From Ilumatobacteraceae bacterium (GTDB lineage Bacteria > Actinomycetota > Acidimicrobiia > Acidimicrobiales > Ilumatobacteraceae), in contig JAJTEL010000007.1 of NCBI GenBank assembly GCA_021299715.1, positions 1-64,000 of the forward strand: a DNA stretch of 64,000 nucleotides. The letters are read 5' to 3'. The notes under the pieces were generated by a model that worked only from the letters and a program-made list of their open reading frames with translations, was not told the DNA's origin and searched no databases. Below are positions 1 to 64,000 of the stretch, piece after piece (position 1 is the stretch's first letter; each line of letters starts with the position of its first letter). The translations under genes were made by a program, and so were the position numbers.

Positions 1-194
1 TCTTCGGTGCGGGAGTACCCGTCAATGGATGAACCATCAAAGGTCATTCCGTCGTTCAATGCGTTTTCCAGCTCGGCCGGGCTAATGGCGAAGCTCTTCA
101 ATGTTCCGAGAACGTCGGTGAACCACAGACGAACCAGGCGCACGCCTCGTTCTTCTACTGTGCGAAGCACATAGTCGCGATGTTGGTCAAGCAT
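1..194 (-). CDS. glnA: Type I glutamine synthetase, N-terminal fragment (cut by window edge)
   Basis: Translating the minus strand from ATG at 194 gives about 64 residues of a class I glutamine synthetase beta-grasp domain, with VRLWFTDVLGTLKS and TFDGSSIDGY. These match the N-terminus of actinobacterial GlnA proteins, which join ammonia to glutamate using ATP. The spelling is closest to the GlnA2-type paralogues by eye. A GAGG ribosome site lies 8 nt before the ATG. The gene follows glnII on the same strand but is separated from it by a terminator hairpin, so it should have its own promoter. The catalytic domain lies outside the window. Confidence 0.85.
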   Translation of the reverse strand, partial: MLDQHRDYVLRTVEERGVRLVRLWFTDVLGTLKSFAISPAELENALNDGMTFDGSSIDGYSRTE

Positions 195-251
195 GTCGCT
201 CACCTCTTCAGTCTGCCCCCGTATGGGGCAATGGGCTACTTAGAAAGCGAA

Positions 252-275
252 ACGGGGGGCCTTTCGGCCCCCCGT
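252..275 (-). terminator. Intrinsic terminator behind glnII
   Basis: A perfect 10-bp GC-rich stem closes a GAAA tetraloop (minus strand) 26 nt past the glnII stop, followed by a T-rich run (TTTCGCTTTCT). It separates glnII from the downstream glnA. Confidence 0.85.
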
Positions 276-300
276 CCCTAGTTGTTCTGGGGTTTCTGCG

Positions 301-1314
301 TTAGCCGCAGACCGTCTCAAGGATGAGGCGGGTGACCAAATAGGGGTCACAGTTGGCGTTCGGACGACGGTCTTCTGCATAACCGCGCTGGTCACGCTCA
401 ACCTGCCAAGGAATACGTACTGATGCACCGCGGTTCGAAACACCGTATGAGTACTTGTTCCATGGAGCAGTTTCGTGCTTACCAGTGAGACGGCTCTGAA
501 TGTCGTGACCGTAGTTCTCAACATGTTCAAGAACGCGTGTTCCAAGCTTTTCACATGCTGCGATGATTGCGTCGTAGCTTTCACGCATTGCACGAGTTGA
601 GAAGTTGGTGTGTGCACCTGCACCGTTCCAGTCGCCCTTTTCTGGCTTTGCGTCGAACGAGATAACTACATCGTGATCTTCGGCGATGCGATGGAGCAAC
701 CAACGTGCAACGTACATGTGGTCAGAAACTGTTAATGCGTCTGCTGGTCCAATTTGGAATTCCCACTGGCCGGGCATTACTTCTGCGTTTGTTCCAGAGA
801 TACGACGACCTGCATCGATGCAAGCCTGTGTGTGCTCTTCAATGATCTGACGACCAACAACGCGACCTGCGCCAACGCCGCAGTAGTACGGACCCTGTGG
901 CTTTGGGTAACCGCCGACGGGGAAACCGTATGGTGAGCCGTCAAGACGAAGCATGGTGTATTCCTGCTCGATGCCGTACCACATTTCTTGGTCTTTGTAC
1001 TTTGCAGCAGCTGCAGCACATGCGGCACGAGTGTTCGATGGGTGTGGTTCGCCGGTCTTTGCAAGAAGAACGTCGCACATCACAAGAACGTTCTTGCCAC
1101 CACGGATGGGGTCTTGGCAATGGAACACGGGACGAAGGATGCAGTCAGATGCATCGCCACTTGCCTGCTCGGTGGAGGAGCCGTCGAAGCCCCACTCATC
1201 CATTGGCATGTCGCCAATTGCGCCTGCGAAGTCGGGGATGACCTTTGTCTTTGAGCGGAGCAGCGGAGTGGGCTGCGTACCGTCAATCCAGATGTATTCG
1301 GCCTGAATGGGCAT
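301..1314 (-). CDS. glnII: Glutamine synthetase type II (eukaryotic-type)
   Basis: 337 residues, the usual size for GSII and much shorter than the roughly 450 to 470 of GSI. It makes glutamine from glutamate, ammonia and ATP in the cytosol. Visible family marks are EYIWIDG at the N-terminus, DEWGFDGSSTEQA, the catalytic-site stretch MWYGIEQEYTM, GTNAEVMPGQWEFQIG, and NGAGAHTNFSTRAMR with the substrate-binding histidine. The start is ATG with an AAAGGAA ribosome site 6 nt upstream. It is divergent from nadE across 171 bp and lies upstream of a second, type I synthetase gene on the same strand. GSII is found in some actinobacteria and rhizobia and is often nitrogen-controlled. I see no convincing GlnR box in the leader. 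Confidence 0.95.
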   Translation of the reverse strand: MPIQAEYIWIDGTQPTPLLRSKTKVIPDFAGAIGDMPMDEWGFDGSSTEQASGDASDCILRPVFHCQDPIRGGKNVLVMCDVLLAKTGEPHPSNTRAACAAAAAKYKDQEMWYGIEQEYTMLRLDGSPYGFPVGGYPKPQGPYYCGVGAGRVVGRQIIEEHTQACIDAGRRISGTNAEVMPGQWEFQIGPADALTVSDHMYVARWLLHRIAEDHDVVISFDAKPEKGDWNGAGAHTNFSTRAMRESYDAIIAACEKLGTRVLEHVENYGHDIQSRLTGKHETAPWNKYSYGVSNRGASVRIPWQVERDQRGYAEDRRPNANCDPYLVTRLILETVCG

Positions 1315-1473
1315 TGCGGTTCCTTTGCCTGAGGGGAGAATTCCCGTTGTCTAAGTCCCTACAGGATGTCACCTTGGAGTTTCTCTGCCTTTTCCCAAAT
1401 GTGAACGCTGTGTGAAACGGGGCCAGCCTGGTAGGGAACCCTTATAGGGCAAGGGGATGAGAGGTGGGGTCGT

Positions 1474-1479
1474 TAGCCT
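1474..1479 (+). promoter_or_regulatory. -10 element of leaderless nadE
   Basis: TAGCCT ends 6 nt before the GTG at 1486, so transcription should start at or next to the start codon. This spacing recurs at other operon-first genes in the window and supports the GTG start. Confidence 0.5.
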
Positions 1480-1485
1480 CAAAGC

Positions 1486-3159
1486 GTGGCCACTTCTCCA
1501 ACATTTGCCCCCAGCACCGGCCTTCGGGTGGCGATGTCCCAGTTAAACCCCACGGTGGGTGACCTGGCTGGCAATGAACAGTTGGCCCTCACCGATTACG
1601 CGCGTGCCGAAGCCGAGGGGTGTCACGTCATTGTGTATCCAGAGCTGACGGTCACCGGATATCCGCCTGAAGATCTTTTGTTGAAGAAAGCGTTCGTGCG
1701 CGACAACCGACTCACCGTCGAGCGAATTGCCGCCGTCACGAATGATTGCGTTGCAGTTGTCGGCTTCGTCGACGAAGAACACGGCGCGTTGTACAACGCT
1801 GTTGCGCTGTGCCAGAACGGCAACATCGTCGGCATTTACCGCAAGAGATTGTTGCCGAACTATTCCGTGTTTGACGAAGAGCGCTATTTCGAACCAGGCC
1901 CCGACATGGTGGACGGCCACCCCGCCGGAGCATTTACCGTGAACGGAGTAACGGTAGGTGTTTCGGTGTGCGAAGACATTTGGTTTGCCGATGGTCCGGT
2001 GAAGGCACAAGCCGCACACGGTGCACGCGTGTTGTTGAACTTGAACGGTTCGCCGTATCACCAAGGCAAACACGATGAACGCGAAGACATGTTGCGTGAC
2101 AGAGCACAACAAACACGAAGTGCAATTGTGTACGTCAATCAGGCAGGTGCACAAGACGAATTGGTGTTTGAAGGGTCAAGCGTTGTTGTCGCAGCCGACG
2201 GGACAATCGCATCTCGACTCGCATCATTCGACGCCGACTTTGGCGTTGTGAACATTCACGCTGATGGTTCTGTTGAAGCCGCGACTGTTGCTCCATTTGA
2301 GTCTGATCTCGACCGCGTCTATCGCGCACTTGTTTTAGGAACTCGTGATTATGTTCGCAAGAACGGCTTTACCGATGTAGTCATTGGGCTCTCGGGTGGA
2401 ATCGACTCGTCAATCGTTGCCGCCGTTGCAGTCGATGCTCTTGGTGCAGACCACGTGCACGGTGTGGCTATGCCATCGCGCTATTCCAGCCAAGGTTCAT
2501 TAGACGATGCAGAAAAACTTGCTTCTGCATTAGGTATTGACCATCGCGTCATTTCCATTGAGCCTGCATTCCAGTCATATCTGGACATGTTGCAACCGTC
2601 ATTTGAAGGACGCGATGCAGATCTCACGGAAGAGAATTTGCAGAGTCGTTGTCGTGGCACCACGCTCATGGCGCTTAGCAACAAGTTCGGGTGGATGGTG
2701 TTAACCACCGGAAACAAGAGCGAGATGGCCGTTGGCTACTTCACTATTTATGGGGATTCTGCCGGTGGGTACGCAGTCATCAAAGACGTGTTCAAGACAC
2801 AAGTCTTCGCATTGTGTCGACGCATTAATGAACGTGCGGGACGCGAGATAATTCCCGAAAGCGTCATCACAAAGCCACCATCAGCAGAACTACGGCATGA
2901 TCAGCGCGACGACCAAAGTCTTCCGCCGTACGAAGAACTCGATCCCATTCTTCGTCAGTACATTGACAACGACCTCGGAGTTCACGAAATTATTGCTCTT
3001 GGATTCGACGAGTCGGTGGTGAAGCGCATCGCCCGCTTGGTTGATGTCAATGAATACAAGCGCCGTCAGTGTGCGCCAGGAGTTCGCGTGTCTACTAAGG
3101 CTTTCGGCAAAGACCGCCGAGTGCCCATTACGAACGGTTATCGCGCCGACCGCGCATAA
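1486..3159 (+). CDS. nadE: Glutamine-dependent NAD+ synthetase
   Basis: 557 residues in two domains. The N-terminal nitrilase-like glutaminase has its triad visible as Glu53 (YPELTVTGYPPEDLL), Lys120 (YRKRLLPN) and Cys162 (VSVCEDIWF). The C-terminal synthetase domain has the ATP pyrophosphatase loop GLSGGIDSS near residue 303 and TTGNKSEMAVGY. It amidates nicotinic acid adenine dinucleotide to NAD+ using ammonia channelled from glutamine. The GTG start is chosen because it precedes the conserved LRVAMSQLNPTVGD and sits 6 nt after a -10 box. The next in-frame ATG at 1534 would cut into the first beta strand. The 3' end overlaps the convergent MFS gene by 22 bp. Confidence 0.96.
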   Translation: MATSPTFAPSTGLRVAMSQLNPTVGDLAGNEQLALTDYARAEAEGCHVIVYPELTVTGYPPEDLLLKKAFVRDNRLTVERIAAVTNDCVAVVGFVDEEHGALYNAVALCQNGNIVGIYRKRLLPNYSVFDEERYFEPGPDMVDGHPAGAFTVNGVTVGVSVCEDIWFADGPVKAQAAHGARVLLNLNGSPYHQGKHDEREDMLRDRAQQTRSAIVYVNQAGAQDELVFEGSSVVVAADGTIASRLASFDADFGVVNIHADGSVEAATVAPFESDLDRVYRALVLGTRDYVRKNGFTDVVIGLSGGIDSSIVAAVAVDALGADHVHGVAMPSRYSSQGSLDDAEKLASALGIDHRVISIEPAFQSYLDMLQPSFEGRDADLTEENLQSRCRGTTLMALSNKFGWMVLTTGNKSEMAVGYFTIYGDSAGGYAVIKDVFKTQVFALCRRINERAGREIIPESVITKPPSAELRHDQRDDQSLPPYEELDPILRQYIDNDLGVHEIIALGFDESVVKRIARLVDVNEYKRRQCAPGVRVSTKAFGKDRRVPITNGYRADRA

Positions 3160-4307
3160 ACAGTAATTGCAACAACCGTTAGCGCAGCCAACACTGTTGC
3201 ACTCACGGCGGGACCAACGGGTCCAACTGAGTCGTACAAACGTGTTGCCACCGAACTAAACACCGCACGTCCGCATGTACCCGCACCAACAGTAAGCCCT
3301 AAACCGATGCCGCCAGCAGTGGGAACCAAGTTTGCGGCAAGCGGCAACATGCTGACCAGCGCAAACTCGAAACCGGCAATGAACAGAATCAACATGGGCA
3401 ATGCAATGAGCGACACATGTGTTCCCACGCTCATTGCACACCCTGTGATGACCATTAACACCACTCCACGACGAACACTGATCTCTTTGCCCCATACGTC
3501 TGTTACGCGGCTACTGCCAATGCTGGAGACAAGCTCAAAAACACCCAACGCCACCACAACAGCAATAAGCGCGGCACTGGTGAAACCGAATTCATCTTCA
3601 AACCACGGACCGAATGTGATGCTCACACACTGGCTGGCTCCCATCAACAGGAAAGAACAAGCAAAGATCAGCCAAGCGTTTGCGGGAATCTTTCCCCGTA
3701 TGAATTCTTTGGGTGGGGCATGAGCATCGTGTCGAGGAAGCCCAGTTGCAATTAGGGCACCCGAAATAACCATGGCAACAGCACCGACAAGAAATCCGGC
3801 ACGCCACGAAATGAGCGCGGTTGCAATTCCCATGATGGCAACACCAATAAACAGCGACAGTGCCCACGAGGTTTCGATGATTCCGACGATGCGTCCACGT
3901 TTTTCGTAGGGAACGTGATCGTTCACCCACACAATCAGAGATGTATCGAAAAGAACCTTTGATGCGCTCATCAAGAACATGGCCGCAGCGAACATGACAA
4001 GGTTTGTCGAGAACGCTGCGAGCAAAACAGATGCCGTAATCAACACCATGCCAGCTGTCATGGCGACCAAACGGTTTGCCCTATCTACGTATCGTCCGAT
4101 AACGGGAGATAACAATCCGGCAAATTCACCAATAGTGAATGCGATACCTATTTCCGCAACGGAGACATCAAGACCTCGCGCAATAACTGCAATGAATGGT
4201 GGCGCAAATCGATAACACGCATTAGAGATGAGGCGTCCCCACACCAAACGATTCACGTTTGTGCGAACGACAGGTGCGTAAGAGGTGTCAATAAAGCGGT
4301 TGAACAC
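3138..4307 (-). CDS. Major facilitator superfamily transporter
   Basis: 389 residues, about twelve hydrophobic segments, in the plasma membrane. The loop between helices 2 and 3 has GRYVDRANR, a form of the MFS motif A. A central hydrophilic loop (around residues 185 to 200, GLPRHDAHAPPKEF) divides two six-helix halves. It is most likely a proton-driven exporter or permease, but the substrate cannot be read from the sequence. It starts with GTG 2 nt after the stop of the phosphatase gene, so the two are translationally coupled. Its last 22 bp overlap the end of nadE on the other strand. Confidence 0.85.
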   Translation of the reverse strand: MFNRFIDTSYAPVVRTNVNRLVWGRLISNACYRFAPPFIAVIARGLDVSVAEIGIAFTIGEFAGLLSPVIGRYVDRANRLVAMTAGMVLITASVLLAAFSTNLVMFAAAMFLMSASKVLFDTSLIVWVNDHVPYEKRGRIVGIIETSWALSLFIGVAIMGIATALISWRAGFLVGAVAMVISGALIATGLPRHDAHAPPKEFIRGKIPANAWLIFACSFLLMGASQCVSITFGPWFEDEFGFTSAALIAVVVALGVFELVSSIGSSRVTDVWGKEISVRRGVVLMVITGCAMSVGTHVSLIALPMLILFIAGFEFALVSMLPLAANLVPTAGGIGLGLTVGAGTCGRAVFSSVATRLYDSVGPVGPAVSATVLAALTVVAITVYARSAR

Positions 4308-4309
4308 GC

Positions 4310-4912
4310 TTACAACTCTTCGCCAAGTTCACCATGTTCAAACAGATCGACCACGTCGCCAATTTCTATGGAAGAAGACGAGCCCGGTGTGACAATGAAA
4401 TGGCATCCACCAAGGTTGGCAATGCGCGTGTCTGAAACTCGATGCGCGCGTCGCATCACCCGAATGACGCCGGCATGTGCAACACACAACACCTCGCTAC
4501 CAGGAAACTGTTCCGCCAAATCAAACAATGCTGCCGATACTCGCGTGACAATCGAGTCATCGCTTTCGAAACCAGGTGGACGTTTGTGTTCATCCAAATA
4601 GCCGGGCCAATCGCGTTCAATTTGTGTGTGCGTGAGTCCTTGCCATTCGCCTACATCGGTCTCACGTAAGCGCGGGTCGGGGGGCAAAATGCCAACTCCT
4701 AATCCGTTAGCGATGATGGTGGCGGTGAGATGCGCGCGACGTAGGTCGCTAGAGACAATGGCATCGAACATGCCCAATTTCTCTGACGCCCGGCGAGCTT
4801 GCTCGTACCCCAAGTCGGTGAGTTCGATATCGGCCTGACCTTGCCAGCGACCCATGGCATTCCATTCGCTCTGTCCATGGCGCAACATGAGAATTCGGGT
4901 CGGGGTGGTCAC
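4310..4912 (-). CDS. Histidine phosphatase family protein (phosphoglycerate mutase-like)
   Basis: 200 residues. The catalytic RHG motif is in MLRHGQSEWN near the N-terminus, the second acid and arginine are in LRETDVGEWQGL, and the second catalytic histidine is in CVAHAGVIRVM. Such enzymes remove or transfer phosphate through a phosphohistidine. Substrates range from sugar phosphates to cobalamin or phosphoglycerate intermediates, and none can be assigned here. The GTG start is supported by TACAAT lying exactly 6 nt upstream (leaderless). It is first of a two-gene unit with the MFS transporter. Confidence 0.9.
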   Translation of the reverse strand: MTTPTRILMLRHGQSEWNAMGRWQGQADIELTDLGYEQARRASEKLGMFDAIVSSDLRRAHLTATIIANGLGVGILPPDPRLRETDVGEWQGLTHTQIERDWPGYLDEHKRPPGFESDDSIVTRVSAALFDLAEQFPGSEVLCVAHAGVIRVMRRAHRVSDTRIANLGGCHFIVTPGSSSSIEIGDVVDLFEHGELGEEL

Positions 4913-4918
4913 CGTTCC

Positions 4919-4924
4919 ATTGTA
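4919..4924 (-). promoter_or_regulatory. -10 element of leaderless phosphatase gene
   Basis: Minus-strand TACAAT followed by 6 nt and the GTG start at 4912. It lies in the 86-bp gap behind the selenoprotein gene, so the phosphatase-MFS pair is probably transcribed independently. Confidence 0.5.
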
Positions 4925-4998
4925 GTTCTGTGATGTTGCAGTGCTCTTTGACGCGCACAGTTATCTGGCTCTCAGCCAGCGATGTCGTTCAACAGCAC

Positions 4999-5526
4999 CT
5001 ATTCGGTGATGGCGGCAAGAATTTGGTCGAACACCGAATCGGCAAGGTCGCGCATTTCAGCGTCTGTTCGATCTTGGATGGGGTGAGACGTAAAGACTCT
5101 GCGAAGAGTGGGAAATCCGAGAGCCTGAGATTGTGCGTCGGCGGCCGAGACGAATTCATCGGAGGCGACGAACACCCCAGGTACTCCTCGAAGTTCTAAA
5201 TCTGCGATGTCATGCACACTGCATGTCGTACAGCTGCCTCAATCGGCAAGGGCTTCAATGACCAACGTGCACTGAGTAGAAATTTCGTGGCGCAGGTCAA
5301 CTGGAGCAGGTTTAGTAAATGTTGGCTTCGCGAATCGCAAGACCTTCGCACCGCGTTCCGTTAAGCGTTCTTCGAGTCGATCAAGAAAAACGTTTCCACG
5401 CGGCTTCGAAATATCCAGCAAACCAATTGTGTGTCCGCTGATGCTGCCAGGGCGTTGCAACAACTCGCGTGTTGCAGGCTTTGACTCATTGGTCGGATCG
5501 AGAATGGTGATGGAAGCCATTGGCAT
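4999..5526 (-). CDS. UGSC-motif selenoprotein (in-frame TGA read as selenocysteine)
   Basis: Conventional translation stops after 95 codons, but the frame continues without interruption through TGA (5241 to 5239) for 79 more codons, giving 175 residues with ALADUGSCTTCSVHD at the join: Sec96, Cys99 and Cys102. The UGSC motif defines a known bacterial (seleno)protein family found in sequence surveys. Its reaction is not known to me. The Sec-G-S-Cys motif suggests a redox or thiol chemistry active site (inference). A hairpin with a GTG loop starts 13 nt after the TGA, as bacterial SECIS elements require, and tRNA-Sec, selA, selB and selD are adjacent. The ATG at 5526 follows the thioredoxin-fused gene by 20 bp, so the two are probably one operon and partners. 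It would be miscalled as two ORFs or a pseudogene. Confidence 0.93.
5211..5241 (-). promoter_or_regulatory. Sec codon TGA plus putative bacterial SECIS hairpin
   Basis: On the minus strand, TGA is followed by 13 nt and then CATGCA-GTG-TGCATG, a perfect 6-bp stem with a three-base loop containing G and U. The loop lies about 20 nt after the UGA, within the range known for SelB-recruiting elements. It is fully inside the coding sequence. Confidence 0.75.
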
Positions 5527-5546
5527 CAGTATGTCACGGTCGAGCG

Positions 5547-6992
5547 CTACGCAGTGACGACGCGGGTGACGGGGTCGCTACCAATTTTTCCGTTTGCCCA
5601 GCCGGCAACTATTGACGAGAACAGTCCTGCGCCACCGCCGGCGTACGTGACCAATAGTCCACCTGGCCGGAATTTGGGCAATGTTGCCGATTCAAGATGG
5701 GGTGGTACGCCTTCAGCCATTCCGTGCGCTCCACGAACTAAGTCGGTTCCTGGACGAAGGGAGCGCTGCGTTACCTCTTCAATCAACTTCTCTCGTGTCC
5801 AGCCTGCTTCGGCGAAGACACGACCGTGGTCGGGGCTGACGGTCAAGATTGCATCGAAACCAATCACCAGTTTTGGGTGGTGCACCGTGAGCAAACACGC
5901 AACATAGGAATTCACAAGTTCGTCCGCGGTACGTGCAAGTTGGTCAACAACACAACGAGGTCCTTCGCCGGCAAACACCGTGACGGCATTAACCCCCTGC
6001 GGAACGCCACGTTCCACGGAGAGTGGTGTGAACGGAGAACGCTCTTCGTCTTCTGCAAAACAAAATGTGATTTTCCCCGGATTGCCATGAGTGGCGCGGT
6101 CAACTTCTCCGGGTCGGCCACCGCCAACATTGCGAACAGTTAGTTGCACTGCTCGGCCAATTGTGTTGTTTGCGCGATTTCCCTGACCGAATGTATTGAT
6201 TCCGGAATTCATGCCAATTGCTCGCGTTCCAGGACCGTTACACACGATGACAGGTCCAACAGGCATGGTGGTTGCAAGTACGCCATGCATATTGAATTCG
6301 TCATTGCATACTGCTTCAAGTGCCGCAATAACCCACGGCAAGTACTCGGGCAAACATCCAGCCATGACAGCGTTAATCGCAATTTTTTCAATGGTGAGTT
6401 CCACCAAATCTGGTGGACATAACGCAACAACATCTTGCGGGTGTCGTGTCGTGCCTGTGAGCATCTTCAAAACACGCTCACGGGTTGGTGGAATGACGGG
6501 TAATCCGTCTGTCCAGCCTCGTGCATACATTGCTTCGAATTCATCTTCTGCTGTAGAGAATTCAATCGTGCGAGAAATCACTGGTGAGTCCGTGAACCGT
6601 GCGCGCAACGCATCAACAATGTCGGGGTCAACACTCATTGATCCGCACCCTGGTCGCATATCGGGAAGTTCTTCACCCAGTGTGTGCACTCCGGTGATGT
6701 TGCGCCAGTTTTCTTTTGACCATCCAATGGTTCGATCAATCTCTTGACCATTTTCAATTTTCAAAACTGTGGGAACTGTTTCAATGTCGTAGTGCCACGA
6801 GATTGACAGGTCTGCGTCGTGATGCGATATCACCGACGGTGGAAACGACGGGTCGTCTTGTGTGTACACCGTGAGGGGAATGTTTGTTGCAGCCAACTCG
6901 GCAAGCACCGGATCCACCATTTGGCATGTGGCGCATTCGCGTTTTACAACAACAACGAGGCCTTCGGGGAGAACAGGAGCAGTGCGTGCCAT
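5547..6992 (-). CDS. Thioredoxin-fold fused protein, partner of the UGSC selenoprotein
   Basis: 481 residues. Residues 1 to about 105 look like a thioredoxin fold: a beta strand, then ECATC (Cys20, Cys23) and a later ETVPTVLKIENG with the expected cis-proline region. A linker carries PGCGS (Cys116). The remaining ~350 residues are a domain I do not recognise, with strongly motif-like stretches GWTDGLPVIPPT, NNTIGRAVQLTVRNVGGG, HGNPGKITFCFAED and a C-terminal GGGAGLFSSIVAGW. There is no signal peptide, so it should be cytosolic. It is the gene directly upstream of the UGSC selenoprotein, and the CxxC suggests it could reduce or exchange disulfides with it (inference). TACCGT lies 6 nt before the ATG, so it is likely leaderless; it could also be reached by read-through from selA-selB. 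Confidence 0.7.
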   Translation of the reverse strand: MARTAPVLPEGLVVVVKRECATCQMVDPVLAELAATNIPLTVYTQDDPSFPPSVISHHDADLSISWHYDIETVPTVLKIENGQEIDRTIGWSKENWRNITGVHTLGEELPDMRPGCGSMSVDPDIVDALRARFTDSPVISRTIEFSTAEDEFEAMYARGWTDGLPVIPPTRERVLKMLTGTTRHPQDVVALCPPDLVELTIEKIAINAVMAGCLPEYLPWVIAALEAVCNDEFNMHGVLATTMPVGPVIVCNGPGTRAIGMNSGINTFGQGNRANNTIGRAVQLTVRNVGGGRPGEVDRATHGNPGKITFCFAEDEERSPFTPLSVERGVPQGVNAVTVFAGEGPRCVVDQLARTADELVNSYVACLLTVHHPKLVIGFDAILTVSPDHGRVFAEAGWTREKLIEEVTQRSLRPGTDLVRGAHGMAEGVPPHLESATLPKFRPGGLLVTYAGGGAGLFSSIVAGWANGKIGSDPVTRVVTA

Positions 6993-6998
6993 GTGAGA

Positions 6999-7008
6999 AC
7001 GGTACCCT
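6999..7008. promoter_or_regulatory. Overlapping divergent -10 boxes for tRNA-Sec and the thioredoxin-fused gene
   Basis: Plus strand TACCCT (7003 to 7008) ends 6 nt before the tRNA 5' end at 7015. Minus strand TACCGT (7004 to 6999) ends 6 nt before the ATG at 6992. The two boxes share the TA of a GGTACC palindrome. Confidence 0.5.
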
Positions 7009-7014
7009 CATGGC

Positions 7015-7110
7015 GGGGGCGTACGAGTACCTGGTGGGCTTCACTGTCTTCAACACAGTTGGAACGGGCGATCCCCGTTCGGCGGGTTCGATTCCCGTCC
7101 GCCTCCGCCA
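7015..7110 (+). tRNA. selC: tRNA-Sec, anticodon TCA, CCA encoded
   Basis: 96 nt ending in an encoded GCCA like other bacterial tRNA-Sec genes. The anticodon stem is a perfect 5 bp (7043 to 7047 with 7055 to 7059) around a loop with TCA at 7050 to 7052. The long variable arm has 7 bp (7062 to 7068 with 7074 to 7080). The T loop is TTCGATT, and acceptor plus T stems form 13 stacked pairs, the hallmark of bacterial tRNA-Sec. The D arm is imperfect (an inner 2x2 mismatch). It decodes the UGA in the adjacent selenoprotein gene after serine charging and conversion by SelA. It lies head-on to selB, whose stop codon is 1 bp from the tRNA 3' end. Confidence 0.95.
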
Positions 7111-7111
7111 C

Positions 7112-8812
7112 TCACCATTTATGGCCAGGAAGCCGATAGTCACCTGTTCGGCGGGTGAGCCCCATCTTGTCAAGGCATTCAGCGAGAGGAACGGCGTGCT
7201 TTCGCGTAATCCCCAGATGTTCGCGCAATTGCGAGACCGTGAACCCGTGCGACGAGAGTGCCCACAATGATTCAAGTTGAGGCCGAAGTGCAAGCAAGGT
7301 CTCTGAATGAAACGCGATTGCATCGTGTTCAAACACGATTCCTTGCTGAATGAGTTGACGGATGATGTTGCGATCAACCGTGGATGACGATGGCCCAGTG
7401 AGTCCCCACGAACGTATTTCGACGGCCAAGGGATGTGATGACAGTGGAGTTGCGGTTGGTCGTCGAACGACATCACCATCACGTACCGCATGTGGAAGTA
7501 ATGCAACAAGATCACGTTCGTGGGGAAGTAACTCACCAATTCGTAACTCGGAGTGAGTGTCGAGTTGTTGACTGAGATTGTCGAGTGCTGTCGCCACAAC
7601 GTTTGGAGTGGCAAACCAGTGACCGACGACAGCCTCTAACGGTTGACCCGTCAATCGTCGTGCTTCCTCAACGGGTACAAATCCACGACCATCCATTATC
7701 GATTCAATTGTCCCCTGCGGCTGTGCACGAGAGACCCGTAGAAGAGGGTGGACATCAAGAATGGTTCCTCCACCGATAGTGGAGTTGGTACTTGTGTCTC
7801 TCAACAGATAACGGTCACCGGGAACAAGTGGAAGAGGTTGGGTGAAACGAATTCGAATGAGTCCAGTTGATGCAGCGGCAACTTGTTCTGCACCAATAAT
7901 TCGTAGCGATGCAGTCTGGAAGTGGGAGCCAATGTGAATAGTGAAACTTCCGCGCTGCGTCAGTGGTCTCTGCAGGCCGGTCAACGTGGTGATGGTTGCA
8001 TCGAACACGTTGGTCATTTTCCATAAAGCGGGCGCAACAAGTGCATCACCGCGAACGAGATGATCGGCATCGACGCCTGAAATATTTACTGCGCATCGAG
8101 AACCTGGTTCACAGTGATCCACTGTTTCACCGTGAACTTGAATAGTGCGAAGACGAATAGGTTCGGAAGTTCTCGCAACAACAAGCGAATCCGATACACG
8201 AAGCGCAGCAGAATCCAAAGTTCCTGTTACAACGGTGCCAGCGCCTTTAATGGTGAATACACGATCAACAAATAGTCTGTGGGCTCCGTGTCGAACAGGA
8301 CGGTATTGGCGTTGAGACAATGTCTCTAGTACTGACACAAGTTGCTTTAGTCCGTCACCGGTATGTGCAGAAGTATGTAGTACATCGTGCCAGTGAATTG
8401 TGCTTTGTCTCAAGCGAGCGGTGACCTCAGATGTCCGCTGCGAGACAACTTCGGTGGACACTCGATCACATTTTGAAAGTGCAACAACTCCTGATGTCAC
8501 GCCAAGTACTTCCAGAATTCCCAGGTGCTCTTCTGTTTGCGGCTTCCATCCTTCGCCTGCATCAATCACTAACAGTGCAATGTCAACGCCACTTACGCCC
8601 GAAATCATTGTGCGGATGAAGTCAGTGTGTCCAGGGACATCAATGAAACTCAGTGTGTTGCCTGCGTGAGTTGTGACGTGGGCAAAACCCAGGTCAATCG
8701 TCATTCCTTTTCGTTGTTCTTCGGCAAGGCGATCCGGCTCAACTCCCGTAATGGCGCGAATCAGTGATGACTTTCCGTGGTCTACGTGTCCTGCTGTTGC
8801 AATGACTGTCAT
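7112..8812 (-). CDS. selB: Selenocysteine-specific elongation factor SelB
   Basis: 566 residues. The GTPase domain shows the P-loop GHVDHGKSS (residues 8 to 16), switch region GMTIDLGF, DVPGHTDF and SKCD. Three translation-factor beta-barrel domains follow, and the C-terminal third is the winged-helix array that binds the SECIS hairpin (KHAVPLAECLDKMGLTRR near the end). It delivers Sec-tRNA-Sec to UGA codons followed by the hairpin. Its ATG overlaps the selA stop as ATGA. It ends 1 bp from tRNA-Sec with no terminator visible, so its transcript may run antisense through the tRNA. Confidence 0.96.
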   Translation of the reverse strand: MTVIATAGHVDHGKSSLIRAITGVEPDRLAEEQRKGMTIDLGFAHVTTHAGNTLSFIDVPGHTDFIRTMISGVSGVDIALLVIDAGEGWKPQTEEHLGILEVLGVTSGVVALSKCDRVSTEVVSQRTSEVTARLRQSTIHWHDVLHTSAHTGDGLKQLVSVLETLSQRQYRPVRHGAHRLFVDRVFTIKGAGTVVTGTLDSAALRVSDSLVVARTSEPIRLRTIQVHGETVDHCEPGSRCAVNISGVDADHLVRGDALVAPALWKMTNVFDATITTLTGLQRPLTQRGSFTIHIGSHFQTASLRIIGAEQVAAASTGLIRIRFTQPLPLVPGDRYLLRDTSTNSTIGGGTILDVHPLLRVSRAQPQGTIESIMDGRGFVPVEEARRLTGQPLEAVVGHWFATPNVVATALDNLSQQLDTHSELRIGELLPHERDLVALLPHAVRDGDVVRRPTATPLSSHPLAVEIRSWGLTGPSSSTVDRNIIRQLIQQGIVFEHDAIAFHSETLLALRPQLESLWALSSHGFTVSQLREHLGITRKHAVPLAECLDKMGLTRRTGDYRLPGHKW

Positions 8813-10113
8813 TGTTGGGAAATGTGTTCAAGTGCACTAATGATGAGCGAATCGTCATTGGGGTGAACACTTCGCAAATCTAGAAAAGTGTTTCCGTCAT
8901 TTGTTCGTGCAATAACTGGCACCGAAAGTGAACGCAATTGCTGACGGACATCGCCAATCACCTGAATTCCAAACGAATCGACAGACGTACCGGGAGCAGA
9001 GCCTGCTCCAATGAGAGAGGTGACAGGAACAACATGTCCGTAACCAGCAGCATTCACAATGTCTTGTGTGCGTGTGCGAAGTGAGTCGGTTGTTCGGGAC
9101 ACCATGTTCCAGAACGGAATGTCGTCACAAACACTTCGTTCGCAATATGACAGCAACACCGTTTGTAACCACATCATGGTGTGGCCGCTAGGGCGTAAGG
9201 CACGCATGAGGGGGTGAGCGGCGCACGCATCGACCAACTCTTTGTTTCCGGCAATGACTCCACACTGTGGTCCACCAAGGAGCTTGTCTCCACTAAATGT
9301 GACCAATGCGGCTCCGTCGTGCAGCGCTTGTTTCGCCGCGGGTTCGTTGGCGAGCCACTGAGGAACAGAAGGAAGATGTCCGTTCAACCAAGGGCACGTG
9401 TTGTCTAAGAGACCAGAACCGATATCGGCAACAACAGGAACGGAACATTGTGACAGTTCACGAATGGACACATTTTCGGTGAACCCTTCAATGGAGAAGT
9501 TTGACGGGTGAATCTTCATGACAAGAGCAATGTCGTTGCGTCGAGAGTGAAGAGCTTTTTCGTAGTCGCGGTATCGCGTTTTGTTGGTGGTACCCACATC
9601 AATAAGGCGAGCGCCAGATTGTTCCATGACGTCGGGAATACGAAATCCACCACCAATCTCAACACTTTCGCCGCGCGAGACAGCAACATCTCGACCATTG
9701 GCGAGTGCGGTAAGAACCAGCACAAGTGCAGCCGCATTGTTGTTAACAACAATTGCCGCCTCTGCTCCGGTTAACAACGAAATGAGTTGTGAGATGGCCT
9801 GATGACGGGACCCTCTTTCGCCTTTGCTCATGTTGAACTCAACACTGGTGGCACGACCAGTGGGGAACTGTGGAAGTGGAGCGCGACCAAGGTTGGAATG
9901 AAGCAATACTCCGGTTGCGTTCACCACATCAACCTGAAGCGCCTGTGAAAAATCGTGAGCAAACTGGTGCGCAAGCTGAATGGCGTTTGATGGTTCAGAC
10001 TGAATGGCGCGTCTCGCACAATCCACAAGAACAATGTGGGGCAATGTGAAAGACGTTGCTAGTTCGCGGGCAAGAGCATCCACTGACGGTGGGCGAACTG
10101 GGTCGGTCGACAT
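8809..10113 (-). CDS. selA: L-seryl-tRNA(Sec) selenium transferase SelA
   Basis: 434 residues of the PLP-dependent SelA family. It converts Ser-tRNA-Sec to Sec-tRNA-Sec with selenophosphate. Family marks are NATGVLLHSNLGRAPL, GERGSRH, VNNNAAALVL and the PLP lysine Lys277 in TFSGDKLLGGPQ. I chose the ATG at 10113 because a TTG three codons earlier has no support and because TAGTTT lies 7 nt before this ATG. It is translationally coupled to selB (ATGA) and divergent from selD across only 26 bp. Confidence 0.96.
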   Translation of the reverse strand: MSTDPVRPPSVDALARELATSFTLPHIVLVDCARRAIQSEPSNAIQLAHQFAHDFSQALQVDVVNATGVLLHSNLGRAPLPQFPTGRATSVEFNMSKGERGSRHQAISQLISLLTGAEAAIVVNNNAAALVLVLTALANGRDVAVSRGESVEIGGGFRIPDVMEQSGARLIDVGTTNKTRYRDYEKALHSRRNDIALVMKIHPSNFSIEGFTENVSIRELSQCSVPVVADIGSGLLDNTCPWLNGHLPSVPQWLANEPAAKQALHDGAALVTFSGDKLLGGPQCGVIAGNKELVDACAAHPLMRALRPSGHTMMWLQTVLLSYCERSVCDDIPFWNMVSRTTDSLRTRTQDIVNAAGYGHVVPVTSLIGAGSAPGTSVDSFGIQVIGDVRQQLRSLSVPVIARTNDGNTFLDLRSVHPNDDSLIISALEHISQQ

Positions 10114-10120
10114 CGAGTTC

Positions 10121-10133
10121 AAACTAGTAGTTT
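10121..10133. promoter_or_regulatory. Palindromic back-to-back -10 pair for selA and selD
   Basis: AAACTAGTAGTTT is a 13-bp palindrome around one G. Each arm reads TAGTTT outward: on the plus strand 6 nt before the selD ATG, on the minus strand 7 nt before the selA ATG. Both transcripts would be leaderless. Confidence 0.55.
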
Positions 10134-10139
10134 TTCGCT

Positions 10140-11150
10140 ATGTCCCTTAATGCCGACAACATCAAATTGACGGAATGGACATCGTGTGGCGGATGTGCGG
10201 CCAAATGGGGTGCATCTCTTTTGTCGGAGCTGGTCGCCGACTTGCCACCAAGTTTTGATTCCTCGGTGTTAGTGGGACTTGCGCCATTTGATGATGCAGC
10301 CGTCTATCAACTCACCGATGACGTTGCGTTGGTTAGCACCACTGACTTCTTTCCACCATTAGTTGATAACCCTTTTGATTTCGGCGCGATCGCCGCGGCG
10401 AATGCATGCAGTGATGTTTTTGCCATGGGGGGAAAAGTGATACTCGCAGTCAACATTGCTGCGTTTCCAGAGAACCTTCCCCACGACGTCATTGCTGCAA
10501 TCTTTTCCGCTGCATCAGATGTTGTGACCCAAGCAGGTGGAACCATTGCAGGTGGTCACACCATTCGTAATCCAGAACCCATTTTTGGATTGGCTGTGCA
10601 AGGTGTAGTTCACCCACAGAAAATCTTCCGCAAAGTTGGTGCACAACCTGGCGATGTTGCGATGGTGTCAAAACCAATTGGAACTGGGTTGGTGACAGCA
10701 GCAGGAACCGATGTTCAGAAACAAGTAGCAATTTCTGGAATGAAGACTTTAAATCGCCAGGCTGCTGAAGCACTGCAGTCGTGTAGCGACGCAGTTCATG
10801 CGGTGACCGACGTGACGGGGTACGGCCTTGCCGGCCACGGTTGGGAAATTGCCGAGCGATCTGGCGTCACTCTCACCATTGATACGTCATCTATCCCCAC
10901 CTACAACGGTGCTCGCGAACTTGCGCGTGCAGGTCATCGCACGGGCGGTGACCCTCGCAATCGCGCATATGTGGGAGCACATCTCAGCGCCACCGCGGAC
11001 GAGACGTCTGTTGCACTCTGTATGGATCCGCAGACATCGGGCGGTTTGCTGGCTGCGGTTCACCCGTCGGCAGTTTCAGTACTGCAAGATCACGGCTTTG
11101 TTGTGATTGGTGCGTTTGACGATGGTGGCCCGCACCTTCGTCTTTCATAA
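10140..11150 (+). CDS. selD: Selenide, water dikinase SelD
   Basis: 336 residues. It makes selenophosphate from selenide and ATP, the selenium donor for SelA. The catalytic pair is Cys19 and Lys22 in TSCGGCAAK, so this SelD uses cysteine and is not itself a selenoprotein. PurM-like ATP-binding features include DDAAVYQL, STTDFFPPLVDNPFDFG and AGGHTIRNPEP. The ATG at 10140 follows a -10 box by 6 nt and leaves nine residues before the conserved LTEW. It faces selA and precedes a MoaD-like gene. Confidence 0.96.
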   Translation: MSLNADNIKLTEWTSCGGCAAKWGASLLSELVADLPPSFDSSVLVGLAPFDDAAVYQLTDDVALVSTTDFFPPLVDNPFDFGAIAAANACSDVFAMGGKVILAVNIAAFPENLPHDVIAAIFSAASDVVTQAGGTIAGGHTIRNPEPIFGLAVQGVVHPQKIFRKVGAQPGDVAMVSKPIGTGLVTAAGTDVQKQVAISGMKTLNRQAAEALQSCSDAVHAVTDVTGYGLAGHGWEIAERSGVTLTIDTSSIPTYNGARELARAGHRTGGDPRNRAYVGAHLSATADETSVALCMDPQTSGGLLAAVHPSAVSVLQDHGFVVIGAFDDGGPHLRLS

Positions 11151-11195
11151 TTCGGTCAAATGCACACACTGAACCCACCGATACCATCACGGGGT

Positions 11196-11435
11196 ATGGC
11201 AGTTCTTCGTCTCTTCGCTCAAGCGCGTGAAGCTGCCGGCACCAGCTCCACCGAGTGTGCGGGTTCCACGGTGCAAGAGGTTCTTGAAAACGCCACATCA
11301 CAGTTTGGAGCTGAGTTCGCCGCCGTGTTGTCCCTCAGCAAAGTGTGGGTGAATGGGGAAGAGGTACCACTCTCTTGTGCCGTGGGCGATAAAGATGAGG
11401 TAGCGGTACTTCCGCCCGTATCTGGAGGCATGTGA
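11196..11435 (+). CDS. MoaD/ThiS-family sulfur carrier protein
   Basis: 79 residues of beta-grasp fold: MAVLRLFAQAREAAG at the start and VGDKDEVAVLPPVSGG at the end, the region that in MoaD is adenylated and thiocarboxylated. Here a methionine follows the GG, so the diglycine is not terminal as encoded and would need trimming to act as a sulfur carrier. The start is the ATG at 11196, preceded by TACCAT 8 nt upstream; the ATG at 11160 would add twelve unlikely residues. No other molybdopterin gene is close, so the pathway it feeds (molybdopterin, thiamine or cysteine type) is open. Confidence 0.8.
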   Translation: MAVLRLFAQAREAAGTSSTECAGSTVQEVLENATSQFGAEFAAVLSLSKVWVNGEEVPLSCAVGDKDEVAVLPPVSGGM

Positions 11436-11920
11436 TGGCAGAAGATCAACCACGTTCTGTTGCAGATATTCGCGCGGAACGAAATGCACTTCAGAGTGAA
11501 GAAGATGCCATTTCATTTGTGCGCCGCTTAGCGCAAGGCCGTCTCGATCTGGTGCGCGACGAACAACGTCGACGAGCAAGCGGAGCCGAACAACCCAGTG
11601 CATCGCTTACAGAACGCCTTGCCGACGTTTTTGGTCAACAGCACGGTGGTGGTAGTGCCCGGCCTCCTCGTGAAACAAATGTTCCGTCCGACCATCCACT
11701 GGTTCTTGAACTTGATGAAATGTGTGCACACTTTCAATTTGAATCAATGGAGAATCTTGACGACGCATCACTTGACGAACTGGGAGATGCGCTCGCACTG
11801 TTTGAAAAGACCTGTTCAAAGCAACGCCACGACTTGTTTGAACGTATTGATGCACTAACAGCAGAACTTGTGCAGCGTGTCCGTGAAGGCGGCACGGGTG
11901 CCGTAGTGAAAGATAAATAG
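11435..11920 (+). CDS. rsiG: RsiG-like c-di-GMP-binding anti-sigma protein
   Basis: 161 residues, helical. The first helix carries an exact E-x3-S-x2-R-x3-Q-x3-D signature (Glu23, Ser27, Arg30, Gln34, Asp38), the c-di-GMP-binding motif of RsiG, the anti-sigma factor of WhiG in Streptomyces. A second helix carries the same pattern with Phe in place of Gln (Glu124, Ser128, Arg131, Phe135, Asp139). A low-complexity linker joins them. Known RsiG proteins hold a flagellar-type sigma factor when bound to c-di-GMP; the partner sigma gene is not in this window. The start is ATG 11435, overlapping the previous stop as TGATG, with GGAGG 6 nt upstream. Function is inferred from motif and size. Confidence 0.75.
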   Translation: MAEDQPRSVADIRAERNALQSEEDAISFVRRLAQGRLDLVRDEQRRRASGAEQPSASLTERLADVFGQQHGGGSARPPRETNVPSDHPLVLELDEMCAHFQFESMENLDDASLDELGDALALFEKTCSKQRHDLFERIDALTAELVQRVREGGTGAVVKDK

Positions 11921-11925
11921 CTCGT

Positions 11926-12318
11926 ATGGCACTTCGTCCTGGTGACGCTCTGCAAGACGTTGGCGAATTCATTCGCGTGCAACGCGAGACGGCACAGAAG
12001 AGCATTCGCGATCTTGCGCGTGCTGCTGGCGTATCAAATCCGTACTTGTCTCAAATTGAACGAGGTATTCGTCGTCCATCGGCCGACATTTTGCAGCAAA
12101 TTGCCCGCGCTCTCGAGATTTCGGCCGAGACCCTGTATGTCAGAGCAGGCATTCTCGACGGAACTCCACCCGTTGCTAGTTCAGTTCCCGAAGCCATTAA
12201 CTCAGACGACAAACTCACGGCCGAACAGAAGCAGAGCCTTTTGTCGGTGTACAGGTCCTTCGTGGGAAGTAATGAGGTAGCCAGTCCCACTGAAGGGAAT
12301 GACAGCCCATCTAGATAG
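11926..12318 (+). CDS. XRE-family helix-turn-helix regulator
   Basis: 130 residues. An N-terminal Cro/C1-type HTH spans about residues 14 to 70 (SIRDLARAAGVSNPYLSQIERG, ending in RPSADILQQIARALEISAETLY), followed by a short C-terminal tail. It resembles the small actinobacterial regulators of the Rv0474 type by eye. It starts 5 nt after the rsiG stop and is probably cotranscribed with it. The DNA target is unknown. Confidence 0.88.
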   Translation: MALRPGDALQDVGEFIRVQRETAQKSIRDLARAAGVSNPYLSQIERGIRRPSADILQQIARALEISAETLYVRAGILDGTPPVASSVPEAINSDDKLTAEQKQSLLSVYRSFVGSNEVASPTEGNDSPSR

Positions 12319-12330
12319 GTTGAACTACGC

Positions 12331-13542
12331 ATGCGTCGCGTAGCCATTCTCTCGCTTCACACGTCGCCACTCGCACAACCCGGAGTCGGCGACGGTGGTG
12401 GTATGAACGTGTACGTTCGCGAGCTTGTGTCTGGTCTTGCTCACGCGGGTATCGATTGCACCACGTATACGCGTGCGTGGCGTGACGACCTTCCTGCAGA
12501 AATCTTGGTAGAGCCAAATCACCGAGTGGTGCACATTCCTGCGGGCGATCCGCACATGCCCAAAGACAACCTTGTTGATGTCGTTCCACAATTCACCGAC
12601 AATGTGTTGCAACACATCCAGGCAAACGGTGGCACCGATGTTGTTCACGCCAACTACTGGCTCAGTGGACTTTCAGGGCATTCGTTGAAGCATGAACTGA
12701 ATGTTCCGCTCGTCAGCACATTCCATACTTTTGCTCGCGTAAAGGCTTTAGGTGGAGACCCCGAATCAGAATTGCGCGAACGAGCAGAAACCGAAGTCAT
12801 TGGTTGTTCAGACGCAATTTGTGTCAGTTGCACCGAAGAAGAACGTCAATTCATCGAGTTGTACGGAACACCGCCAGGGCAAATTGAAATTGTGGCCCCT
12901 GGTGTTGAGCATGCGTTCTTTGCGCCCGGCGACAAACGGGGTGCTCGCAAAGCACTCGACCTTGGCGATGGTCCCGTGTTGCTCTTCGTTGGTCGCATTC
13001 AGCCTTTAAAGGGTGCCGATGTTGCAGTGCGTGCACTGGCAGCACTTGGCCGCAAAAACGCCACATTGCTGATTGTGGGTGGGGCAAGTGGCACCGAAGG
13101 TGAACGTGAAATAGCCCACGTTCATTCGCTTATTCAAGAGTTCAAACTTGAATCACAAGTTCGCTTCGTAGAACCACAAGCGCATCACATTTTGTCTACG
13201 TACTACCGCGCCGCAGATGTTGTTCTTGTTCCCAGCCGAAGTGAAAGTTTCGGACTTGTTGCACTTGAAGCCGCAGCATGTGGAACGCCTGTCGTGGCAA
13301 ATGCAGTTGGCGGACTTCTCACAATTGTTGAACATGGTCGCACTGGCTTCTTGGTTGCGGACCGTCAACCAGAAGTTTTTGCCCGTCATATTGCAAACAT
13401 TTTGGATGATCCCGCATTGTCAGAGCGCATGTCTGTTCTTGCAGCCGAAAGAGCACGCGGATACACATGGAGTTTTGCCGCAGCACGCCTTCGTCGTGCC
13501 TACGCCGACCTCACATCTCGCGACCGCGTGGTGTGTAAGTAA
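12331..13542 (+). CDS. mshA: Glycosyltransferase, MshA-like (D-inositol-3-phosphate N-acetylglucosaminyltransferase)
   Basis: 403 residues, GT4 family, two Rossmann domains. The N-terminal SLHTSPLAQPGVGDGGGMNVYVREL is very close to MshA, which starts mycothiol synthesis by joining GlcNAc to inositol 1-phosphate. The C-terminal domain has the donor-binding FVGRIQPLKGAD and the EX7E-type PSRSESFGLVALEAAACGTPVVA. TAGGTT lies 9 nt before the ATG. It is followed 3 nt later by a YbjN protein, an arrangement also known in other actinobacteria. A related GT4 activity cannot be excluded, but the N-terminal motif is strong. Confidence 0.87.
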   Translation: MRRVAILSLHTSPLAQPGVGDGGGMNVYVRELVSGLAHAGIDCTTYTRAWRDDLPAEILVEPNHRVVHIPAGDPHMPKDNLVDVVPQFTDNVLQHIQANGGTDVVHANYWLSGLSGHSLKHELNVPLVSTFHTFARVKALGGDPESELRERAETEVIGCSDAICVSCTEEERQFIELYGTPPGQIEIVAPGVEHAFFAPGDKRGARKALDLGDGPVLLFVGRIQPLKGADVAVRALAALGRKNATLLIVGGASGTEGEREIAHVHSLIQEFKLESQVRFVEPQAHHILSTYYRAADVVLVPSRSESFGLVALEAAACGTPVVANAVGGLLTIVEHGRTGFLVADRQPEVFARHIANILDDPALSERMSVLAAERARGYTWSFAAARLRRAYADLTSRDRVVCK

Positions 13543-13545
13543 GGC

Positions 13546-14007
13546 ATGAGCGAACTTTTCGGCGCACACGAACTCGATTCACTCGAGGGGCACATCACCC
13601 ATTGGTTGCTGTCTATGAAAGAGCGCAACGAAACCATTGTGGCGGTCGACCGTGGTGACATTGGAGAGCGTCGCTGGTATGTGCGCATGCGCGGCGAAGA
13701 GAAAGAGTTCACCACCGTGTGGCTCACTCTTGGTCAACGCACACTCCGCTACGAAACGTATGTCATGCCGGCACCCGAAGAGAACGCTGAGCAGTTGTAC
13801 GAACATGTTCTGCGCCGTAATGAATCACTTGTTGGTGCTCATTTCTCTATCGGAATAGAAGATGCCATTTTCTTGCGTGGTGAACTTCCGCTTCGTTTGG
13901 TGGACGAACAAGAAATCGATCGTGTCATTGGCACCTTGTACGCCACGGTCGAGCGTGTCTTCCCGGTCATCATCCGCATCGGCTTCGCCAGCCGATTCGC
14001 CGACTAG
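13546..14007 (+). CDS. YbjN domain-containing protein
   Basis: 153 residues with the secretion-chaperone-like alpha/beta fold of YbjN proteins: a short N-terminal helix, RRWYVRMRGEEKEFTTVW and TLRYETYVMPAPEENAEQLYEHVLRRN, then a final helix VIGTLYATVERVFP. The biochemical role is unknown; YbjN proteins act as regulators or chaperones. It is directly behind mshA (3-nt gap), the common actinobacterial pairing. Confidence 0.8.
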   Translation: MSELFGAHELDSLEGHITHWLLSMKERNETIVAVDRGDIGERRWYVRMRGEEKEFTTVWLTLGQRTLRYETYVMPAPEENAEQLYEHVLRRNESLVGAHFSIGIEDAIFLRGELPLRLVDEQEIDRVIGTLYATVERVFPVIIRIGFASRFAD

Positions 14008-14097
14008 TTCTTTTCCGTCTCCACCAGACCGTGGTGCACATGACAGCGCCGGACGGACTGGTCGGGGAAGCCAGTTCCGTCTTGGCACCCCCACCAT

Positions 14098-14103
14098 TAG
14101 TCT
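14098..14103 (+). promoter_or_regulatory. -10 element of leaderless proC
   Basis: TAGTCT, then 7 nt, then the ATG at 14111. It supports choosing this ATG over upstream in-frame starts that run through the ybjN-proC gap. Confidence 0.5.
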
Positions 14104-14110
14104 CAATGAC

Positions 14111-14908
14111 ATGACTCACGCACGTCTCGTCATCATTGGCGGTGGAAATATGGGATCCGCTTTAGTAGGCGGGCTCATTCATGGCGGATGGGACGCCAGC
14201 ACCATCACGGTGGTGGAACTCGATGCCGCCAAGCGTGCGTCACTTGAATCTGACTTTGGTGTTCGCACCAGCGACCAAGTGGTTACGGCTGACGGAGCCC
14301 TCATTGCCGTCAAGCCAGCCGATGCTGTAGCTGTATGTGGTCAAGTTGCGGCTCTCGGAGTTCCCCGAGTGCTCTCCATTGCTGCCGGAATTTCAGTAAG
14401 CGCATTGCAGAATGCAGCCGGTGCAGCAACCGCAGTGGTGCGTGCCATGCCGAATACGCCAGCACTTGTGCGCGAAGGTGTTACCGCAATCTGCGGAAGC
14501 GCGTCGTGTACCGAAGACGATTACGTGTGGGCAGAATCGCTTCTGACGGCAGTCGGAGTTGTGGTGCGTGTTCCCGAATCCCAGATGGATGCGGTGACGG
14601 CGGTGGCGGGATCTGGCCCTGGCTATCTGTTTCTTGTAGCCGAGGCTTTGTTAGATGCAGCTCGCACGGAAGGTCTTCCCGACGACGTTGCCAATGTTTT
14701 GGTTCGCCAACTTTTCCGTGGGGCCGGAATTCTTCTGTCGGAATCGGTCGAAAGTCCCGCAACGTTGCGTGAACGGGTCACTTCTCCCAACGGAACAACT
14801 GCTGCGGGGCTTGCTGAATTCGAGAACGCAGGACTTCGTGAAACTGTGAACAAAGTGGTTCGCGCCGCTGCCGCACGTAGTGCAGAAATGGGCTCCACCA
14901 CATCCTGA
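14111..14908 (+). CDS. proC: Pyrroline-5-carboxylate reductase
   Basis: 265 residues, the normal ProC length. It reduces pyrroline-5-carboxylate to proline with NAD(P)H. The Rossmann loop is GGGNMGSALVGG (residues 10 to 21). Later marks are VVRAMPNTPALVREG and the C-terminal AVAGSGPGYLF and VTSPNGTTAAGLAEFE, the dimer/active-site signature. It is monocistronic by position: its own -10 box lies upstream and an RNA gene with terminator lies downstream. Confidence 0.95.
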   Translation: MTHARLVIIGGGNMGSALVGGLIHGGWDASTITVVELDAAKRASLESDFGVRTSDQVVTADGALIAVKPADAVAVCGQVAALGVPRVLSIAAGISVSALQNAAGAATAVVRAMPNTPALVREGVTAICGSASCTEDDYVWAESLLTAVGVVVRVPESQMDAVTAVAGSGPGYLFLVAEALLDAARTEGLPDDVANVLVRQLFRGAGILLSESVESPATLRERVTSPNGTTAAGLAEFENAGLRETVNKVVRAAAARSAEMGSTTS

Positions 14909-14961
14909 AATCTTGACGCAGGATTTGTGATTTTTCTGGTGCCCGCGTGTAGTGTTTGTGA

Positions 14962-15070
14962 CACAGGTCACCGGAGACGGGCAACCAACTCCGGGAGTCG
15001 CGCTCAGAAATGAGCAGCGCCGAAAGGGCTGGTGCCGTCGGGGGGTTGGCACCGGCCCTTTTCGTTTTCT
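14962..15070 (+). ncRNA. Unrecognised structured RNA with intrinsic terminator
   Basis: The 207-bp gap between proC and the SAM hydrolase holds three hairpins in a row. The first is CCGGAG (14971 to 14976) with CTCCGG (14989 to 14994), whose 12-nt loop contains GGGCAACC. The second runs from 14999 to 15019, 8 bp with a GAAA tetraloop and one bulged A. The third is a strong terminator. TAGTGT at 14950 to 14955 with TTGTGA 19 nt upstream would start RNA near 14962. The downstream SAM hydrolase has its own leaderless -10 box behind the terminator, so this looks like a separate roughly 105-nt transcript rather than a leader. I could not match it to SRP RNA, 6S, a T-box or SAM riboswitch classes. 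It may instead be the 3' end of the proC message. Confidence 0.5.
15026..15070 (+). terminator. Intrinsic terminator
   Basis: An 11-bp stem, GGGCTGGTGCC (15026 to 15036) with GGCACCGGCCC (15048 to 15058, one G-U pair), then TTTTCGTTTTCT. It ends the structured RNA and/or the proC transcript. Confidence 0.85.
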
Positions 15071-15103
15071 CTGGTTCAGTGAATACTCACGGTTGTGCAC
15101 CAA

Positions 15104-15109
15104 TATCGT
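15104..15109 (+). promoter_or_regulatory. -10 element of leaderless SAM hydrolase gene
   Basis: TATCGT followed by 6 nt and the ATG at 15116, located after the terminator at 15026 to 15070. Confidence 0.5.
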
Positions 15110-15115
15110 GAGCGC

Positions 15116-15970
15116 ATGCATTCGCACATTTCATTGCTCACCGATTACGGACTGAACGATGAATTCGTTGGCGTCATGAAAAGTGTTCTCACAGATATGG
15201 CACCACACGTGCGCATCACAGATCTCACACATGGTGTTCCTGCTTTCGATGTGCGCGCAGGTTCCTTGGCGTTAGCTCGCGCAGTGCAATACGTTCCGGC
15301 AGGAATTGTTATTGCTGTTGTTGATCCTGGTGTTGGTTCTTCGCGTCGCGCTATTGCTGTAGAAGTTGCAGGTGGACGCGGCATCTTTTTGGGTCCCGAC
15401 AATGGTTTATTGGCATCGGGAATAGCAATGGCAGGCGGCGCCGATAGAGCGTTTGAATTAACAAACGTAGAACTACACCTTGCTGCACCAGGCACAACGT
15501 TTGCGGGTCGCGACATATTTGCGCCCGTTGCGGCGTTCCTTGCAAATGGTGGTGCACTTGAAGACGTTGGAAACGAAATTGATACGGCAAGTGTGATGCC
15601 CGGTCTTGTTCCTGTTGCATCAGATGAAACTCATGCGATCTATGGAAGTGGCCTTCGTTGTGAAGTCACATGGGTTGATGCCTTCGGAAACTGTCAGATG
15701 AATGTCGGCCCCGATGACATTGCGCACTTTGGTCCAGTACTTCGACTGGTGATTGGCGACGATGTGCGAAGTGCCCGTGTTGTCAGTCATTTCGCCGACA
15801 TCGATGGGGGAGCCATTGGTGCAGTCATCGATTCCTATGGCATGGTGGCTCTAGCAGTCGATCGAGGATCAGCCGCAGAGGCCTTGCGAATCTCGGCTGG
15901 AGACGCGGTTCTCGTCTTTGCCGGCGAGGCGGGGTCCACGTCGTCCGTCACCTTGCGCTCATCGCACTAG
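15116..15970 (+). CDS. S-adenosyl-L-methionine hydrolase (adenosine-forming), DUF62/SAM hydroxide adenosyltransferase family
   Basis: 284 residues. Characteristic stretches are SLLTDYGLNDEFVGVMK at the start, DLTHGVPAFDVRAG, VVDPGVGSSRRAIAVE, LGPDNGLLA, AGRDIFAPVAA and VTWVDAFGNCQMN. The family includes SAM hydrolases that release adenosine and methionine and the halogenases SalL and FlA. The lack of the halogenase insertion and the context point to the hydrolase. The ATG at 15116 is preferred over a GTG seven codons earlier because of the -10 spacing. Its stop codon overlaps the -10 box of the following microprotein gene. Confidence 0.9.
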   Translation: MHSHISLLTDYGLNDEFVGVMKSVLTDMAPHVRITDLTHGVPAFDVRAGSLALARAVQYVPAGIVIAVVDPGVGSSRRAIAVEVAGGRGIFLGPDNGLLASGIAMAGGADRAFELTNVELHLAAPGTTFAGRDIFAPVAAFLANGGALEDVGNEIDTASVMPGLVPVASDETHAIYGSGLRCEVTWVDAFGNCQMNVGPDDIAHFGPVLRLVIGDDVRSARVVSHFADIDGGAIGAVIDSYGMVALAVDRGSAAEALRISAGDAVLVFAGEAGSTSSVTLRSSH

Positions 15971-15973
15971 GGT
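15968..15973 (+). promoter_or_regulatory. -10 element of leaderless microprotein gene
   Basis: TAGGGT, whose first three bases are the stop codon of the SAM hydrolase gene, followed by 7 nt and the ATG at 15981. Confidence 0.45.
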
Positions 15974-15980
15974 CATAAAC

Positions 15981-16067
15981 ATGCGCCCCGCAACTACCCT
16001 CACCATCGCTCTTCTCATTGGCGTCATCATGGCTGCGGGCATCGTCAACCTTCTCATGTTGAAATAA
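15981..16067 (+). CDS. Single-span membrane microprotein, 28 residues
   Basis: A short frame coding for MRPATTLTIALLIGV, continuing hydrophobic to a final LLMLK: one predicted transmembrane helix of about 20 residues with a positive residue at each end. Two things argue that it is real. A TANNNT box sits 7 nt upstream, as for other leaderless genes here. Its stop overlaps the AAGGA ribosome site of the acyl-CoA ligase gene, placing the two in one operon. It has no recognisable family; a role as a small membrane partner of the ligase is speculation. Confidence 0.6.
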   Translation: MRPATTLTIALLIGVIMAAGIVNLLMLK

Positions 16068-16077
16068 GGAACACGCT

Positions 16078-17565
16078 GTGAATCTCTCGCACATCCTCGA
16101 TAACCATCCCGATGATGCGATTGCTCTCATTAGCCGTGGGCGACCCACTACCTACGGTGCGTTACGTTCACAAGTTGCCTCAATGCGTGGCGAACTGCAA
16201 CGCCTCGGTGTGGGTAAGGGCGACGTTGTCGTCTTGTTGTGTGGCAACAGCCGGTACTTCGTTGTTTCCTATCTTGCAACCATCGGAATAGGGGCAATTG
16301 TTTCGCCACTGAATCCCACAAGTCCTGCTCCAGAAATTGAGGGCGAGATGTTGTCGGTGAAACCAACCGCAGCGGTCATCGAACCGTCAGCGTTCGCAGC
16401 ATGGAAACAAATCCCGTCCATCACAACCTCAGCCGTTCGTGTTGTGATCTCTACTGAAGGACATGAAATTGATGGTGCACACACCATCGACGAATTCTTG
16501 AATTCCGAACCAGCACCAATTGTTGAAGTTGAACCATCGCACCCCGCCGCGTACATGTTCACTAGCGGTACGGCGGGTTCGCCAAAGGCAGCAGTGCTGA
16601 CTCACAACAATCTGCTCACCAATATTCGTCAAGCCAACGTGGCCGAACACATTGGTCCATCCGATGTCACATTCGGTGTGCTTCCCCTCTTTCACATCTT
16701 TGGTCTGAATGTTGTTCTTGGAACATCGTTTGCAGGCGGCGCCGCAGTTGTGTTGGTCCAACGATTCGATCCGGTTGCAACAATGGAAACCATTGCCGAG
16801 CGCCATGTCACTGTTCTTCCTGGTGCGCCAAGTATGTGGATGGCGCTCGCACAAATGGATCACCCCACACCAGATGGCTTCAAGAATGTTCGTCTTGCGT
16901 TGTCTGGCGCGGCAAAACTTCCTGAACAAATTGCCCATTCCATCTCTGCACGTTTTGGTTTACAAATTCACGAGGGATACGGACTTACCGAAGCATCCCC
17001 GGTAGTAACAACGTCTATCGGAATGGAATGGATTCCCGGTTCTATTGGTCGTCCGGTACCAGGAATTGAACTTCGACTCGTTGACGAAAACGGTGATGAT
17101 TCGCTTGTTGGAGACAGTGGCGAAATTTGGATTCGCGGCGAAAACATTTTTGCTGGCTATTTGAACGATGCAGAAGCCACCGAGCGAGTGTTGACATCTG
17201 ACGGATGGTTACGTACCGGCGACATCGCGGTCATTGATGATTCGGGTCATCTCTTTATGGTTGATCGCGCCAAGGACCTCATTATTGTTTCTGGCTTTAA
17301 TGTCTTTCCCGCAGAAGTTGAAGGTGTTTTGCAGTCGCATCCCGACATTGCCGAAGTTGCAGTTGTTGGTACGCCTCACCCACACACAGGTGAAGCAGTG
17401 CGTGCATACGTGGTGTCACGTAATGGTGTGCATCTAGATGAGGACGCAATTATCGATTACTGCCGCACAAAGTTGGCTCGTTACAAGTGCCCGTCCAAGG
17501 TGTTGTTGGTCGATTCGCTTCCACGCAATATCAGCGGGAAGGTGCAGCGCTACGCACTGAGATAG
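16078..17565 (+). CDS. Acyl-CoA synthetase / class I adenylate-forming enzyme
   Basis: 495 residues of the ANL superfamily. It activates a carboxylate with ATP to an acyl-adenylate and then a CoA thioester. Visible core motifs are YMFTSGTAGSPKAAVLTH (P-loop), GYGLTEASPV, GSIGRPVPGIELRLVD, the hinge SDGWLRTGDIAVID, and the C-terminal DRAKDLIIVSGFNVFPAEVE and PRNISGKVQR with the catalytic lysine. The substrate is not determined; the short length fits a medium or long-chain fatty acid ligase. The GTG start has AAGGA 7 nt upstream. Its last 35 bp overlap the convergent membrane protein gene. Confidence 0.9.
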   Translation: MNLSHILDNHPDDAIALISRGRPTTYGALRSQVASMRGELQRLGVGKGDVVVLLCGNSRYFVVSYLATIGIGAIVSPLNPTSPAPEIEGEMLSVKPTAAVIEPSAFAAWKQIPSITTSAVRVVISTEGHEIDGAHTIDEFLNSEPAPIVEVEPSHPAAYMFTSGTAGSPKAAVLTHNNLLTNIRQANVAEHIGPSDVTFGVLPLFHIFGLNVVLGTSFAGGAAVVLVQRFDPVATMETIAERHVTVLPGAPSMWMALAQMDHPTPDGFKNVRLALSGAAKLPEQIAHSISARFGLQIHEGYGLTEASPVVTTSIGMEWIPGSIGRPVPGIELRLVDENGDDSLVGDSGEIWIRGENIFAGYLNDAEATERVLTSDGWLRTGDIAVIDDSGHLFMVDRAKDLIIVSGFNVFPAEVEGVLQSHPDIAEVAVVGTPHPHTGEAVRAYVVSRNGVHLDEDAIIDYCRTKLARYKCPSKVLLVDSLPRNISGKVQRYALR

Positions 17566-18307
17566 TGCTGTGTGTTGCATTGCTTGCAACCAAGAACCCA
17601 GCAAACAACACCACGATGCCCACAAGCAATGTGATGGCAAATGATCTGTCTGCACCGAGGCGACCTGAGAACGTTCCGCTCGCAGACAAGATGGCTGCAC
17701 CAGCCGCAATAAGAATGTTGCCGACGGCGAGTTTGCGCGTTGACTTCACTTGACGAGTGGCAGCACTGGTGAGTGCAGGCGTGCCCCCACGCAACACTCG
17801 CCACGCAGACCATGCCGCGCCTCCGAAGATGATGAGAGCGGGAACCGATGAACCGACGGCGGCCAAGATTCGAGGTAACGCGTTGAAGTGATCGCTGCCA
17901 GTGGGGAGAGTGGTGGGATCTATCTGGCCGCGAATTGGGGTAGTGAGCACCACGCCAATGGCGAACCCTGTGAAAAGAAGCAGTCCGCGCATAGTGGCGT
18001 TGCCTGCTCGCTGACCGACCAGCAGGTACACGGTTCCAAGTCCTAGCCAGGGCACATTCACAATGGCTCCGAAGGTAAAGAAAATGCGAAACGACCCATT
18101 GGTCCAGCCACGACCTTCTGCCCACCACAGGGCAAGCGAAGCCACTGCGAAAAGGGCCATGGCGATGGTCCACGCCAATTCATGCGGGCGACGACGTCGA
18201 AGCCACCGGTCGAGGGTGCTCAGCCCAAAGGCCACAGCCACAATGGTGGAAGCGGCGGCAAGAGCCGTGTTGAAGGTCACGCCTGCCAAGGCTACGGGGG
18301 CGCTCAC
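17531..18307 (-). CDS. Multi-pass membrane protein of unknown function
   Basis: 258 residues from the likely GTG at 18307, with about six or seven hydrophobic helices (for example GVTFNTALAAASTIVAVAFG near the start, ELAWTIAMALFAVASLALWW and SFAITLLVGIVVLFAGFLVA near the end). Arg-rich cytoplasmic loops (DRWLRRRRPHE) are present. No catalytic motif was recognised. It is divergent from rex, and the two share a symmetric -10 region. It overlaps the acyl-CoA ligase gene by 35 bp at its 3' end. The start is uncertain: the frame stays open upstream, but those residues would overlap the rex coding region. Confidence 0.65.
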   Translation of the reverse strand: MSAPVALAGVTFNTALAAASTIVAVAFGLSTLDRWLRRRRPHELAWTIAMALFAVASLALWWAEGRGWTNGSFRIFFTFGAIVNVPWLGLGTVYLLVGQRAGNATMRGLLLFTGFAIGVVLTTPIRGQIDPTTLPTGSDHFNALPRILAAVGSSVPALIIFGGAAWSAWRVLRGGTPALTSAATRQVKSTRKLAVGNILIAAGAAILSASGTFSGRLGADRSFAITLLVGIVVLFAGFLVASNATHSTISVRSAAPSR

Positions 18308-18335
18308 GGAGTTCGTGAATGTGTGCGGAACGCAA

Positions 18336-18342
18336 TAGCGTA
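18336..18342. promoter_or_regulatory. Symmetric TAnnnTA element between rex and the membrane protein gene
   Basis: TAGCGTA gives TAGCGT on the plus strand, 8 nt before the rex ATG, and TACGCT on the minus strand. It could fire both ways. Confidence 0.4.
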
Positions 18343-18349
18343 AGAGGCG

Positions 18350-19039
18350 ATGTCGGACACCCCCCGCCGCAAAATCCCCGAGGCTGCCCTCGGCCGTCTG
18401 CCGGTGTATTTGCGCATCCTTGTCGACCTGTCTGCCGAGGGCACAGGTCAGGTGTCTAGCGAACAACTCGCAGAACTTGCAGCAGTGAATGCAGCCAAAG
18501 TTCGTAAGGACTTGTCGTACTTAGGTACCTATGGCACTCGTGGTGTCGGATACGACGTGCAGTTCCTCACATATCAAATTCAGCGTGAACTTGGGTTGAA
18601 CCAGTCATGGCCAGTTGTCATTGTTGGCGCTGGAAACCTTGGGCAAGCACTTGCCAACTTCACTGGAATCTCAGAGCGTGGATTTCACATTGTCGGAGTT
18701 GTTGACAAAGACGAATCGAAAATCGGATCACTCGTTGGCGGTGTGCGCGTAAAGCACGCCGACGAACTGGCTCAAATTGTTCTGTCAAAATCTGTCAGCA
18801 TTGGAATTATCGCGACACCTGCTCAGCAAGCACAAGATGCCGCCGACGCTTTGGTACGAGCAGGCATTGGCTCCATTATGAATTTTGCTCCCACCGTGTT
18901 GTCGGTGCCCCGTGGAGTCAATGTTCGCAAGGTAGACCTTGCTCTCGAACTTCAAATTCTCAGCTACTACGAACAGCGCCGAAACAATGGACTTCGTTCT
19001 GTGCCCACAGGCGAACAATCCGGACCAGTGAGCGCATAG
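18350..19039 (+). CDS. rex: Redox-sensing transcriptional repressor Rex
   Basis: 229 residues. The N-terminal winged helix (IPEAALGRLPVYLRIL and NAAKVRKDLSYLGTYGTRGVGY, the DNA-recognition stretch) is followed by a Rossmann domain with GAGNLG at 93 to 98 and VDKDESKIG. The C-terminal helix that swaps between subunits is present (LALELQILSYYEQRR). Rex binds DNA when NADH/NAD+ is low and leaves when NADH rises, controlling respiration genes. It heads the hem operon, as in Streptomyces. A near-consensus Rex site lies at 25929 to 25946 in front of the respiratory operon. Confidence 0.96.
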   Translation: MSDTPRRKIPEAALGRLPVYLRILVDLSAEGTGQVSSEQLAELAAVNAAKVRKDLSYLGTYGTRGVGYDVQFLTYQIQRELGLNQSWPVVIVGAGNLGQALANFTGISERGFHIVGVVDKDESKIGSLVGGVRVKHADELAQIVLSKSVSIGIIATPAQQAQDAADALVRAGIGSIMNFAPTVLSVPRGVNVRKVDLALELQILSYYEQRRNNGLRSVPTGEQSGPVSA

Positions 19040-19045
19040 GTCGCC

Positions 19046-20305
19046 ATGTCCATCGTTGTCATTGGTGTTAACCATCGAACAAGTCCTGTCACTCTTCTTG
19101 AGAAGTTGGCAATTGCAGATTCGTCAATGCCAAAGGCGTTGCACAGTCTTACGGTTCGCAACGACATTCGTGAAGCAGTTGTGTTGTCAACCTGCAATCG
19201 CACCGAGGTGTATGCCGTTGTTGAACGTTTCCACGGTGCGTACTCAGACATTCGTGATTTCTTGTGCGAAACAAGCGGTATCAGTGCCGATCAAATCACT
19301 CCGCATCTCTATAGCCAACACGACGATGAAGCAATCGTTCATTTGTTTGAAGTCACGTCGGGACTCGATTCAGCAGTTCTCGGTGAAACTGAAATTGTTG
19401 GTCAGGTTCGCTCTGCATGGGAACTTGCCATGGAAGAAGGCGCATCTCGCAACACATTGAACTTGTTGTTCCGATACGCATTAGAAGTTGGCAAGCGTGC
19501 GCGAACTGAAACCGCTATCAGTCGTTCAACAGCATCGGTGTCACATGCAGCAGTGGAAATGGCTCGCGACACCATTGGCTCGCTTGAAGGCAAGAATGTT
19601 CTTGTTGTTGGTGCCGGAGAAATGGGCGAAGGAGTTGCCACTGCGTTGTCACGTGCTGGCGTCGCAAGTGTCACTGTGGTCAACCGCACCCCGGCACGTG
19701 GTGAAGTTCTTGCCGAGAAAGTGGGCGCGCGTGTGGCCCCATTCGATTCTCTTCACTCAGAGTTGGCGCAGTCCGATGTAGTGGTGGCGTGCACGGGCGC
19801 AGGTGGAACCATCATCTCGCGCGACGTTGTACAACAGGCTCGTCACGGTATTGATGCTCCATTGCTAATTGTCGATATTGCGCTTCCGCGTGACGTCGAT
19901 GCTGATGTTGCAGAGATCCCCACTGTCACCCTTCGCGATCTCGATCATCTCAGCGAATGGGCTGAACGCGGTCTCAACAAGCGCGCCGGTGAAGTGGATC
20001 AAGTTCGAGACATCATCTCTGACGAGGTAGAGCGTTTCACTCTTGACCAGGCACAACGCCAAGCCGCACCGCTTGTGGCGCAGCTGCGTGAAGTTGTTGA
20101 AGGAATACGTACCGCCGAACTAGATCGCTTTAGTACTCGCTTGTCTGGAATGACAGACGAACAGCGAGAAGTAGTTGAATCCATTACTCGGGGCATTGTG
20201 GCCAAACTTCTTCACAGCCCGTCGGTTCGGCTGCGTGAAGCCGCAGGAACCCCCCAAGGAGAGCGATTGTCAGCCGCTGTTCGAGATTTGTTTAATCTCG
20301 ACTGA
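19046..20305 (+). CDS. hemA: Glutamyl-tRNA reductase
   Basis: 419 residues. It reduces glutamyl-tRNA to glutamate-1-semialdehyde with NADPH, the first step of the C5 route to tetrapyrroles. The catalytic Cys50 lies in STCNRTEVYAV, GVNHRTSPV is at the N-terminus, the NADPH-binding VLVVGAGEMGEG is central, and a C-terminal dimerisation helix is present. It starts 6 nt after rex, so redox control by Rex may feed back on haem supply. Confidence 0.96.
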   Translation: MSIVVIGVNHRTSPVTLLEKLAIADSSMPKALHSLTVRNDIREAVVLSTCNRTEVYAVVERFHGAYSDIRDFLCETSGISADQITPHLYSQHDDEAIVHLFEVTSGLDSAVLGETEIVGQVRSAWELAMEEGASRNTLNLLFRYALEVGKRARTETAISRSTASVSHAAVEMARDTIGSLEGKNVLVVGAGEMGEGVATALSRAGVASVTVVNRTPARGEVLAEKVGARVAPFDSLHSELAQSDVVVACTGAGGTIISRDVVQQARHGIDAPLLIVDIALPRDVDADVAEIPTVTLRDLDHLSEWAERGLNKRAGEVDQVRDIISDEVERFTLDQAQRQAAPLVAQLREVVEGIRTAELDRFSTRLSGMTDEQREVVESITRGIVAKLLHSPSVRLREAAGTPQGERLSAAVRDLFNLD

Positions 20306-20313
20306 ACATCTCT

Positions 20314-21195
20314 ATGACGGTTTTACGAATTGCGACACGTTCCAGCGCTCAAGCACGCGCTCAATCTGAACATGTAGGCGCTCTTATTTCTCGCGCGCAA
20401 CCACACATCTCGGTGGAGTATGTCTACGTAGACACTCGCGGTGATGTCAATGCAACAACTCCGTTACACCAAATGGGCGGGCAAGGTGTGTTCGTCAAAG
20501 AAGTGCAGCATGCAGTTCTTGACGGGCGAGCAGACATTGCGGTCCACTCTGCGAAAGACTTGCCATCACAAAAAGCTGAAGGCTTAACAATTGGCGCAAT
20601 TGGCGAGCGTCGCACACCAAACGATGCGCTTGTTGGCGCAACACTGTCGTCACTCGCACATGGCGCAACTGTTGCTACCGGATCTGTTCGTCGTCGTGCG
20701 CAACTCATGCGTGTCCGTCCCGATCTTCACTTCGTCGACTTACGCGGAAATATTCAGACGCGTTTGTCAAAGATTCCCGAAGGCGGCGCAATTGTTATGG
20801 CCGTTGCAGCAATGGAAATCTTGGGAATAACTGATCGCATCAGCGAAGTTCTTCCCGTTGATGTAGCAGTGCCAATGGTGGGCCAGGGGTCTGTTGCTGT
20901 TGAATGTCGCGAGACCGACGCGGATACGTTGGCCGTTCTGGCCAGTATCGATCACGCCGCCAGTCGTCGTGCGGTGGAAGCCGAACGCGCATTCTTGGCT
21001 GTTCTTGGTGCCGGATGTTCAGTTCCGGTTGGTGCGCACCTATCAACAGATGGAGTGTTTCGCGCATTCATGGCAACCGATAGCGCAGATGACTGTGTAC
21101 AACTAGAAGGCTTCATTGGTGATTCTGACGACCACATCGTTGTTGGGGCGGCTATGGCTGTCGAGTGTTCTCGACAACTTGCGAGTGAGGAATAG
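20314..21195 (+). CDS. hemC: Porphobilinogen deaminase (hydroxymethylbilane synthase)
   Basis: 293 residues. It joins four porphobilinogens into hydroxymethylbilane. ATRSSAQARAQSEHV is the N-terminal substrate region, HSAKDLPS and GSVRRRAQL are conserved, and the dipyrromethane cofactor attaches at Cys235 in LGAGCSVPVGAH. It lies 8 nt after hemA and 2 nt before hemD. Confidence 0.96.
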   Translation: MTVLRIATRSSAQARAQSEHVGALISRAQPHISVEYVYVDTRGDVNATTPLHQMGGQGVFVKEVQHAVLDGRADIAVHSAKDLPSQKAEGLTIGAIGERRTPNDALVGATLSSLAHGATVATGSVRRRAQLMRVRPDLHFVDLRGNIQTRLSKIPEGGAIVMAVAAMEILGITDRISEVLPVDVAVPMVGQGSVAVECRETDADTLAVLASIDHAASRRAVEAERAFLAVLGAGCSVPVGAHLSTDGVFRAFMATDSADDCVQLEGFIGDSDDHIVVGAAMAVECSRQLASEE

Positions 21196-21197
21196 CC

Positions 21198-21944
21198 GTG
21201 GCGTCCTCACTTGGTAATAGATCGGTTGTTATCACTCGCTCCCTTGCACAAAACGAATCATTACGTCACCTGCTCGAAGCTCGCGGGGCCGACGTTGTTG
21301 AGGTACCACTTATTGCAATTGCTGAACCAGATGACGATGGTCGAGAGCGCGATGAAGTTCTTCAACGATTTCACGAGTTTGATTGGCTTGTTGTTACCTC
21401 GCCCAATGGTGCAGAACGCGTTGCCCCTTTTTTGTCTGCAGCACAGGCAGCGGGGGACGCTACGTCATATCCGGCAATCGCTGCTGTAGGAGACGCCACG
21501 GCGCGTTCATTGGGAACTGCAGTGTCACTGGTTGCTCAACCTGCACGTGCCGATGTACTCGCCGATATTTTTCCAAGCGGCCACGGATCGGTATTGCTGG
21601 TGCAAGGAAATCTTGCAGACAACACTTTGAGTCAGGCGCTCACCGCAAAAGGCTGGACTGTGAATCAAGTTGTTGCCTATCACACCGTTCAATTGCGTCC
21701 TGCGCCCGACATGGTGGAACCCGCGTTGTCTGCAAATGTTCTGCTCCTTGCATCAGGAAGCGCCGCCACCGGTTGGTTTGAAGCATTCGGTGTCGCAACT
21801 CCTCCAGTTGTTATTGCACTTGGACCATCCACTGCAAAAGTGGCAGAAGCACTAGGTCTCGATGTATCGGCAGTCGCATCCGAGCAGACGCTTGAATCGC
21901 TGCTTGACACCGCTGAACGCGTGCTGGAGAGCCAGAACCACTAA
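21198..21944 (+). CDS. hemD: Uroporphyrinogen-III synthase
   Basis: 248 residues, divergent in sequence as usual for the family. The two-lobed HemD fold is indicated by VVITRSLAQNESLRHLLEARGA at the start, DWLVVTSPNGAERV, and the later LLLASGSAATGWFE and VVIALGPSTAKVAEALG. It closes hydroxymethylbilane to uroporphyrinogen III. It starts with GTG 2 nt after hemC. Identification rests on these motifs and on operon position. Confidence 0.92.
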   Translation: MASSLGNRSVVITRSLAQNESLRHLLEARGADVVEVPLIAIAEPDDDGRERDEVLQRFHEFDWLVVTSPNGAERVAPFLSAAQAAGDATSYPAIAAVGDATARSLGTAVSLVAQPARADVLADIFPSGHGSVLLVQGNLADNTLSQALTAKGWTVNQVVAYHTVQLRPAPDMVEPALSANVLLLASGSAATGWFEAFGVATPPVVIALGPSTAKVAEALGLDVSAVASEQTLESLLDTAERVLESQNH

Positions 21945-21986
21945 TCACAGGTGACTCTGCCCCGATGAGGTGGCCTGTCCTGCCAA

Positions 21987-21992
21987 TAACAT
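21987..21992 (+). promoter_or_regulatory. Internal -10 element in front of hemB
   Basis: TAACAT, then 6 nt, then the GTG at 21999, inside the 54-bp gap behind hemD. hemB-hemL may have their own leaderless start besides read-through. Confidence 0.45.
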
Positions 21993-21998
21993 CAGAGT

Positions 21999-22982
21999 GT
22001 GAGTTTCCCTTCGTCGCGCCCACGCCGTCTTCGCACCACACACGCAATGCGTGAACTAGTTGCAGAGACTCGTCTTCATGTTTCGGACCTCGTGGCACCA
22101 TTGTTTGTTCGCGAAGGAATTTCCTCACCACAGCCCATTGCGTCACTACCAGGCGTTGTGCAACACACAGTCGACTCTCTTGTGGCTGAAGTGAGTGCTC
22201 TGCGAGACCTTGGCGTGAAGGCGGTCATCTTGTTTGGGGTGCCTGCAACAAAAGACGACGAAGGTTCTGGCGCATGGGATCCGAACGGAATTGCTCAAGT
22301 GGCACTTCGCGCCTTACATGCATCTGTGGGTGACGACATGGTCATCATGGCCGACCTGTGTGTTGACGAATACACCTCGCATGGTCATTGCGGAATTGTG
22401 GGAAGCAATGGCGATGTAGACAATGACGCCACGTTGCAGATTTACTGTCGCGCCGCAGTTGCCCAGGCCACAGCCGGAGCGCATGTTGTCGCGCCAAGCG
22501 GAATGATGGACGGTCAAGTGGGGGCAATTCGCGAGGCTCTTGACGATGCGGGTTTTGAAAACGTTGCCATCATGGCGTATTCAGCGAAGTATGCATCTGC
22601 GTTGTACGGTCCATTTCGCGATGCTGTCGATGTGCAAATTGCAGGTGGTGGCCACCGCAAGGGATATCAACAAGATTGGCGCAATGCGCGCGAATCAATG
22701 CGTGAAGTCTTTGAAGACATTGAACAAGGTGCAGACATCGTCATGGTGAAGCCTGCTTTGTCGTACCTAGATGTCATTGGGCAAGTACGTGCATCTGTAG
22801 ACACTCCTGTTGCTGCGTATCACGTCAGTGGTGAATACTCCATGATCAAAGCTGCGGCTGCGAACGGATGGATCGATCACGACGCAGTAGCACTTGAACA
22901 TCTCACGTCAATCAAGCGTGCTGGCGCAGACATTATTCTCACGTATCTCGCTCGGTGGTTCGCTGAGTACTCAGCACAGTAG
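21999..22982 (+). CDS. hemB: Delta-aminolevulinic acid dehydratase (porphobilinogen synthase)
   Basis: 327 residues. It condenses two 5-aminolevulinates to porphobilinogen. The Schiff-base lysines are Lys197 (AYSAKYASALYGPF) and Lys251 (MVKPALSY). The metal site reads CVDEYTSHGHCG (Cys121 and Cys131, with Asp123 where zinc-only enzymes have the middle Cys), a mixed form also seen in other actinobacteria. The GTG start is supported by the -10 spacing. Confidence 0.96.
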   Translation: MSFPSSRPRRLRTTHAMRELVAETRLHVSDLVAPLFVREGISSPQPIASLPGVVQHTVDSLVAEVSALRDLGVKAVILFGVPATKDDEGSGAWDPNGIAQVALRALHASVGDDMVIMADLCVDEYTSHGHCGIVGSNGDVDNDATLQIYCRAAVAQATAGAHVVAPSGMMDGQVGAIREALDDAGFENVAIMAYSAKYASALYGPFRDAVDVQIAGGGHRKGYQQDWRNARESMREVFEDIEQGADIVMVKPALSYLDVIGQVRASVDTPVAAYHVSGEYSMIKAAAANGWIDHDAVALEHLTSIKRAGADIILTYLARWFAEYSAQ

Positions 22983-22989
22983 GAACACC

Positions 22990-24339
22990 ATGACTGGAAC
23001 AATTCCGTATTGCGATGCAACAACATGTGTCACGGCTGGGTGCACGCCCACCGTGTGTAGAGGTCTTGGAATTCCTTCAAATCAAGGCATATTCGACCGT
23101 TCGGCACGCGCTATCCCCGGTGGAGTGAACTCGTCAATTCGTGCATTCAAATCAGTGGGGGGTACTCCCTACATCGTGTCGCGCGCAGAAGGTGCGCGCG
23201 TGTGGGATGTGGAAGGCCGCGAACTTCTCGACTTGGTGCAGAGTTACGGCGCCATCATTTTGGGTCATGCTCATCCAAAGGTCACAGAAGCAATTCGCGC
23301 TGCCGCTGGCGATGGCACGTCGTATGGTGCCCCCACTCCCCGCGAAATGAAATTGGCCGAAGCGATTGGTGAACGTGTTCCCTCATGTGAGCGAGTGCGT
23401 TTCATGAATAGCGGCACCGAGGCAACAAGTACGGCAGTACGACTTGCTCGTGGCGCAACTGGCCGAAAGAGAATTGTCACCTTCAACGGAAACTTCCACG
23501 GCGCAACAGATGCATTGTTAGCAGCAGGTGGAAGTGGGCTGGCAACTCTTGGTTTGCCCGGAACTGCTGGTGTACCAGAAGAGGCGGTGGCAAACACCTG
23601 GGTTCTTCCCTACAACGTGGTGCCGGTTTTAGACAACGATGTCGCCGCAGTCTTTGTTGAACCTGTTGCCGCAAACATGGGTGTTGTTGCTCCCGCTCCG
23701 GGTTTTCTTGAAGGGTTGCGCGCCGAGTGTGATCGCGTAGGGGCACTTCTTGTCTTTGACGAAGTCATTACAGGGTTCCGCCTCGGTCTTGGTGGCGCAC
23801 AAGCCAAGTACGACGTTCGTCCCGATCTCACATGTTTCGGCAAAGTCATCGGCGGCGGTTTACCTATTGGTGCAGTTGGTGGCCGTCGCGACATTATGGA
23901 AAATCTCACACCGTTGGGAAGTGTGTTTCACGCCGGAACTTTGGCGGGTAATCCACTTGCAACAGCGGCCGGACTCGCTGCACTAAACGAATTGAACGGC
24001 GATGTGTACATGGAGCTTCTTGCTCGTGCGCGACACTTGTCGGCGTTGTTGCGTGACGCGTGTGCATCAAACGGAATTCACGCACAGTTTCCTGTAGTAG
24101 GAACACTTGTAGGAATGCATTTTGGTGATGCACTCACCGAAGCACCATCTAATTTCGATGAAGCAAAAACAACAGACGAGAAGTTGTACGCACAAGTGTT
24201 TCACGCAATGTTGAATGCAGGTGTCGCAATGGCGCCTGGTGCATACGAGGCTCTTTTTGTTGGCCTTGCGCACACAGACGATGTCATGGAAGAACTTGCA
24301 CATCGCTCATCAGTCGCACTCGGAGGCTTGCGCAGTTGA
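22990..24339 (+). CDS. hemL: Glutamate-1-semialdehyde 2,1-aminomutase
   Basis: 449 residues, PLP aminotransferase fold. It converts glutamate-1-semialdehyde to 5-aminolevulinate. IFDRSARAIPGGVNSSIRAF, MNSGTEATSTAVRLAR, FDEVITGFRLGLGGAQ and the PLP lysine Lys285 (CFGKVIGGG) are all present. The usual protein begins about where residue 34 lies here. The extra N-terminus carries four evenly spaced cysteines, Cys8, Cys13, Cys18 and Cys23. The ATG has AGGAA 5 nt upstream; the only later start that would shorten it is a GTG at 23053, with no clear ribosome site, and it would still leave one cysteine. Confidence 0.93.
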   Translation: MTGTIPYCDATTCVTAGCTPTVCRGLGIPSNQGIFDRSARAIPGGVNSSIRAFKSVGGTPYIVSRAEGARVWDVEGRELLDLVQSYGAIILGHAHPKVTEAIRAAAGDGTSYGAPTPREMKLAEAIGERVPSCERVRFMNSGTEATSTAVRLARGATGRKRIVTFNGNFHGATDALLAAGGSGLATLGLPGTAGVPEEAVANTWVLPYNVVPVLDNDVAAVFVEPVAANMGVVAPAPGFLEGLRAECDRVGALLVFDEVITGFRLGLGGAQAKYDVRPDLTCFGKVIGGGLPIGAVGGRRDIMENLTPLGSVFHAGTLAGNPLATAAGLAALNELNGDVYMELLARARHLSALLRDACASNGIHAQFPVVGTLVGMHFGDALTEAPSNFDEAKTTDEKLYAQVFHAMLNAGVAMAPGAYEALFVGLAHTDDVMEELAHRSSVALGGLRS

Positions 24340-24953
24340 ATCGCCGCGCAGTGTTCATTGGTGCAGGCGTTGCACTGGCGGCTGTGTTTCTAGGCAACGG
24401 CATCTATGCGTCGTTGAACTCTTCAGACACGCTGACCCCAACAGACGTTCTTCGAAAGATAGATCTGGTGGCAAGCGTCAATTCGGTGAACACCGACGTT
24501 GGTTGGTCGCAAGAGGGAGGACTCACGTCGTCTGGCGCCATGCGACTCGCTCTCGACGATCTTCGAGTACTGACCATTGCCGAAGGAACACTTGTTGATG
24601 ACTATGACGCAGTTCCGGCGTGTACAGATTTTGTGACACCGAACGCTTGTGTTTTGTTGGCAGACATGTTGGGCGAATCTGTTGTGTGGTTTGCATTGGT
24701 TCCTGCCGACAAAGCAAACGGTATGCAATACCTGACGCTCCCAGGCCTCATTGACATGCAAGCCAACGGTGACGAAGGAATTCTGCGAAACGGTTGGGTA
24801 GTGAAGTTGGCAACACCTGTGAAGAGAGATTGCGGAGATATCGACACAGCAACACTGCGCGACTTCATCACACGGTTCCCTGACGAAGCGAGTACGTCGT
24901 TAGTAAACATGACAACAGACAACGTGGTGTCTGTTGTGTGTACGAGTAACTAA
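24336..24953 (+). CDS. Secreted or membrane-anchored protein of unknown function
   Basis: 205 residues. N-terminal NRRAVFIGAGVALAAVFLGN looks like a signal sequence or anchor helix. The rest is a soluble extracytoplasmic domain with cysteines in PACTDFVTPNACVLLAD, KRDCGD and VVCTSN that could form disulfides. No family was recognised. The most likely start is TTG at 24336, overlapping the hemL stop, because it supplies the positive residues before the helix; a GTG at 24351 is possible. It ends 4 bp before the convergent cytochrome c gene. Confidence 0.6.
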   Translation: MNRRAVFIGAGVALAAVFLGNGIYASLNSSDTLTPTDVLRKIDLVASVNSVNTDVGWSQEGGLTSSGAMRLALDDLRVLTIAEGTLVDDYDAVPACTDFVTPNACVLLADMLGESVVWFALVPADKANGMQYLTLPGLIDMQANGDEGILRNGWVVKLATPVKRDCGDIDTATLRDFITRFPDEASTSLVNMTTDNVVSVVCTSN

Positions 24954-24957
24954 AAAA

Positions 24958-25776
24958 TTACTTGCTGCTACCGAGACGTGGCTCGGTGCCAACTGCAATT
25001 GGCTTCTCTTCAAGCATTGCGAAATCTTTCGCGATGGTGTCGAAGCTTGTCGCCCCGCTTTGAAGTGCCTTAAAGATTTCTGACTCAGGCGAGCACCATG
25101 TTTCGTACTCTGTGGCCCACTTTTCGTCTTCGGGATCTGCGCCTGCAAGGTCGTAGCGAATGTGGCATGCAACAGCGAGAATTTGATATTCAGAAAGTCC
25201 GCCACCAGCTTTTTCACCTTGCATTGGCATTGGGTTTCCGTTGTAACCCAATGGCTTGTGCGCGCCACCTTCACGATTCGGGTCACCGTAAGTTGCGAGT
25301 CCTGCAGCAACATATTTCTGACTTCCGGTGTAGACGAAGTTCAACATGTCTTCAATGTGAGGGAAGGTCTTCAACGTTTCACCTTGGTACAAGACTTGTC
25401 CGGCGCCACCTGCACCATCGGCACCGTGGCAACCTGCACAACCGGAATACACAGCAGTTCCAAGCGAGAGTGGGCCTTCAACAACTTTGTCTTCGGGAGT
25501 GAGCGCCAGTAAGTACACGCCGGCCCACAACGGAAGAAGCGACAATGCAGACATTGCCCAGAACGGAATCTTGCGACGTGTCTTTGCAGCGACAACGTAT
25601 GCAGGGTCTGGTTCAACTGCTTTTGGCTTCGGCGCTTCTGCGGGCTTTGCTGGTGTTGTCGCCGCAGGAGTTGACGATGCTGCAACGGCTGGTGTGGCAC
25701 TAGACGCGCCATCACCAGACGCGGCGTCGCGTCGTGCTTTGGAACGATTGAGAAGGTGCTCGGGGATCTCGGTCAC
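24958..25776 (-). CDS. Membrane-anchored monohaem cytochrome c
   Basis: 272 residues from GTG 25776. It opens with TEIPEHLLNRSKARRD, then a roughly 35-residue Ala/Pro/Thr linker, a transmembrane helix (about 71 to 93, FWAMSALSLLPLWAGVYLL) and an outward c-type haem domain with CAGCH at 113 to 117. Methionines in GNPMPMQGEK could give the sixth ligand. It is divergent from the bc-complex operon and probably an electron acceptor or part of that complex. The start is set by homology of its first residues with the cytochrome b C-terminal subunit, and GAGAGG lies upstream of it. Confidence 0.8.
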   Translation of the reverse strand: MTEIPEHLLNRSKARRDAASGDGASSATPAVAASSTPAATTPAKPAEAPKPKAVEPDPAYVVAAKTRRKIPFWAMSALSLLPLWAGVYLLALTPEDKVVEGPLSLGTAVYSGCAGCHGADGAGGAGQVLYQGETLKTFPHIEDMLNFVYTGSQKYVAAGLATYGDPNREGGAHKPLGYNGNPMPMQGEKAGGGLSEYQILAVACHIRYDLAGADPEDEKWATEYETWCSPESEIFKALQSGATSFDTIAKDFAMLEEKPIAVGTEPRLGSSK

Positions 25777-26124
25777 TTCTATTACCTCTCGGAAGACCTG
25801 CTCAGACCCCTGTGGCGAGCGGATGCCCACCTCTTTAGGTGTCTGACCCTTCCACGATAGACAAATTCGGCTCCCTGACCGCAATCAATCGGCGTGACGG
25901 CTGTCGAGCCACGAGGCCGCCAGCGGTTTTGTGCAAATTTTCACAAACGCACAAAACCCGCACAAAAGCACAATCAGAAGTGGCTTTCCTGCGCTCTGAG
26001 AGGTGACCAATTTGTTGAAATCGAAATAGGTCCAAGGGGCAAACCGATGGCTAGTGTTCATAGTGCTTAGGCACCTGCCCCAAGGACCAAACCGTCACCC
26101 AGGACCGGAGAAGAAGAACAGTCC
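25777..26124. other. 348-bp divergent control region between cytochrome c and the respiratory operon
   Basis: No gene fits here. It holds a Rex-type operator (25929 to 25946) and GCACAAAA twice as a direct repeat (25949 and 25960) and once inverted (25927 to 25934). Candidate -10 boxes are TATCGT on the minus strand near 25848 and TAGTGT on the plus strand at 26052 to 26057. The plus-strand leader before the 26125 start would be about 60 nt, unlike the leaderless genes elsewhere. Confidence 0.6.
25929..25946. promoter_or_regulatory. Putative Rex operator
   Basis: TTGTGCAAATTTTCACAA is an 18-bp inverted repeat with one mismatched pair. It fits the known Rex site pattern TTGTGA-N6-TCACAA at 11 of 12 fixed positions. 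The rex gene is in this window and Rex is known to control respiratory genes in actinobacteria. Confidence 0.65.
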
Positions 26125-26601
26125 ATGCTCGCGATTGACATCCTCAAATGGCCCGGAATGAACCAGGCTTTCATTTTTTCCTTCGTCGTTACTACGGCGA
26201 TGGCATTAGCCGTCATTCCATACGGAAAGCGTCGTCCAGTAGGAACCCCTGTTACCTGGGGTGAAGCAATGGTTGGCAGCGTGTACGTGTTCTTCGTGAT
26301 GTTCCTTGCGTTTGGTGTTGTTCCTCACCAATTCATCGTTCACGCAGACAACGATCTCGGATGGCGCAAAGACAAGCTCATCTACGGACCATTCGATTTG
26401 TTGAAGCACAAGGCTGGCGGCGGCAACTTCCCATTCACCGTTAGTTACGAAGCATTGCGCGACATTCTTGTAGTGGTTATTCACGTCATCTACATCGGTC
26501 TCATGATTTATCTGTTCGTGTGGTGGCAGAAGCGTGGCGAAAAGACCAACAAAGAACTCGAAACTTCTTCATACGGCCGTCCTCTGGTGCGAAAGAGCTG
26601 A
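26125..26601 (+). CDS. Three-helix membrane protein of the bc-complex operon
   Basis: 158 residues with three hydrophobic spans (about 15 to 33, 50 to 70 and 118 to 140) and a charged C-terminal tail (KRGEKTNKELETSS). No cofactor motif is visible. As the first gene of the operon and directly in front of the ferredoxin gene (6-nt gap), it may anchor the ferredoxin to the complex; this is inference. I do not recognise a family. Confidence 0.65.
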   Translation: MLAIDILKWPGMNQAFIFSFVVTTAMALAVIPYGKRRPVGTPVTWGEAMVGSVYVFFVMFLAFGVVPHQFIVHADNDLGWRKDKLIYGPFDLLKHKAGGGNFPFTVSYEALRDILVVVIHVIYIGLMIYLFVWWQKRGEKTNKELETSSYGRPLVRKS

Positions 26602-26607
26602 TTTCTC

Positions 26608-27021
26608 ATGGCACGTACCGACGCCAATCCACCAATGCCCGAATGGTCAACCGAGTATCAATTGGTTGAGGTGGACGCCGACTATCTGGGCAAGGCTGTC
26701 AAGCCAAAACAGTTCATTCACATTGATCAAAGTGAATGCATCATGTGCGAAGGCTGCGTAGACATCTGTCCATGGAAGTGCATCCACATGGTCACTCCCG
26801 ATGCAGTTGCCGAAGCGCAGGGAACAGAACTTCCTGGCGAAGATCCTTCCGACAATGTGATTTTCATTATCGACGACGATGTGTGCACACGTTGTGCTTT
26901 GTGCGTCGATCGCTGTCCTACTGGAGTCATCATCTTGGGCAAGGCCGGCGCGCCTTCACCCGATGGTGACAGTCATACCCGAACAAACAACCATGGCTAC
27001 GGCTACGGAATGCGCCTCTGA
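26608..27021 (+). CDS. Ferredoxin with two [4Fe-4S] motifs, bc-complex operon
   Basis: 137 residues. Two classic motifs: CIMCEGCVDICPWKC (Cys44, 47, 50, with Cys54 before Pro) and CTRCALCVDRCPTG (Cys93, 96, 99, with Cys103). They suit two [4Fe-4S] clusters. Extra residues before and between the motifs make it longer than a free bacterial ferredoxin, closer to a subunit. There is no signal peptide, so it is on the cytoplasmic side. Its place between a membrane protein and cytochrome b suggests it feeds or takes electrons at the quinone-reducing side of the complex (inference). Confidence 0.85.
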   Translation: MARTDANPPMPEWSTEYQLVEVDADYLGKAVKPKQFIHIDQSECIMCEGCVDICPWKCIHMVTPDAVAEAQGTELPGEDPSDNVIFIIDDDVCTRCALCVDRCPTGVIILGKAGAPSPDGDSHTRTNNHGYGYGMRL

Positions 27022-27033
27022 GGTGAATGAATA

Positions 27034-27816
27034 ATGGCAAAAGTGCTTGATAACCCCCGTCCTACGCTGAAGGAACGTGCCGCAAAAATCGGCGCGCAAA
27101 TTCAGGGCAGCCAAGCGTGGAACTCCATCTTCCGACCGGGCTCGATTTTCCGTAAGGGATACACCGACAGCCCGCGTAACCGTTCATACGTCATCATGAA
27201 CTCGGTGCTGTATCACTTGCACCCCGTCAAGGTGAAGCGTCACGCAGTAAAGGTGAGTTATACCTTGTGTCTTGGCGGACTCAGCTTCTTCGTTTTCATT
27301 TTGCTGACGGTGACAGGCATCTTCTTGATGTTCTTCTACAGACCAACAGGCGCAAACGCGTGGGAAGACATTCAAACGTTGCAAACATCAGTCACCTTTG
27401 GTCTGCTGATTCGAAACATGCACCGATGGGGTGCGCACATCATGGTTCTCACCGTGTTCCTTCACATGGCGCGCGTGTTCTATCACGGTGCATACAAGCC
27501 ACCACGTGAGTTCAACTGGGTGATTGGTGTTGTGTTGCTCACACTCACATTGCTGTTGTCGTTCACTGGTTACTTGTTGCCGTGGGACCAGTTGGCACTA
27601 TGGGCCGTCACCGTGGGTACCAACATGATGGGTTACACGCCAGTGTTTGGCTCGCAGGTTCGTTTCGTTCTTTTGGGCGGCGTAGAAATCGGATCAGAAA
27701 CGTTGTTGCGCTGGTACGTGCTTCACGTTCTCATGCTTCCATTCGTCATCGTCATCTTCATGGCTATTCACTTCTGGCGCGTCCGTAAGGACGGCGGAAT
27801 CTCCGGACCTTTGTGA
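27034..27816 (+). CDS. Cytochrome b N-terminal part (cytochrome b6-type)
   Basis: 260 residues, four core helices after a ~70-residue cytoplasmic lead. Haem-ligand histidines pair as His130/His144 (13 residues between) and His231/His246 (14 between); the 14 spacing is the b6f pattern, not bc1. FTGYLLPWDQLALWA is typical of the quinol site. It carries two b haems across the membrane. It is split from the C-terminal half, which is encoded next, like b6 and subunit IV. Confidence 0.92.
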   Translation: MAKVLDNPRPTLKERAAKIGAQIQGSQAWNSIFRPGSIFRKGYTDSPRNRSYVIMNSVLYHLHPVKVKRHAVKVSYTLCLGGLSFFVFILLTVTGIFLMFFYRPTGANAWEDIQTLQTSVTFGLLIRNMHRWGAHIMVLTVFLHMARVFYHGAYKPPREFNWVIGVVLLTLTLLLSFTGYLLPWDQLALWAVTVGTNMMGYTPVFGSQVRFVLLGGVEIGSETLLRWYVLHVLMLPFVIVIFMAIHFWRVRKDGGISGPL

Positions 27817-27834
27817 TCGAAGGGAAAACACATC

Positions 27835-28530
27835 ATGACTGAAATCCCAGAACACCTTTTGAAACGAGCACAAGCTGCTCGCGACAAAGCAGCCGGTTCT
27901 TCAGACGCATCTGCATCTGAGGGCGGCGATCGCATCCCCGATGCGCTGCTTGACCGCACAAAAGCATCTGGCGCCGGCGCCGCAGTAGTTGCTGCTGCAC
28001 CAGCAGGTGGAGTTCCAGTTGGTGCTGGTCCAGGCGGCCACACGCAGCGCTTGCTGACGGTTGTGAAGTCAGGCTCTATTCAAGAAGCAAAGGCGGCACC
28101 TGTCGACAAGGTGCACACATGGCCACATCTTTTGGCCGTCGAGTTTGTTGCAGCGCTTGCACTCACGGCTTTCTTGTTTGTGTTCTCGTGGGTTGTTAAC
28201 GCACCATTGCTGCAAGCAGCCGACTTCAACAACACGCCAAACCCATCGAAAGCACCGTGGTACTTCTTGGGTCTTCAGGAACTTCTCACCATGTTCCACC
28301 CAATGATTGCTGGTGTAACACTTCCCGGAATGGGACTTGTGGCTCTCATCCTTGCGCCGTACCTCGATCGCAATGCATCGAACAAACCAGAAGATCGCAA
28401 GTTCATGACATCAATGATGACCATGTTCCTTATTTTCTGGGCCGTTCTCACAATCATCGGATCATTCTTCCGCGGACCCGGATTCAACTTCACCTTCCCA
28501 TGGCGGGACGGCATTTTCTTCGAGTTGTGA
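27835..28530 (+). CDS. Cytochrome b C-terminal part (subunit IV-like)
   Basis: 231 residues. A ~95-residue cytoplasmic N-terminal extension holds MTEIPEHLLKRAQAARD and, 30 residues on, RIPDALLDRTKA, then Ala/Gly-rich linker. Three helices follow (about 102 to 122, 150 to 180 and 195 to 220). The Qo-site motif usually read as PEWY is APWY here (Ala140 to Tyr143 in PSKAPWYFLGLQEL). It pairs with the previous gene to form the quinol-oxidising core. Confidence 0.88.
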   Translation: MTEIPEHLLKRAQAARDKAAGSSDASASEGGDRIPDALLDRTKASGAGAAVVAAAPAGGVPVGAGPGGHTQRLLTVVKSGSIQEAKAAPVDKVHTWPHLLAVEFVAALALTAFLFVFSWVVNAPLLQAADFNNTPNPSKAPWYFLGLQELLTMFHPMIAGVTLPGMGLVALILAPYLDRNASNKPEDRKFMTSMMTMFLIFWAVLTIIGSFFRGPGFNFTFPWRDGIFFEL

Positions 28531-28585
28531 TTCACAACTAATTGATGACTATTCGACGTAAAGACAGACAAGGAACGAAACAGGC

Positions 28586-29428
28586 ATGAGTACCGGATTC
28601 GTAATCGCAATCGTGGTGGTTGCAGCAATTGTGTTTGGCGCAATTGTTGTGTTCACCTCTGCGCGCAGCACCGACGTGCGTGGTGCCGGAGCACTGTCAC
28701 GCGAAACTCGCTCGCGTGATCGCAAAGCAAAAGTAGGCGCAACAGCAACGACTGGTCGTGAAGTTGAAGCGTCAGCTCGCACCACCGACCTTGTGAAGGC
28801 TGCTCCTGTAGAGATTGCGCCATTTGTTGCACCAGACGAAGAAGCACTTGGTGTGTCACGTCGTATGTTCTTCAACCGCACAGCCGTCACACTTATGGGC
28901 GCAAGCATTGGTGCATTCGGTGCATCCGTTCTTGCGTTCTTGTGGAAAGGCGCAGACGGTGGCTTCGGTTCAAAAATTAGTGCCGGAAAAGTTGACGACA
29001 TTGTTGCCAACATTCGTGCAAACAAAGGTTTTTATTACCTTGCAGAAGCACGCGCGTGGATTACCGAATATCCAAAAGCGTCAATTGGTAAGGCACAAGC
29101 TGTGTACGGTTCGCAAGCACCGGTGTTCGCAGGTATGCAAGCCGGAATTGTTGCGCTGTATCAAAAGTGCCCACACCTCGGATGTCGCGTTCCTGAATGC
29201 AAGAGCTCACAGTGGTTCGAATGCCAGTGCCATGGCTCGCAGTACAACCGCGTTGGTGAAAAGAAGGGCGGTCCCGCACCTCGCGGTATGGACCGTTTCG
29301 CAGTCTCCGTTAGTAATGGACAACTCACCATCGATACCGGTGCAGTCTTTGCAGGTCCGGCTGTTGGTGTGAACACCACCGGTCAAGAAGCTGAAGGCCC
29401 GCACTGCGTGGGTGCAGGAGGTCACTAA
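28586..29428 (+). CDS. Rieske iron-sulfur protein
   Basis: 280 residues. It has an N-terminal hydrophobic helix (5 to 24), a charged linker, then SRRMFFNRT with twin arginines at 92 and 93 before a second helix, a Tat-like topology signal. The Rieske domain ligands are Cys195 and His197 in CPHLGC and Cys213 and His216 in CQCHGS, with Cys200 and Cys215 for the disulfide. It passes electrons from quinol at the Qo site to cytochrome c. AAGGAA lies upstream of the ATG after a 55-bp gap. Confidence 0.93.
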   Translation: MSTGFVIAIVVVAAIVFGAIVVFTSARSTDVRGAGALSRETRSRDRKAKVGATATTGREVEASARTTDLVKAAPVEIAPFVAPDEEALGVSRRMFFNRTAVTLMGASIGAFGASVLAFLWKGADGGFGSKISAGKVDDIVANIRANKGFYYLAEARAWITEYPKASIGKAQAVYGSQAPVFAGMQAGIVALYQKCPHLGCRVPECKSSQWFECQCHGSQYNRVGEKKGGPAPRGMDRFAVSVSNGQLTIDTGAVFAGPAVGVNTTGQEAEGPHCVGAGGH

Positions 29429-29430
29429 CC

Positions 29431-30495
29431 ATGTTGGCGTCAACCAGCACATCCATTGCGTGGATCATCCTCCTTACTTCTATTGGTGGATGGATTCTTT
29501 ACGGCCTCTTCAACATTCGCAAGGGTCGTACCGAAGTCGGTGCCGAGCAGAAACTGGCTGCAAACCGTCGTCCGTATTACGACGATGAAGACCTTGAAGG
29601 TCCACGTCTCGAGCGTGTTCAAGTTCTCGGTTTGTTGTTCTTGGTCATCATCACCATCTCTTTGCCGTTGTATTGGATTCTTGAACCCAATCGTCAAGCA
29701 GAAGCAGAGTTCGGTTTTGAAAAGCGTTTCGTGAAGTGGGGCGGAAAGTTGTTCGCTCCCACAGCAGATGGTGGTTTCAACTGCGCTGGCTGTCACGGTG
29801 GAATGAAGGCAACCGGTGGTGTTGCTTCGTACGCAGTCACCGATCCAAAGACTGGCGAAGTGAAGGCGGTGTCATGGAAGGCTCCTGCTTTGGACACGGT
29901 CTTGTACCGATTCAACGAAGACGAGATTCGTTTCATTTTGAACTACGGACGTCCGTTCTCACCAATGTCTGCATGGGGAACAATTGGTGGTGGGCCACTC
30001 ACTGACCAAGCTGTCACCACACTTATCGATTACATGAAGTCAATTCAGGTTCCGCAAGAGGGTTGCGCTGAAACGCGTGCGTATTACAACCCAACATGCG
30101 ACGAAGGTCAGATGCCCAAAGAGAAGAACGCTGAAATCATGGCAGAGGCACAGCGCCTTGTCGATGAAAAGGTGTACGGATCTGTTGGTGAAGCGCTGTT
30201 CAACCTCGACCTTGGTTCTGGCGCCTACTCATGTGCGCGCTGCCACACAAAGGGTTGGTCGTATGGCGATCCTCAAGCAACAGGTGGCGGAGCATTTGGT
30301 CCAAACCTCACCGGCGGTTCGTCTATTCGTCAGTTCCCCAGCCAGAAAGACATGATCGAATTCATTAAGGCTGGTTCCGAATACGGAAAGCGCTATGGCG
30401 AACAGGGACAAGGAAGCGGACGCATGCCTGGCTTTGGTCAGATGTACACCGACGACCAAGTGAAGTTAATTGTTGAATACGTACGGAGCCTCTGA
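29431..30495 (+). CDS. Membrane-bound dihaem cytochrome c of the bc complex
   Basis: 354 residues. Two helices near the N-terminus (about 9 to 27 and 65 to 84) hold it in the membrane. The outward part has two c-haem sites, CAGCH at 118 to 122 and CARCH at 268 to 272, joined by a region with its own cysteines. It probably replaces cytochrome c1 as the electron exit of the complex. It begins 2 nt after the Rieske gene. Confidence 0.87.
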   Translation: MLASTSTSIAWIILLTSIGGWILYGLFNIRKGRTEVGAEQKLAANRRPYYDDEDLEGPRLERVQVLGLLFLVIITISLPLYWILEPNRQAEAEFGFEKRFVKWGGKLFAPTADGGFNCAGCHGGMKATGGVASYAVTDPKTGEVKAVSWKAPALDTVLYRFNEDEIRFILNYGRPFSPMSAWGTIGGGPLTDQAVTTLIDYMKSIQVPQEGCAETRAYYNPTCDEGQMPKEKNAEIMAEAQRLVDEKVYGSVGEALFNLDLGSGAYSCARCHTKGWSYGDPQATGGGAFGPNLTGGSSIRQFPSQKDMIEFIKAGSEYGKRYGEQGQGSGRMPGFGQMYTDDQVKLIVEYVRSL

Positions 30496-31310
30496 TGTTG
30501 TCCACACTTCTCGCAATTGATTTCAATCCAGGCCTTCGCGGCATCATCGTTGTTCTCATCATGTTTGTCACTCTTATTGGTGGCACCTATCTCATCTTGG
30601 GAACCAACCTCGGAGCGCGCCTCGGTTTTCTTATTACTGCCACTGCGTTTGCCGGATGGATGATGTCTATGGCAATTGTGTGGGCCATTTATGGAATTGG
30701 TCTTGTCGGACCAGTTCCAACATGGGAGCCTGCCGAACCAATCACCATTGTTCGTGATGGGGCGTTGTTGAATCGAGCCGAAGTACTCGATGCACCTGTC
30801 GATACCACGGGTCTTAACGCAACAGCCGCAGCAGACAAGGTGTCCAAAGTTCTTGTAGAAGATGGTTGGACAATTCTCGATGAGTCCGATCCTCGTCGCG
30901 GACAAGCGGTTGCGTCTGCAGACGAAATCATTCAGATTGAAGCGGAAGAATTCTCTGCGGGTGAATACATCCCTGTGAAGGTGTACGACAAGGGTGGCGA
31001 GCGTTATCCGCTCATTACCGAGTCACTTGACTTCTTTGCGTTCTTCCACAAGCCTCGCTACTCCATTGTTGAAGTAGCACCACTTGTTGAACAGCGCACC
31101 GAGCCGGGTCGTGCTCCGGCACGTGCACAGGTCGACACGTCGCAGCCACACCGCTATGTGGTCATGATTCGTGACCTTGGTGCAAAGCGCCAGCCAGCCA
31201 TCTTTATTGCTATTGGCTCCGGAATCATCTTCTTCTTGCTCGCATGGGTTCTTCACCGCCGCGAAGCATTGTTGCGAGGAAATCTCGCACTCAAGTCTCC
31301 GGTGGCCTAA
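30495..31310 (+). CDS. Membrane protein of the respiratory operon, unknown function
   Basis: 271 residues. Two helices at the N-terminus (about 14 to 36 and 42 to 66), a soluble domain of about 170 residues and a C-terminal helix (about 236 to 254) followed by a basic tail. No haem or metal motif. The start overlaps the previous stop (TGATG) and it ends 3 nt before nuoA, physically linking the bc and Nuo gene sets. Possibly an accessory subunit; no family recognised. Confidence 0.65.
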   Translation: MLSTLLAIDFNPGLRGIIVVLIMFVTLIGGTYLILGTNLGARLGFLITATAFAGWMMSMAIVWAIYGIGLVGPVPTWEPAEPITIVRDGALLNRAEVLDAPVDTTGLNATAAADKVSKVLVEDGWTILDESDPRRGQAVASADEIIQIEAEEFSAGEYIPVKVYDKGGERYPLITESLDFFAFFHKPRYSIVEVAPLVEQRTEPGRAPARAQVDTSQPHRYVVMIRDLGAKRQPAIFIAIGSGIIFFLLAWVLHRREALLRGNLALKSPVA

Positions 31311-31313
31311 GCC

Positions 31314-31784
31314 ATGGGTCAGTACCTGCCAATCATTGTGCTCACGGTGCTGGCTGTACTTTTTGGCGTACTCAGCCTTGTTGCTTCGCGTTTGCTCGCA
31401 CCAAATCGTCCGAACACAGCAAAAGAAGCACCGTATGAGTGCGGCATTGTTCCTGGTCGCGAACCACCTGAACGTTTCCCGGTCAGTTTCTATGTCATCG
31501 CCATGATGTTCATCATGTTCGACATCGAACTCATTTTTGCTTATCCATATGCCGTCGATCGTGAGTTCCTTGGCGCTTTTGGTTTCTTTGAGATGGTTGC
31601 TTTCAGTGCGGTGTTCTTTGTTGCCTTCGTCTACATGGTTGCTCGTGGCGCACTCGACTGGGGTCCAATGAAGCGTGCCAACGGAAGTGATGTCATTGCC
31701 GATGGTCCGGCCATCACTCCACGACGAACAGTTCGCGTTGTTGGTTCTGAAGGACGCAGCGCACACGACGGAAAGGCCGCGTAA
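31314..31784 (+). CDS. nuoA: NADH-quinone oxidoreductase subunit A (complex I set 1)
   Basis: 156 residues, three helices. [10 protein letters not shown] in the first loop and [20 protein letters not shown] are NuoA signatures. The protein helps form the quinone-channel entrance. It has a longer C-terminal tail than the set 2 copy. Its stop overlaps the nuoB start as TAATG. Confidence 0.93.
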
Positions 31785-32365
31785 TGGGTCTTATTCAGAA
31801 CATTGCAGACGACGGTCTTGGCGGAGTTGAACATAATTTTGTCACCGCACGCATTGAAGACTTAGTGAAGTGGGCGCGATCACGTTCTAGTTGGGGTGCG
31901 TCGTTCGGTCTTGCATGTTGTGCAATTGAAATGATGGGCACCGGCGCATCTCACTACGACATTTCACGATTCGGAATGGAAGTGTTCCGTGCGTCGCCAC
32001 GTCAGGCCGACATCATGATTGTTGCCGGTCGTGTTAGCCAGAAGATGGCTCCAGTTCTTCGTCAGGTGTACGACCAAATGATGGAACCCAAGTGGGTTAT
32101 CTCCATGGGCGTCTGCGCATCAAGTGGCGGAATGTTCAACAACTACGCAATTGTTCAAGGCGTCGATCAAATTGTTCCGGTCGATGTGTATGCGCCAGGT
32201 TGCCCGCCAACTCCTGAAACTCTCATTCACGCAATTGAAACCCTGCACCAGTTAATTGAAGATGGCGAAATCATGCGTCGTCGTTCAGCAACTGGTGCAG
32301 GAGCAGGCATCGAATTGTCTGCTGAAACTTCAACAACTGCGCCCGTCTCTCTCGGATCGAAGTAA
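31784..32365 (+). CDS. nuoB: NADH-quinone oxidoreductase subunit B (set 1)
   Basis: 193 residues. It carries cluster N2, the last iron-sulfur cluster before quinone: tandem Cys45 and Cys46 in ACCAIEMMG, then [10 protein letters not shown] and [11 protein letters not shown]. The C-terminal tail after the core is Ala/Thr-rich. Confidence 0.95.
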
Positions 32366-32367
32366 TC

Positions 32368-32871
32368 ATGAGTGACGCTGTAGAGACAACGGTGGAGACT
32401 GTCGAGACTCTTCACGGATGCCCCGTCGTGTCATCTCGAGGTCAGCGAGTCGTTTTAGTGGCACGCGAGAATTATGTGGCAACCGTGAAGGCGTTGTTGG
32501 CCGACGGTTACGACATGTGTGTCGATCTCACCGGTGTCGACTACTTGGGAATGCCAACTCGTTCTGTTGGCGCAGGAATTCAGCCTGAGCGTTTTGAAGT
32601 AGTGGTGAACCTTTTGTCGCTGACGTTGCGCGATCGTTTGCGTCTTCGTGTTCAAGTACCAGAATCCGATGCACAACTGCCTTCACTGTTCGATGTGCAT
32701 CCCGGAACAGAAGCACACGAACGCGAAACATACGACATGTTCGGAATTACGTTCACAGGTCACCCCGACATGACACGAATTCTTATGCCTGAGGACTGGG
32801 ATGGTCATCCTTTGCGTAAGGACTACGACCAAGGTTCCATTCCTGTTCAGTTCAAAGGGTCGCATTCATGA
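32368..32871 (+). CDS. nuoC: NADH-quinone oxidoreductase subunit C (set 1)
   Basis: 167 residues of the 30-kDa family. The signature HERETYDMFGITFTGHPD is followed by PLRKDY near the end. It is separate from NuoD and short at the N-terminus. Its stop overlaps nuoD as ATGA. Confidence 0.93.
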   Translation: MSDAVETTVETVETLHGCPVVSSRGQRVVLVARENYVATVKALLADGYDMCVDLTGVDYLGMPTRSVGAGIQPERFEVVVNLLSLTLRDRLRLRVQVPESDAQLPSLFDVHPGTEAHERETYDMFGITFTGHPDMTRILMPEDWDGHPLRKDYDQGSIPVQFKGSHS

Positions 32872-34199
32872 GCACCATTATTTCTGCAGGAACAAATGAA
32901 GGTGGCCAAGAACTTCGGTCACGCAGTGAACTCAGCGCTAAGGAACTCTTCCGGGAAGTAGGCGCGGTGTTGCGTCTGAGTGAGGCAGAAGCAGCAAAAC
33001 TTGCTGAAGTTCAAACGGAAGCGCCCGAAGATCAAACAATGATCATCAACATGGGCCCGCAGCACCCAAGCACCCACGGTGTGTTGCGCCTTATGTTGGA
33101 ACTGCAAGGCGAAACCGTGTTGCGTTGCAAGCCAATTATTGGTTACTTGCACACTGGCATGGAAAAGACTGGTGAGTCCCTGACATACATGCAGGGTGGC
33201 ACCAACGTCACGCGCATGGACTACTTGTCTCCATTGAACAACGAACTGGTCTTCTCGTTGGCGGTTGAGAAGTTGTTGGGAATCGACGGTGAGATTCCAG
33301 AGCGTGCTGTATGGATGCGCATGTTGCTATCCGAACTGAATCGCATGAGCAGCCATTTGTTGTTCCTTGCCACCAACGGAATGGACATTGGTGCAGTGTC
33401 CATGATGTTGTACGGCTGGCGCGAGCGCGAAGAAGTGCTTCGTTTCTTCCAAAAAGTCACTGGACTCCGAATGAACCACAACTTCATTCGACCTGGTGGT
33501 CTTGCTGCCGATCTTCCTGCTGGTTGGCGAGACGACGTTTTGGAAATCCTCGAGAACCTTCCATCTCGTTTAGAGGAGTACGACATTCTGATGACAGGTC
33601 AGCCAATCTGGCGTGACCGTTTGCAAGGTGTTGGTGCAATTACTGCCCGCGAAGCTATGGCTCTTGGTGCAACCGGACCCATCCTTCGTTCAACTGGAGT
33701 TCCGTGGGACCTTCGCCGTGAGATGCCATATCTCAGGTACGACGATGTTGAGTTCGATGTCATTGTTGGTCAACACGGTGATGCATACGACCGCTATGCG
33801 ATTCGCTTTAACGAGATTCGCGAATCAATGCGCATTGTGTATCAAATTCTCGACCGCATGCCCTCTGGTGATTACCGCATCCAAAACAAGAAAGTCACCC
33901 CGCCGCCACGTGCGCGAATTGACGAGTCAATGGAAGCTCTCATTCACCACTTCAAGATCTTCACCGAAGGTTTCAAAGTTCCCGAAGGTGAGGTGTACGT
34001 CGCCATTGAAAGTCCGCGCGGAGAAATTGGTTGTTACATCGTGTCCGATGGTTCGTCCACTCCGTATCGCATGCATATGCGCGCGCCGTCTTTCGTAAAC
34101 ATTCAGGCATTGCCGCACATGATGCGTGGTGGTCTGGTTGCCGACGCTGTAGCTGTTATTTCTTCTGTCGACCCAGTGTTGGGGGAGGTTGATCGCTAA
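32868..34199 (+). CDS. nuoD: NADH-quinone oxidoreductase subunit D (set 1)
   Basis: 443 residues of the 49-kDa family, which forms the quinone headgroup site with NuoB. The binding histidine and tyrosine are present (His70 in GPQHPSTHG; Tyr119 in RMDYLS, the Tyr87 of Thermus). The loop near N2 reads GYLHTGMEKT, with threonine where mitochondrial NDUFS2 has the methylated arginine. It ends in EVDR, as usual. About 55 extra residues precede the conserved core. Confidence 0.95.
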   Translation: MSTIISAGTNEGGQELRSRSELSAKELFREVGAVLRLSEAEAAKLAEVQTEAPEDQTMIINMGPQHPSTHGVLRLMLELQGETVLRCKPIIGYLHTGMEKTGESLTYMQGGTNVTRMDYLSPLNNELVFSLAVEKLLGIDGEIPERAVWMRMLLSELNRMSSHLLFLATNGMDIGAVSMMLYGWREREEVLRFFQKVTGLRMNHNFIRPGGLAADLPAGWRDDVLEILENLPSRLEEYDILMTGQPIWRDRLQGVGAITAREAMALGATGPILRSTGVPWDLRREMPYLRYDDVEFDVIVGQHGDAYDRYAIRFNEIRESMRIVYQILDRMPSGDYRIQNKKVTPPPRARIDESMEALIHHFKIFTEGFKVPEGEVYVAIESPRGEIGCYIVSDGSSTPYRMHMRAPSFVNIQALPHMMRGGLVADAVAVISSVDPVLGEVDR

Positions 34200-34813
34200 T
34201 GGCTCGTTTGAACGAAGACAACGTGCGTCTTGCACGTGAAATCATTGGCCGCTATCCAAAGCCACGTTCCGCAACTATTCCGTTGCTGCATCTTGCACAA
34301 GAGCAAGATGGTTATGTCACTAATGAGGCAATGGCCCATATTGGCGAACTCGTGGGTGCAACATCAGCCGAGGTGTACGGAACAGCCTCGTTCTATGAAA
34401 TGTTCAAGTTCGAACCAGTTGGCAAGTACCTCATCAATATTTGCGGAACCATGTCGTGTGCGCTGATGGGTGCAGAAGAACTCATGCACCACGCAGAAGA
34501 ACGATTGGGAATTCATATGGGGGGCACCACCCCCGATGGAATGTTCACCTTGGAGCGAGCAGAGTGCCAAGCTGCTTGTACTGAAGCACCGTGTCTTCAG
34601 GTGAACTACCGCTACCGATTCCGTGTCACCCCACAGAATTTCGACGATCTTGTGAATCAACTCTCATCTGGTCAACTCACCGAAGAGATTCCGCAACACG
34701 GAACTCTTACTGTCACTCGCCAACACATTCCGGCAGATCGCGGTGTTGGTGCAGTAGATCCAGAACTTGTTACCGAAGGCCCAGCGTGGCTCGATGGGAA
34801 GGCTGCACTATGA
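34199..34813 (+). CDS. nuoE: NADH-quinone oxidoreductase subunit E (set 1)
   Basis: 204 residues, thioredoxin-like [2Fe-2S] protein. Ligands lie in CGTMSC and, further on, CQAACTEAPC. It sits beside NuoF in the NADH-oxidising arm. The start overlaps nuoD (TAATG) and the stop overlaps nuoF (ATGA). Confidence 0.94.
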   Translation: MARLNEDNVRLAREIIGRYPKPRSATIPLLHLAQEQDGYVTNEAMAHIGELVGATSAEVYGTASFYEMFKFEPVGKYLINICGTMSCALMGAEELMHHAEERLGIHMGGTTPDGMFTLERAECQAACTEAPCLQVNYRYRFRVTPQNFDDLVNQLSSGQLTEEIPQHGTLTVTRQHIPADRGVGAVDPELVTEGPAWLDGKAAL

Positions 34814-36216
34814 CAAGCAATCCCGGTGGCACTTGGCCACATGCTCCTGGTTTCTATCCAGGTGACCGTCCCAAAATTGTTACGTCGCGTTTTGAATACG
34901 AAGATTCGTACACACTCCAGCGCTATCTCGCAACAGACGGATACGCAGGGTTGCGCGCAGCACTTGGTCGCCCAGCATCCGATATTCACGATGAAGTAAA
35001 GAACGCAACAGTTCTTGGTCGCGGTGGAGCAGGTTTCCCCGCAGGCAATAAGTGGGGACTCACTCCGCAAGGTGTTTGGCCGCGCTATTTGGTAGTGAAC
35101 GGCGACGAAAGTGAACCCGGTACTTACAAAGACCGTTTGCTCATGGAGCGCGATCCGCATCAACTTATTGAAGGTTGTCTCATTGCGTGTTACGCCGCCG
35201 GTTTGTCGCAGTGTTTCCTCTACATTCGCGGTGAAATGGCACTCGCCCAAGAACGTGTCGCCAACGCACTCAACGAGGCATATGCCGCTGGTTATGTGGG
35301 AAAGAACATTCTCGGATCAAAATTCTCTGTCGACATCGTGTTGCATTGGGGTGCTGGTGCATATGTCGTGGGTGAAGAGACCGCACTCATTGAAAGCCTT
35401 GAAGGCAATCGTGGAATGCCACGTTTGAAGCCTCCGTATTTCCCTGCTGCCATTGGTTTGTACGGACAACCAACAATTGTCAACAACGTGGAAACCTTGG
35501 CCAACTTGCCATGGTTATTGCGCAATGGTGCTGCTGCATACACGGCAATTGGTACTGCAACATCTCCCGGAACACGAATGGTCGCAGTCTCTGGCCATGT
35601 CAATCGTCCTGGTGTGTACGAAATCATCAACGGAACAACAACATTCCGCGATCTCTTGTACGGCGACGACTTCTGTCGAGGAATTCGCAACGGCAACGAG
35701 TTAAAGGCTTTTGTTCCAGGTGGCGGTTCAGCGCCGTGGTTTACACCAGATCAATTAGATCTTCCGTTTGAAGCAAGCCAAGTCGGACCTGCAGGTTCCA
35801 TGTTGGGTTCGGGCGCCATCATGGTGATGGACTCCACCACAGATATCCCACGGGCCGCACTCACGCTTACCCGTTTCTATGCGCATGAATCGTGTGGCAA
35901 GTGCACGCCGTGTCGCGAAGGCGGCACTTGGTTGGAACGTATCTTGTCGCGTGTTGTCGACGGTAAGGGCACAGATGCAGATCTCGATCAGTTATTAGAG
36001 GTAGGCGAATCAATTTGTCCGGGCGCATTCCCGCACGCATCAAACGAAAAACTTGGCCTTACTGCTGTTCCGTTCCCGTATCGCATGAACACCATTTGTT
36101 TCGTTGGGCCGTCTGCCTATGCACCAGTTCACTCTGCGCTCACATTGTTCCGCAGTGAGTTCGAAGCACGCGTGACAAAGCGAACTCTCATTCCTGTTAC
36201 GGCGGTGGGGCAATGA
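34810..36216 (+). CDS. nuoF: NADH-quinone oxidoreductase subunit F (set 1)
   Basis: 468 residues. It binds NADH and FMN (GRGGAGFPAGNKWG, VNGDESEPGTYKDR) and the [4Fe-4S] cluster N3 through CGKCTPCREGG and the later ICPGAFP. I take the ATG at 34810, which overlaps the nuoE stop; longer upstream frames run inside nuoE. Confidence 0.95.
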   Translation: MTSNPGGTWPHAPGFYPGDRPKIVTSRFEYEDSYTLQRYLATDGYAGLRAALGRPASDIHDEVKNATVLGRGGAGFPAGNKWGLTPQGVWPRYLVVNGDESEPGTYKDRLLMERDPHQLIEGCLIACYAAGLSQCFLYIRGEMALAQERVANALNEAYAAGYVGKNILGSKFSVDIVLHWGAGAYVVGEETALIESLEGNRGMPRLKPPYFPAAIGLYGQPTIVNNVETLANLPWLLRNGAAAYTAIGTATSPGTRMVAVSGHVNRPGVYEIINGTTTFRDLLYGDDFCRGIRNGNELKAFVPGGGSAPWFTPDQLDLPFEASQVGPAGSMLGSGAIMVMDSTTDIPRAALTLTRFYAHESCGKCTPCREGGTWLERILSRVVDGKGTDADLDQLLEVGESICPGAFPHASNEKLGLTAVPFPYRMNTICFVGPSAYAPVHSALTLFRSEFEARVTKRTLIPVTAVGQ

Positions 36217-38585
36217 CAACAATCGACAACTCCGCAGATGTGGCAGAAATGCCCGAACCAGATCCGAATGCAGTCAGCATCACCATTAACGGTAAGACCG
36301 TCGCTGCGCGCAAGGGCGAGCTCATCATTGCTGCAGCAGACCGAGTAGACGAATACATTCCGCGATTCTGTTATCACCCACGCATGAGTTCGGTGGGTAT
36401 GTGCCGACAGTGTTTGGTGGAAGTAGAAGGCCCCCGCGGACCAATGATGGTGGTCAGCTGCATGACTCCCGTTGCCGACGGTCAAGTAGTGCGAACAGAC
36501 ACCCCTCAGGTGAAGCGCGCGCACGAAGGCATTATTGAACTTCTTCTGGCGAACCACCCACTTGATTGTCCGGTCTGTGACAAGGGTGGCGAATGTCCAC
36601 TGCAAGATCAAGCGTTTAGCCATGGTGCGGGCGAAAGTCGATTCGTTGAAGAGAAGCGTCACTACGAAAAGCCAATTCCCATCAGTGATCTCGTCTTCCT
36701 CGACCGCGAACGCTGCATTTTGTGCGACCGGTGCACACGTTTTGCCGATGAAGTTGCAGGTGACCCTCTCATTAGTTTCACTCAGCGCGGCAACAACACG
36801 CAGGTCATGACATTCCCGGACGAACCGTTTGCGTCGTACTTCTCTGGTAACACAGTTCAAATCTGTCCTGTTGGCGCACTCACTGCGCAGCCATATCGAT
36901 TCAAGGCTCGTCCATGGGACCTTGAACAACGCGAGAGCACATGCACCACATGCTCCGTTGGTTGTCGAACAGTTGTGCAGTCAAGCAGAGACGAACTTCT
37001 TCGTTATCAAGGAGTCGACAGTGATCCTGTGAACTGGGGTTGGTTGTGCGACCGCGGTCGTTTCAACTTCCAGTCTGTGAACTCTGAAGATCGCCTTGAA
37101 CATCCGCTAGTGAAGTCTGGTGATTCATTCGCACAAACGTCATGGTCCGAAGCAATGGAATCTATTGCACGCACACTTCGCCACGCTTCTCCTGGCTCGG
37201 TTGCCATTCTTGGTGGTGCGCGCGGAACCAATGAAGACGCATTTATGTGGGCGCAATTGGCTGATGCTGTGGGAATCACAATGCGAGACGCACAACTTGA
37301 CGACGGTCTTCCCACCGACATCTTCAGTTATCCGCAAGCAACTATCGACTCTGCGTGCGCAGGTGGAACCATTATCTTGCTTGCGCCCGACTTGAAAGAA
37401 GAACTTCCCGTTCTTCACATTCGCTTGCGTGATGCTGCCGAAAAGAAGCGCATTCGCATCATTGAAGTATCAGCAACAGAATCTGGACTCACAAAGAATG
37501 CGTGGCGCTCTGTTCGTGCAGAATCCGGCACCACGTCTGCTGTTGTTCAATCGTTGCTCGCCGATGCTCAAGTGGCTGCTCAATTGTCATCGGGACCAGT
37601 TGTTGTTGTTGCAGGTCGTGGCAACTTGGCAGAGTCTGCATCTCACACCATGTCCGCTGTAGACGCGGTCGTTAGTGCAGTTCCTTCCGCAACAGTTCTT
37701 CCCGTACTGCGTCGTGGAAACGTACGTGGTGCTTTGTCGGTTGGCCTTGCTCCTCGTAGTGGTGCAGACGCAGCAGCAATTCTGGAAGCGTCAGCAAATG
37801 GCCGCGTTGAATGCCTCATCTTGCTCGGTGCAGATCCGCTCAGCGATGTTCCCGATGCCGATCTTGCCCGTCGTGGTATTGCCGGAGCGAAGTGTGTTGT
37901 TGCACTCGATACGTTCCTTACGCCATCTGCTGCACATGCAGACATTGTGTTGCCCGTGGCGGCGTACGGCGAAAAAGATGGCACCACCATGAATCTTGAA
38001 GGCCGTGTCACCAACGTGGTTCAGAAAATCACAGCTCGTGGAACATCTCGGGCCGATTGGATGATTGCTGCGGAACTTGCCGATTCTCTCGGACACGATC
38101 TTGCAGTAACAACATTGGCCGATGTGCAAAAGAAGATGGCATCCACCGTGCCTGGCTTTGGTGCAACCACCACATCGGTAGCTATCAAGCGCGATGGTGT
38201 TGTTGTGTCTGTTTCTTCACCCGTTCGCACACCATTGTCGGTTGCATCGGCTGCTCCTCGTAACTCGTACGAGTTCCGCGTGGCCATGGGACGCAAGTTG
38301 TACGACAAAGCAGTAGGTACGGCAACTAGCCCCGCTTTGTCAAACCTTGCTAGCGGCGCACGCGTCACCATTCATCCACTCGATTTGGAGCGCGTTGGTG
38401 CCGCTGTAGGAAGCAACGTACGCGTTTCCAATGCGCACAGCTCGGTTGTTCTTCCCGTCTTTTCATCCGAGTCGGTGCCACGCGGAACCGCAATTGTTCC
38501 GTTCAACCAGCCCGGCGCAGACATTCGCGAATTGGTACGTCACGGCGAGTCTGTCATTGATGTGAGAATTGAGTCCGTCTCATGA
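36213..38585 (+). CDS. nuoG: NADH-quinone oxidoreductase subunit G (set 1)
   Basis: 790 residues. The N-terminal iron-sulfur modules show FCYHPRMSSVGMCRQC ([2Fe-2S]), the CDKGGECPLQ region (N5-type His/Cys) and ERCILCDRCTRFADE with ICPVGALT. A molybdopterin-oxidoreductase fold follows, with CTTCSVGCR near its start (cysteines for the extra N7 type cluster appear present). The C-terminal third is less conserved. Confidence 0.94.
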   Translation: MTTIDNSADVAEMPEPDPNAVSITINGKTVAARKGELIIAAADRVDEYIPRFCYHPRMSSVGMCRQCLVEVEGPRGPMMVVSCMTPVADGQVVRTDTPQVKRAHEGIIELLLANHPLDCPVCDKGGECPLQDQAFSHGAGESRFVEEKRHYEKPIPISDLVFLDRERCILCDRCTRFADEVAGDPLISFTQRGNNTQVMTFPDEPFASYFSGNTVQICPVGALTAQPYRFKARPWDLEQRESTCTTCSVGCRTVVQSSRDELLRYQGVDSDPVNWGWLCDRGRFNFQSVNSEDRLEHPLVKSGDSFAQTSWSEAMESIARTLRHASPGSVAILGGARGTNEDAFMWAQLADAVGITMRDAQLDDGLPTDIFSYPQATIDSACAGGTIILLAPDLKEELPVLHIRLRDAAEKKRIRIIEVSATESGLTKNAWRSVRAESGTTSAVVQSLLADAQVAAQLSSGPVVVVAGRGNLAESASHTMSAVDAVVSAVPSATVLPVLRRGNVRGALSVGLAPRSGADAAAILEASANGRVECLILLGADPLSDVPDADLARRGIAGAKCVVALDTFLTPSAAHADIVLPVAAYGEKDGTTMNLEGRVTNVVQKITARGTSRADWMIAAELADSLGHDLAVTTLADVQKKMASTVPGFGATTTSVAIKRDGVVVSVSSPVRTPLSVASAAPRNSYEFRVAMGRKLYDKAVGTATSPALSNLASGARVTIHPLDLERVGAAVGSNVRVSNAHSSVVLPVFSSESVPRGTAIVPFNQPGADIRELVRHGESVIDVRIESVS

Positions 38586-39808
38586 GTTCTTTGATTGCAC
38601 TCGACCCACTTCTCGATGGTGGCCTGCTATGGACCCCACTCTTTATCGTGTTGTTGAAAGTCCTCATTGTTTTCGTGGTGGGTCTTGTAGCCACCATGTT
38701 GATGGTGTGGTTTGAACGCAAAGTAATTGCCGGCATGCAGAACCGTGTTGGTCCGAACAAAGCCGGCCCATGGGGATTACTTCAAACATTGGCCGACGGA
38801 ACAAAGTTGTTCTTCAAAGAAGATCTTCTCCCTGAACGTTCCGATCGTTTGGTCTTCCGCCTTGCTCCATATTTGGCGTTAGTACCCGCGTTTCTGGCGT
38901 TTGCCATTATTCCCCTGGGTGGAGACTTCCGCGATGGCAAAGGTGGACTAGTCACACTGTTTGGTCACGAAACACGTTTGCAATTGGCCGATCCACCGGT
39001 TGGCGTGTTGTTCGCATTAGCCATCTCTTCTATTGCGGTGTACGGCATCATGCTTGCCGGATGGTCTAGTGGTTCGAAGTACCCATTGTTGGGGTCAGTA
39101 CGCGCATCGGCACAAATGGTGTCGTATGAAGCAGCACTTGGTTTGTCTCTTGGCGCTGTCCTTCTTGTATCGGGCACTTTGTCCACCGCTGGCATTGTGA
39201 ACATGCAGTCAACGTTGGGTAACTGGAACTTCGTAGCAACTGGGTTTGTCCCATTCTTCATCTTCCTCATTGCTGCAACTGCTGAACTCAACCGTCCGCC
39301 GTTCGACTTGGTAGAAGCCGAACAAGAACTTGTGGGCGGATTCAACACCGAGTACTCGTCTATCCGATTTGCTCTGTTCTTCCTTGCTGAATTCATGAAC
39401 ACCATCACAATGTCGGCGCTCATCGTCACCTTGTTCTTCGGTGGTCCACAACCCATCAGCATTGGTAACACCACTCTCGATATTCCGCTTCTTCCGAATG
39501 CGTTAGAAGGAACAGTGTGGTTGCTGCTGAAAGTTCTTGTATTCCTCTACATCTACGTATGGTTCCGCGCAACCTTGCCGCGTTTCCGTTACGACCAACT
39601 GATGGATCTTGGCTGGCGCATTCTTATTCCTGCGTCTCTCGGATGGTTTATGTTGCTGGCCGCTCAACGTGTGGGTCGTGAAGCAGGCTGGGACCAAGTA
39701 GTTGTCACCATCGTGTCGGCACTTGTACTCATCATTGGATATGCGTTGCTTCAAGCGGCTCACGCTGTTAGCCGCCGCAATCGCGAGAAGGACGGAGCAA
39801 GCTTCTAA
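38582..39808 (+). CDS. nuoH: NADH-quinone oxidoreductase subunit H (set 1)
   Basis: 408 residues, eight to nine helices, joins the peripheral arm to the proton-pumping arm and lines the quinone channel. [19 protein letters not shown] and [19 protein letters not shown] are signatures. It overlaps nuoG as ATGA. Confidence 0.95.
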
Positions 39809-40464
39809 TGGGTTACTTCGGCGGATTCCTCGTCACCATGCGTCAGCACGGTTCAAAGAACAAAGTCACAACTGAATATTCAGGTGGTCGCGTGTTCAAG
39901 CGTAAGAACCGCGATGAACACGACGAAAAGATTGACAAGCCAGAGCGCTTACACGGTCGCCATGTCCTCAACCGTTACGAAGATGGCATGGAAAAGTGCA
40001 TCGGTTGCGAATTGTGCGCCGGTGTGTGTCCAGCAAAGTGCATCTACGTCCGTGGTGCCGACAACGATCCAGATAATCCAACGTCACCTGGTGAACGTTT
40101 TGGTTTCGTGTACGAAATTAATTACTTGCGCTGCATTCACTGCGACATGTGTGTTGAAGCATGTCCCACAGAGGCAATTACCGAAACCAAGTTGTTTGAG
40201 TTCTCGTTTACCAATCGTCGCGACGCCATCTACACAAAGACCGAACTCCTTGTTGGAGAAGATGGCAAGCCACAGCACATGCCGTGGGAAGACTGGCGCG
40301 ACGGCGAAGATCTGAACACTTCTGGTTGGATGCGTGCAACAGCACCAGCAGGCGACGCAACGTTCGAAGGTGTGGTGTCCTGGAGTGGCGAATTGGGCTA
40401 CGGAGTTCGTTCACCTGAACCAACGCAAGAAGTTCGTGATGCGTCAGACGGAGAAGACCACTAA
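39808..40464 (+). CDS. nuoI: NADH-quinone oxidoreductase subunit I (set 1)
   Basis: 218 residues, two [4Fe-4S] clusters (N6a and N6b): [15 protein letters not shown] and [16 protein letters not shown] longer C-terminal tail than the set 2 protein (165 residues). TAATG overlaps on both sides. Confidence 0.95.
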
Positions 40465-41003
40465 TGGAACTCGTCGTCTTCGTGTTGGCGGCTGCCATGG
40501 TGTTGGGCGGCGCACTAGGTGTTATTACACGTTCTAATCCCGTGCACGCAGCGCTGAGTTTGGTGCTCACCCTGTTCGGCATTGCGGTCATGTTTGTCTC
40601 GCACAATGCACATTTTCTTGCTGCTGTTCAGGTCATTGTGTACGCAGGCGCGATTGTGGTGTTGTTCCTGTTTGTGATCATGTTGTTGGGCGTAGACAAA
40701 GCAGAAGACATCAACATTGAACCCATTACGGTTCAGCGCCCGTTGGCAGCCGTTATTGGTGTTGGAATCATGGGCATCATCATTGCGGCCATTGTCGTGG
40801 CCGACGATGTCTTGGTTGAACGTGGCGCAGGTCTTGCATCAACCACGGTTGACAATCCCGATGGAAACATTCGTCAGTTGGCACGTTCCATTTTCAGTGA
40901 CAATGTTTTCGCGTTTGAGCTCACATCGGTGCTTCTGCTGGTGGCCGTCGTCGGAACAATTCTCATGGCTCGTCGCGTGAAGTCGAACGGAGCAGGGAAG
41001 TGA
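40464..41003 (+). CDS. nuoJ: NADH-quinone oxidoreductase subunit J (set 1)
   Basis: 179 residues, five helices. HAALSLVLTLFGIAVMF and FLAAVQVIVYAGAIVVLFLFVIM are the conserved NuoJ helices 2 and 3, the latter holding the pi-bulge region tied to coupling. Confidence 0.93.
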   Translation: MELVVFVLAAAMVLGGALGVITRSNPVHAALSLVLTLFGIAVMFVSHNAHFLAAVQVIVYAGAIVVLFLFVIMLLGVDKAEDINIEPITVQRPLAAVIGVGIMGIIIAAIVVADDVLVERGAGLASTTVDNPDGNIRQLARSIFSDNVFAFELTSVLLLVAVVGTILMARRVKSNGAGK

Positions 41004-41008
41004 CTGCC

Positions 41009-41326
41009 ATGATTGCTGCAATTCAGCCCACTAATACGTGGTATCTCATTTTGGCCGCCGTGTTGTTCGGCATTGGAACTTTTGGTGTCATGGTGCGCCG
41101 TAATCCGCTGGTCATGTTTATGTGCATCGAACTCATGTTGAATGCCGTAAACCTCACTTTTGTCACTCTCGCTACTGCCATTAACGACATCAACGGACAA
41201 GTTGTCGTTTTCTTCGTCATGGTGGTTGCCGCTGCTGAAGTGGTTGTTGGTCTTGGAATTGTTGTGGCAATCATGCGACGCCGAAATGGCGTGACGGCAG
41301 ACGATCTGACTGCGCTGAAGGGATAA
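41009..41326 (+). CDS. nuoK: NADH-quinone oxidoreductase subunit K (set 1)
   Basis: 105 residues from the ATG at 41009 (a GTG at 41000 overlapping nuoJ would add three). Three helices. FMCIELMLNAVNL holds the conserved membrane glutamate of helix 2, and a second acidic residue lies in AAAEVVVGLGIVVAIMRRR. Confidence 0.92.
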   Translation: MIAAIQPTNTWYLILAAVLFGIGTFGVMVRRNPLVMFMCIELMLNAVNLTFVTLATAINDINGQVVVFFVMVVAAAEVVVGLGIVVAIMRRRNGVTADDLTALKG

Positions 41327-41332
41327 CACATC

Positions 41333-43243
41333 ATGTTGGACCTCATCTGGCTTGTTCCTGCCCTTCCGCTGACAGGGTTCTTGCTTATTGTTCTCTTCGG
41401 CCGCAAACTCGGTGAGCCGTATGCCGGAGTGCTGGCCACTCTTATGACGGCATCGTCATTTGTTGTGGTGGCGCTCACGTATTTTGAACTTCTCTCGTTG
41501 CCAACAGAAAAGCGACATCACGTCGTCACTTTGTTCTCGTGGCTACCTGTGGGATCTCTCAAGATTGACATGGCATTGCTGGTCGACCCACTCAGCATCA
41601 CCATGGCACTCTTCATCACCGGAATTGGTTCCCTTATTCACTTGTATGCCATTGGCTATATGCACGGTGACCCCAAGTTCCCGAAGTTCTTCATGTATCT
41701 GAACTTGTTCGTCTTCTCCATGCTCATGTTGGTGCTTGGAGAAAACCTGCTGGTTACTTTCTTGGGTTGGGAAGGTGTGGGCGCATGTTCGTACTTCCTT
41801 ATTTCGTTCTGGCACACCCGCGACTCTGCCGCTACCGCTGGTAAGAAAGCGTTTGTTACGAACCGCGTTGGCGACTGGGGAATGATGGTCGCCATGTTCA
41901 TGGCATTCAGTGCCGTCGGAACATTGTCATACGAAGGAATTAATCACGCCGCCGAGAATGGCGGGCTTGCTGCTGTCACCGCAACAGGTATTGCTCTGAT
42001 GTTGTTTGTTGGTGCTTGCGGAAAGAGCGCTCAGTTGCCGTTGTACTTATGGTTGCCCGACGCAATGGAAGGGCCAACTCCCGTTTCTGCGCTTATTCAC
42101 GCTGCAACCATGGTTACGTCGGGTGTGTTCTTGCTCACCCGCATGGCTCCAGTTCTTCATGCGTCGTACCCGTGGGCCGGAGATGTCATTGCCACTGTTG
42201 GTGCCCTCACTGCATTGTTTGCAGCAACTATTGCTGTTGCTCAAACAGACATTAAGAAAGTGCTCGCATATTCAACGGTGTCACAACTTGGATTCATGTT
42301 CTTAGCAATTGGTTCAGGCGCATACGTTGCAGCAATTTTCCACATGGTGACCCATGCATTCTTCAAGGCATTGCTGTTCTTAGGTTCTGGCTCGGTCATT
42401 CACGGAATGCATCACGAGCAAGACATGCGTCGAATGGGAGCGCTTCGGAAGGTCATGCCAATTACTGGGTTCACCTTCATCATCGGCTGGTTGGCTATTG
42501 CAGGCGTACCACCATTTGCGGGCTTCTGGTCAAAAGACGAAATCTTGTTATATGCATTCGCCAATAACCGTGCGCTGTATGTCATTGGTGTAGCTACCGC
42601 ATTACTCACGGCCTACTACATGACGCGTCAAGTCATCATGGTGTTCTATGGCGAGGCTCGTTGGCACGATCATTCCGAAGAGCATGGTGCGCATGGCGAC
42701 CACACACCTCACGAGAGTCCGTGGACAATGTTGACGCCACTTGTTGTATTGGCAGGTTTGTCCGTCGTCGGCGGCGTCATGCAACTTCCGTTTTCGAAAG
42801 AAACGCATTGGTTAGAGCACTGGCTCGAACCAGTTGTTCACCACGCCGAAGCCGACATCTATAAGTCCTGGGCGTACCAGAACAAGTGGTTGTTGTTGGG
42901 CGTTGCCGTCATCATTGCCAGCGCAGGAATTGCTGCATCAATTGCGGTGTATGCAAAAGGCAAGTTCAAGGCAATTGAGCCACAAATTTTGGCCGATGCA
43001 TGGCGCTACGACTCAGCAGTCACTGCTGTTGTGGGCGGACCTGGCTACAAAGCGTTCGATGCTGTTGCAACGTTTGACGCCACTGTGGTTGACGGTGCCG
43101 TGGTAGGTGTTGGTAAAGAAGTGCGTGCGGCAAGTGGGTTGCTCAGCCGCGTTCAGTCTGGGTTCGTTCGTTCGTATGCGCTCATCATCGGAATTGGCGT
43201 GGTACTCATGCTGTCGTGGTTCCTTGTGAGAGGAGTCCTCTGA
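41333..43243 (+). CDS. nuoL: NADH-quinone oxidoreductase subunit L (set 1)
   Basis: 636 residues, antiporter-like pump subunit with the long lateral helix at its C-terminus. GWEGVGACSYFLI (helix 5 glutamate), LWLPDAMEGPTPVSALIHAATMV and AQTDIKKVLAYSTVSQLG are present. A short His-rich loop (HDHSEEHGAHGDH) lies near residue 450. Confidence 0.95.
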   Translation: MLDLIWLVPALPLTGFLLIVLFGRKLGEPYAGVLATLMTASSFVVVALTYFELLSLPTEKRHHVVTLFSWLPVGSLKIDMALLVDPLSITMALFITGIGSLIHLYAIGYMHGDPKFPKFFMYLNLFVFSMLMLVLGENLLVTFLGWEGVGACSYFLISFWHTRDSAATAGKKAFVTNRVGDWGMMVAMFMAFSAVGTLSYEGINHAAENGGLAAVTATGIALMLFVGACGKSAQLPLYLWLPDAMEGPTPVSALIHAATMVTSGVFLLTRMAPVLHASYPWAGDVIATVGALTALFAATIAVAQTDIKKVLAYSTVSQLGFMFLAIGSGAYVAAIFHMVTHAFFKALLFLGSGSVIHGMHHEQDMRRMGALRKVMPITGFTFIIGWLAIAGVPPFAGFWSKDEILLYAFANNRALYVIGVATALLTAYYMTRQVIMVFYGEARWHDHSEEHGAHGDHTPHESPWTMLTPLVVLAGLSVVGGVMQLPFSKETHWLEHWLEPVVHHAEADIYKSWAYQNKWLLLGVAVIIASAGIAASIAVYAKGKFKAIEPQILADAWRYDSAVTAVVGGPGYKAFDAVATFDATVVDGAVVGVGKEVRAASGLLSRVQSGFVRSYALIIGIGVVLMLSWFLVRGVL

Positions 43244-44847
43244 TGTCGTTGTCTACTCTTCTTGCAGCGTCGTCTAGTGCAGAAACGGCAACTCCGTTTC
43301 CTGTCTTGACTCTGCTCATTCTTCTTCCGCTTCTTGGCTCTATCGCTATTGCGTTACACAGCAACCGCCGACCCGAATACATCAAGTTGACGGCCGCATT
43401 GGTCAGCGTTGCTACCGGAGCACTGTCCTTGTGGATGCTTGGGCAGTTCTCCTCTCACGATGGTGGATTCCAATTTGTGTCTCAGCACGACTGGATTTCA
43501 CGCTGGGGAATTTCGTGGCATTTAGGTGTTGACGGCATTTCGCTGTTCCTCGTCGTTCTCACGGGAATTTTGTTCCCTCTCGTGATCTTGGGAATCGACC
43601 CACATCACGACCAGAAGCGGTACATGTCCTGGATCTTGCTTCTCGAAGCTGGCGTCATGGGAAGCTTCCTCAGCCTCGACCTCTTCTTGTTCTTTATCTT
43701 CTTTGAAATTGTTCTTGTCCCCATGTACTTCCTTATTGGCGGTTGGGGTTACGACAAGCGTGTCTACGCAGCAACCAAGTTCTTCTTGTACACAATGTTC
43801 GGATCCGCATTTATGTTGGTGGGCATTGTGGCGACGGCTGCTCTTGCACGTCGCGATATCGGATATCTCACTTTCGACCTCGTCACAATTGCTGAAAAGG
43901 CAAGTTTCTCCACCAACACAGGTCGGTGGCTGTTCTTGTCGTTCGCTATCGCGTTTGCTGTAAAAGTTCCAGTGTTCCCACTTCATACGTGGTTGCCAGA
44001 TGCACACACGCAAGCGCCAACGGGTGGTTCAGTCATCCTCGCTGGCGTTCTGTTGAAAATGGGAACATACGGATTCCTTCGTTTCGGTCTGTATTTGTTC
44101 CCAGAAGCAACGGTGTGGGCAAAACCTGTTTTCCTCACATTGGCCACTATCGGAATTCTGTATGGGGCTATTGCCGCAACAATGCAGAAAGACCTCAAGC
44201 GCTTGGTGGCGTATTCGTCTGTGGCTCACCTTGGTTTCATTGTTCTCGGAACATTCGCAATTACGTCCCAATCACTCACAGGCAGTGTGGTGCAAATGGT
44301 GAACCACGGCGTTTCCACTGGTGCACTGTTCTTGTTGGTCGGAATGATCTATGAGCGTCGCCACACACGTGTCATTGCAGAGTTAAAGGGAATTCAATCT
44401 GTGGCGCCCATTTTTGCTGCGGCTTTCATGGTGGTCATGTTGTCGTCAATTGGCGTTCCCGGTTTGAATGGTTTCGTCGGTGAGTTCTTGGTTCTTATCG
44501 GTTCATTTGAAACGGCTCGTTGGTGGACAATTGTTGCGGCCACCGGTGTCATCTTGGCCGCGTTGTACTTGTTGTGGGCGTACCAGCGTGTCTTCCACGG
44601 TGAACCAGACGACGCCAATTCGTCCTTCCCAGAGATCACGTTGAAGGAAGGCGCACTTCTCTTGGTGTTCATCGGACTTATTGGTTTCACCGGTTTGTAT
44701 CCAAAGCCAATGCTTGAACGGATCGAGCCATCGGTCGATCGTCTCATTACCCACGTGGAAGAGCGTTCTGATTATGTTGCGCCGGCGGGGGCAAAGCACG
44801 ACTCGTCCACCCATTCTGACCATTCCGACGACAAGGGAGGCGAGTGA
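43243..44847 (+). CDS. nuoM: NADH-quinone oxidoreductase subunit M (set 1)
   Basis: 534 residues, antiporter-like subunit. FFEIVLVPMYFLIGGWG carries the helix 5 glutamate. HTWLPDAHTQAPTGGSVILA and KRLVAYSSVAHLGFI are conserved. I take the ATG overlapping the nuoL stop (TGATG). The C-terminus ends in a His/Asp/Ser tail. Confidence 0.94.
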   Translation: MSLSTLLAASSSAETATPFPVLTLLILLPLLGSIAIALHSNRRPEYIKLTAALVSVATGALSLWMLGQFSSHDGGFQFVSQHDWISRWGISWHLGVDGISLFLVVLTGILFPLVILGIDPHHDQKRYMSWILLLEAGVMGSFLSLDLFLFFIFFEIVLVPMYFLIGGWGYDKRVYAATKFFLYTMFGSAFMLVGIVATAALARRDIGYLTFDLVTIAEKASFSTNTGRWLFLSFAIAFAVKVPVFPLHTWLPDAHTQAPTGGSVILAGVLLKMGTYGFLRFGLYLFPEATVWAKPVFLTLATIGILYGAIAATMQKDLKRLVAYSSVAHLGFIVLGTFAITSQSLTGSVVQMVNHGVSTGALFLLVGMIYERRHTRVIAELKGIQSVAPIFAAAFMVVMLSSIGVPGLNGFVGEFLVLIGSFETARWWTIVAATGVILAALYLLWAYQRVFHGEPDDANSSFPEITLKEGALLLVFIGLIGFTGLYPKPMLERIEPSVDRLITHVEERSDYVAPAGAKHDSSTHSDHSDDKGGE

Positions 44848-46334
44848 TGTTCGCAGCAGGACTCAGTGCTCCTGACATTCAGTGGGCTCAACTTGTTCCG
44901 TTACTTGTCTTGTTGGGAGGCGCATGTGTGCTGTTGCTCAGCACATTGGCAGGTTCTCTCCCTCGTTGGGTAGCACCTAGCCTTACCATCGCAACTACCT
45001 TTGCGGCGCTTGTTGTCTCAGCAGTGCGCTGGAATGAGTTGTACTACAACAAGGGTTCGTACTTGGTTGCGGACGCCATTGCTGAAGATCGCTTCTCTAT
45101 GTTTGCCACCATCGTCATTCTTGTGGCGGTTGTGTGCGCAGCGTTGTTGATGTCGTCACACCATGACAATGCGAATGGTGATGCATTAGAGAATTACGCA
45201 CTGTTATTGACATCTGCCATTGGCGCCATCGTGATGGTGGCAGCAAACAATCTCATCGTCATGTTCCTTGGGCTTGAAATCTTGAGTTTGTCGTTGTATC
45301 TCATGGCCGCAAGCGATCGCCGGCGCGAGCAAAGTCAAGAAGCTGGCTTGAAATACTTCATTCTTGGCGGTTTTGCATCCGCATTCTTGTTGTACGGAAT
45401 TGCTCTTGTGTACGGAGCAACAGGTGCCATCAGCATTTCTGGCATCTCAGAGCGTCTTGCTGGCGAACTCACCACAGGTAACAAGGATGCGTTGCTTCTC
45501 ATTGGTATCGGGTTGATTTTGGTTGGCCTCGGATTCAAAGTGTCGGCTGCGCCGTTCCAAGTGTGGACTCCCGATGTCTATGAAGGCGCTCCAACATCGG
45601 TTACCTCATACATGGCGTCAGCGGGCAAAGTCGCCGCGTTCGCCGCACTGCTGCGCTTGTTTATGTCGGGGCTCACTACGCGTGTTGACGATTGGCGACC
45701 AGTGATTTGGGTACTTGCTGCCCTCACAATTTTTGTTGGTTCCACAATGGCGGTCGTCCAAACAAATGTGAAGCGCATGTTGGCGTATTCGTCAATTAGT
45801 CACGCTGGTTTTGTACTCGTGGGTGTAGAGGCAGCGTCACATCGCGGAAGCGACGGATTGGCTTCGTCAATGGCGTACCTTGCCATTTACACAATGTTGG
45901 TGATGGGTTCTTTCGCCATCTTGGTGACCGTTGCTGGCCAAGAAGATTCAGCAACGTCGCTCGATTCATTCAAGGGTCTTGCACAACGGCGCCCAATTTT
46001 GGCGCTTGCCTTTAGTGCATTGCTGTTTGCACAAGCGGGAGTTCCATTTACGTCCGGTTTCGTAGCAAAGTTTGGTGTCATCAAGTCGGCTGTTGAAGCC
46101 GAGTCCTATGCCATTGCAGTCGTTGCCATGGTGGGTGCAGTGATTGGTGCGTTTCTGTACCTTCGCATCATGGTCAGCATGTGGATGGAAGATCCCACAA
46201 ACACAGAGAAGGTAACTATCCCTCGCCCTGCTGGTGTGGTCATTGCTGCTTCTGTTGCGTTTGCTTTGATCGTGGGCTTCTTCCCAGGACTTCTTTTAGA
46301 CGCAGCAAAATTGGTTCGATTCGTTCCGCTCTGA
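44847..46334 (+). CDS. nuoN: NADH-quinone oxidoreductase subunit N (set 1)
   Basis: 495 residues, antiporter-like subunit nearest the quinone arm among L, M and N. FLGLEILSLSLYLMAA, PDVYEGAPTSVTSYMASAGK and KRMLAYSSISHAGF are signatures. GGAGG lies 7 nt before the ATG, which overlaps the nuoM stop (TGATG). It closes the 20-kb gene run and ends 11 bp before the convergent hydrolase gene. Confidence 0.94.
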   Translation: MFAAGLSAPDIQWAQLVPLLVLLGGACVLLLSTLAGSLPRWVAPSLTIATTFAALVVSAVRWNELYYNKGSYLVADAIAEDRFSMFATIVILVAVVCAALLMSSHHDNANGDALENYALLLTSAIGAIVMVAANNLIVMFLGLEILSLSLYLMAASDRRREQSQEAGLKYFILGGFASAFLLYGIALVYGATGAISISGISERLAGELTTGNKDALLLIGIGLILVGLGFKVSAAPFQVWTPDVYEGAPTSVTSYMASAGKVAAFAALLRLFMSGLTTRVDDWRPVIWVLAALTIFVGSTMAVVQTNVKRMLAYSSISHAGFVLVGVEAASHRGSDGLASSMAYLAIYTMLVMGSFAILVTVAGQEDSATSLDSFKGLAQRRPILALAFSALLFAQAGVPFTSGFVAKFGVIKSAVEAESYAIAVVAMVGAVIGAFLYLRIMVSMWMEDPTNTEKVTIPRPAGVVIAASVAFALIVGFFPGLLLDAAKLVRFVPL

Positions 46335-46345
46335 GAACAACAACA

Positions 46346-47044
46346 TCAAAGTTCTTGTGCGGCTTGCGCAACTAATTCGCTGAACAATCCTTGATTGTGC
46401 GGATCATCTGCAGCGGTGTCTTCTGGATGCCATTGGACACCAACTACCCACGTCGCTGTCGTGTGCTCAACAGCCTCAATAGTTCCATCATGGAATGTGC
46501 CTACAACCGCTAAGTCAGCGGCAAGTTCGTCTATTGCTTGATGATGAAATGAATGAACAAGCGGTTCATGTGTTCCCATCGCGCGCGACACGCGACATCC
46601 GGGTACAAGTTGCACATCGTGCATGGTGTCTCGGTGGTCGGGAGTTGTTTCCAAGTGCTGGATCAGTGTTCCACCAAGAGCCACATTCAGAATCTGGTGT
46701 CCGCGACAAATTGCGAGAATAGGAATATCTCTTTCAATCGCACGGCGAAGGGCCACAATTTCAAACTCATCAATGAACTCATTGACGCCGTATAGACGTG
46801 CACGTTCGGTGTGTCCATAACTAGTGGGAGACACATCTCCTCCGCCCAGCAACACCATTCCATCGCATCGGTCAACAGTGGCTCGAATCAAGTCATGGTT
46901 ATCTGTTGGTGGAAGAACAACAGGTAGTCCACCTGCTCGTTGCACTGCATCTGCATAAAAGCGCCCACCACTCACGACAGGAGTGCGTTGTCCTTGCGCT
47001 TCGTCGCTTCGTCGACCCGGAATAACAATGAGTGGTGCGCTCAT
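46346..47044 (-). CDS. Class I glutamine amidotransferase-like hydrolase, PuuD/peptidase C26 family
   Basis: 232 residues. The nucleophile Cys113 lies in LAICRGHQILNVA, LLGGGDVSPTSYG is the oxyanion-side strand, and the catalytic His-x-Glu appears in VGVQWHPED. The family hydrolyses gamma-glutamyl amides such as gamma-glutamyl-GABA in putrescine breakdown; no other puu gene is near, so the substrate is open. Its ATG overlaps the ilvA stop as ATGA, so it is second in that operon. Confidence 0.88.
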   Translation of the reverse strand: MSAPLIVIPGRRSDEAQGQRTPVVSGGRFYADAVQRAGGLPVVLPPTDNHDLIRATVDRCDGMVLLGGGDVSPTSYGHTERARLYGVNEFIDEFEIVALRRAIERDIPILAICRGHQILNVALGGTLIQHLETTPDHRDTMHDVQLVPGCRVSRAMGTHEPLVHSFHHQAIDELAADLAVVGTFHDGTIEAVEHTTATWVVGVQWHPEDTAADDPHNQGLFSELVAQAAQEL

Positions 47045-48252
47045 CCGGGCGTAACTTCATCGACAACGTAGCCACCAGATGTTGCCGCTGCAATCACTGC
47101 TGCTGCGTGTTCGCGCGAACGAATCTCAAGAACCACTTGCACGCCTGTTTCACGCACGTGGAGGTCAACACCTTCGCGTACGTGTTCTACTTCAATAAGG
47201 TTTGCACCTGCCTGAGCAAACAAGGTGAGCAGTCCTGCAAGTCCGCCTGGTCTGTCGGAAATACGAACGAACAGAATGAGGCGACGTCCTGCTTGTGTTT
47301 CGTGACGACGAATGAGATTGGGAACAAGTCCAAGGTCAACGTTTCCACCAGAAAGAACAACACATGTTGTTCCGGTGGACGATGGCGTGACTTGCTTACT
47401 CAACAAAGCCGAGACCCCCACCGCTCCGCCACCTTCTACGTACAACTTTGCGCGATCCATTAAGAGAACCATTGCGTCGGCAACAAGATCTTCTTCAACG
47501 ACAACAATGTCGTCTACCCATTTCTCAATGATGGGGCGCGTGAATTCGCCAGGTTCCTTTACGGCAATACCATCGGCCAACGTGACGATTGGGCCGTCTG
47601 CTGGTGGTGCACCGGCATAGGGTGCGCATGCGCGAACTTGAACACCAATCACGCGAACGTGCGGTTTTAGTTGTTTCACTGCGAGGGCAACGCCACCTGT
47701 GAGTCCGCCACCACCAAGCGGAACAATGACAGTTTCCAAGTCATCGATGTCTTCAATGAGTTCAAGTCCGAGTGTGGCTTGGCCTGCAACAACCATTGGA
47801 TCATCAAACGGATGACAGAAATTCATTCCGGTGTTGTCTGCATGTTGGCGTGCAATGTGTACTGCATCGGACAATGTGTCGCCACCTTCGGTGAGTGTTG
47901 CACCGTACGAACGCACTGCTTCCATCTTTGATAAGGACGCACCAGCAGGAACAAAGATTTGGCACGGAACACCAAAGTGTCGCGCAGCAAATGCGAGTGA
48001 CTGAGCGTGGTTACCTGCGCTACCGGCAACCACGCCTTGCGATGCAAGTGATCCAAGCGACGCGAGCTTGTTCATGCCACCACGAATCTTGAAAGAACCA
48101 GTTCGTTGCAAGTTCTCGGCCTTAAACACAACAGTGCCACCACATCGTTCAGACAATGCCGCTGACTCCGTGATGGGTGTGTGCTTCACCACGCCACTGC
48201 CTGCCTGACGGGCTGCGTGGATTGTGGAGAGATCGATAGGGAAGTCGGCCAT
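47041..48252 (-). CDS. ilvA: Threonine ammonia-lyase with C-terminal ACT domain
   Basis: 403 residues, PLP fold type II. PLP lysine Lys55 lies in GSFKIRGG, the phosphate-binding loop is GGGGLTGG, and SAGNHAQSLAFAA is the substrate loop. Residues from about 325 form an ACT domain (LFVRISDRPGGLAGLL) for amino-acid feedback. It deaminates threonine to 2-oxobutanoate, the entry to isoleucine synthesis. The single ACT domain and length fit the shorter TdcB/IlvA-ACT class. TACGGT lies 9 nt before the ATG. Confidence 0.93.
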   Translation of the reverse strand: MADFPIDLSTIHAARQAGSGVVKHTPITESAALSERCGGTVVFKAENLQRTGSFKIRGGMNKLASLGSLASQGVVAGSAGNHAQSLAFAARHFGVPCQIFVPAGASLSKMEAVRSYGATLTEGGDTLSDAVHIARQHADNTGMNFCHPFDDPMVVAGQATLGLELIEDIDDLETVIVPLGGGGLTGGVALAVKQLKPHVRVIGVQVRACAPYAGAPPADGPIVTLADGIAVKEPGEFTRPIIEKWVDDIVVVEEDLVADAMVLLMDRAKLYVEGGGAVGVSALLSKQVTPSSTGTTCVVLSGGNVDLGLVPNLIRRHETQAGRRLILFVRISDRPGGLAGLLTLFAQAGANLIEVEHVREGVDLHVRETGVQVVLEIRSREHAAAVIAAATSGGYVVDEVTPG

Positions 48253-48260
48253 GCGTCACC

Positions 48261-48267
48261 TACCGTA
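48261..48267. promoter_or_regulatory. Symmetric TAnnnTA element serving ilvA and the GATase gene
   Basis: TACCGTA reads TACCGT on the plus strand, 7 nt before the GATase ATG, and TACGGT on the minus strand, 9 nt before the ilvA ATG. The two start codons are only 21 bp apart. Confidence 0.5.
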
Positions 48268-48273
48268 GTGGTC

Positions 48274-48981
48274 ATGCGTGCAGCCCTTATTGCGAACAGT
48301 GGTGATGCCGACCCAGGTTTTGTTGGTCGCTCCCTGCGCCAACGCGGATTTTCGTTTACCGAATTCATTCGCGAGTACTGGGAGGAGTGGCCATCTCTAG
48401 GCGGAATCGACCTGGTGGTGTCCATGGGCTCATCCTGGAGTACCTACTGGGAGAAGCACTCTGGGCCAATTACGACGGAGCAACATCTCATTCGCCAAGC
48501 CATAGCGAACGGCATCCCGGTATTGGGTATCTGTTTTGGTGGTCAACAGTTAGCCACCGTCCTCGGTGGAACTGTCACAAATGCACAAAGTCCTGAAATT
48601 GGCTGGTTTCGGGTGGAAAATGTGCCAGAAACGGCCGAATCTGCCCCGAAATGCCTCACAGAAGGACCCTGGATGCAGTGGCACTACGACCGATTCTCAG
48701 TTCCATCGGGTGCCACCGTGTTGGCTGAATCTCCGGTGGGACCTCAGGCCATTGTGTGTGGCCGTGCGCTTGGCCTTCAGTTTCACCCCGAAGCCACCGA
48801 GTCGATTGTTCGGCAGTGGTCAGCGGGTGAGGGGGTTGACGAACTCGCGTCTCTGAAAATCTCCCCTCAGAATCTGCTGGCTGAGACGTCCGACACAGTG
48901 GTGGACGCCGAGCGGCGTTGCGACGAATTAGTGGCCTGGTTCCTGGACGATGTGGCACAAAGGCACATACACACGCCCTGA
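48274..48981 (+). CDS. Type 1 glutamine amidotransferase (GMP synthase-like)
   Basis: 235 residues. Nucleophile Cys87 in GICFGGQQLA, and His-Pro-Glu in GLQFHPEATE. MQWHYDRF is a conserved stretch of stand-alone amidotransferases of this kind, which act on unknown amide donors or gamma-glutamyl compounds. The ATG at 48274 is set by the -10 box 7 nt upstream and by the start of the first beta strand (MRAALIANSGDAD). It precedes the second nuo cluster by 54 bp. Confidence 0.85.
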   Translation: MRAALIANSGDADPGFVGRSLRQRGFSFTEFIREYWEEWPSLGGIDLVVSMGSSWSTYWEKHSGPITTEQHLIRQAIANGIPVLGICFGGQQLATVLGGTVTNAQSPEIGWFRVENVPETAESAPKCLTEGPWMQWHYDRFSVPSGATVLAESPVGPQAIVCGRALGLQFHPEATESIVRQWSAGEGVDELASLKISPQNLLAETSDTVVDAERRCDELVAWFLDDVAQRHIHTP

Positions 48982-48998
48982 TTTCAGGCAGTGAAGTT

Positions 48999-49017
48999 GG
49001 GGGCGTAATGGGCCCCC
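48999..49017 (+). terminator. GC-rich hairpin between the GATase gene and nuoA of set 2
   Basis: GGGGGC (48999 to 49004) pairs with GCCCCC (49012 to 49017) around a 7-nt loop, but no good T-run follows. It overlaps where the -35 region of the nuoA promoter would fall, so it may terminate the GATase transcript or be part of control. Confidence 0.35.
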
Positions 49018-49021
49018 GTAG

Positions 49022-49027
49022 TAGTTT
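49022..49027 (+). promoter_or_regulatory. -10 element of the second nuo operon
   Basis: TAGTTT followed by 8 nt and the ATG of nuoA at 49036, implying a leaderless or near-leaderless 10.5-kb operon. Confidence 0.45.
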
Positions 49028-49035
49028 CGATAGCG

Positions 49036-49401
49036 ATGTCTCCGTTCCTACGGTCCTATCTCACTGTTGTGTGGTTTGGCCTTGCCGCTTTTTTGATAGC
49101 CGGATTGCTGCTGGGTATCTCTGCATTGGTCCGACCCAACAAGCCAACTGCTGAAAAGTTGCTCACCTATGAAAGCGGTGTAGACCCCGTTGGCGAAGGT
49201 TGGTCGCAAAGCCAAATTCGCTATTACGTCTTCGCACTTCTTTTCGTCATCTTCGATGTTGAAGCAGTCTTCATTTTCCCGTGGGCAACCCAACTTGAAC
49301 GTTACGCAGTCTTTGGACTCGTCGAAATGGGTGTCTTTGTTGGTGTTCTTTTGCTCGGTCTCGTCTACGCGTGGCGCAAGGGCGTCCTTCGCTGGGTTTA
49401 G
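49036..49401 (+). CDS. nuoA: NADH dehydrogenase-like subunit A (complex I set 2)
   Basis: 121 residues, three helices. [20 protein letters not shown] and [21 protein letters not shown] show the NuoA family. It has Ser in place of the first-loop cysteine found in set 1 (YESG versus YECG). It is the first gene of the 11-subunit cluster. Confidence 0.92.
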
Positions 49402-49420
49402 GAAGAAGGAATTCACTCGT

Positions 49421-49975
49421 ATGGGTCTTGTAGATCGTGGTCGCCTTCCAAAGCCACTTACCTCTCTCTTTAACCTTGGTCGTTCATACAGCTTGTGGGT
49501 GTACCAGTGGGGTCTTGCATGTTGCGCCATTGAAATGGGTGCAGCATTCGGCTCGCCCCGTTATGACGTCATGCGTCTTGGTGTGATTCCTTTGCCCGCG
49601 TCTCCTCGACAAGCAGACCTTGTTGTTATTTCTGGAACGGTTACAGACAAGATGGCGCCCGCCATCAAGCGTTTGTATGAACAGATGCCAGAGCCGAAGT
49701 ACGTCATCTCAATGGGAAGCTGCGCAAACTGCGGCGGTCCCTACTGGGACAGCTACTCGGTAACAAAAGGTGTCGACCAAATCATTCCGGTCGATGTGTA
49801 TGTACCCGGATGCCCTCCACGTCCAGAAGCATTGCTTGAAGGAATCGTTCTGTTGCAACAACGAATTAAGAACGAAGACATGGGTGCACGTTGGCGGGGC
49901 GAAGGTACAAAGCCAATGAGCGTGGTCGACGGTGAGTCGGCTGAAAAGGGAGGTGTTCCCGTTGTCGTCAACTGA
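49421..49975 (+). CDS. nuoB: NADH dehydrogenase-like subunit B (set 2)
   Basis: 184 residues. N2-cluster ligands: Cys34 and Cys35 in [19 protein letters not shown] and [11 protein letters not shown]. All four are intact, so the electron path to quinone is complete. The ATG has AAGGA 10 nt upstream. Confidence 0.94.
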
Positions 49976-50606
49976 TACCGCAACTGAAGCACCGCGCGAC
50001 GAACGTCGTGATGGCGAAATGGCGCGCATTACCGCAGCGCTTGGTGCAGCCGTTCTCGACTCGCTCGTGAAGCCCAACGACGACATGTGGATTCGCGTAT
50101 CGGCCGACGCATGGCGCACCACGGGTGAAACCTTGAAGTCACTCGGTTACACATATTTTTGTTTCTTGTCGGGCATCGATTGGTTACCCTCACCGTTTGG
50201 AAAAGGTGAAGACGATCCCACCGAGCCAACACCAGAGCGAGATTCCACTATTAAGCAGGGATACACCGGCGGTGCGACACGTTTTCAAGTTATTACGCGA
50301 GTGATGCAGCCGTTCACATCTCTTGGTGTCAACATCAAAGTTGATATCGACGATTCACTCGCTATCGATTCGTGGTGTTCGGTCTACGCCGGTGCAAACT
50401 GGCACGAACGCGAAACTCATGAGATGTTCGGCATTGGTTTCAATGGCCATCCCGACCTGCGCAATATGTACTTGCCTTCAGACTTTGAAGGATTCCCGCT
50501 TCGTAAAGATTTCCCGTTGCTCGCTCGCATCGTGAAGCCTTGGCCGGGAATTGTCGATGTTGAACCACTTCCGGGCGACGATGAAGAGGAAGGCGAAGCA
50601 TCATGA
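49962..50606 (+). CDS. nuoC: NADH dehydrogenase-like subunit C (set 2)
   Basis: 214 residues from TTG 49962. [19 protein letters not shown] and PLRKDFPL are the family signature. It is longer than the set 1 copy owing to a central insert ([19 protein letters not shown]). The start is uncertain: TTG 49962 has GGGAGG 8 nt upstream and overlaps nuoB by 14 nt; GTG 49953 and ATG 50019 are alternatives. Confidence 0.9.
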
Positions 50607-51775
50607 CCATGCTTGGCGATCGTCAACAACTCGCGTACATCGCAGCACAAGCTGCCGATGCGCGTGTGAATGTCGAACTTGAAACAGAGGGCATGACCCT
50701 TAATATCGGACCGCAGCACCCCGCTACTCACGGAACGCTACGTATCATCGCTCGCCTCGACGGCGAACAAGTGGTGTGGGCAGAACCATCAGCTGGTTAC
50801 ATGCACCGTGGTTACGAAAAGCTCACCGAAGTCCGCACATATCCGCAGGTCACAGCGTTGGTCAACCGCATCGACTGGCTTGGCTCATTTGCAAATGAAG
50901 TTCCATTCATTCTTGCGGCAGAAAAGTTGATGGGTGTTGAAGCTCCCGCGCGTGCGCAGCACATTCGCACCATCTTGTTTGAACTCTCTCGCATTGCAAA
51001 CGTGTCGCTGTTCTTGGGCGACCTTGGTGTGCAGCTTGGTGCAGTCACTCCGGTGTTCTTTGCATTCCGCGACCGTGAATATGTTCTGAACCTCATCGAA
51101 GCTGCAACGGGTGGACGCTTCCATCCCAACTTCGACCGCATTGGTGGATTGAAAGACGATCTGCCCGCTGGCTTCATTGACGAAACACGTATGGTCATGA
51201 AGAAGTTGCGCACGTTCTGTGACCAAATTGAAGACCTGTTGTTCGGAAATGAAATTTTCCAATCACGTACTCGCGGCATTGGTGTCATTCCGAAAGATGT
51301 TGCCTTGCAGTACGGACTTTCTGGTGCCAACTTGCGCGCAAGCGGAGTCGATTGGGATCTTCGTCGTGACCAAGACCTTCCCATGGCGTGGAACAAGGCC
51401 GATTGGAAGGTGTGGACACATCCTGACGGCGACTCATTCGCGCGTTGTTGGGTACGACTGCAAGAAGTTCGTGAGTCCACCAAGATTGTCGACCAACTTC
51501 TCGACACCATTCCTGCTGGTCCCGTCATGGCCAAGGTGCCCAAAATCATCAAGGTTCCTGAAGGCGAAGCCTGGGTGTCTACTGAAAACCCACTCGGCGA
51601 GATGGGCTACTACGTCGTGTCACAAGGCGATCAAGGTCCGTTCCGCGTAAAAATTCGCAGTGCGTCGTTCAACAACATTTCTATTGTTCCTTGGGTGTTG
51701 AAGGGCGTGTATGTCCCCGACATCATCACCATCCTCGCCTCTTTGTACTTCATTCTCGGAGACATTGATCGCTAA
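50603..51775 (+). CDS. nuoD: NADH dehydrogenase-like subunit D (set 2)
   Basis: 390 residues. The quinone-site His43 is kept (GPQHPATHG), but the usual quinone-binding tyrosine is Trp92 (VNRIDWLGS). The loop by N2 reads [10 protein letters not shown]; Arg69 corresponds to the arginine that NDUFAF7 dimethylates in mitochondrial NDUFS2. The protein ends in GDIDR. It overlaps nuoC as ATGA. Confidence 0.95.
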
Positions 51776-52839
51776 TGAATAGTGCGTTGATTGCCGCAGA
51801 CTTGGCCTATTGGGCGCAGTCGTTGTTGCGAGTTCTTGGTGGACTCGTGGCAGTTCTCTTGCCTGCGGGCACCGTCGTGTATCTGTTCTTGTTCAAGATG
51901 ATGTCGTTTATGCAGTCACGTCTCGGACCAATGGAAGCAGGTCCATACGGATCTATGCAGCTGTTTGCTGAAGTAGGCAAGTGGTTGCAAAAAGAAGACA
52001 TCGTGCCCGCCAATGCGCAACCAGAAGCACGAATTTTCAAGATGGCACCACTCATTGTGTTGGCCAGCACATTTCTTCTTGTTGTTGTCGTTCCGTTTGG
52101 TCCCGATGCATGGTTCACCGACTTTGAGGTCGGAATCTTCTATGCACTAGCCGTGTCCTCAGTATCCGTGCTGGGCATCCTTATCGCCGGTTGGTCAAGT
52201 GCAAACAAGTACTCATTGTTGGGTGGCTTGCGTGCAGCCGGACAGCTCATTGCGTACGAACTTCCCATGGTTCTTGCCGTTATCGGTGTTGTCATTCAGG
52301 CCGGCACCATGAACCTGCAACAAATTGTTGTTGCTCAAAATGCGGGGTCAATGTTCGGATGGAACGGTGTAGGCAATCCCTACATCCTCACGCAGTTCGT
52401 CGCATTCATCATTTTCATGATTTCTGTTCAAGCAGAACTCACGCAGACTCCGTTCGACATGCCCATTGCTGAATCGGAACTTGTGTCGGGTTACATGACG
52501 GAATACTCCGGTTTCCGTTTCCTTATTTTCTTTATTGGTGAATTCGCCACCGCAGGCGTTTTCGCAATGATTGCATCTGTTTTGTTCCTCGGTGGTTGGG
52601 GTGTTCCATTTGCCTGGTTCGGTTGGACCGACATGGACAGCATCGACAACTGGATGAATGTTGCTGGACCACTCATTCTCTTCACGAAGATGATTGTCCT
52701 CGTGTTCTTCATCATGTGGGTGCGCTTCTCGTTCCCACGTTTCCGTGAAGACCAATTGCAGCGCTTCGCGTGGAAGATTCTTATTCCTGTCTCGCTCGTC
52801 AACATCATGGTGACGGCTGTGCTGAAGGTGGCGTTCTAA
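51775..52839 (+). CDS. nuoH: NADH dehydrogenase-like subunit H (set 2)
   Basis: 354 residues, about eight helices. [20 protein letters not shown] and [20 protein letters not shown] are the two conserved loops. Shorter than set 1 at the C-terminus. TAATG overlap with nuoD. Confidence 0.94.
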
Positions 52840-53336
52840 TGGCTAAGCCCAAAGTTCCCGGTTTGTTTAAAGGTCTCGGTGTCACTTTCGGCACCCTCAT
52901 GCGAACTGCCACTGAAGGTTCAAACACCATTCAGTATCCGCACGAAAAGGAGACGCCACCAATTCGTGCACGTGGTGTTATTGCGTTGCACGAAGGTAAC
53001 TGCACGTCGTGCATGCTGTGTGCGCGTTCGTGTCCCGACTGGTGTATCTACATTGAAGGCCACAAGGAACTTGCACCACCACGTCGTGCAGGTGGCGCAC
53101 CCCGCAAGGTAAACAAACTCGATCGTTTCGATATTGACTACGCGCTGTGCATGTACTGCGGTATCTGCGTTGAAGTCTGTCCGTTCGATGCGCTCTTCTG
53201 GAGCCCAGAGTACGAATACTCAGAACCACGTATCGCCGATCTCCTCCATGACAAGACGAAGTTAGGTGAGTGGATGGAGACAGTTCCTGAAGCTCCTGAA
53301 CTTGAGGCTGGCGCAGACAAGAAGGGGAAGAAGTAA
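52839..53336 (+). CDS. nuoI: NADH dehydrogenase-like subunit I (set 2)
   Basis: 165 residues with both cluster motifs, [15 protein letters not shown] and [15 protein letters not shown]. Because NuoE, F and G are missing from this cluster, NuoI would be the outermost iron-sulfur subunit encoded here and the likely docking point for an electron donor such as ferredoxin. The true start is the ATG overlapping the nuoH stop (TAATG). Confidence 0.93.
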
Positions 53337-53848
53337 TGATCGCTGCAGATCTTCTTGTTGCCCAAAACATCGGGTTCTATCTCATTGCGGCAATCATGGT
53401 GTTTGGCGCGTTCAGCGTTGTCACCACGCGAAACGTGGTGCATGCCGCACTCTGGTTGGTTGTTGTTCTTGCCGGAGCCGCAGCTCAATACATTCTTCTT
53501 GCAGCCGAGTTTGTTGCAGTCACTCAGGTGCTGGTGTACATCGGTGCCGTCATGGTTCTGTTCCTGTTCGGAACAATGTTGACGCGCGCTCGAATTGGTA
53601 CCGATTCCGAATTGAACAACAAGAACTGGTTTATGGGAATCCCTGTGGCGGTCTTGCTACTCGCCACATTGATCATTGCGCTCAATGACGGATTTGGTGA
53701 TGAACAACTGCCAACCGACGCGCCCGTTGTCACCACTCAGCAAGTTTCCGACCAAATCTTTGGGCCATATTTGTTGCCGTTCTGGGCATTGTCATTCGTT
53801 TTGCTTGCCGCAACTATCGGAGCCATCGTGCTCGCACGGAGGGACTAA
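53336..53848 (+). CDS. nuoJ: NADH dehydrogenase-like subunit J (set 2)
   Basis: 170 residues, five helices. NVVHAALWLVVVLAGAAAQY and VAVTQVLVYIGAVMVLFLFG are the NuoJ signature helices. TAATG overlap with nuoI. Confidence 0.92.
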   Translation: MIAADLLVAQNIGFYLIAAIMVFGAFSVVTTRNVVHAALWLVVVLAGAAAQYILLAAEFVAVTQVLVYIGAVMVLFLFGTMLTRARIGTDSELNNKNWFMGIPVAVLLLATLIIALNDGFGDEQLPTDAPVVTTQQVSDQIFGPYLLPFWALSFVLLAATIGAIVLARRD

Positions 53849-53851
53849 GCC

Positions 53852-54151
53852 ATGTTGGTCAATCAGTTCCTCATGCTCGGTGCGATTCTTTTCTGTATCG
53901 GCGTCTACGGAGTTATCGCGCGAAAGAACGCAGTTCTCGTGCTGATGTCCATTGAACTCATCTTGAACTCGGTCAACATCAACTTGTTGGCCTTCTCATT
54001 GCGTAACGGTTCAACAGATGGCCATACGTTCGCTTTGTACATCATTGCTGTGGCAGCTGCTGAAGTTGGCGTTGGTCTTGCAATGGTTCTTCTCATGTAT
54101 CGCAACCGTCGTTCCGTTGGTCTCGACGAACTCTCAGAGATGAAGGGCTAG
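53852..54151 (+). CDS. nuoK: NADH dehydrogenase-like subunit K (set 2)
   Basis: 99 residues, three helices, the standard NuoK length. LMSIELILNSVNINLL holds the helix 2 glutamate and AAAEVGVGLAMVLLMYR the second acidic site. Confidence 0.93.
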   Translation: MLVNQFLMLGAILFCIGVYGVIARKNAVLVLMSIELILNSVNINLLAFSLRNGSTDGHTFALYIIAVAAAEVGVGLAMVLLMYRNRRSVGLDELSEMKG

Positions 54152-54155
54152 GCAC

Positions 54156-56537
54156 ATGCTCGTTCAAGCCACGGAAACTGCTGAGACCGTCCTTACCTCA
54201 GGATGGTTCTTAGACCACGCCTACATCATCCCGCTCATCCCAGCGGTGGCCTTCTTCCTCATCATCTTCTTTGGCAAGCGCATGCCAATGAAAGGTTCGG
54301 AATTTGGTATCGCATCTATGGTCGGAGCACTCGTGTTCTCTGGTGGTGCTGCATACCAGTGGATTCAGCGAGTGAACGGAGTGAGCGAAGAAGCCTTCGT
54401 TGAACCAGTCATTAAGTCATGGACATGGTGGCAAAACGGCGGATTCAGTTTTGGCATCGGTCAACACATCGATGGTTTGTCGCTAACCATCCTTGTTGTT
54501 GTTGCGTTCATTTCAACTTTGGTGCAGATCTATTCAACTGAATACCTGCATGGCGATCGTCGCTACACGCATTTCTTCGCGTCGCTCACACTGTTCTCTG
54601 CAGGCATGTTGAATATGGTGGTTGCCGAAAACATGATCCAACTCATCTTGGGTTGGGAAATCATGGGCTTGTGCTCCTTCATGTTGATTGGCCACTGGTG
54701 GGAAGACGGCGCCAATAGTCGTGCTGCTCTGAAGGCGTTCTTCACCACGCGAACTGGCGATATTGGTCTTCTTGTCGGAACATCTGTGTTGTTCTTCGCA
54801 GCCAACGACTGGACCCAAAAGAATCTCGGCGTGTCTGGTTTCAGCATTCGCGGTTTGTCCGCGTGGGCACTCAGCGGCACGGCAGGTCAAGCGGCAATCA
54901 CCGTGGGTGCCGTTGCACTTTTCATTGCATGTATTGGCAAGTCTGGTCAGTTCCCACTGCACACCTGGTTGCCAGACGCAATGGCTGGTCCAACCCCAGT
55001 GAGTTCGTTGCTTCACTCGTCCACCATGGTTGTGGCCGGTGTGTTCTTGGTTGCACGTGTGTACCCAGTGTTCTTCGAAGGAATGAACATCCTTGGCACG
55101 AATGTGAACTTCATCGTGGTCATCGGTGGCGTCACCATTGTTATTGCAGCAGCACTTGCATTCGTTCAAACCGACATTAAGAAGGTTTTGGCGTACTCAA
55201 CGGTTTCGCAGTTGGGCTACATGATGATGGGTCTTGGCGCCGGTGCATGGTTGCCCGCGGTCTTCCACATCTTCACTCACGCGTTCTTTAAAGCATGTTT
55301 GTTCCTTGCGGCCGGGTCAATTAGTCATAGCGCATCGCACCACTCGTTCGACATGAAGAAAGACATGGGTGGACTTCGTAAGTTCATGCCCATCACATTC
55401 ACCACGTGGATTATCTCCACGCTGGCACTGTGTGGTGTGTTCCCATTCTCTGGTTTCTTCTCGAAAGACGAAATCATCGACAACGTGGGCTACAGCGGAT
55501 ACTCGCTGTTCATGGTCATCGGACTAGTAGGTGCGTTCTTAACTGCCGCCTACATGACGCGCGCAACGTATCTCACGTTCTTTGGTTCACCACGTGGTGC
55601 AGCCGCCGGAGAACATCACGACGAAGGTCATGGTCACGATGCGCATGACTCACATGACGCTCACGATGCACACGGCCACGATGCTCACGATGCGCATGAC
55701 TCACATGGCCATGATGATCACGCATCGCACGGACCACGTGAATCGGGACCACTCATCACCATTCCTCTCATCATCCTTGCCACACTCGCAATTGGCTCTG
55801 GTTTATTGAACGCTGTTCCATTCGGCGAGAACTGGGAGAACCTGAAGAAGTGGGTCGAGCCACGTGCCGAAGTTGTCAACGTCACGGGCGTGAAGGAGCC
55901 ATCGGGCAGCCACGGCGAGTCACGTTTCGTACTCACAGCACCTTCGGGAGTTGTTGCAGCAGAAGAGGGTGGACACCACAAGTCAGATTGCGGCAAGAAG
56001 GCCCCCGAAAGTGGCGTTTGCTATGCACCACAGTTGAATCACGCACCATTTAAGTGGTCTAAGGCGGCATTGTCCCTGGGCATTGTGTTCGCCGGCATGA
56101 TCATTAGCTGGTTGTTGTGTGTGCAGTTGTACACCCGCAAGAACAAAGCACTTGTTGGTCTTACACAGCGCAACAAAGTGTTGGGTGCTGGTTATGCATT
56201 CCTTGCAAACAAGTACTACCTCGATCACCTTTACGAAAAAGTGATCGTTCGATCAATCGCTTATCCAATCTCGCGCGGTGCGTATTGGATAAATCAGAAC
56301 GTCCTCGACGGCATTGTGAACGGAGCCGGTATCGGTTCCCGCAAGATTGCCGGTTGGGTGTACCGCAACGTCGACCAGAGAGTGGTTGACGGAGCGGTGA
56401 ACGGAGCAGGCAACGCAGCACAAGGTGCTGGTGGAGCATTGCAACCCGTTCAGTCCGGAAAAGTCAACCAGTACGGAGCATTGTTGTTCGGCGCAGCCGC
56501 CATCGGTGCACTCGTACTCGTCATCATCAATACCTGA
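54156..56537 (+). CDS. nuoL: NADH dehydrogenase-like subunit L (set 2) with His-rich insert
   Basis: 793 residues, far longer than the usual ~620. The pump core is intact: GWEIMGLCSFMLIG, HTWLPDAMAGPTPVSSLLHS and QTDIKKVLAYSTVSQLGY. The extra length comes from a 40-residue His/Asp repeat (486 to 525), a loop with GGHHKSDCGKK around 610 to 620, and a Gly/Ala/Asn-rich end with repeats of NGAG. The C-terminal helices of the lateral arm are still visible. Confidence 0.94.
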   Translation: MLVQATETAETVLTSGWFLDHAYIIPLIPAVAFFLIIFFGKRMPMKGSEFGIASMVGALVFSGGAAYQWIQRVNGVSEEAFVEPVIKSWTWWQNGGFSFGIGQHIDGLSLTILVVVAFISTLVQIYSTEYLHGDRRYTHFFASLTLFSAGMLNMVVAENMIQLILGWEIMGLCSFMLIGHWWEDGANSRAALKAFFTTRTGDIGLLVGTSVLFFAANDWTQKNLGVSGFSIRGLSAWALSGTAGQAAITVGAVALFIACIGKSGQFPLHTWLPDAMAGPTPVSSLLHSSTMVVAGVFLVARVYPVFFEGMNILGTNVNFIVVIGGVTIVIAAALAFVQTDIKKVLAYSTVSQLGYMMMGLGAGAWLPAVFHIFTHAFFKACLFLAAGSISHSASHHSFDMKKDMGGLRKFMPITFTTWIISTLALCGVFPFSGFFSKDEIIDNVGYSGYSLFMVIGLVGAFLTAAYMTRATYLTFFGSPRGAAAGEHHDEGHGHDAHDSHDAHDAHGHDAHDAHDSHGHDDHASHGPRESGPLITIPLIILATLAIGSGLLNAVPFGENWENLKKWVEPRAEVVNVTGVKEPSGSHGESRFVLTAPSGVVAAEEGGHHKSDCGKKAPESGVCYAPQLNHAPFKWSKAALSLGIVFAGMIISWLLCVQLYTRKNKALVGLTQRNKVLGAGYAFLANKYYLDHLYEKVIVRSIAYPISRGAYWINQNVLDGIVNGAGIGSRKIAGWVYRNVDQRVVDGAVNGAGNAAQGAGGALQPVQSGKVNQYGALLFGAAAIGALVLVIINT
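55611..55730 (+). repeat. His/Asp-rich hexanucleotide-type repeat inside nuoL of set 2
   Basis: Imperfect repeats of CAYGAY/GCNCAYGAY code for 40 residues with 15 His and 10 Asp (patterns HDAHDSHD, AHGHDAHD). The low-complexity DNA suggests slippage-driven growth. Confidence 0.85.
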
Positions 56538-56551
56538 GGGAGCAACTCGGC

Positions 56552-58093
56552 ATGGAAGTCCTAAGCGACCACAACTGGGTACTGACAGTCGGCACATTTT
56601 TGCCGCTTGTTGGTGTACTCATCATGCTCTTCATTCCGAAGACAGACGAGGTGTTGTCGAAGTCTGTAGCAATTGCTACGGCTGCGGCAACGTTGGCCGT
56701 CGGCATCTTTACGTTGATTCAGTTCAACTACGACCATGCCGACAAGATGCAGTTCGCTGCAGATGCCGAATGGATTTCGGTCATCAAGTCGTCGTATCTC
56801 ATTGGTATCGACGGCATTAGCTTGCCGCTGTACTTCCTCTCTATGGTCATCACTTTGTTGGTGATGATCTACAGCTGGAACCACGTTCCGTCGCCTGGTA
56901 ACGCGAAGGCCTTCTTCATCCTCATGCTTGTTCTGCAGACAGGTATGGCCGGAACTTTCATTGCGCGCGACCTCATCTTGTTCTTCGTGTTCTTCGAACT
57001 TGTACTTCTTCCGATGTACTTCATGATTGGTGTGTGGGGTGGCGAGAACCGTCAGTACGCATCACTCAAGTTCTTCTTGTACACCATGTTCGGTTCAGCG
57101 CTCATGTTGGTTGCGTTCCTCGCGTTGTTCTTCAAGACAGGCGCCGAAAGCTTCTCCATTCCGTACCTCATTGAAAACGGTGCGGGAATTGCAAAGAACA
57201 CTCAAATTTGGATCTTCGCCGGAATGTTCGTGGGCTTCGCTGTGAAGGTACCCATGTTCCCGTTCCACACCTGGTTGCCCGATGCGCACACCCAAGCACC
57301 AACGCAGGGTTCAGTCATCTTGGCTGCCATCTTGTTGAAGTTGGGTACCTACGGATTCGTCCGTATTGCAATCCCTATCCTTCCTGCAGCCGCAAAAGAG
57401 TGGGCTCCATGGATTGGTCTTCTCGCAGTTATCGGAATCATTTATGGAGCGCTCGGATGTCTTGCACAGACCGACATGAAGCGCCTCATTGCGTTCTCGT
57501 CAGTTGCTCACATGGGTTACGTCATGTTGGGAATTTCAACATTGACTGATTTTGGTTTGAACGCGGCAATGTTCGGAATGGTGGCTCACGGTCTTATCAC
57601 CGGAATGTTGTTCTTCATCGCAGGTTCTGTAAAAGAGCGCTATCACACACTTGAAATCAAGCGTCTCTCTGGCATGCTCGTGCAAATGCCGAAACTTGGT
57701 TGGATCCTTGGTTTCAGTGCCATGGCATCACTTGGTCTTCCTGGTCTTGCCGGATTCTGGGGCGAGTTCCCTGCAATCTTGTCGGCATATCAGCCCGCTG
57801 AAGGTCTCCCCGTTGAAACCTTCCGCACCTACATGGTGATCGCTGCAATCGGAACAGTGTTTGCTGCTGCCTACTTGTTGTGGCTGTACCAGCGCACTGC
57901 ATTCGGTGAACCAACAGCAGAGTTTGCGGCAGGTCACGGCCACGACGAAGACATTCATGACGTGAACAAGTTCGAATGGATTGCATGGACACCATTGCTC
58001 ATCGCAATCGTTGTGTTCGGTGTCTATCCGCAGCTGATGTTCAAGGTTCTTGATCCTGCCGTTGGAGTCACACTCAAGGCTTTCGGAGGCTGA
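56552..58093 (+). CDS. nuoM: NADH dehydrogenase-like subunit M (set 2)
   Basis: 513 residues. FFELVLLPMYFMIGVWG, HTWLPDAHTQAPTQGSVILA and MKRLIAFSSVAHMGYVM are conserved. A short His-containing loop (AGHGHDEDIHD) lies near residue 458. It ends 4 nt before the nuoN GTG. Confidence 0.94.
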   Translation: MEVLSDHNWVLTVGTFLPLVGVLIMLFIPKTDEVLSKSVAIATAAATLAVGIFTLIQFNYDHADKMQFAADAEWISVIKSSYLIGIDGISLPLYFLSMVITLLVMIYSWNHVPSPGNAKAFFILMLVLQTGMAGTFIARDLILFFVFFELVLLPMYFMIGVWGGENRQYASLKFFLYTMFGSALMLVAFLALFFKTGAESFSIPYLIENGAGIAKNTQIWIFAGMFVGFAVKVPMFPFHTWLPDAHTQAPTQGSVILAAILLKLGTYGFVRIAIPILPAAAKEWAPWIGLLAVIGIIYGALGCLAQTDMKRLIAFSSVAHMGYVMLGISTLTDFGLNAAMFGMVAHGLITGMLFFIAGSVKERYHTLEIKRLSGMLVQMPKLGWILGFSAMASLGLPGLAGFWGEFPAILSAYQPAEGLPVETFRTYMVIAAIGTVFAAAYLLWLYQRTAFGEPTAEFAAGHGHDEDIHDVNKFEWIAWTPLLIAIVVFGVYPQLMFKVLDPAVGVTLKAFGG

Positions 58094-58097
58094 TCCA

Positions 58098-59603
58098 GTG
58101 TTGAGCACTTCTGCCGCTGCTTGGACGACACCAGTTGTCGATTACCACGCGCTTGCACCCGAGATCATCCTCGCGGGCGGCATTGTGCTGCTCCTGCTCC
58201 TCGATCTCTTCATTTCCGAATCAAAGAAGTGGATTCTCACCCCAGTTGCATCGTTCACTGCACTTGGTGCGTTCATTCCAGTTCTCACCCTTGCCCTCAG
58301 CGACGAGGGCGCTCGGTCAATGTTCGATGGTCGTTACATGGTGGATGACTTCAGTCTTGTACTGAAGGGGCTCTTCCTTCTCGCAGGTTACGTTGTCATT
58401 CTGTTGACCTCTGACCATTTGCGGGAGGGTGACTACTACCAAGGTGAGTACTGGTTCTTGTTGTTGTCCAGCATTTTGGGAATGGTCATGATGGCGTCAA
58501 GCCGAGATCTCATTTCCATTTTCGTGGCACTTGAGTTCCTCTCCATTCCTGCATACATGATGGCTGCTTGGCGTAAGCGAGACCTGAAGAGCAACGAAGC
58601 TGGCATTAAGTACTACCTACTTGGTGTATTTGCTTCCGCAATCATGCTGTACGGAATGTCGTTGTTGTACGGCATTGCCGATAGCACGTTGCTTGTCGAC
58701 ATTGGTAAGCAACTAGGAGAAGATGTCACTGCTATTCGTGCAGTCGCCGTTCTGTTTGTTGTCATCGGGTTCGCGTTCAAGGTGTCGGCTGTTCCGTTCC
58801 ATACGTGGGCGCCCGATGTGTATCAAGGTGCACCAACTCCAGTGACCGCGTTCTTGTCAGTTGCCTCGAAAGCTGCTGGTTTCGTTGCACTGGTCACCGT
58901 TGTGTACGTGGGCTTCCCAGGTTCACACGAAGTGTGGCAACCAGTGTTCTGGATCTTGTCTGCGCTCACAATGACCGTTGGAAACGTGATGGCGTTGAAG
59001 CAAACGAACATTGTTCGCATGCTTGCGTATTCATCCGTTGCACAGGGCGGATTCATTCTTATGCCTCTCGCCGTTGCTGGCATTGACGGAGTTGCAAACT
59101 CTGCTCTTCGCGCAGTTGTCACGTACTTGCTTGTTTACGCAGCAACAAACCTCGGCGTGTTCGCTGTTGTCATGGTGGTGTCACGCAAAACTCGAAGTGG
59201 CGAAATTTCCTCGTTTGGTGGGCTCTTCTCGTACGCTCCCGGTGTTGCATCACTGATGACCATTTTCCTCGCATCACTCGCAGGTATTCCACCGTTGGGT
59301 GGTTGGTTCGGTAAGTTCGCCGCATTCCAGTCGCTTGTTTCTGCAGGCAATAACTGGGCGTATGCACTCGCCGTGATTGGTGGTGTTAACTCGGTGGTGG
59401 CATTCGGCTACTACGGAAACATCATGCGAGAAATGTGGATGAAGCCAGTGCCCGATGGCGACACAGCCCCAGTAAAGATTCATTCCTCACTTGGTGTTGC
59501 GCTTGGAATCACCGGACTAGCCACTTTGGTGTTGGGTGTGTTCCCCGGACTCGTCATTCACTTCGGTGACATTGCCGGTCTCGCCGGTGCCTTCGGCAAC
59601 TAG
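58098..59603 (+). CDS. nuoN: NADH dehydrogenase-like subunit N (set 2)
   Basis: 501 residues from the GTG at 58098, which has GGAGG 8 nt upstream. FVALEFLSIPAYMMAAW, HTWAPDVYQGAPTPVTAFLS and VRMLAYSSVAQGGF are the family marks. Its 3' end overlaps the MidA-type methyltransferase gene by about 17 bp. Confidence 0.93.
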   Translation: MLSTSAAAWTTPVVDYHALAPEIILAGGIVLLLLLDLFISESKKWILTPVASFTALGAFIPVLTLALSDEGARSMFDGRYMVDDFSLVLKGLFLLAGYVVILLTSDHLREGDYYQGEYWFLLLSSILGMVMMASSRDLISIFVALEFLSIPAYMMAAWRKRDLKSNEAGIKYYLLGVFASAIMLYGMSLLYGIADSTLLVDIGKQLGEDVTAIRAVAVLFVVIGFAFKVSAVPFHTWAPDVYQGAPTPVTAFLSVASKAAGFVALVTVVYVGFPGSHEVWQPVFWILSALTMTVGNVMALKQTNIVRMLAYSSVAQGGFILMPLAVAGIDGVANSALRAVVTYLLVYAATNLGVFAVVMVVSRKTRSGEISSFGGLFSYAPGVASLMTIFLASLAGIPPLGGWFGKFAAFQSLVSAGNNWAYALAVIGGVNSVVAFGYYGNIMREMWMKPVPDGDTAPVKIHSSLGVALGITGLATLVLGVFPGLVIHFGDIAGLAGAFGN

Positions 59604-60615
59604 TTCACTTCGTCAAGCCATTCAGGCTGCAGGCGGGTCACTTCCGTTCTCACAGTTCATGTCACTCGCCTTGTATGGCGATGGTGGCTTCTATTCCAGT
59701 TCTGGTCGAGCGGGCCGCAGAGGGGACTTCATCACATCTCCCGAAGTGGGACCATTGTTCGGCGCAGTTCTTGCACGTGCCGTTGACGATGTGTGGATTC
59801 GTTGCGGACGTCCCGACAACTTTTCCATTGTTGAAGTGGGTGCAGGGCCCGGAACTTTGGCCAGGACCATTGTTGCTGCTGCACCAGAGTGCCTAGAAAA
59901 GGGGACCTACATAGCAGTAGAAGTGAGTGACACTCAACGCGAACTTCATCCAGATTCTGTTGTGTCCGTTTCAACCATGCCCACGCACATCACTAACGGC
60001 ATCATTATTGCGAATGAACTGTTCGACAACATGCCCTTCGATTTATGGGTCTACGACGATGGATGGAGACAATCGCACATCATTGACACTCCGCAGGGTT
60101 TTGCAGAGGTATTGAAAACGGCCGATGTGCCACCGTGTCTTCCGTCGCGTGTGTCGCACGGATCTCGCGCGCCAGTGCACACCGATGCTGTGAACTGGCT
60201 TCACACTGCTCTGTCATCACTTGCTCACGGTGCGCTCATGGCTATTGACTACTGCACACCCACCACAGCGGAAGTGGCATCAATGCCTTGGCGTGAATGG
60301 CTTCGCACATACGCTCAGCATGAACGAGGCGTGCACTATCTAAAGAATGCCGGTGAACAAGACATCACCACCCAGGTTTGCATTGACCAGCTCGCCGCTG
60401 TACGTGAACCGGATGCAGTTCGTAGCCAGTCACAATTTCTGCAGTTGTGGGGGATAGACGAACTAGTGGAAGAAGGCCGACGTGAGTGGGAAAAGGCTGC
60501 TTCTTCCCCCACAGTCGCTGCAATAAAAATGCGCAGTCGCGTGACTGAAGCCGAAGCATTGTTGGACATGACTGGGCTGGGGAACTTCACTGTTGTGCAA
60601 TGGAGCAACTACTAG
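59587..60615 (+). CDS. MidA/NDUFAF7-family SAM-dependent methyltransferase
   Basis: 342 residues from GTG 59587. Family marks: FMSLALYGDGGFYSS, GDFITSPEVGPLFGAVLA, the SAM-binding VEVGAGPGTLAR, and NELFDNMPFDLW. In mitochondria NDUFAF7 dimethylates an arginine of NDUFS2 early in complex I assembly; bacterial MidA homologues are much less studied. This gene overlaps the end of nuoN of set 2, so it is coupled to that cluster. NuoD of set 2 has the target arginine (Arg69); NuoD of set 1 has threonine there. An earlier GTG at 59566 is an alternative start. Confidence 0.87.
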   Translation: MPSATSSLRQAIQAAGGSLPFSQFMSLALYGDGGFYSSSGRAGRRGDFITSPEVGPLFGAVLARAVDDVWIRCGRPDNFSIVEVGAGPGTLARTIVAAAPECLEKGTYIAVEVSDTQRELHPDSVVSVSTMPTHITNGIIIANELFDNMPFDLWVYDDGWRQSHIIDTPQGFAEVLKTADVPPCLPSRVSHGSRAPVHTDAVNWLHTALSSLAHGALMAIDYCTPTTAEVASMPWREWLRTYAQHERGVHYLKNAGEQDITTQVCIDQLAAVREPDAVRSQSQFLQLWGIDELVEEGRREWEKAASSPTVAAIKMRSRVTEAEALLDMTGLGNFTVVQWSNY

Positions 60616-60700
60616 CCGACGTACGGAAAAATCTTTCGGGCGAAAGTCTGACAAGATTGGTGTCAGGGACAAAGTGCTCAGCATGGGGGCGGAGACATCA

Positions 60701-61846
60701 ATGACGCGAATTAGTTCGGCGATTAAGCACGATGAATCAGATGGGCTCACTCCGTTAGAGCGTGCAGCCCAAAACAAAATGCTTCTTGGGCTTTTCATTC
60801 CACTGCAGAATGGCGCATGGACTCCATCTACCTATCCGCGCGGAACGGATTGGAGTTTTGAATACAACGCTGAGTGCACCGTACGAGCCGAAGAGATCGG
60901 CTTTGACTTGGTCTTTGGTCTTGCCCAATGGATTGGAAAAGGCGGCATCGGTGGTGAGATGAAATTTCGCGAGTCCTCTCAAGATCCGCTGCTGGTAACA
61001 GCCGGGCTTGCTGCACTAACGAAGAACATCATTCTCATCTCCACAGTTCATGTTCTTTACGGTTGGCACCCACTCCATCTTGCAAAATATGCGGCCACGC
61101 TCGACCACATGTCAAATGGGCGTTGGGGAATAAACATGGTGACCGGAATCAAAACCGAAGACTTTGCCATGTTCGGGTTGGAACACATTGAACATGACCT
61201 TCGGTACGAGATGGCCGACGAGTTTGTTGAAATTATGAAACGTCTGTGGACCACAGACGACAATGTTGACGTTGTTGGTCGTTTCTACAAGATGACCAAA
61301 GGTTTCGTTAGCCCTAAGCCGAAGTACGGCCACCCAATCATTGTGAACGCCAGCTCTTCTGGAAGTGGTTTTGATTTTGCAGCAAAACATTCAGATTTGT
61401 TGTTCATTACGCGCCCTGCTGGCAGCGATGTCTACGGACTTTTGGCAGAACACAACAAGAAGATTAAGGACCGTGCAGCGGAACAAGGGAAGTCAATTCG
61501 CACCATCATTAACCCTCACATCATTTGTGCAGACACCGAGAAAGAAGCAAAGGCACGACGTCAAGCGTTTATTGACCATGCCGATCCGGTCGCATTAGAG
61601 AATTTCTACAAGTTCATTACAGGCGGCGATACAGCATCGTGGAAAGGCGCCATCCTTGACGACTTGGCCGTGGGGGGAAACATGCAAATCGTGGGCACTC
61701 CAGAACAAGTTGTAGAGAAAATGATGCGTCTTCACAACGCCGGAATCGATGGTATTCAGGTGAATTTCTACGACTACTTGCCAGATCTTGAGTATTTCGG
61801 TGAGCGCGTTCTTCCACTCATGAAAAATGCGGGGCTCCGCAACTAA
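60701..61846 (+). CDS. LLM-class flavin-dependent monooxygenase (RutA/SfnG/SsuD-like)
   Basis: 381 residues of the bacterial luciferase-like TIM barrel. LGLFIPLQNGAW at the start, GRWGINMVTGIKTEDFAMFG (FMN region) and IIVNASSSGSGFDFAAKHSD are typical of the SsuD/RutA/SfnG branch, which use reduced FMN and oxygen to cleave C-S or C-N bonds. The coupled rhodanese suggests a sulfur compound as substrate (inference). I choose the ATG at 60701 (GGAG 6 nt upstream, after an 85-bp gap behind the methyltransferase gene) over upstream in-frame starts. Confidence 0.85.
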   Translation: MTRISSAIKHDESDGLTPLERAAQNKMLLGLFIPLQNGAWTPSTYPRGTDWSFEYNAECTVRAEEIGFDLVFGLAQWIGKGGIGGEMKFRESSQDPLLVTAGLAALTKNIILISTVHVLYGWHPLHLAKYAATLDHMSNGRWGINMVTGIKTEDFAMFGLEHIEHDLRYEMADEFVEIMKRLWTTDDNVDVVGRFYKMTKGFVSPKPKYGHPIIVNASSSGSGFDFAAKHSDLLFITRPAGSDVYGLLAEHNKKIKDRAAEQGKSIRTIINPHIICADTEKEAKARRQAFIDHADPVALENFYKFITGGDTASWKGAILDDLAVGGNMQIVGTPEQVVEKMMRLHNAGIDGIQVNFYDYLPDLEYFGERVLPLMKNAGLRN

Positions 61847-63441
61847 TGATCGCGCCTTTGGTCTCGGCCACACAACTGTGGGAGTGGTTGCACGACAGCA
61901 ATGAAATTTGTGTCATTGATGTGCGTGACGGTGGTCCCTATTCACGTTCTCATATTTTGGTGGCCGTCAGTGTTCCTTTAGCTTCGTGTGAGATTCAGTT
62001 ACCCCGACTAGTTCCACGACGATCAACTCGAATCGTTCTGTACGGCGAGAGTATCGAACAGGCCAATTCAGCCTTCATCACTTTTAGCGAAAATGGATAC
62101 ACCAATGTTCATGTGCTGAGTGACGGACTGGACGGTTGGACGTCTTCCGGATATCAGGTGTTCTCTGGCAGTGGAATTATCTCGAAAGCATTCGGCGAAC
62201 TTGTCGAGCATGAGTACGACACTCCTCGAATTAGTGCTCATGAATTACACAAATGGCACACACAAGGGAAGAGCTTTTTATCTCTCGATGCCCGTCCGCT
62301 CGGCGAGTACCGCACCATTAGTTTGCCGCACGCCACCAATTGCCCTGGAGCTGAATTGGTGTATCGGGCACCTGCAGCCATTCACGATGCCACGATTCCG
62401 ATTGTTGTTAATTGTGCTGGCCGTACTCGCTCAATTATTGGGGCTCAGAGCCTGATGAATGCCGGTATTCAGAACCCCGTGTACGCACTGAAGAACGGCA
62501 CAATGGGTTGGCAGTTGGATGGGTTCGACACCATGCGCGGCCAGAGCAACATGATTGCTCATCCCGACTCCGATTCTCGCCGCCATGCTCAACAACTCGC
62601 CGAGACTGTGGCAATGAAGTACGGAGTGACATTCATCTCCCCTGAACAACTCAGAATCATGCAAGTGCAGTCGGAACGCACGACGTATGTGTTCGATGTG
62701 CGACAGTCAGACGATTACGAGATGGGCCATTTTCCAGGAAGTACGCACGCCCCAGGTGGGCAATTAGTTCAAGCCACGGATTCGTATGCGGCTGTACGTA
62801 ACGCTCGATTGGTCCTTGTAGATGAACACAAAATTCAATCAGTAATGACAGCTCATTGGCTCATACAAATGGGTTGGGAAGTATTTGTCCTAGATACAAA
62901 CAAGGATGCGTTTCTCGAATCCGGTCCACCAAGCAGCGACCCTTTAAATCTGCATCGCCGGCATAATGACACCATCACAGCCGCTGAATTGGCTGAAATG
63001 GGTGAGTCGTCGTGCGTGGTCATTGACGTGGGGGAGAGTTATTGGTACCGCGAAGGAAGAATTCCCGGCTCGTATTACTCAATGCGAAGTTTGCTTCAAG
63101 AATCTATGAAGAGGTTTTCGTCATCTAGCGCTGTGGTCGTGTGTTGTGGAGATGGCGCAATATCGCCGTTCGCAGCATCCGACATCTGCGATTTGGGCTT
63201 CACCAATGTGCGTGTTCTACATGGTGGACGTAACTCATGGAAGAGGGCTGGGTATCAACTTGAAAGAATTGGTGAGGACACCGATGAAAAGGTGCTATCC
63301 CCAACTGATGACATGTGGTACCCGCCGTGGGCACGTAAAGAAGGTGTAGATGAAGCAATCATGCAGTATCTCACCTGGGAGACCGGTCTGCTCGAACCGG
63401 TCAGCAAAGAGACATATCTCAAGTTTTCAATTCCGAAATAG
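61846..63441 (+). CDS. Rhodanese-related sulfurtransferase with four tandem domains
   Basis: 531 residues in four rhodanese-like repeats. Domain 1 (about 1 to 107) and domain 3 (about 265 to 360) lack a catalytic cysteine (LYGES and VDEHK at that position). Domain 2 has Cys190 in NCAGRTRS and domain 4 has Cys434 in CCGDGAIS, both matching the C-x2-G/R-x2-S active loop. It moves sulfane sulfur to an acceptor; inactive/active pairing resembles classical two-domain rhodaneses, here doubled. The ATG overlaps the monooxygenase stop (TAATG), so the two enzymes probably act together. Confidence 0.88.
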   Translation: MIAPLVSATQLWEWLHDSNEICVIDVRDGGPYSRSHILVAVSVPLASCEIQLPRLVPRRSTRIVLYGESIEQANSAFITFSENGYTNVHVLSDGLDGWTSSGYQVFSGSGIISKAFGELVEHEYDTPRISAHELHKWHTQGKSFLSLDARPLGEYRTISLPHATNCPGAELVYRAPAAIHDATIPIVVNCAGRTRSIIGAQSLMNAGIQNPVYALKNGTMGWQLDGFDTMRGQSNMIAHPDSDSRRHAQQLAETVAMKYGVTFISPEQLRIMQVQSERTTYVFDVRQSDDYEMGHFPGSTHAPGGQLVQATDSYAAVRNARLVLVDEHKIQSVMTAHWLIQMGWEVFVLDTNKDAFLESGPPSSDPLNLHRRHNDTITAAELAEMGESSCVVIDVGESYWYREGRIPGSYYSMRSLLQESMKRFSSSSAVVVCCGDGAISPFAASDICDLGFTNVRVLHGGRNSWKRAGYQLERIGEDTDEKVLSPTDDMWYPPWARKEGVDEAIMQYLTWETGLLEPVSKETYLKFSIPK

Positions 63442-63464
63442 TTCGCAGCTCGAAAAAGTTTGGT

Positions 63465-64000
63465 CTATGAGAGGGTGAATTTGTCTTTCAGAAATTGACG
63501 GTATTCCTCATCGGTAAAACCTTCATCGCCAAGCAAGGTTCGGTAGTACATGTTTTGGACAACAAGCATGATGTTCACCACACGCCAATCAACACGAACA
63601 CCTTTTGGCAATTTTTGTTCAACCTCTTCAACGGCTTGTTGCCAGTTGGAGTACACAGTCTTGGTAATTGCTTCAATTCGTTGACGCAATTGTTCGTTGT
63701 TCACACTTGTTGCAAGTATTTGCATGCGAAGTTCTTGATTCTGCATGGACTGAGGCTGACTTGGCAAAGGCAAGGATTTCACTAGATCGTCGACGGTGAG
63801 AGTCTCCATCTGACGAATTTTCTCCATGTATGCATCAAAAGCGCCGCTCACTATTTCGTCGTACATGTCTCCAAGTACTTGGGCAAGAAGGCCATCGCGG
63901 TCACCAAAGAATCGGTAAATCTGAGTAATGGAGCAATGAGCTCCCTCCGCAACGTCTGCAACGCGTAAACCAAGGATGCCGTTCTTTCTTAGTTCTTCGC
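63465..64000 (-). CDS. TetR-family transcriptional regulator (5' end beyond window)
   Basis: Reading the minus strand from the window edge gives an open frame of 177 residues plus a partial codon. The visible first part is the end of a TetR DNA-binding domain: GILGLRVADVAEGAHCSITQIYRFFGDRDGLL in two pieces. The rest is an all-helical ligand domain ending in DEEYRQFLKDKFTLS. A shorter start at 63866 would lose the DNA-binding helix and is not real. It ends 23 bp from the convergent rhodanese gene. The effector is unknown; it could regulate the monooxygenase-rhodanese pair. Confidence 0.88.
   Translation of the reverse strand, partial: EELRKNGILGLRVADVAEGAHCSITQIYRFFGDRDGLLAQVLGDMYDEIVSGAFDAYMEKIRQMETLTVDDLVKSLPLPSQPQSMQNQELRMQILATSVNNEQLRQRIEAITKTVYSNWQQAVEEVEQKLPKGVRVDWRVVNIMLVVQNMYYRTLLGDEGFTDEEYRQFLKDKFTLS

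Follow-up and report, generated by a model that had tools for sequence, protein, structure and literature searches.

A predicted UGSC selenoprotein from an Ilumatobacteraceae bacterium and its near-constant partner gene, with a candidate second selenocysteine site in one related family

The window analysed here, a stretch of 64,000 nucleotides from an Ilumatobacteraceae bacterium, carries side by side a gene for a UGSC-family protein, a gene of 481 aa directly upstream of it (hereafter the partner gene) and the machinery for selenocysteine (Sec) insertion (Table 1). The four Sec-insertion genes had been placed next door in the preliminary description of this DNA, and all of them (tRNA-Sec, selB, selA and selD) were indeed recognised at 7017-11150. 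After UGSC and on the same strand, a histidine phosphatase gene and an MFS transporter gene occupy positions 3138-4912, in an order kept in the nearest relatives. The whole genome (G000; 1.9 Mb, 16 contigs, 92.83% complete) gave one UGSC match. The closest named contigs are titled Ilumatobacteraceae, Actinomycetota, Acidimicrobiaceae or acIV, together with some odd titles: L040, L042, L044 and L068 are titled Bifidobacterium breve, and L054 and L055 Acidobacteria. Since the window gene order is shown by L040, L042 and L044, and the UGSC pair by L068, L054 and L055, these titles look wrong.

Table 1. Features of the selenoprotein locus and the evidence used to recognise them.
Feature	Coordinates	Strand	Evidence
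Predicted UGSC selenoprotein gene, 175 aa with Sec96	4999..5526	-	TGA-through translation; Pfam and NCBIfam profile matches
Predicted Sec codon TGA, residue 96	5239..5241	-	Codon conservation in loci; dN/dS
SECIS-like hairpin, 6-bp stem, GTG loop, TGA-to-loop distance 19 nt	5211..5225	-	Alignment covariation, folding
Partner gene, 481 aa: thioredoxin-like N-terminal domain, Cys116, unmodelled C-terminal domain	5547..6992	-	Profiles, alignment, fold search
Cys116 codon of the partner gene, TGC (TGA instead in one related family)	6645..6647	-	Partner alignment
tRNA-Sec (selC)	7017..7106	+	ARAGORN; Rfam RF01852, 63 bits
selB, Sec elongation factor	7112..8812	-	Pfam and NCBIfam, above NCBIfam cut-off
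selA, Ser-tRNA(Sec) selenium transferase	8809..10122	-	Pfam and NCBIfam, above NCBIfam cut-off
selD, selenide water dikinase	10140..11150	+	Above NCBIfam cut-off

When the in-frame TGA is read as Sec, translation of the minus strand from 5526 to 4999 yields a 175-aa protein (MPMASIT...ALADUGSCTTCSVHD...AAITE) with U as residue 96; under table 11, the same region gives two ORFs instead, of 95 aa (5239..5526) and 72 aa (4999..5217). The preliminary description had the frame crossing the TGA at 5241-5239 to give ALADUGSCTTCSVHD within a UGSC-family (seleno)protein. Coordinates, frame and residue number were all reproduced by translation, and the family was recovered with Pfam UGSC (PF24696), which spans residues 7-174 (157.5 bits for a cut-off of 25, E 4.7e-46), and with NCBIfam UGSC (NF041046; 163.9 bits, cut-off 125), so that the U-containing translation is similar to almost the entire model, on both sides of the TGA. 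As NF041046 is a curated NCBI model, current annotation may call this gene correctly.

At the codon of residue 96, TGA was found in 108 of the 111 loci considered (the window, 30 loci from a Pfam UGSC search of the class and 80 named loci) and TGC in the other three; L001 and L032 (the window itself) were excluded from this count and from the partner-hairpin count given below. Homologues run on past the TGA, and those devoid of it carry Cys there. The D-C/U-G-S-C motif is invariant in the UGSC alignment, which took in 53 of the loci then collected (52 for the partner alignment). Also, dN/dS past the TGA ranged from 0.014 to 0.117 in 10 of 12 comparisons, indicating that purifying selection goes on, while the two others gave no dS downstream of the TGA, owing to saturation. 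A Cys-type UGSC subfamily, represented by L118, L120 and L121, has GGCGSCSTRS in place of DUGSC.

Thirteen nucleotides past the TGA starts the hairpin CATGCA-GTG-TGCATG, exactly the perfect 6-bp stem with a GTG loop that had been described beforehand. The stem was compared in 80 distinct TGA rows: 479 of 480 cells are paired, double-sided changes occur at four of the six pairs, and 500 shuffles gave no result as good; with one strand shifted by 1 to 3 columns, at most 76% of the cells were paired (at -2, where covariation was absent). The loop is GTG in 77 rows, GTC in two and GTT in one. In 10 of the 80 rows, replacement of the window's Cys102 by Trp (TGC to TGG) is coupled to a silent change of the opposite Val104 codon (GTG to GTC). 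As for the Cys-type genes with the same motif (n = 9, leaving out L118, L120 and L121, which the motif filter missed), none kept the GT loop and eight have at least one broken pair. Loop (GTG), stem (6 bp) and distance (19 nt) all fit the bacterial consensus set out in the sections of PMC13188914 covered here (loop of 3-9 nt with G in the first two positions, mostly then G or U; stem of 4-16 bp; UGA-to-loop distance of 16-37 nt). None of the Rfam SECIS families reached its gathering score in the 64,000-nt window. Taken alone, the hairpin shows no excess stability over shuffled sequence: 147 of 200 shuffles folded equally well or better (z +0.66). Its reading as an in-gene SECIS-like element is supported by comparative data, i.e. 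covariation and loss in the Cys homologues.

On these comparisons, the window gene almost certainly encodes a true selenoprotein. UGSC has already been described as a selenoprotein family (PMC2398784 and PMC13188914, in the sections covered), and the window protein therefore counts as a new member of a known family. The family had been introduced beforehand as one with no established reaction, and none is stated or given for it in the sections of PMC2398784, PMC13188914 and PMC9312934 covered here.

The distribution of the Sec machinery was analysed through selA, which is present in 187 of the 296 genomes of the class. It was found in 111 of the 122 UGSC genomes and is absent from 11, at least three of which (G191, G250 and G275) show a TGA-type UGSC. 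In these three, UGSC has one TGA and no selA was found, G250 (L002) and G275 being also devoid of the partner; incomplete genomes or decaying genes are the suggested alternatives. Of the 33 genomes tabulated for the window's family, UGSC is present in 26 and selA in 28: the five genomes without selA are also without UGSC, and two have selA but no UGSC.

The partner protein comprises an N-terminal domain (ca. residues 1-103, with Cys20 and Cys23) and a C-terminal domain (ca. residues 150-481). The former is thioredoxin-like, with a profile match to a solved thioredoxin (E 3.6e-5), a VIA-align score of Z 9.5 (rmsd 2.3, 85 aligned) and a CxxC in all 41 thioredoxin-bearing partner rows; as a single sequence, the window partner reached 15.4 bits against Pfam thioredoxin (PF00085), below the gathering score of 23.5. 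The matches obtained in the partner fold search answer to this domain alone. The C-terminal domain is conserved over ca. 330 residues; searched up to E 5, that of the window partner matched nothing in NCBIfam, and none of 38 rows matched Pfam at an E better than 0.015. Concerning the conserved cysteines, position 116 is Cys or Sec in 41 of 41 thioredoxin-bearing partners (Sec being written as C in four rows of the alignment) and is missing in the 11 of 11 without that domain, while Cys213 and Cys311 are present in 51 and 50 of the 52 rows, respectively.

A partner homologue lies directly upstream of UGSC in 74 of the 80 named loci. Among the exceptions, the partner of L084 ends ca. 1.4 kb before the Sec codon, four loci have UGSC less than 700 bases from the contig end, and L062 has ca. 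2.2 kb upstream of UGSC in which no partner match was found. At the level of the class loci (n = 30), the partner C-terminal domain occurs at most 1.5 kb from UGSC in 26 (weakly and at the edge in L003); L013, L016 and L020 have the partner on the contig of UGSC, at ca. 1.3 to 3.8 kb from it, and the domain was not found in L002. By genome, the class (296) divides into 119 with both genes, three with UGSC only (G140, a weak match, G250 and G275), two with the partner only (G091 and G239) and 172 with neither. Among 298 genomes of the phylum, UGSC and the partner were each found in 29, an identical set at the cut-offs used, 13 of which are outside the class; two further genomes have sub-cut-off UGSC matches and no partner. 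Fisher's p for co-occurrence in the class is 1e-76, to be taken as a guide only, since the class and phylum samples share genomes and the genomes are not independent. From this distribution, UGSC and its partner very probably constitute an obligate two-gene unit, and the near-constant pairing suggests that both proteins form one selenium-dependent enzyme. The partner gene, which the preliminary description had not pointed out, is the larger finding.

Several other arrangements were recorded around UGSC genes. In L210:10535-12150, the usual order is reversed: a divergent UGSC gene (PF24696, E 5e-31) comes first, and the gene after it on its strand, for which no Pfam match was found, resembles the partner by eye. 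Matches to the partner C-terminal domain with internal stops occur in G517:C32:2463-3241 (TGA and TAG) and G286:C21:11087-12076 (TGA), which may reflect gene decay or a further Sec site. Near UGSC of another subfamily, a short-chain dehydrogenase gene occurs repeatedly (20 loci matched, of which 18 are UGSC loci, some overlapping), among others in L012, L013, L016, L019, L020, L023, L027 and L031. In L205:1070-9553, a UGSC paralogue lies amid MttB, FAD/GcvT-type, Rieske oxygenase and 2-hydroxyacid dehydrogenase genes; the link to betaine that these neighbours evoked was dropped, since the MttB, FAD/GcvT-type and Rieske genes matched L205 alone among the loci fetched.

In five named loci (L092, L094, L103, L105 and L108), a TGA crosses the partner frame at the Cys116 site, within FKPG-U-GSLT. 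When the L103 protein was searched against the 296 genomes of the class, a single TGA within the partner turned up in 10 of them, all from one family (f12; four genera); these are all the f12 genomes with a partner match, and every other match was listed without a stop over its aligned range. Some of the named five recur as identical sequences among the ten f12 loci (L166-L175). All ten genomes have selA and a TGA-type UGSC adjoining the partner. In a tree of 26 partners (five of the 30 partner loci, L178-L181 and L194, being left out), the ten Sec-type partners form one group (support 100/99).

Past the partner TGA, a hairpin reads CGACCC-CGGGC-GGGTCG in most rows, with 20 nt to the loop, and fits the bacterial SECIS model given in the sections of PMC13188914 covered here. 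Its six pairs are complete in 11 of 11 distinct Sec rows vs. one of 74 distinct Cys rows (L010), while five of the six are found in 11 further Cys rows; the window's own partner, which has Cys, holds four. One C-G pair has become T-A in L169 and L175, where a Val to Ile replacement stands opposite a silent Asp change; these two loci are not sisters in the tree, L172 grouping with L175 (support 94/95). This covariation is thin, involving one pair and two rows, with 8 of 500 shuffles reaching the score and 204 of 500 the number of doubly changed pairs. The Sec-type partner, with its PGUGS motif and downstream hairpin, may thus be regarded as a candidate selenoprotein family without a database model: no NCBIfam 20.0 or Pfam model matched it beyond weak thioredoxin or thioredoxin-like ones.

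The partner is not named in the titles and abstract starts of the UGSC, GrdB and Acidimicrobiia selenoprotein literature searched, and no mention of the thioredoxin-fused partner or of its Sec form was found in the sections of PMC2398784, PMC13188914 and PMC9312934 covered. Within that literature, both the pairing of UGSC with this partner and the Sec-type partner are apparently new. The covered part of PMC2398784 reports a fusion of UGSC to Unknown_1, a conserved domain that may correspond to that of the partner.

Concerning the kinship of UGSC, its profile was aligned with the Sec module of GRDB-like proteins of the class (hhalign; 18 of the 25 GRDB loci) with a probability of 95.7 and a score of 53.9, Sec falling on Sec. 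The best of 200 column shuffles scored 19.2, the reversal 16.5 and the alignment with the Sec column masked 48.2. Against five full-length GrdB alone, the probability drops to 75.5; the GrdE profile, meant as a negative control, scored 27.1, above the shuffles, at a probability of 6.4. No match to Pfam GRDB (PF07355) was obtained at E <= 1 for the window protein, and none in its genome. By profile comparison, UGSC resembles the Sec module of GrdB/PrdB, a link that the preliminary description had not made. The possibility that the partner is a GrdE homologue was rejected on the comparison of its C-terminal domain with a profile of five PF09338 (Gly_reductase) proteins, which gave a probability of 0.1. 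Elsewhere in the Acidimicrobiia, five loci (L141-L145) have a Gly_reductase gene (PF09338, GrdE-type) directly before a GrdB gene (PF07355) with an in-frame TGA at the Sec site. Twenty more (L146-L165) encode short proteins of GRDB-like type, whose TGA falls within P-[VIG]-U-P-x-C in the rows inspected; these are perhaps the PrdB-like selenoproteins counted in ocean surveys.

The fold model of UGSC (pLDDT 93.7) alternates beta and alpha elements, with five strands, and places Sec96 between strand 88-94 and helix 97-112. A thioredoxin fold was guessed for UGSC in 2008 (PMC2398784, covered in part); the predicted model does not look like one, although such a fold may still apply, and no thioredoxin appeared among the matches listed in the fold searches. 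Compared as a sequence with solved structures, UGSC gave nothing convincing (best E 0.45). Foldseek returned generic alpha/beta matches (query TM at most 0.52 among the 50 matches listed). Among the 50 listed by VIA-align, chain H of 8s7v, a methyl-coenzyme M reductase activation complex, came first (Z 12.3, rmsd 2.7, 127 aligned), followed by unrelated folds at Z 10.3 and below.

As a whole, we find it probable, as far as comparisons of this kind can tell, that UGSC and its partner are a thioredoxin-fed two-subunit reductase. UGSC would be the catalytic redox subunit and the adjacent 481-aa protein the other subunit of a physical complex. Electrons would enter at the CxxC of the partner's thioredoxin-like domain (Cys20, Cys23) and pass to Cys/Sec116 of the same protein, and the Sec96-Cys99 pair in UGSC would be reduced from there. 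Located where an alpha-helix begins, the selenolate would then attack a small substrate bound in the conserved C-terminal domain of the partner. As this domain belongs to no recognised family, substrate binding there is a guess. Partners without a thioredoxin domain must obtain their electrons otherwise.

GrdB and PrdB work with a pyruvoyl subunit. The sections of PMC13188914 covered here say the same. Given the GrdB/PrdB-like Sec module, the likeliest chemistry for the UGSC pair would be the reductive cleavage of a carbon-heteroatom bond without such a subunit, although this GrdB-like cleavage is proposed only tentatively, by analogy. It is likewise possible, with considerable doubt, that the pair represents a widespread and so far undescribed class of two-subunit selenoenzymes, combining a GrdB-related Sec module, no pyruvoyl subunit and a thioredoxin supply via a relay residue replaced by Sec in one family. 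If true, the family with Sec-type partners would have selenocysteines in both subunits of the enzyme, and reductive bond cleavage of the glycine- or proline-reductase kind would take place, in a new form, in streamlined actinobacteria.

Three other explanations were weighed. Were the TGA a real stop, the region would consist of two small genes or a pseudogene, as the two table 11 ORFs and the unexceptional stability of the hairpin would allow; against the same-codon TGA of 108 loci with Cys in the three others, purifying selection beyond it, a hairpin that covaries and is lost in Cys genes, and the adjoining Sec machinery, this reading has a negligible probability. A less distant possibility, which we still consider unlikely, is an ordinary thiol oxidoreductase system for peroxide, disulfide or methionine-sulfoxide type repair, in which the thioredoxin domain recycles an oxidant-detoxifying UGSC and no special substrate chemistry is involved. 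It would suit the thioredoxin-like domain of the partner and the UxxC motif of UGSC, UxxC selenoproteins being mostly held to be thiol oxidoreductases in the covered part of PMC2398784, but it leaves aside a C-terminal domain of ca. 330 conserved residues that matches no known redox family, a Sec module like that of GrdB/PrdB and a UGSC model that is not obviously thioredoxin-like. Up to eight paralogous UGSC matches also occur per genome, which fits different substrates better than one housekeeping repair function.

Alternatively, the two genes may belong to one pathway rather than to one enzyme, UGSC acting for instance as a carrier or in a neighbouring step. Gene pairing alone cannot tell these apart, and the partner is not adjacent to UGSC in L013, L016, L020 (ca. 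1.3 to 3.8 kb) and L084 (ca. 1.4 kb from the TGA). We nevertheless hold this to be very improbable in view of the near-perfect co-occurrence in class and phylum, the adjacency in 74 of 80 named loci and the fusion of UGSC with a conserved domain (PMC2398784, covered part). The thioredoxin-fed two-subunit reductase is the reading retained here.

In the covered sections of PMC2398784, UGSC is among the most abundant selenoprotein families of the ocean-survey samples and the most used one in the non-marine aquatic samples. With its near-obligate partner, this small orphan protein becomes part of a defined system of two genes, open to cloning, purification and assay; the U/C exchange in the partner marks one residue of a possible electron path, and the Sec-type partner adds one candidate selenoprotein.

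Compared with known systems, the window protein differs in nothing from the UGSC-containing selenoproteins (PF24696, NF041046), of which it has the motif and the Sec position, with a near-full model match. The N-terminal 100 residues of the partner are like thioredoxin (PF00085) in predicted fold and CxxC, and unlike it in scoring below the gathering cut-off as a single sequence and in being fused to an unmodelled domain. As for GrdB/PrdB (PF07355), they share with UGSC a strand, a Sec at a helix start, E-x-x-G-[IV]-P and, after it, a conserved Pro, present as HP in UGSC and in some GrdB, whereas UGSC is without their long N-terminal part and without a Pfam GRDB match, and its partner is not of the GrdE/PrdA type.
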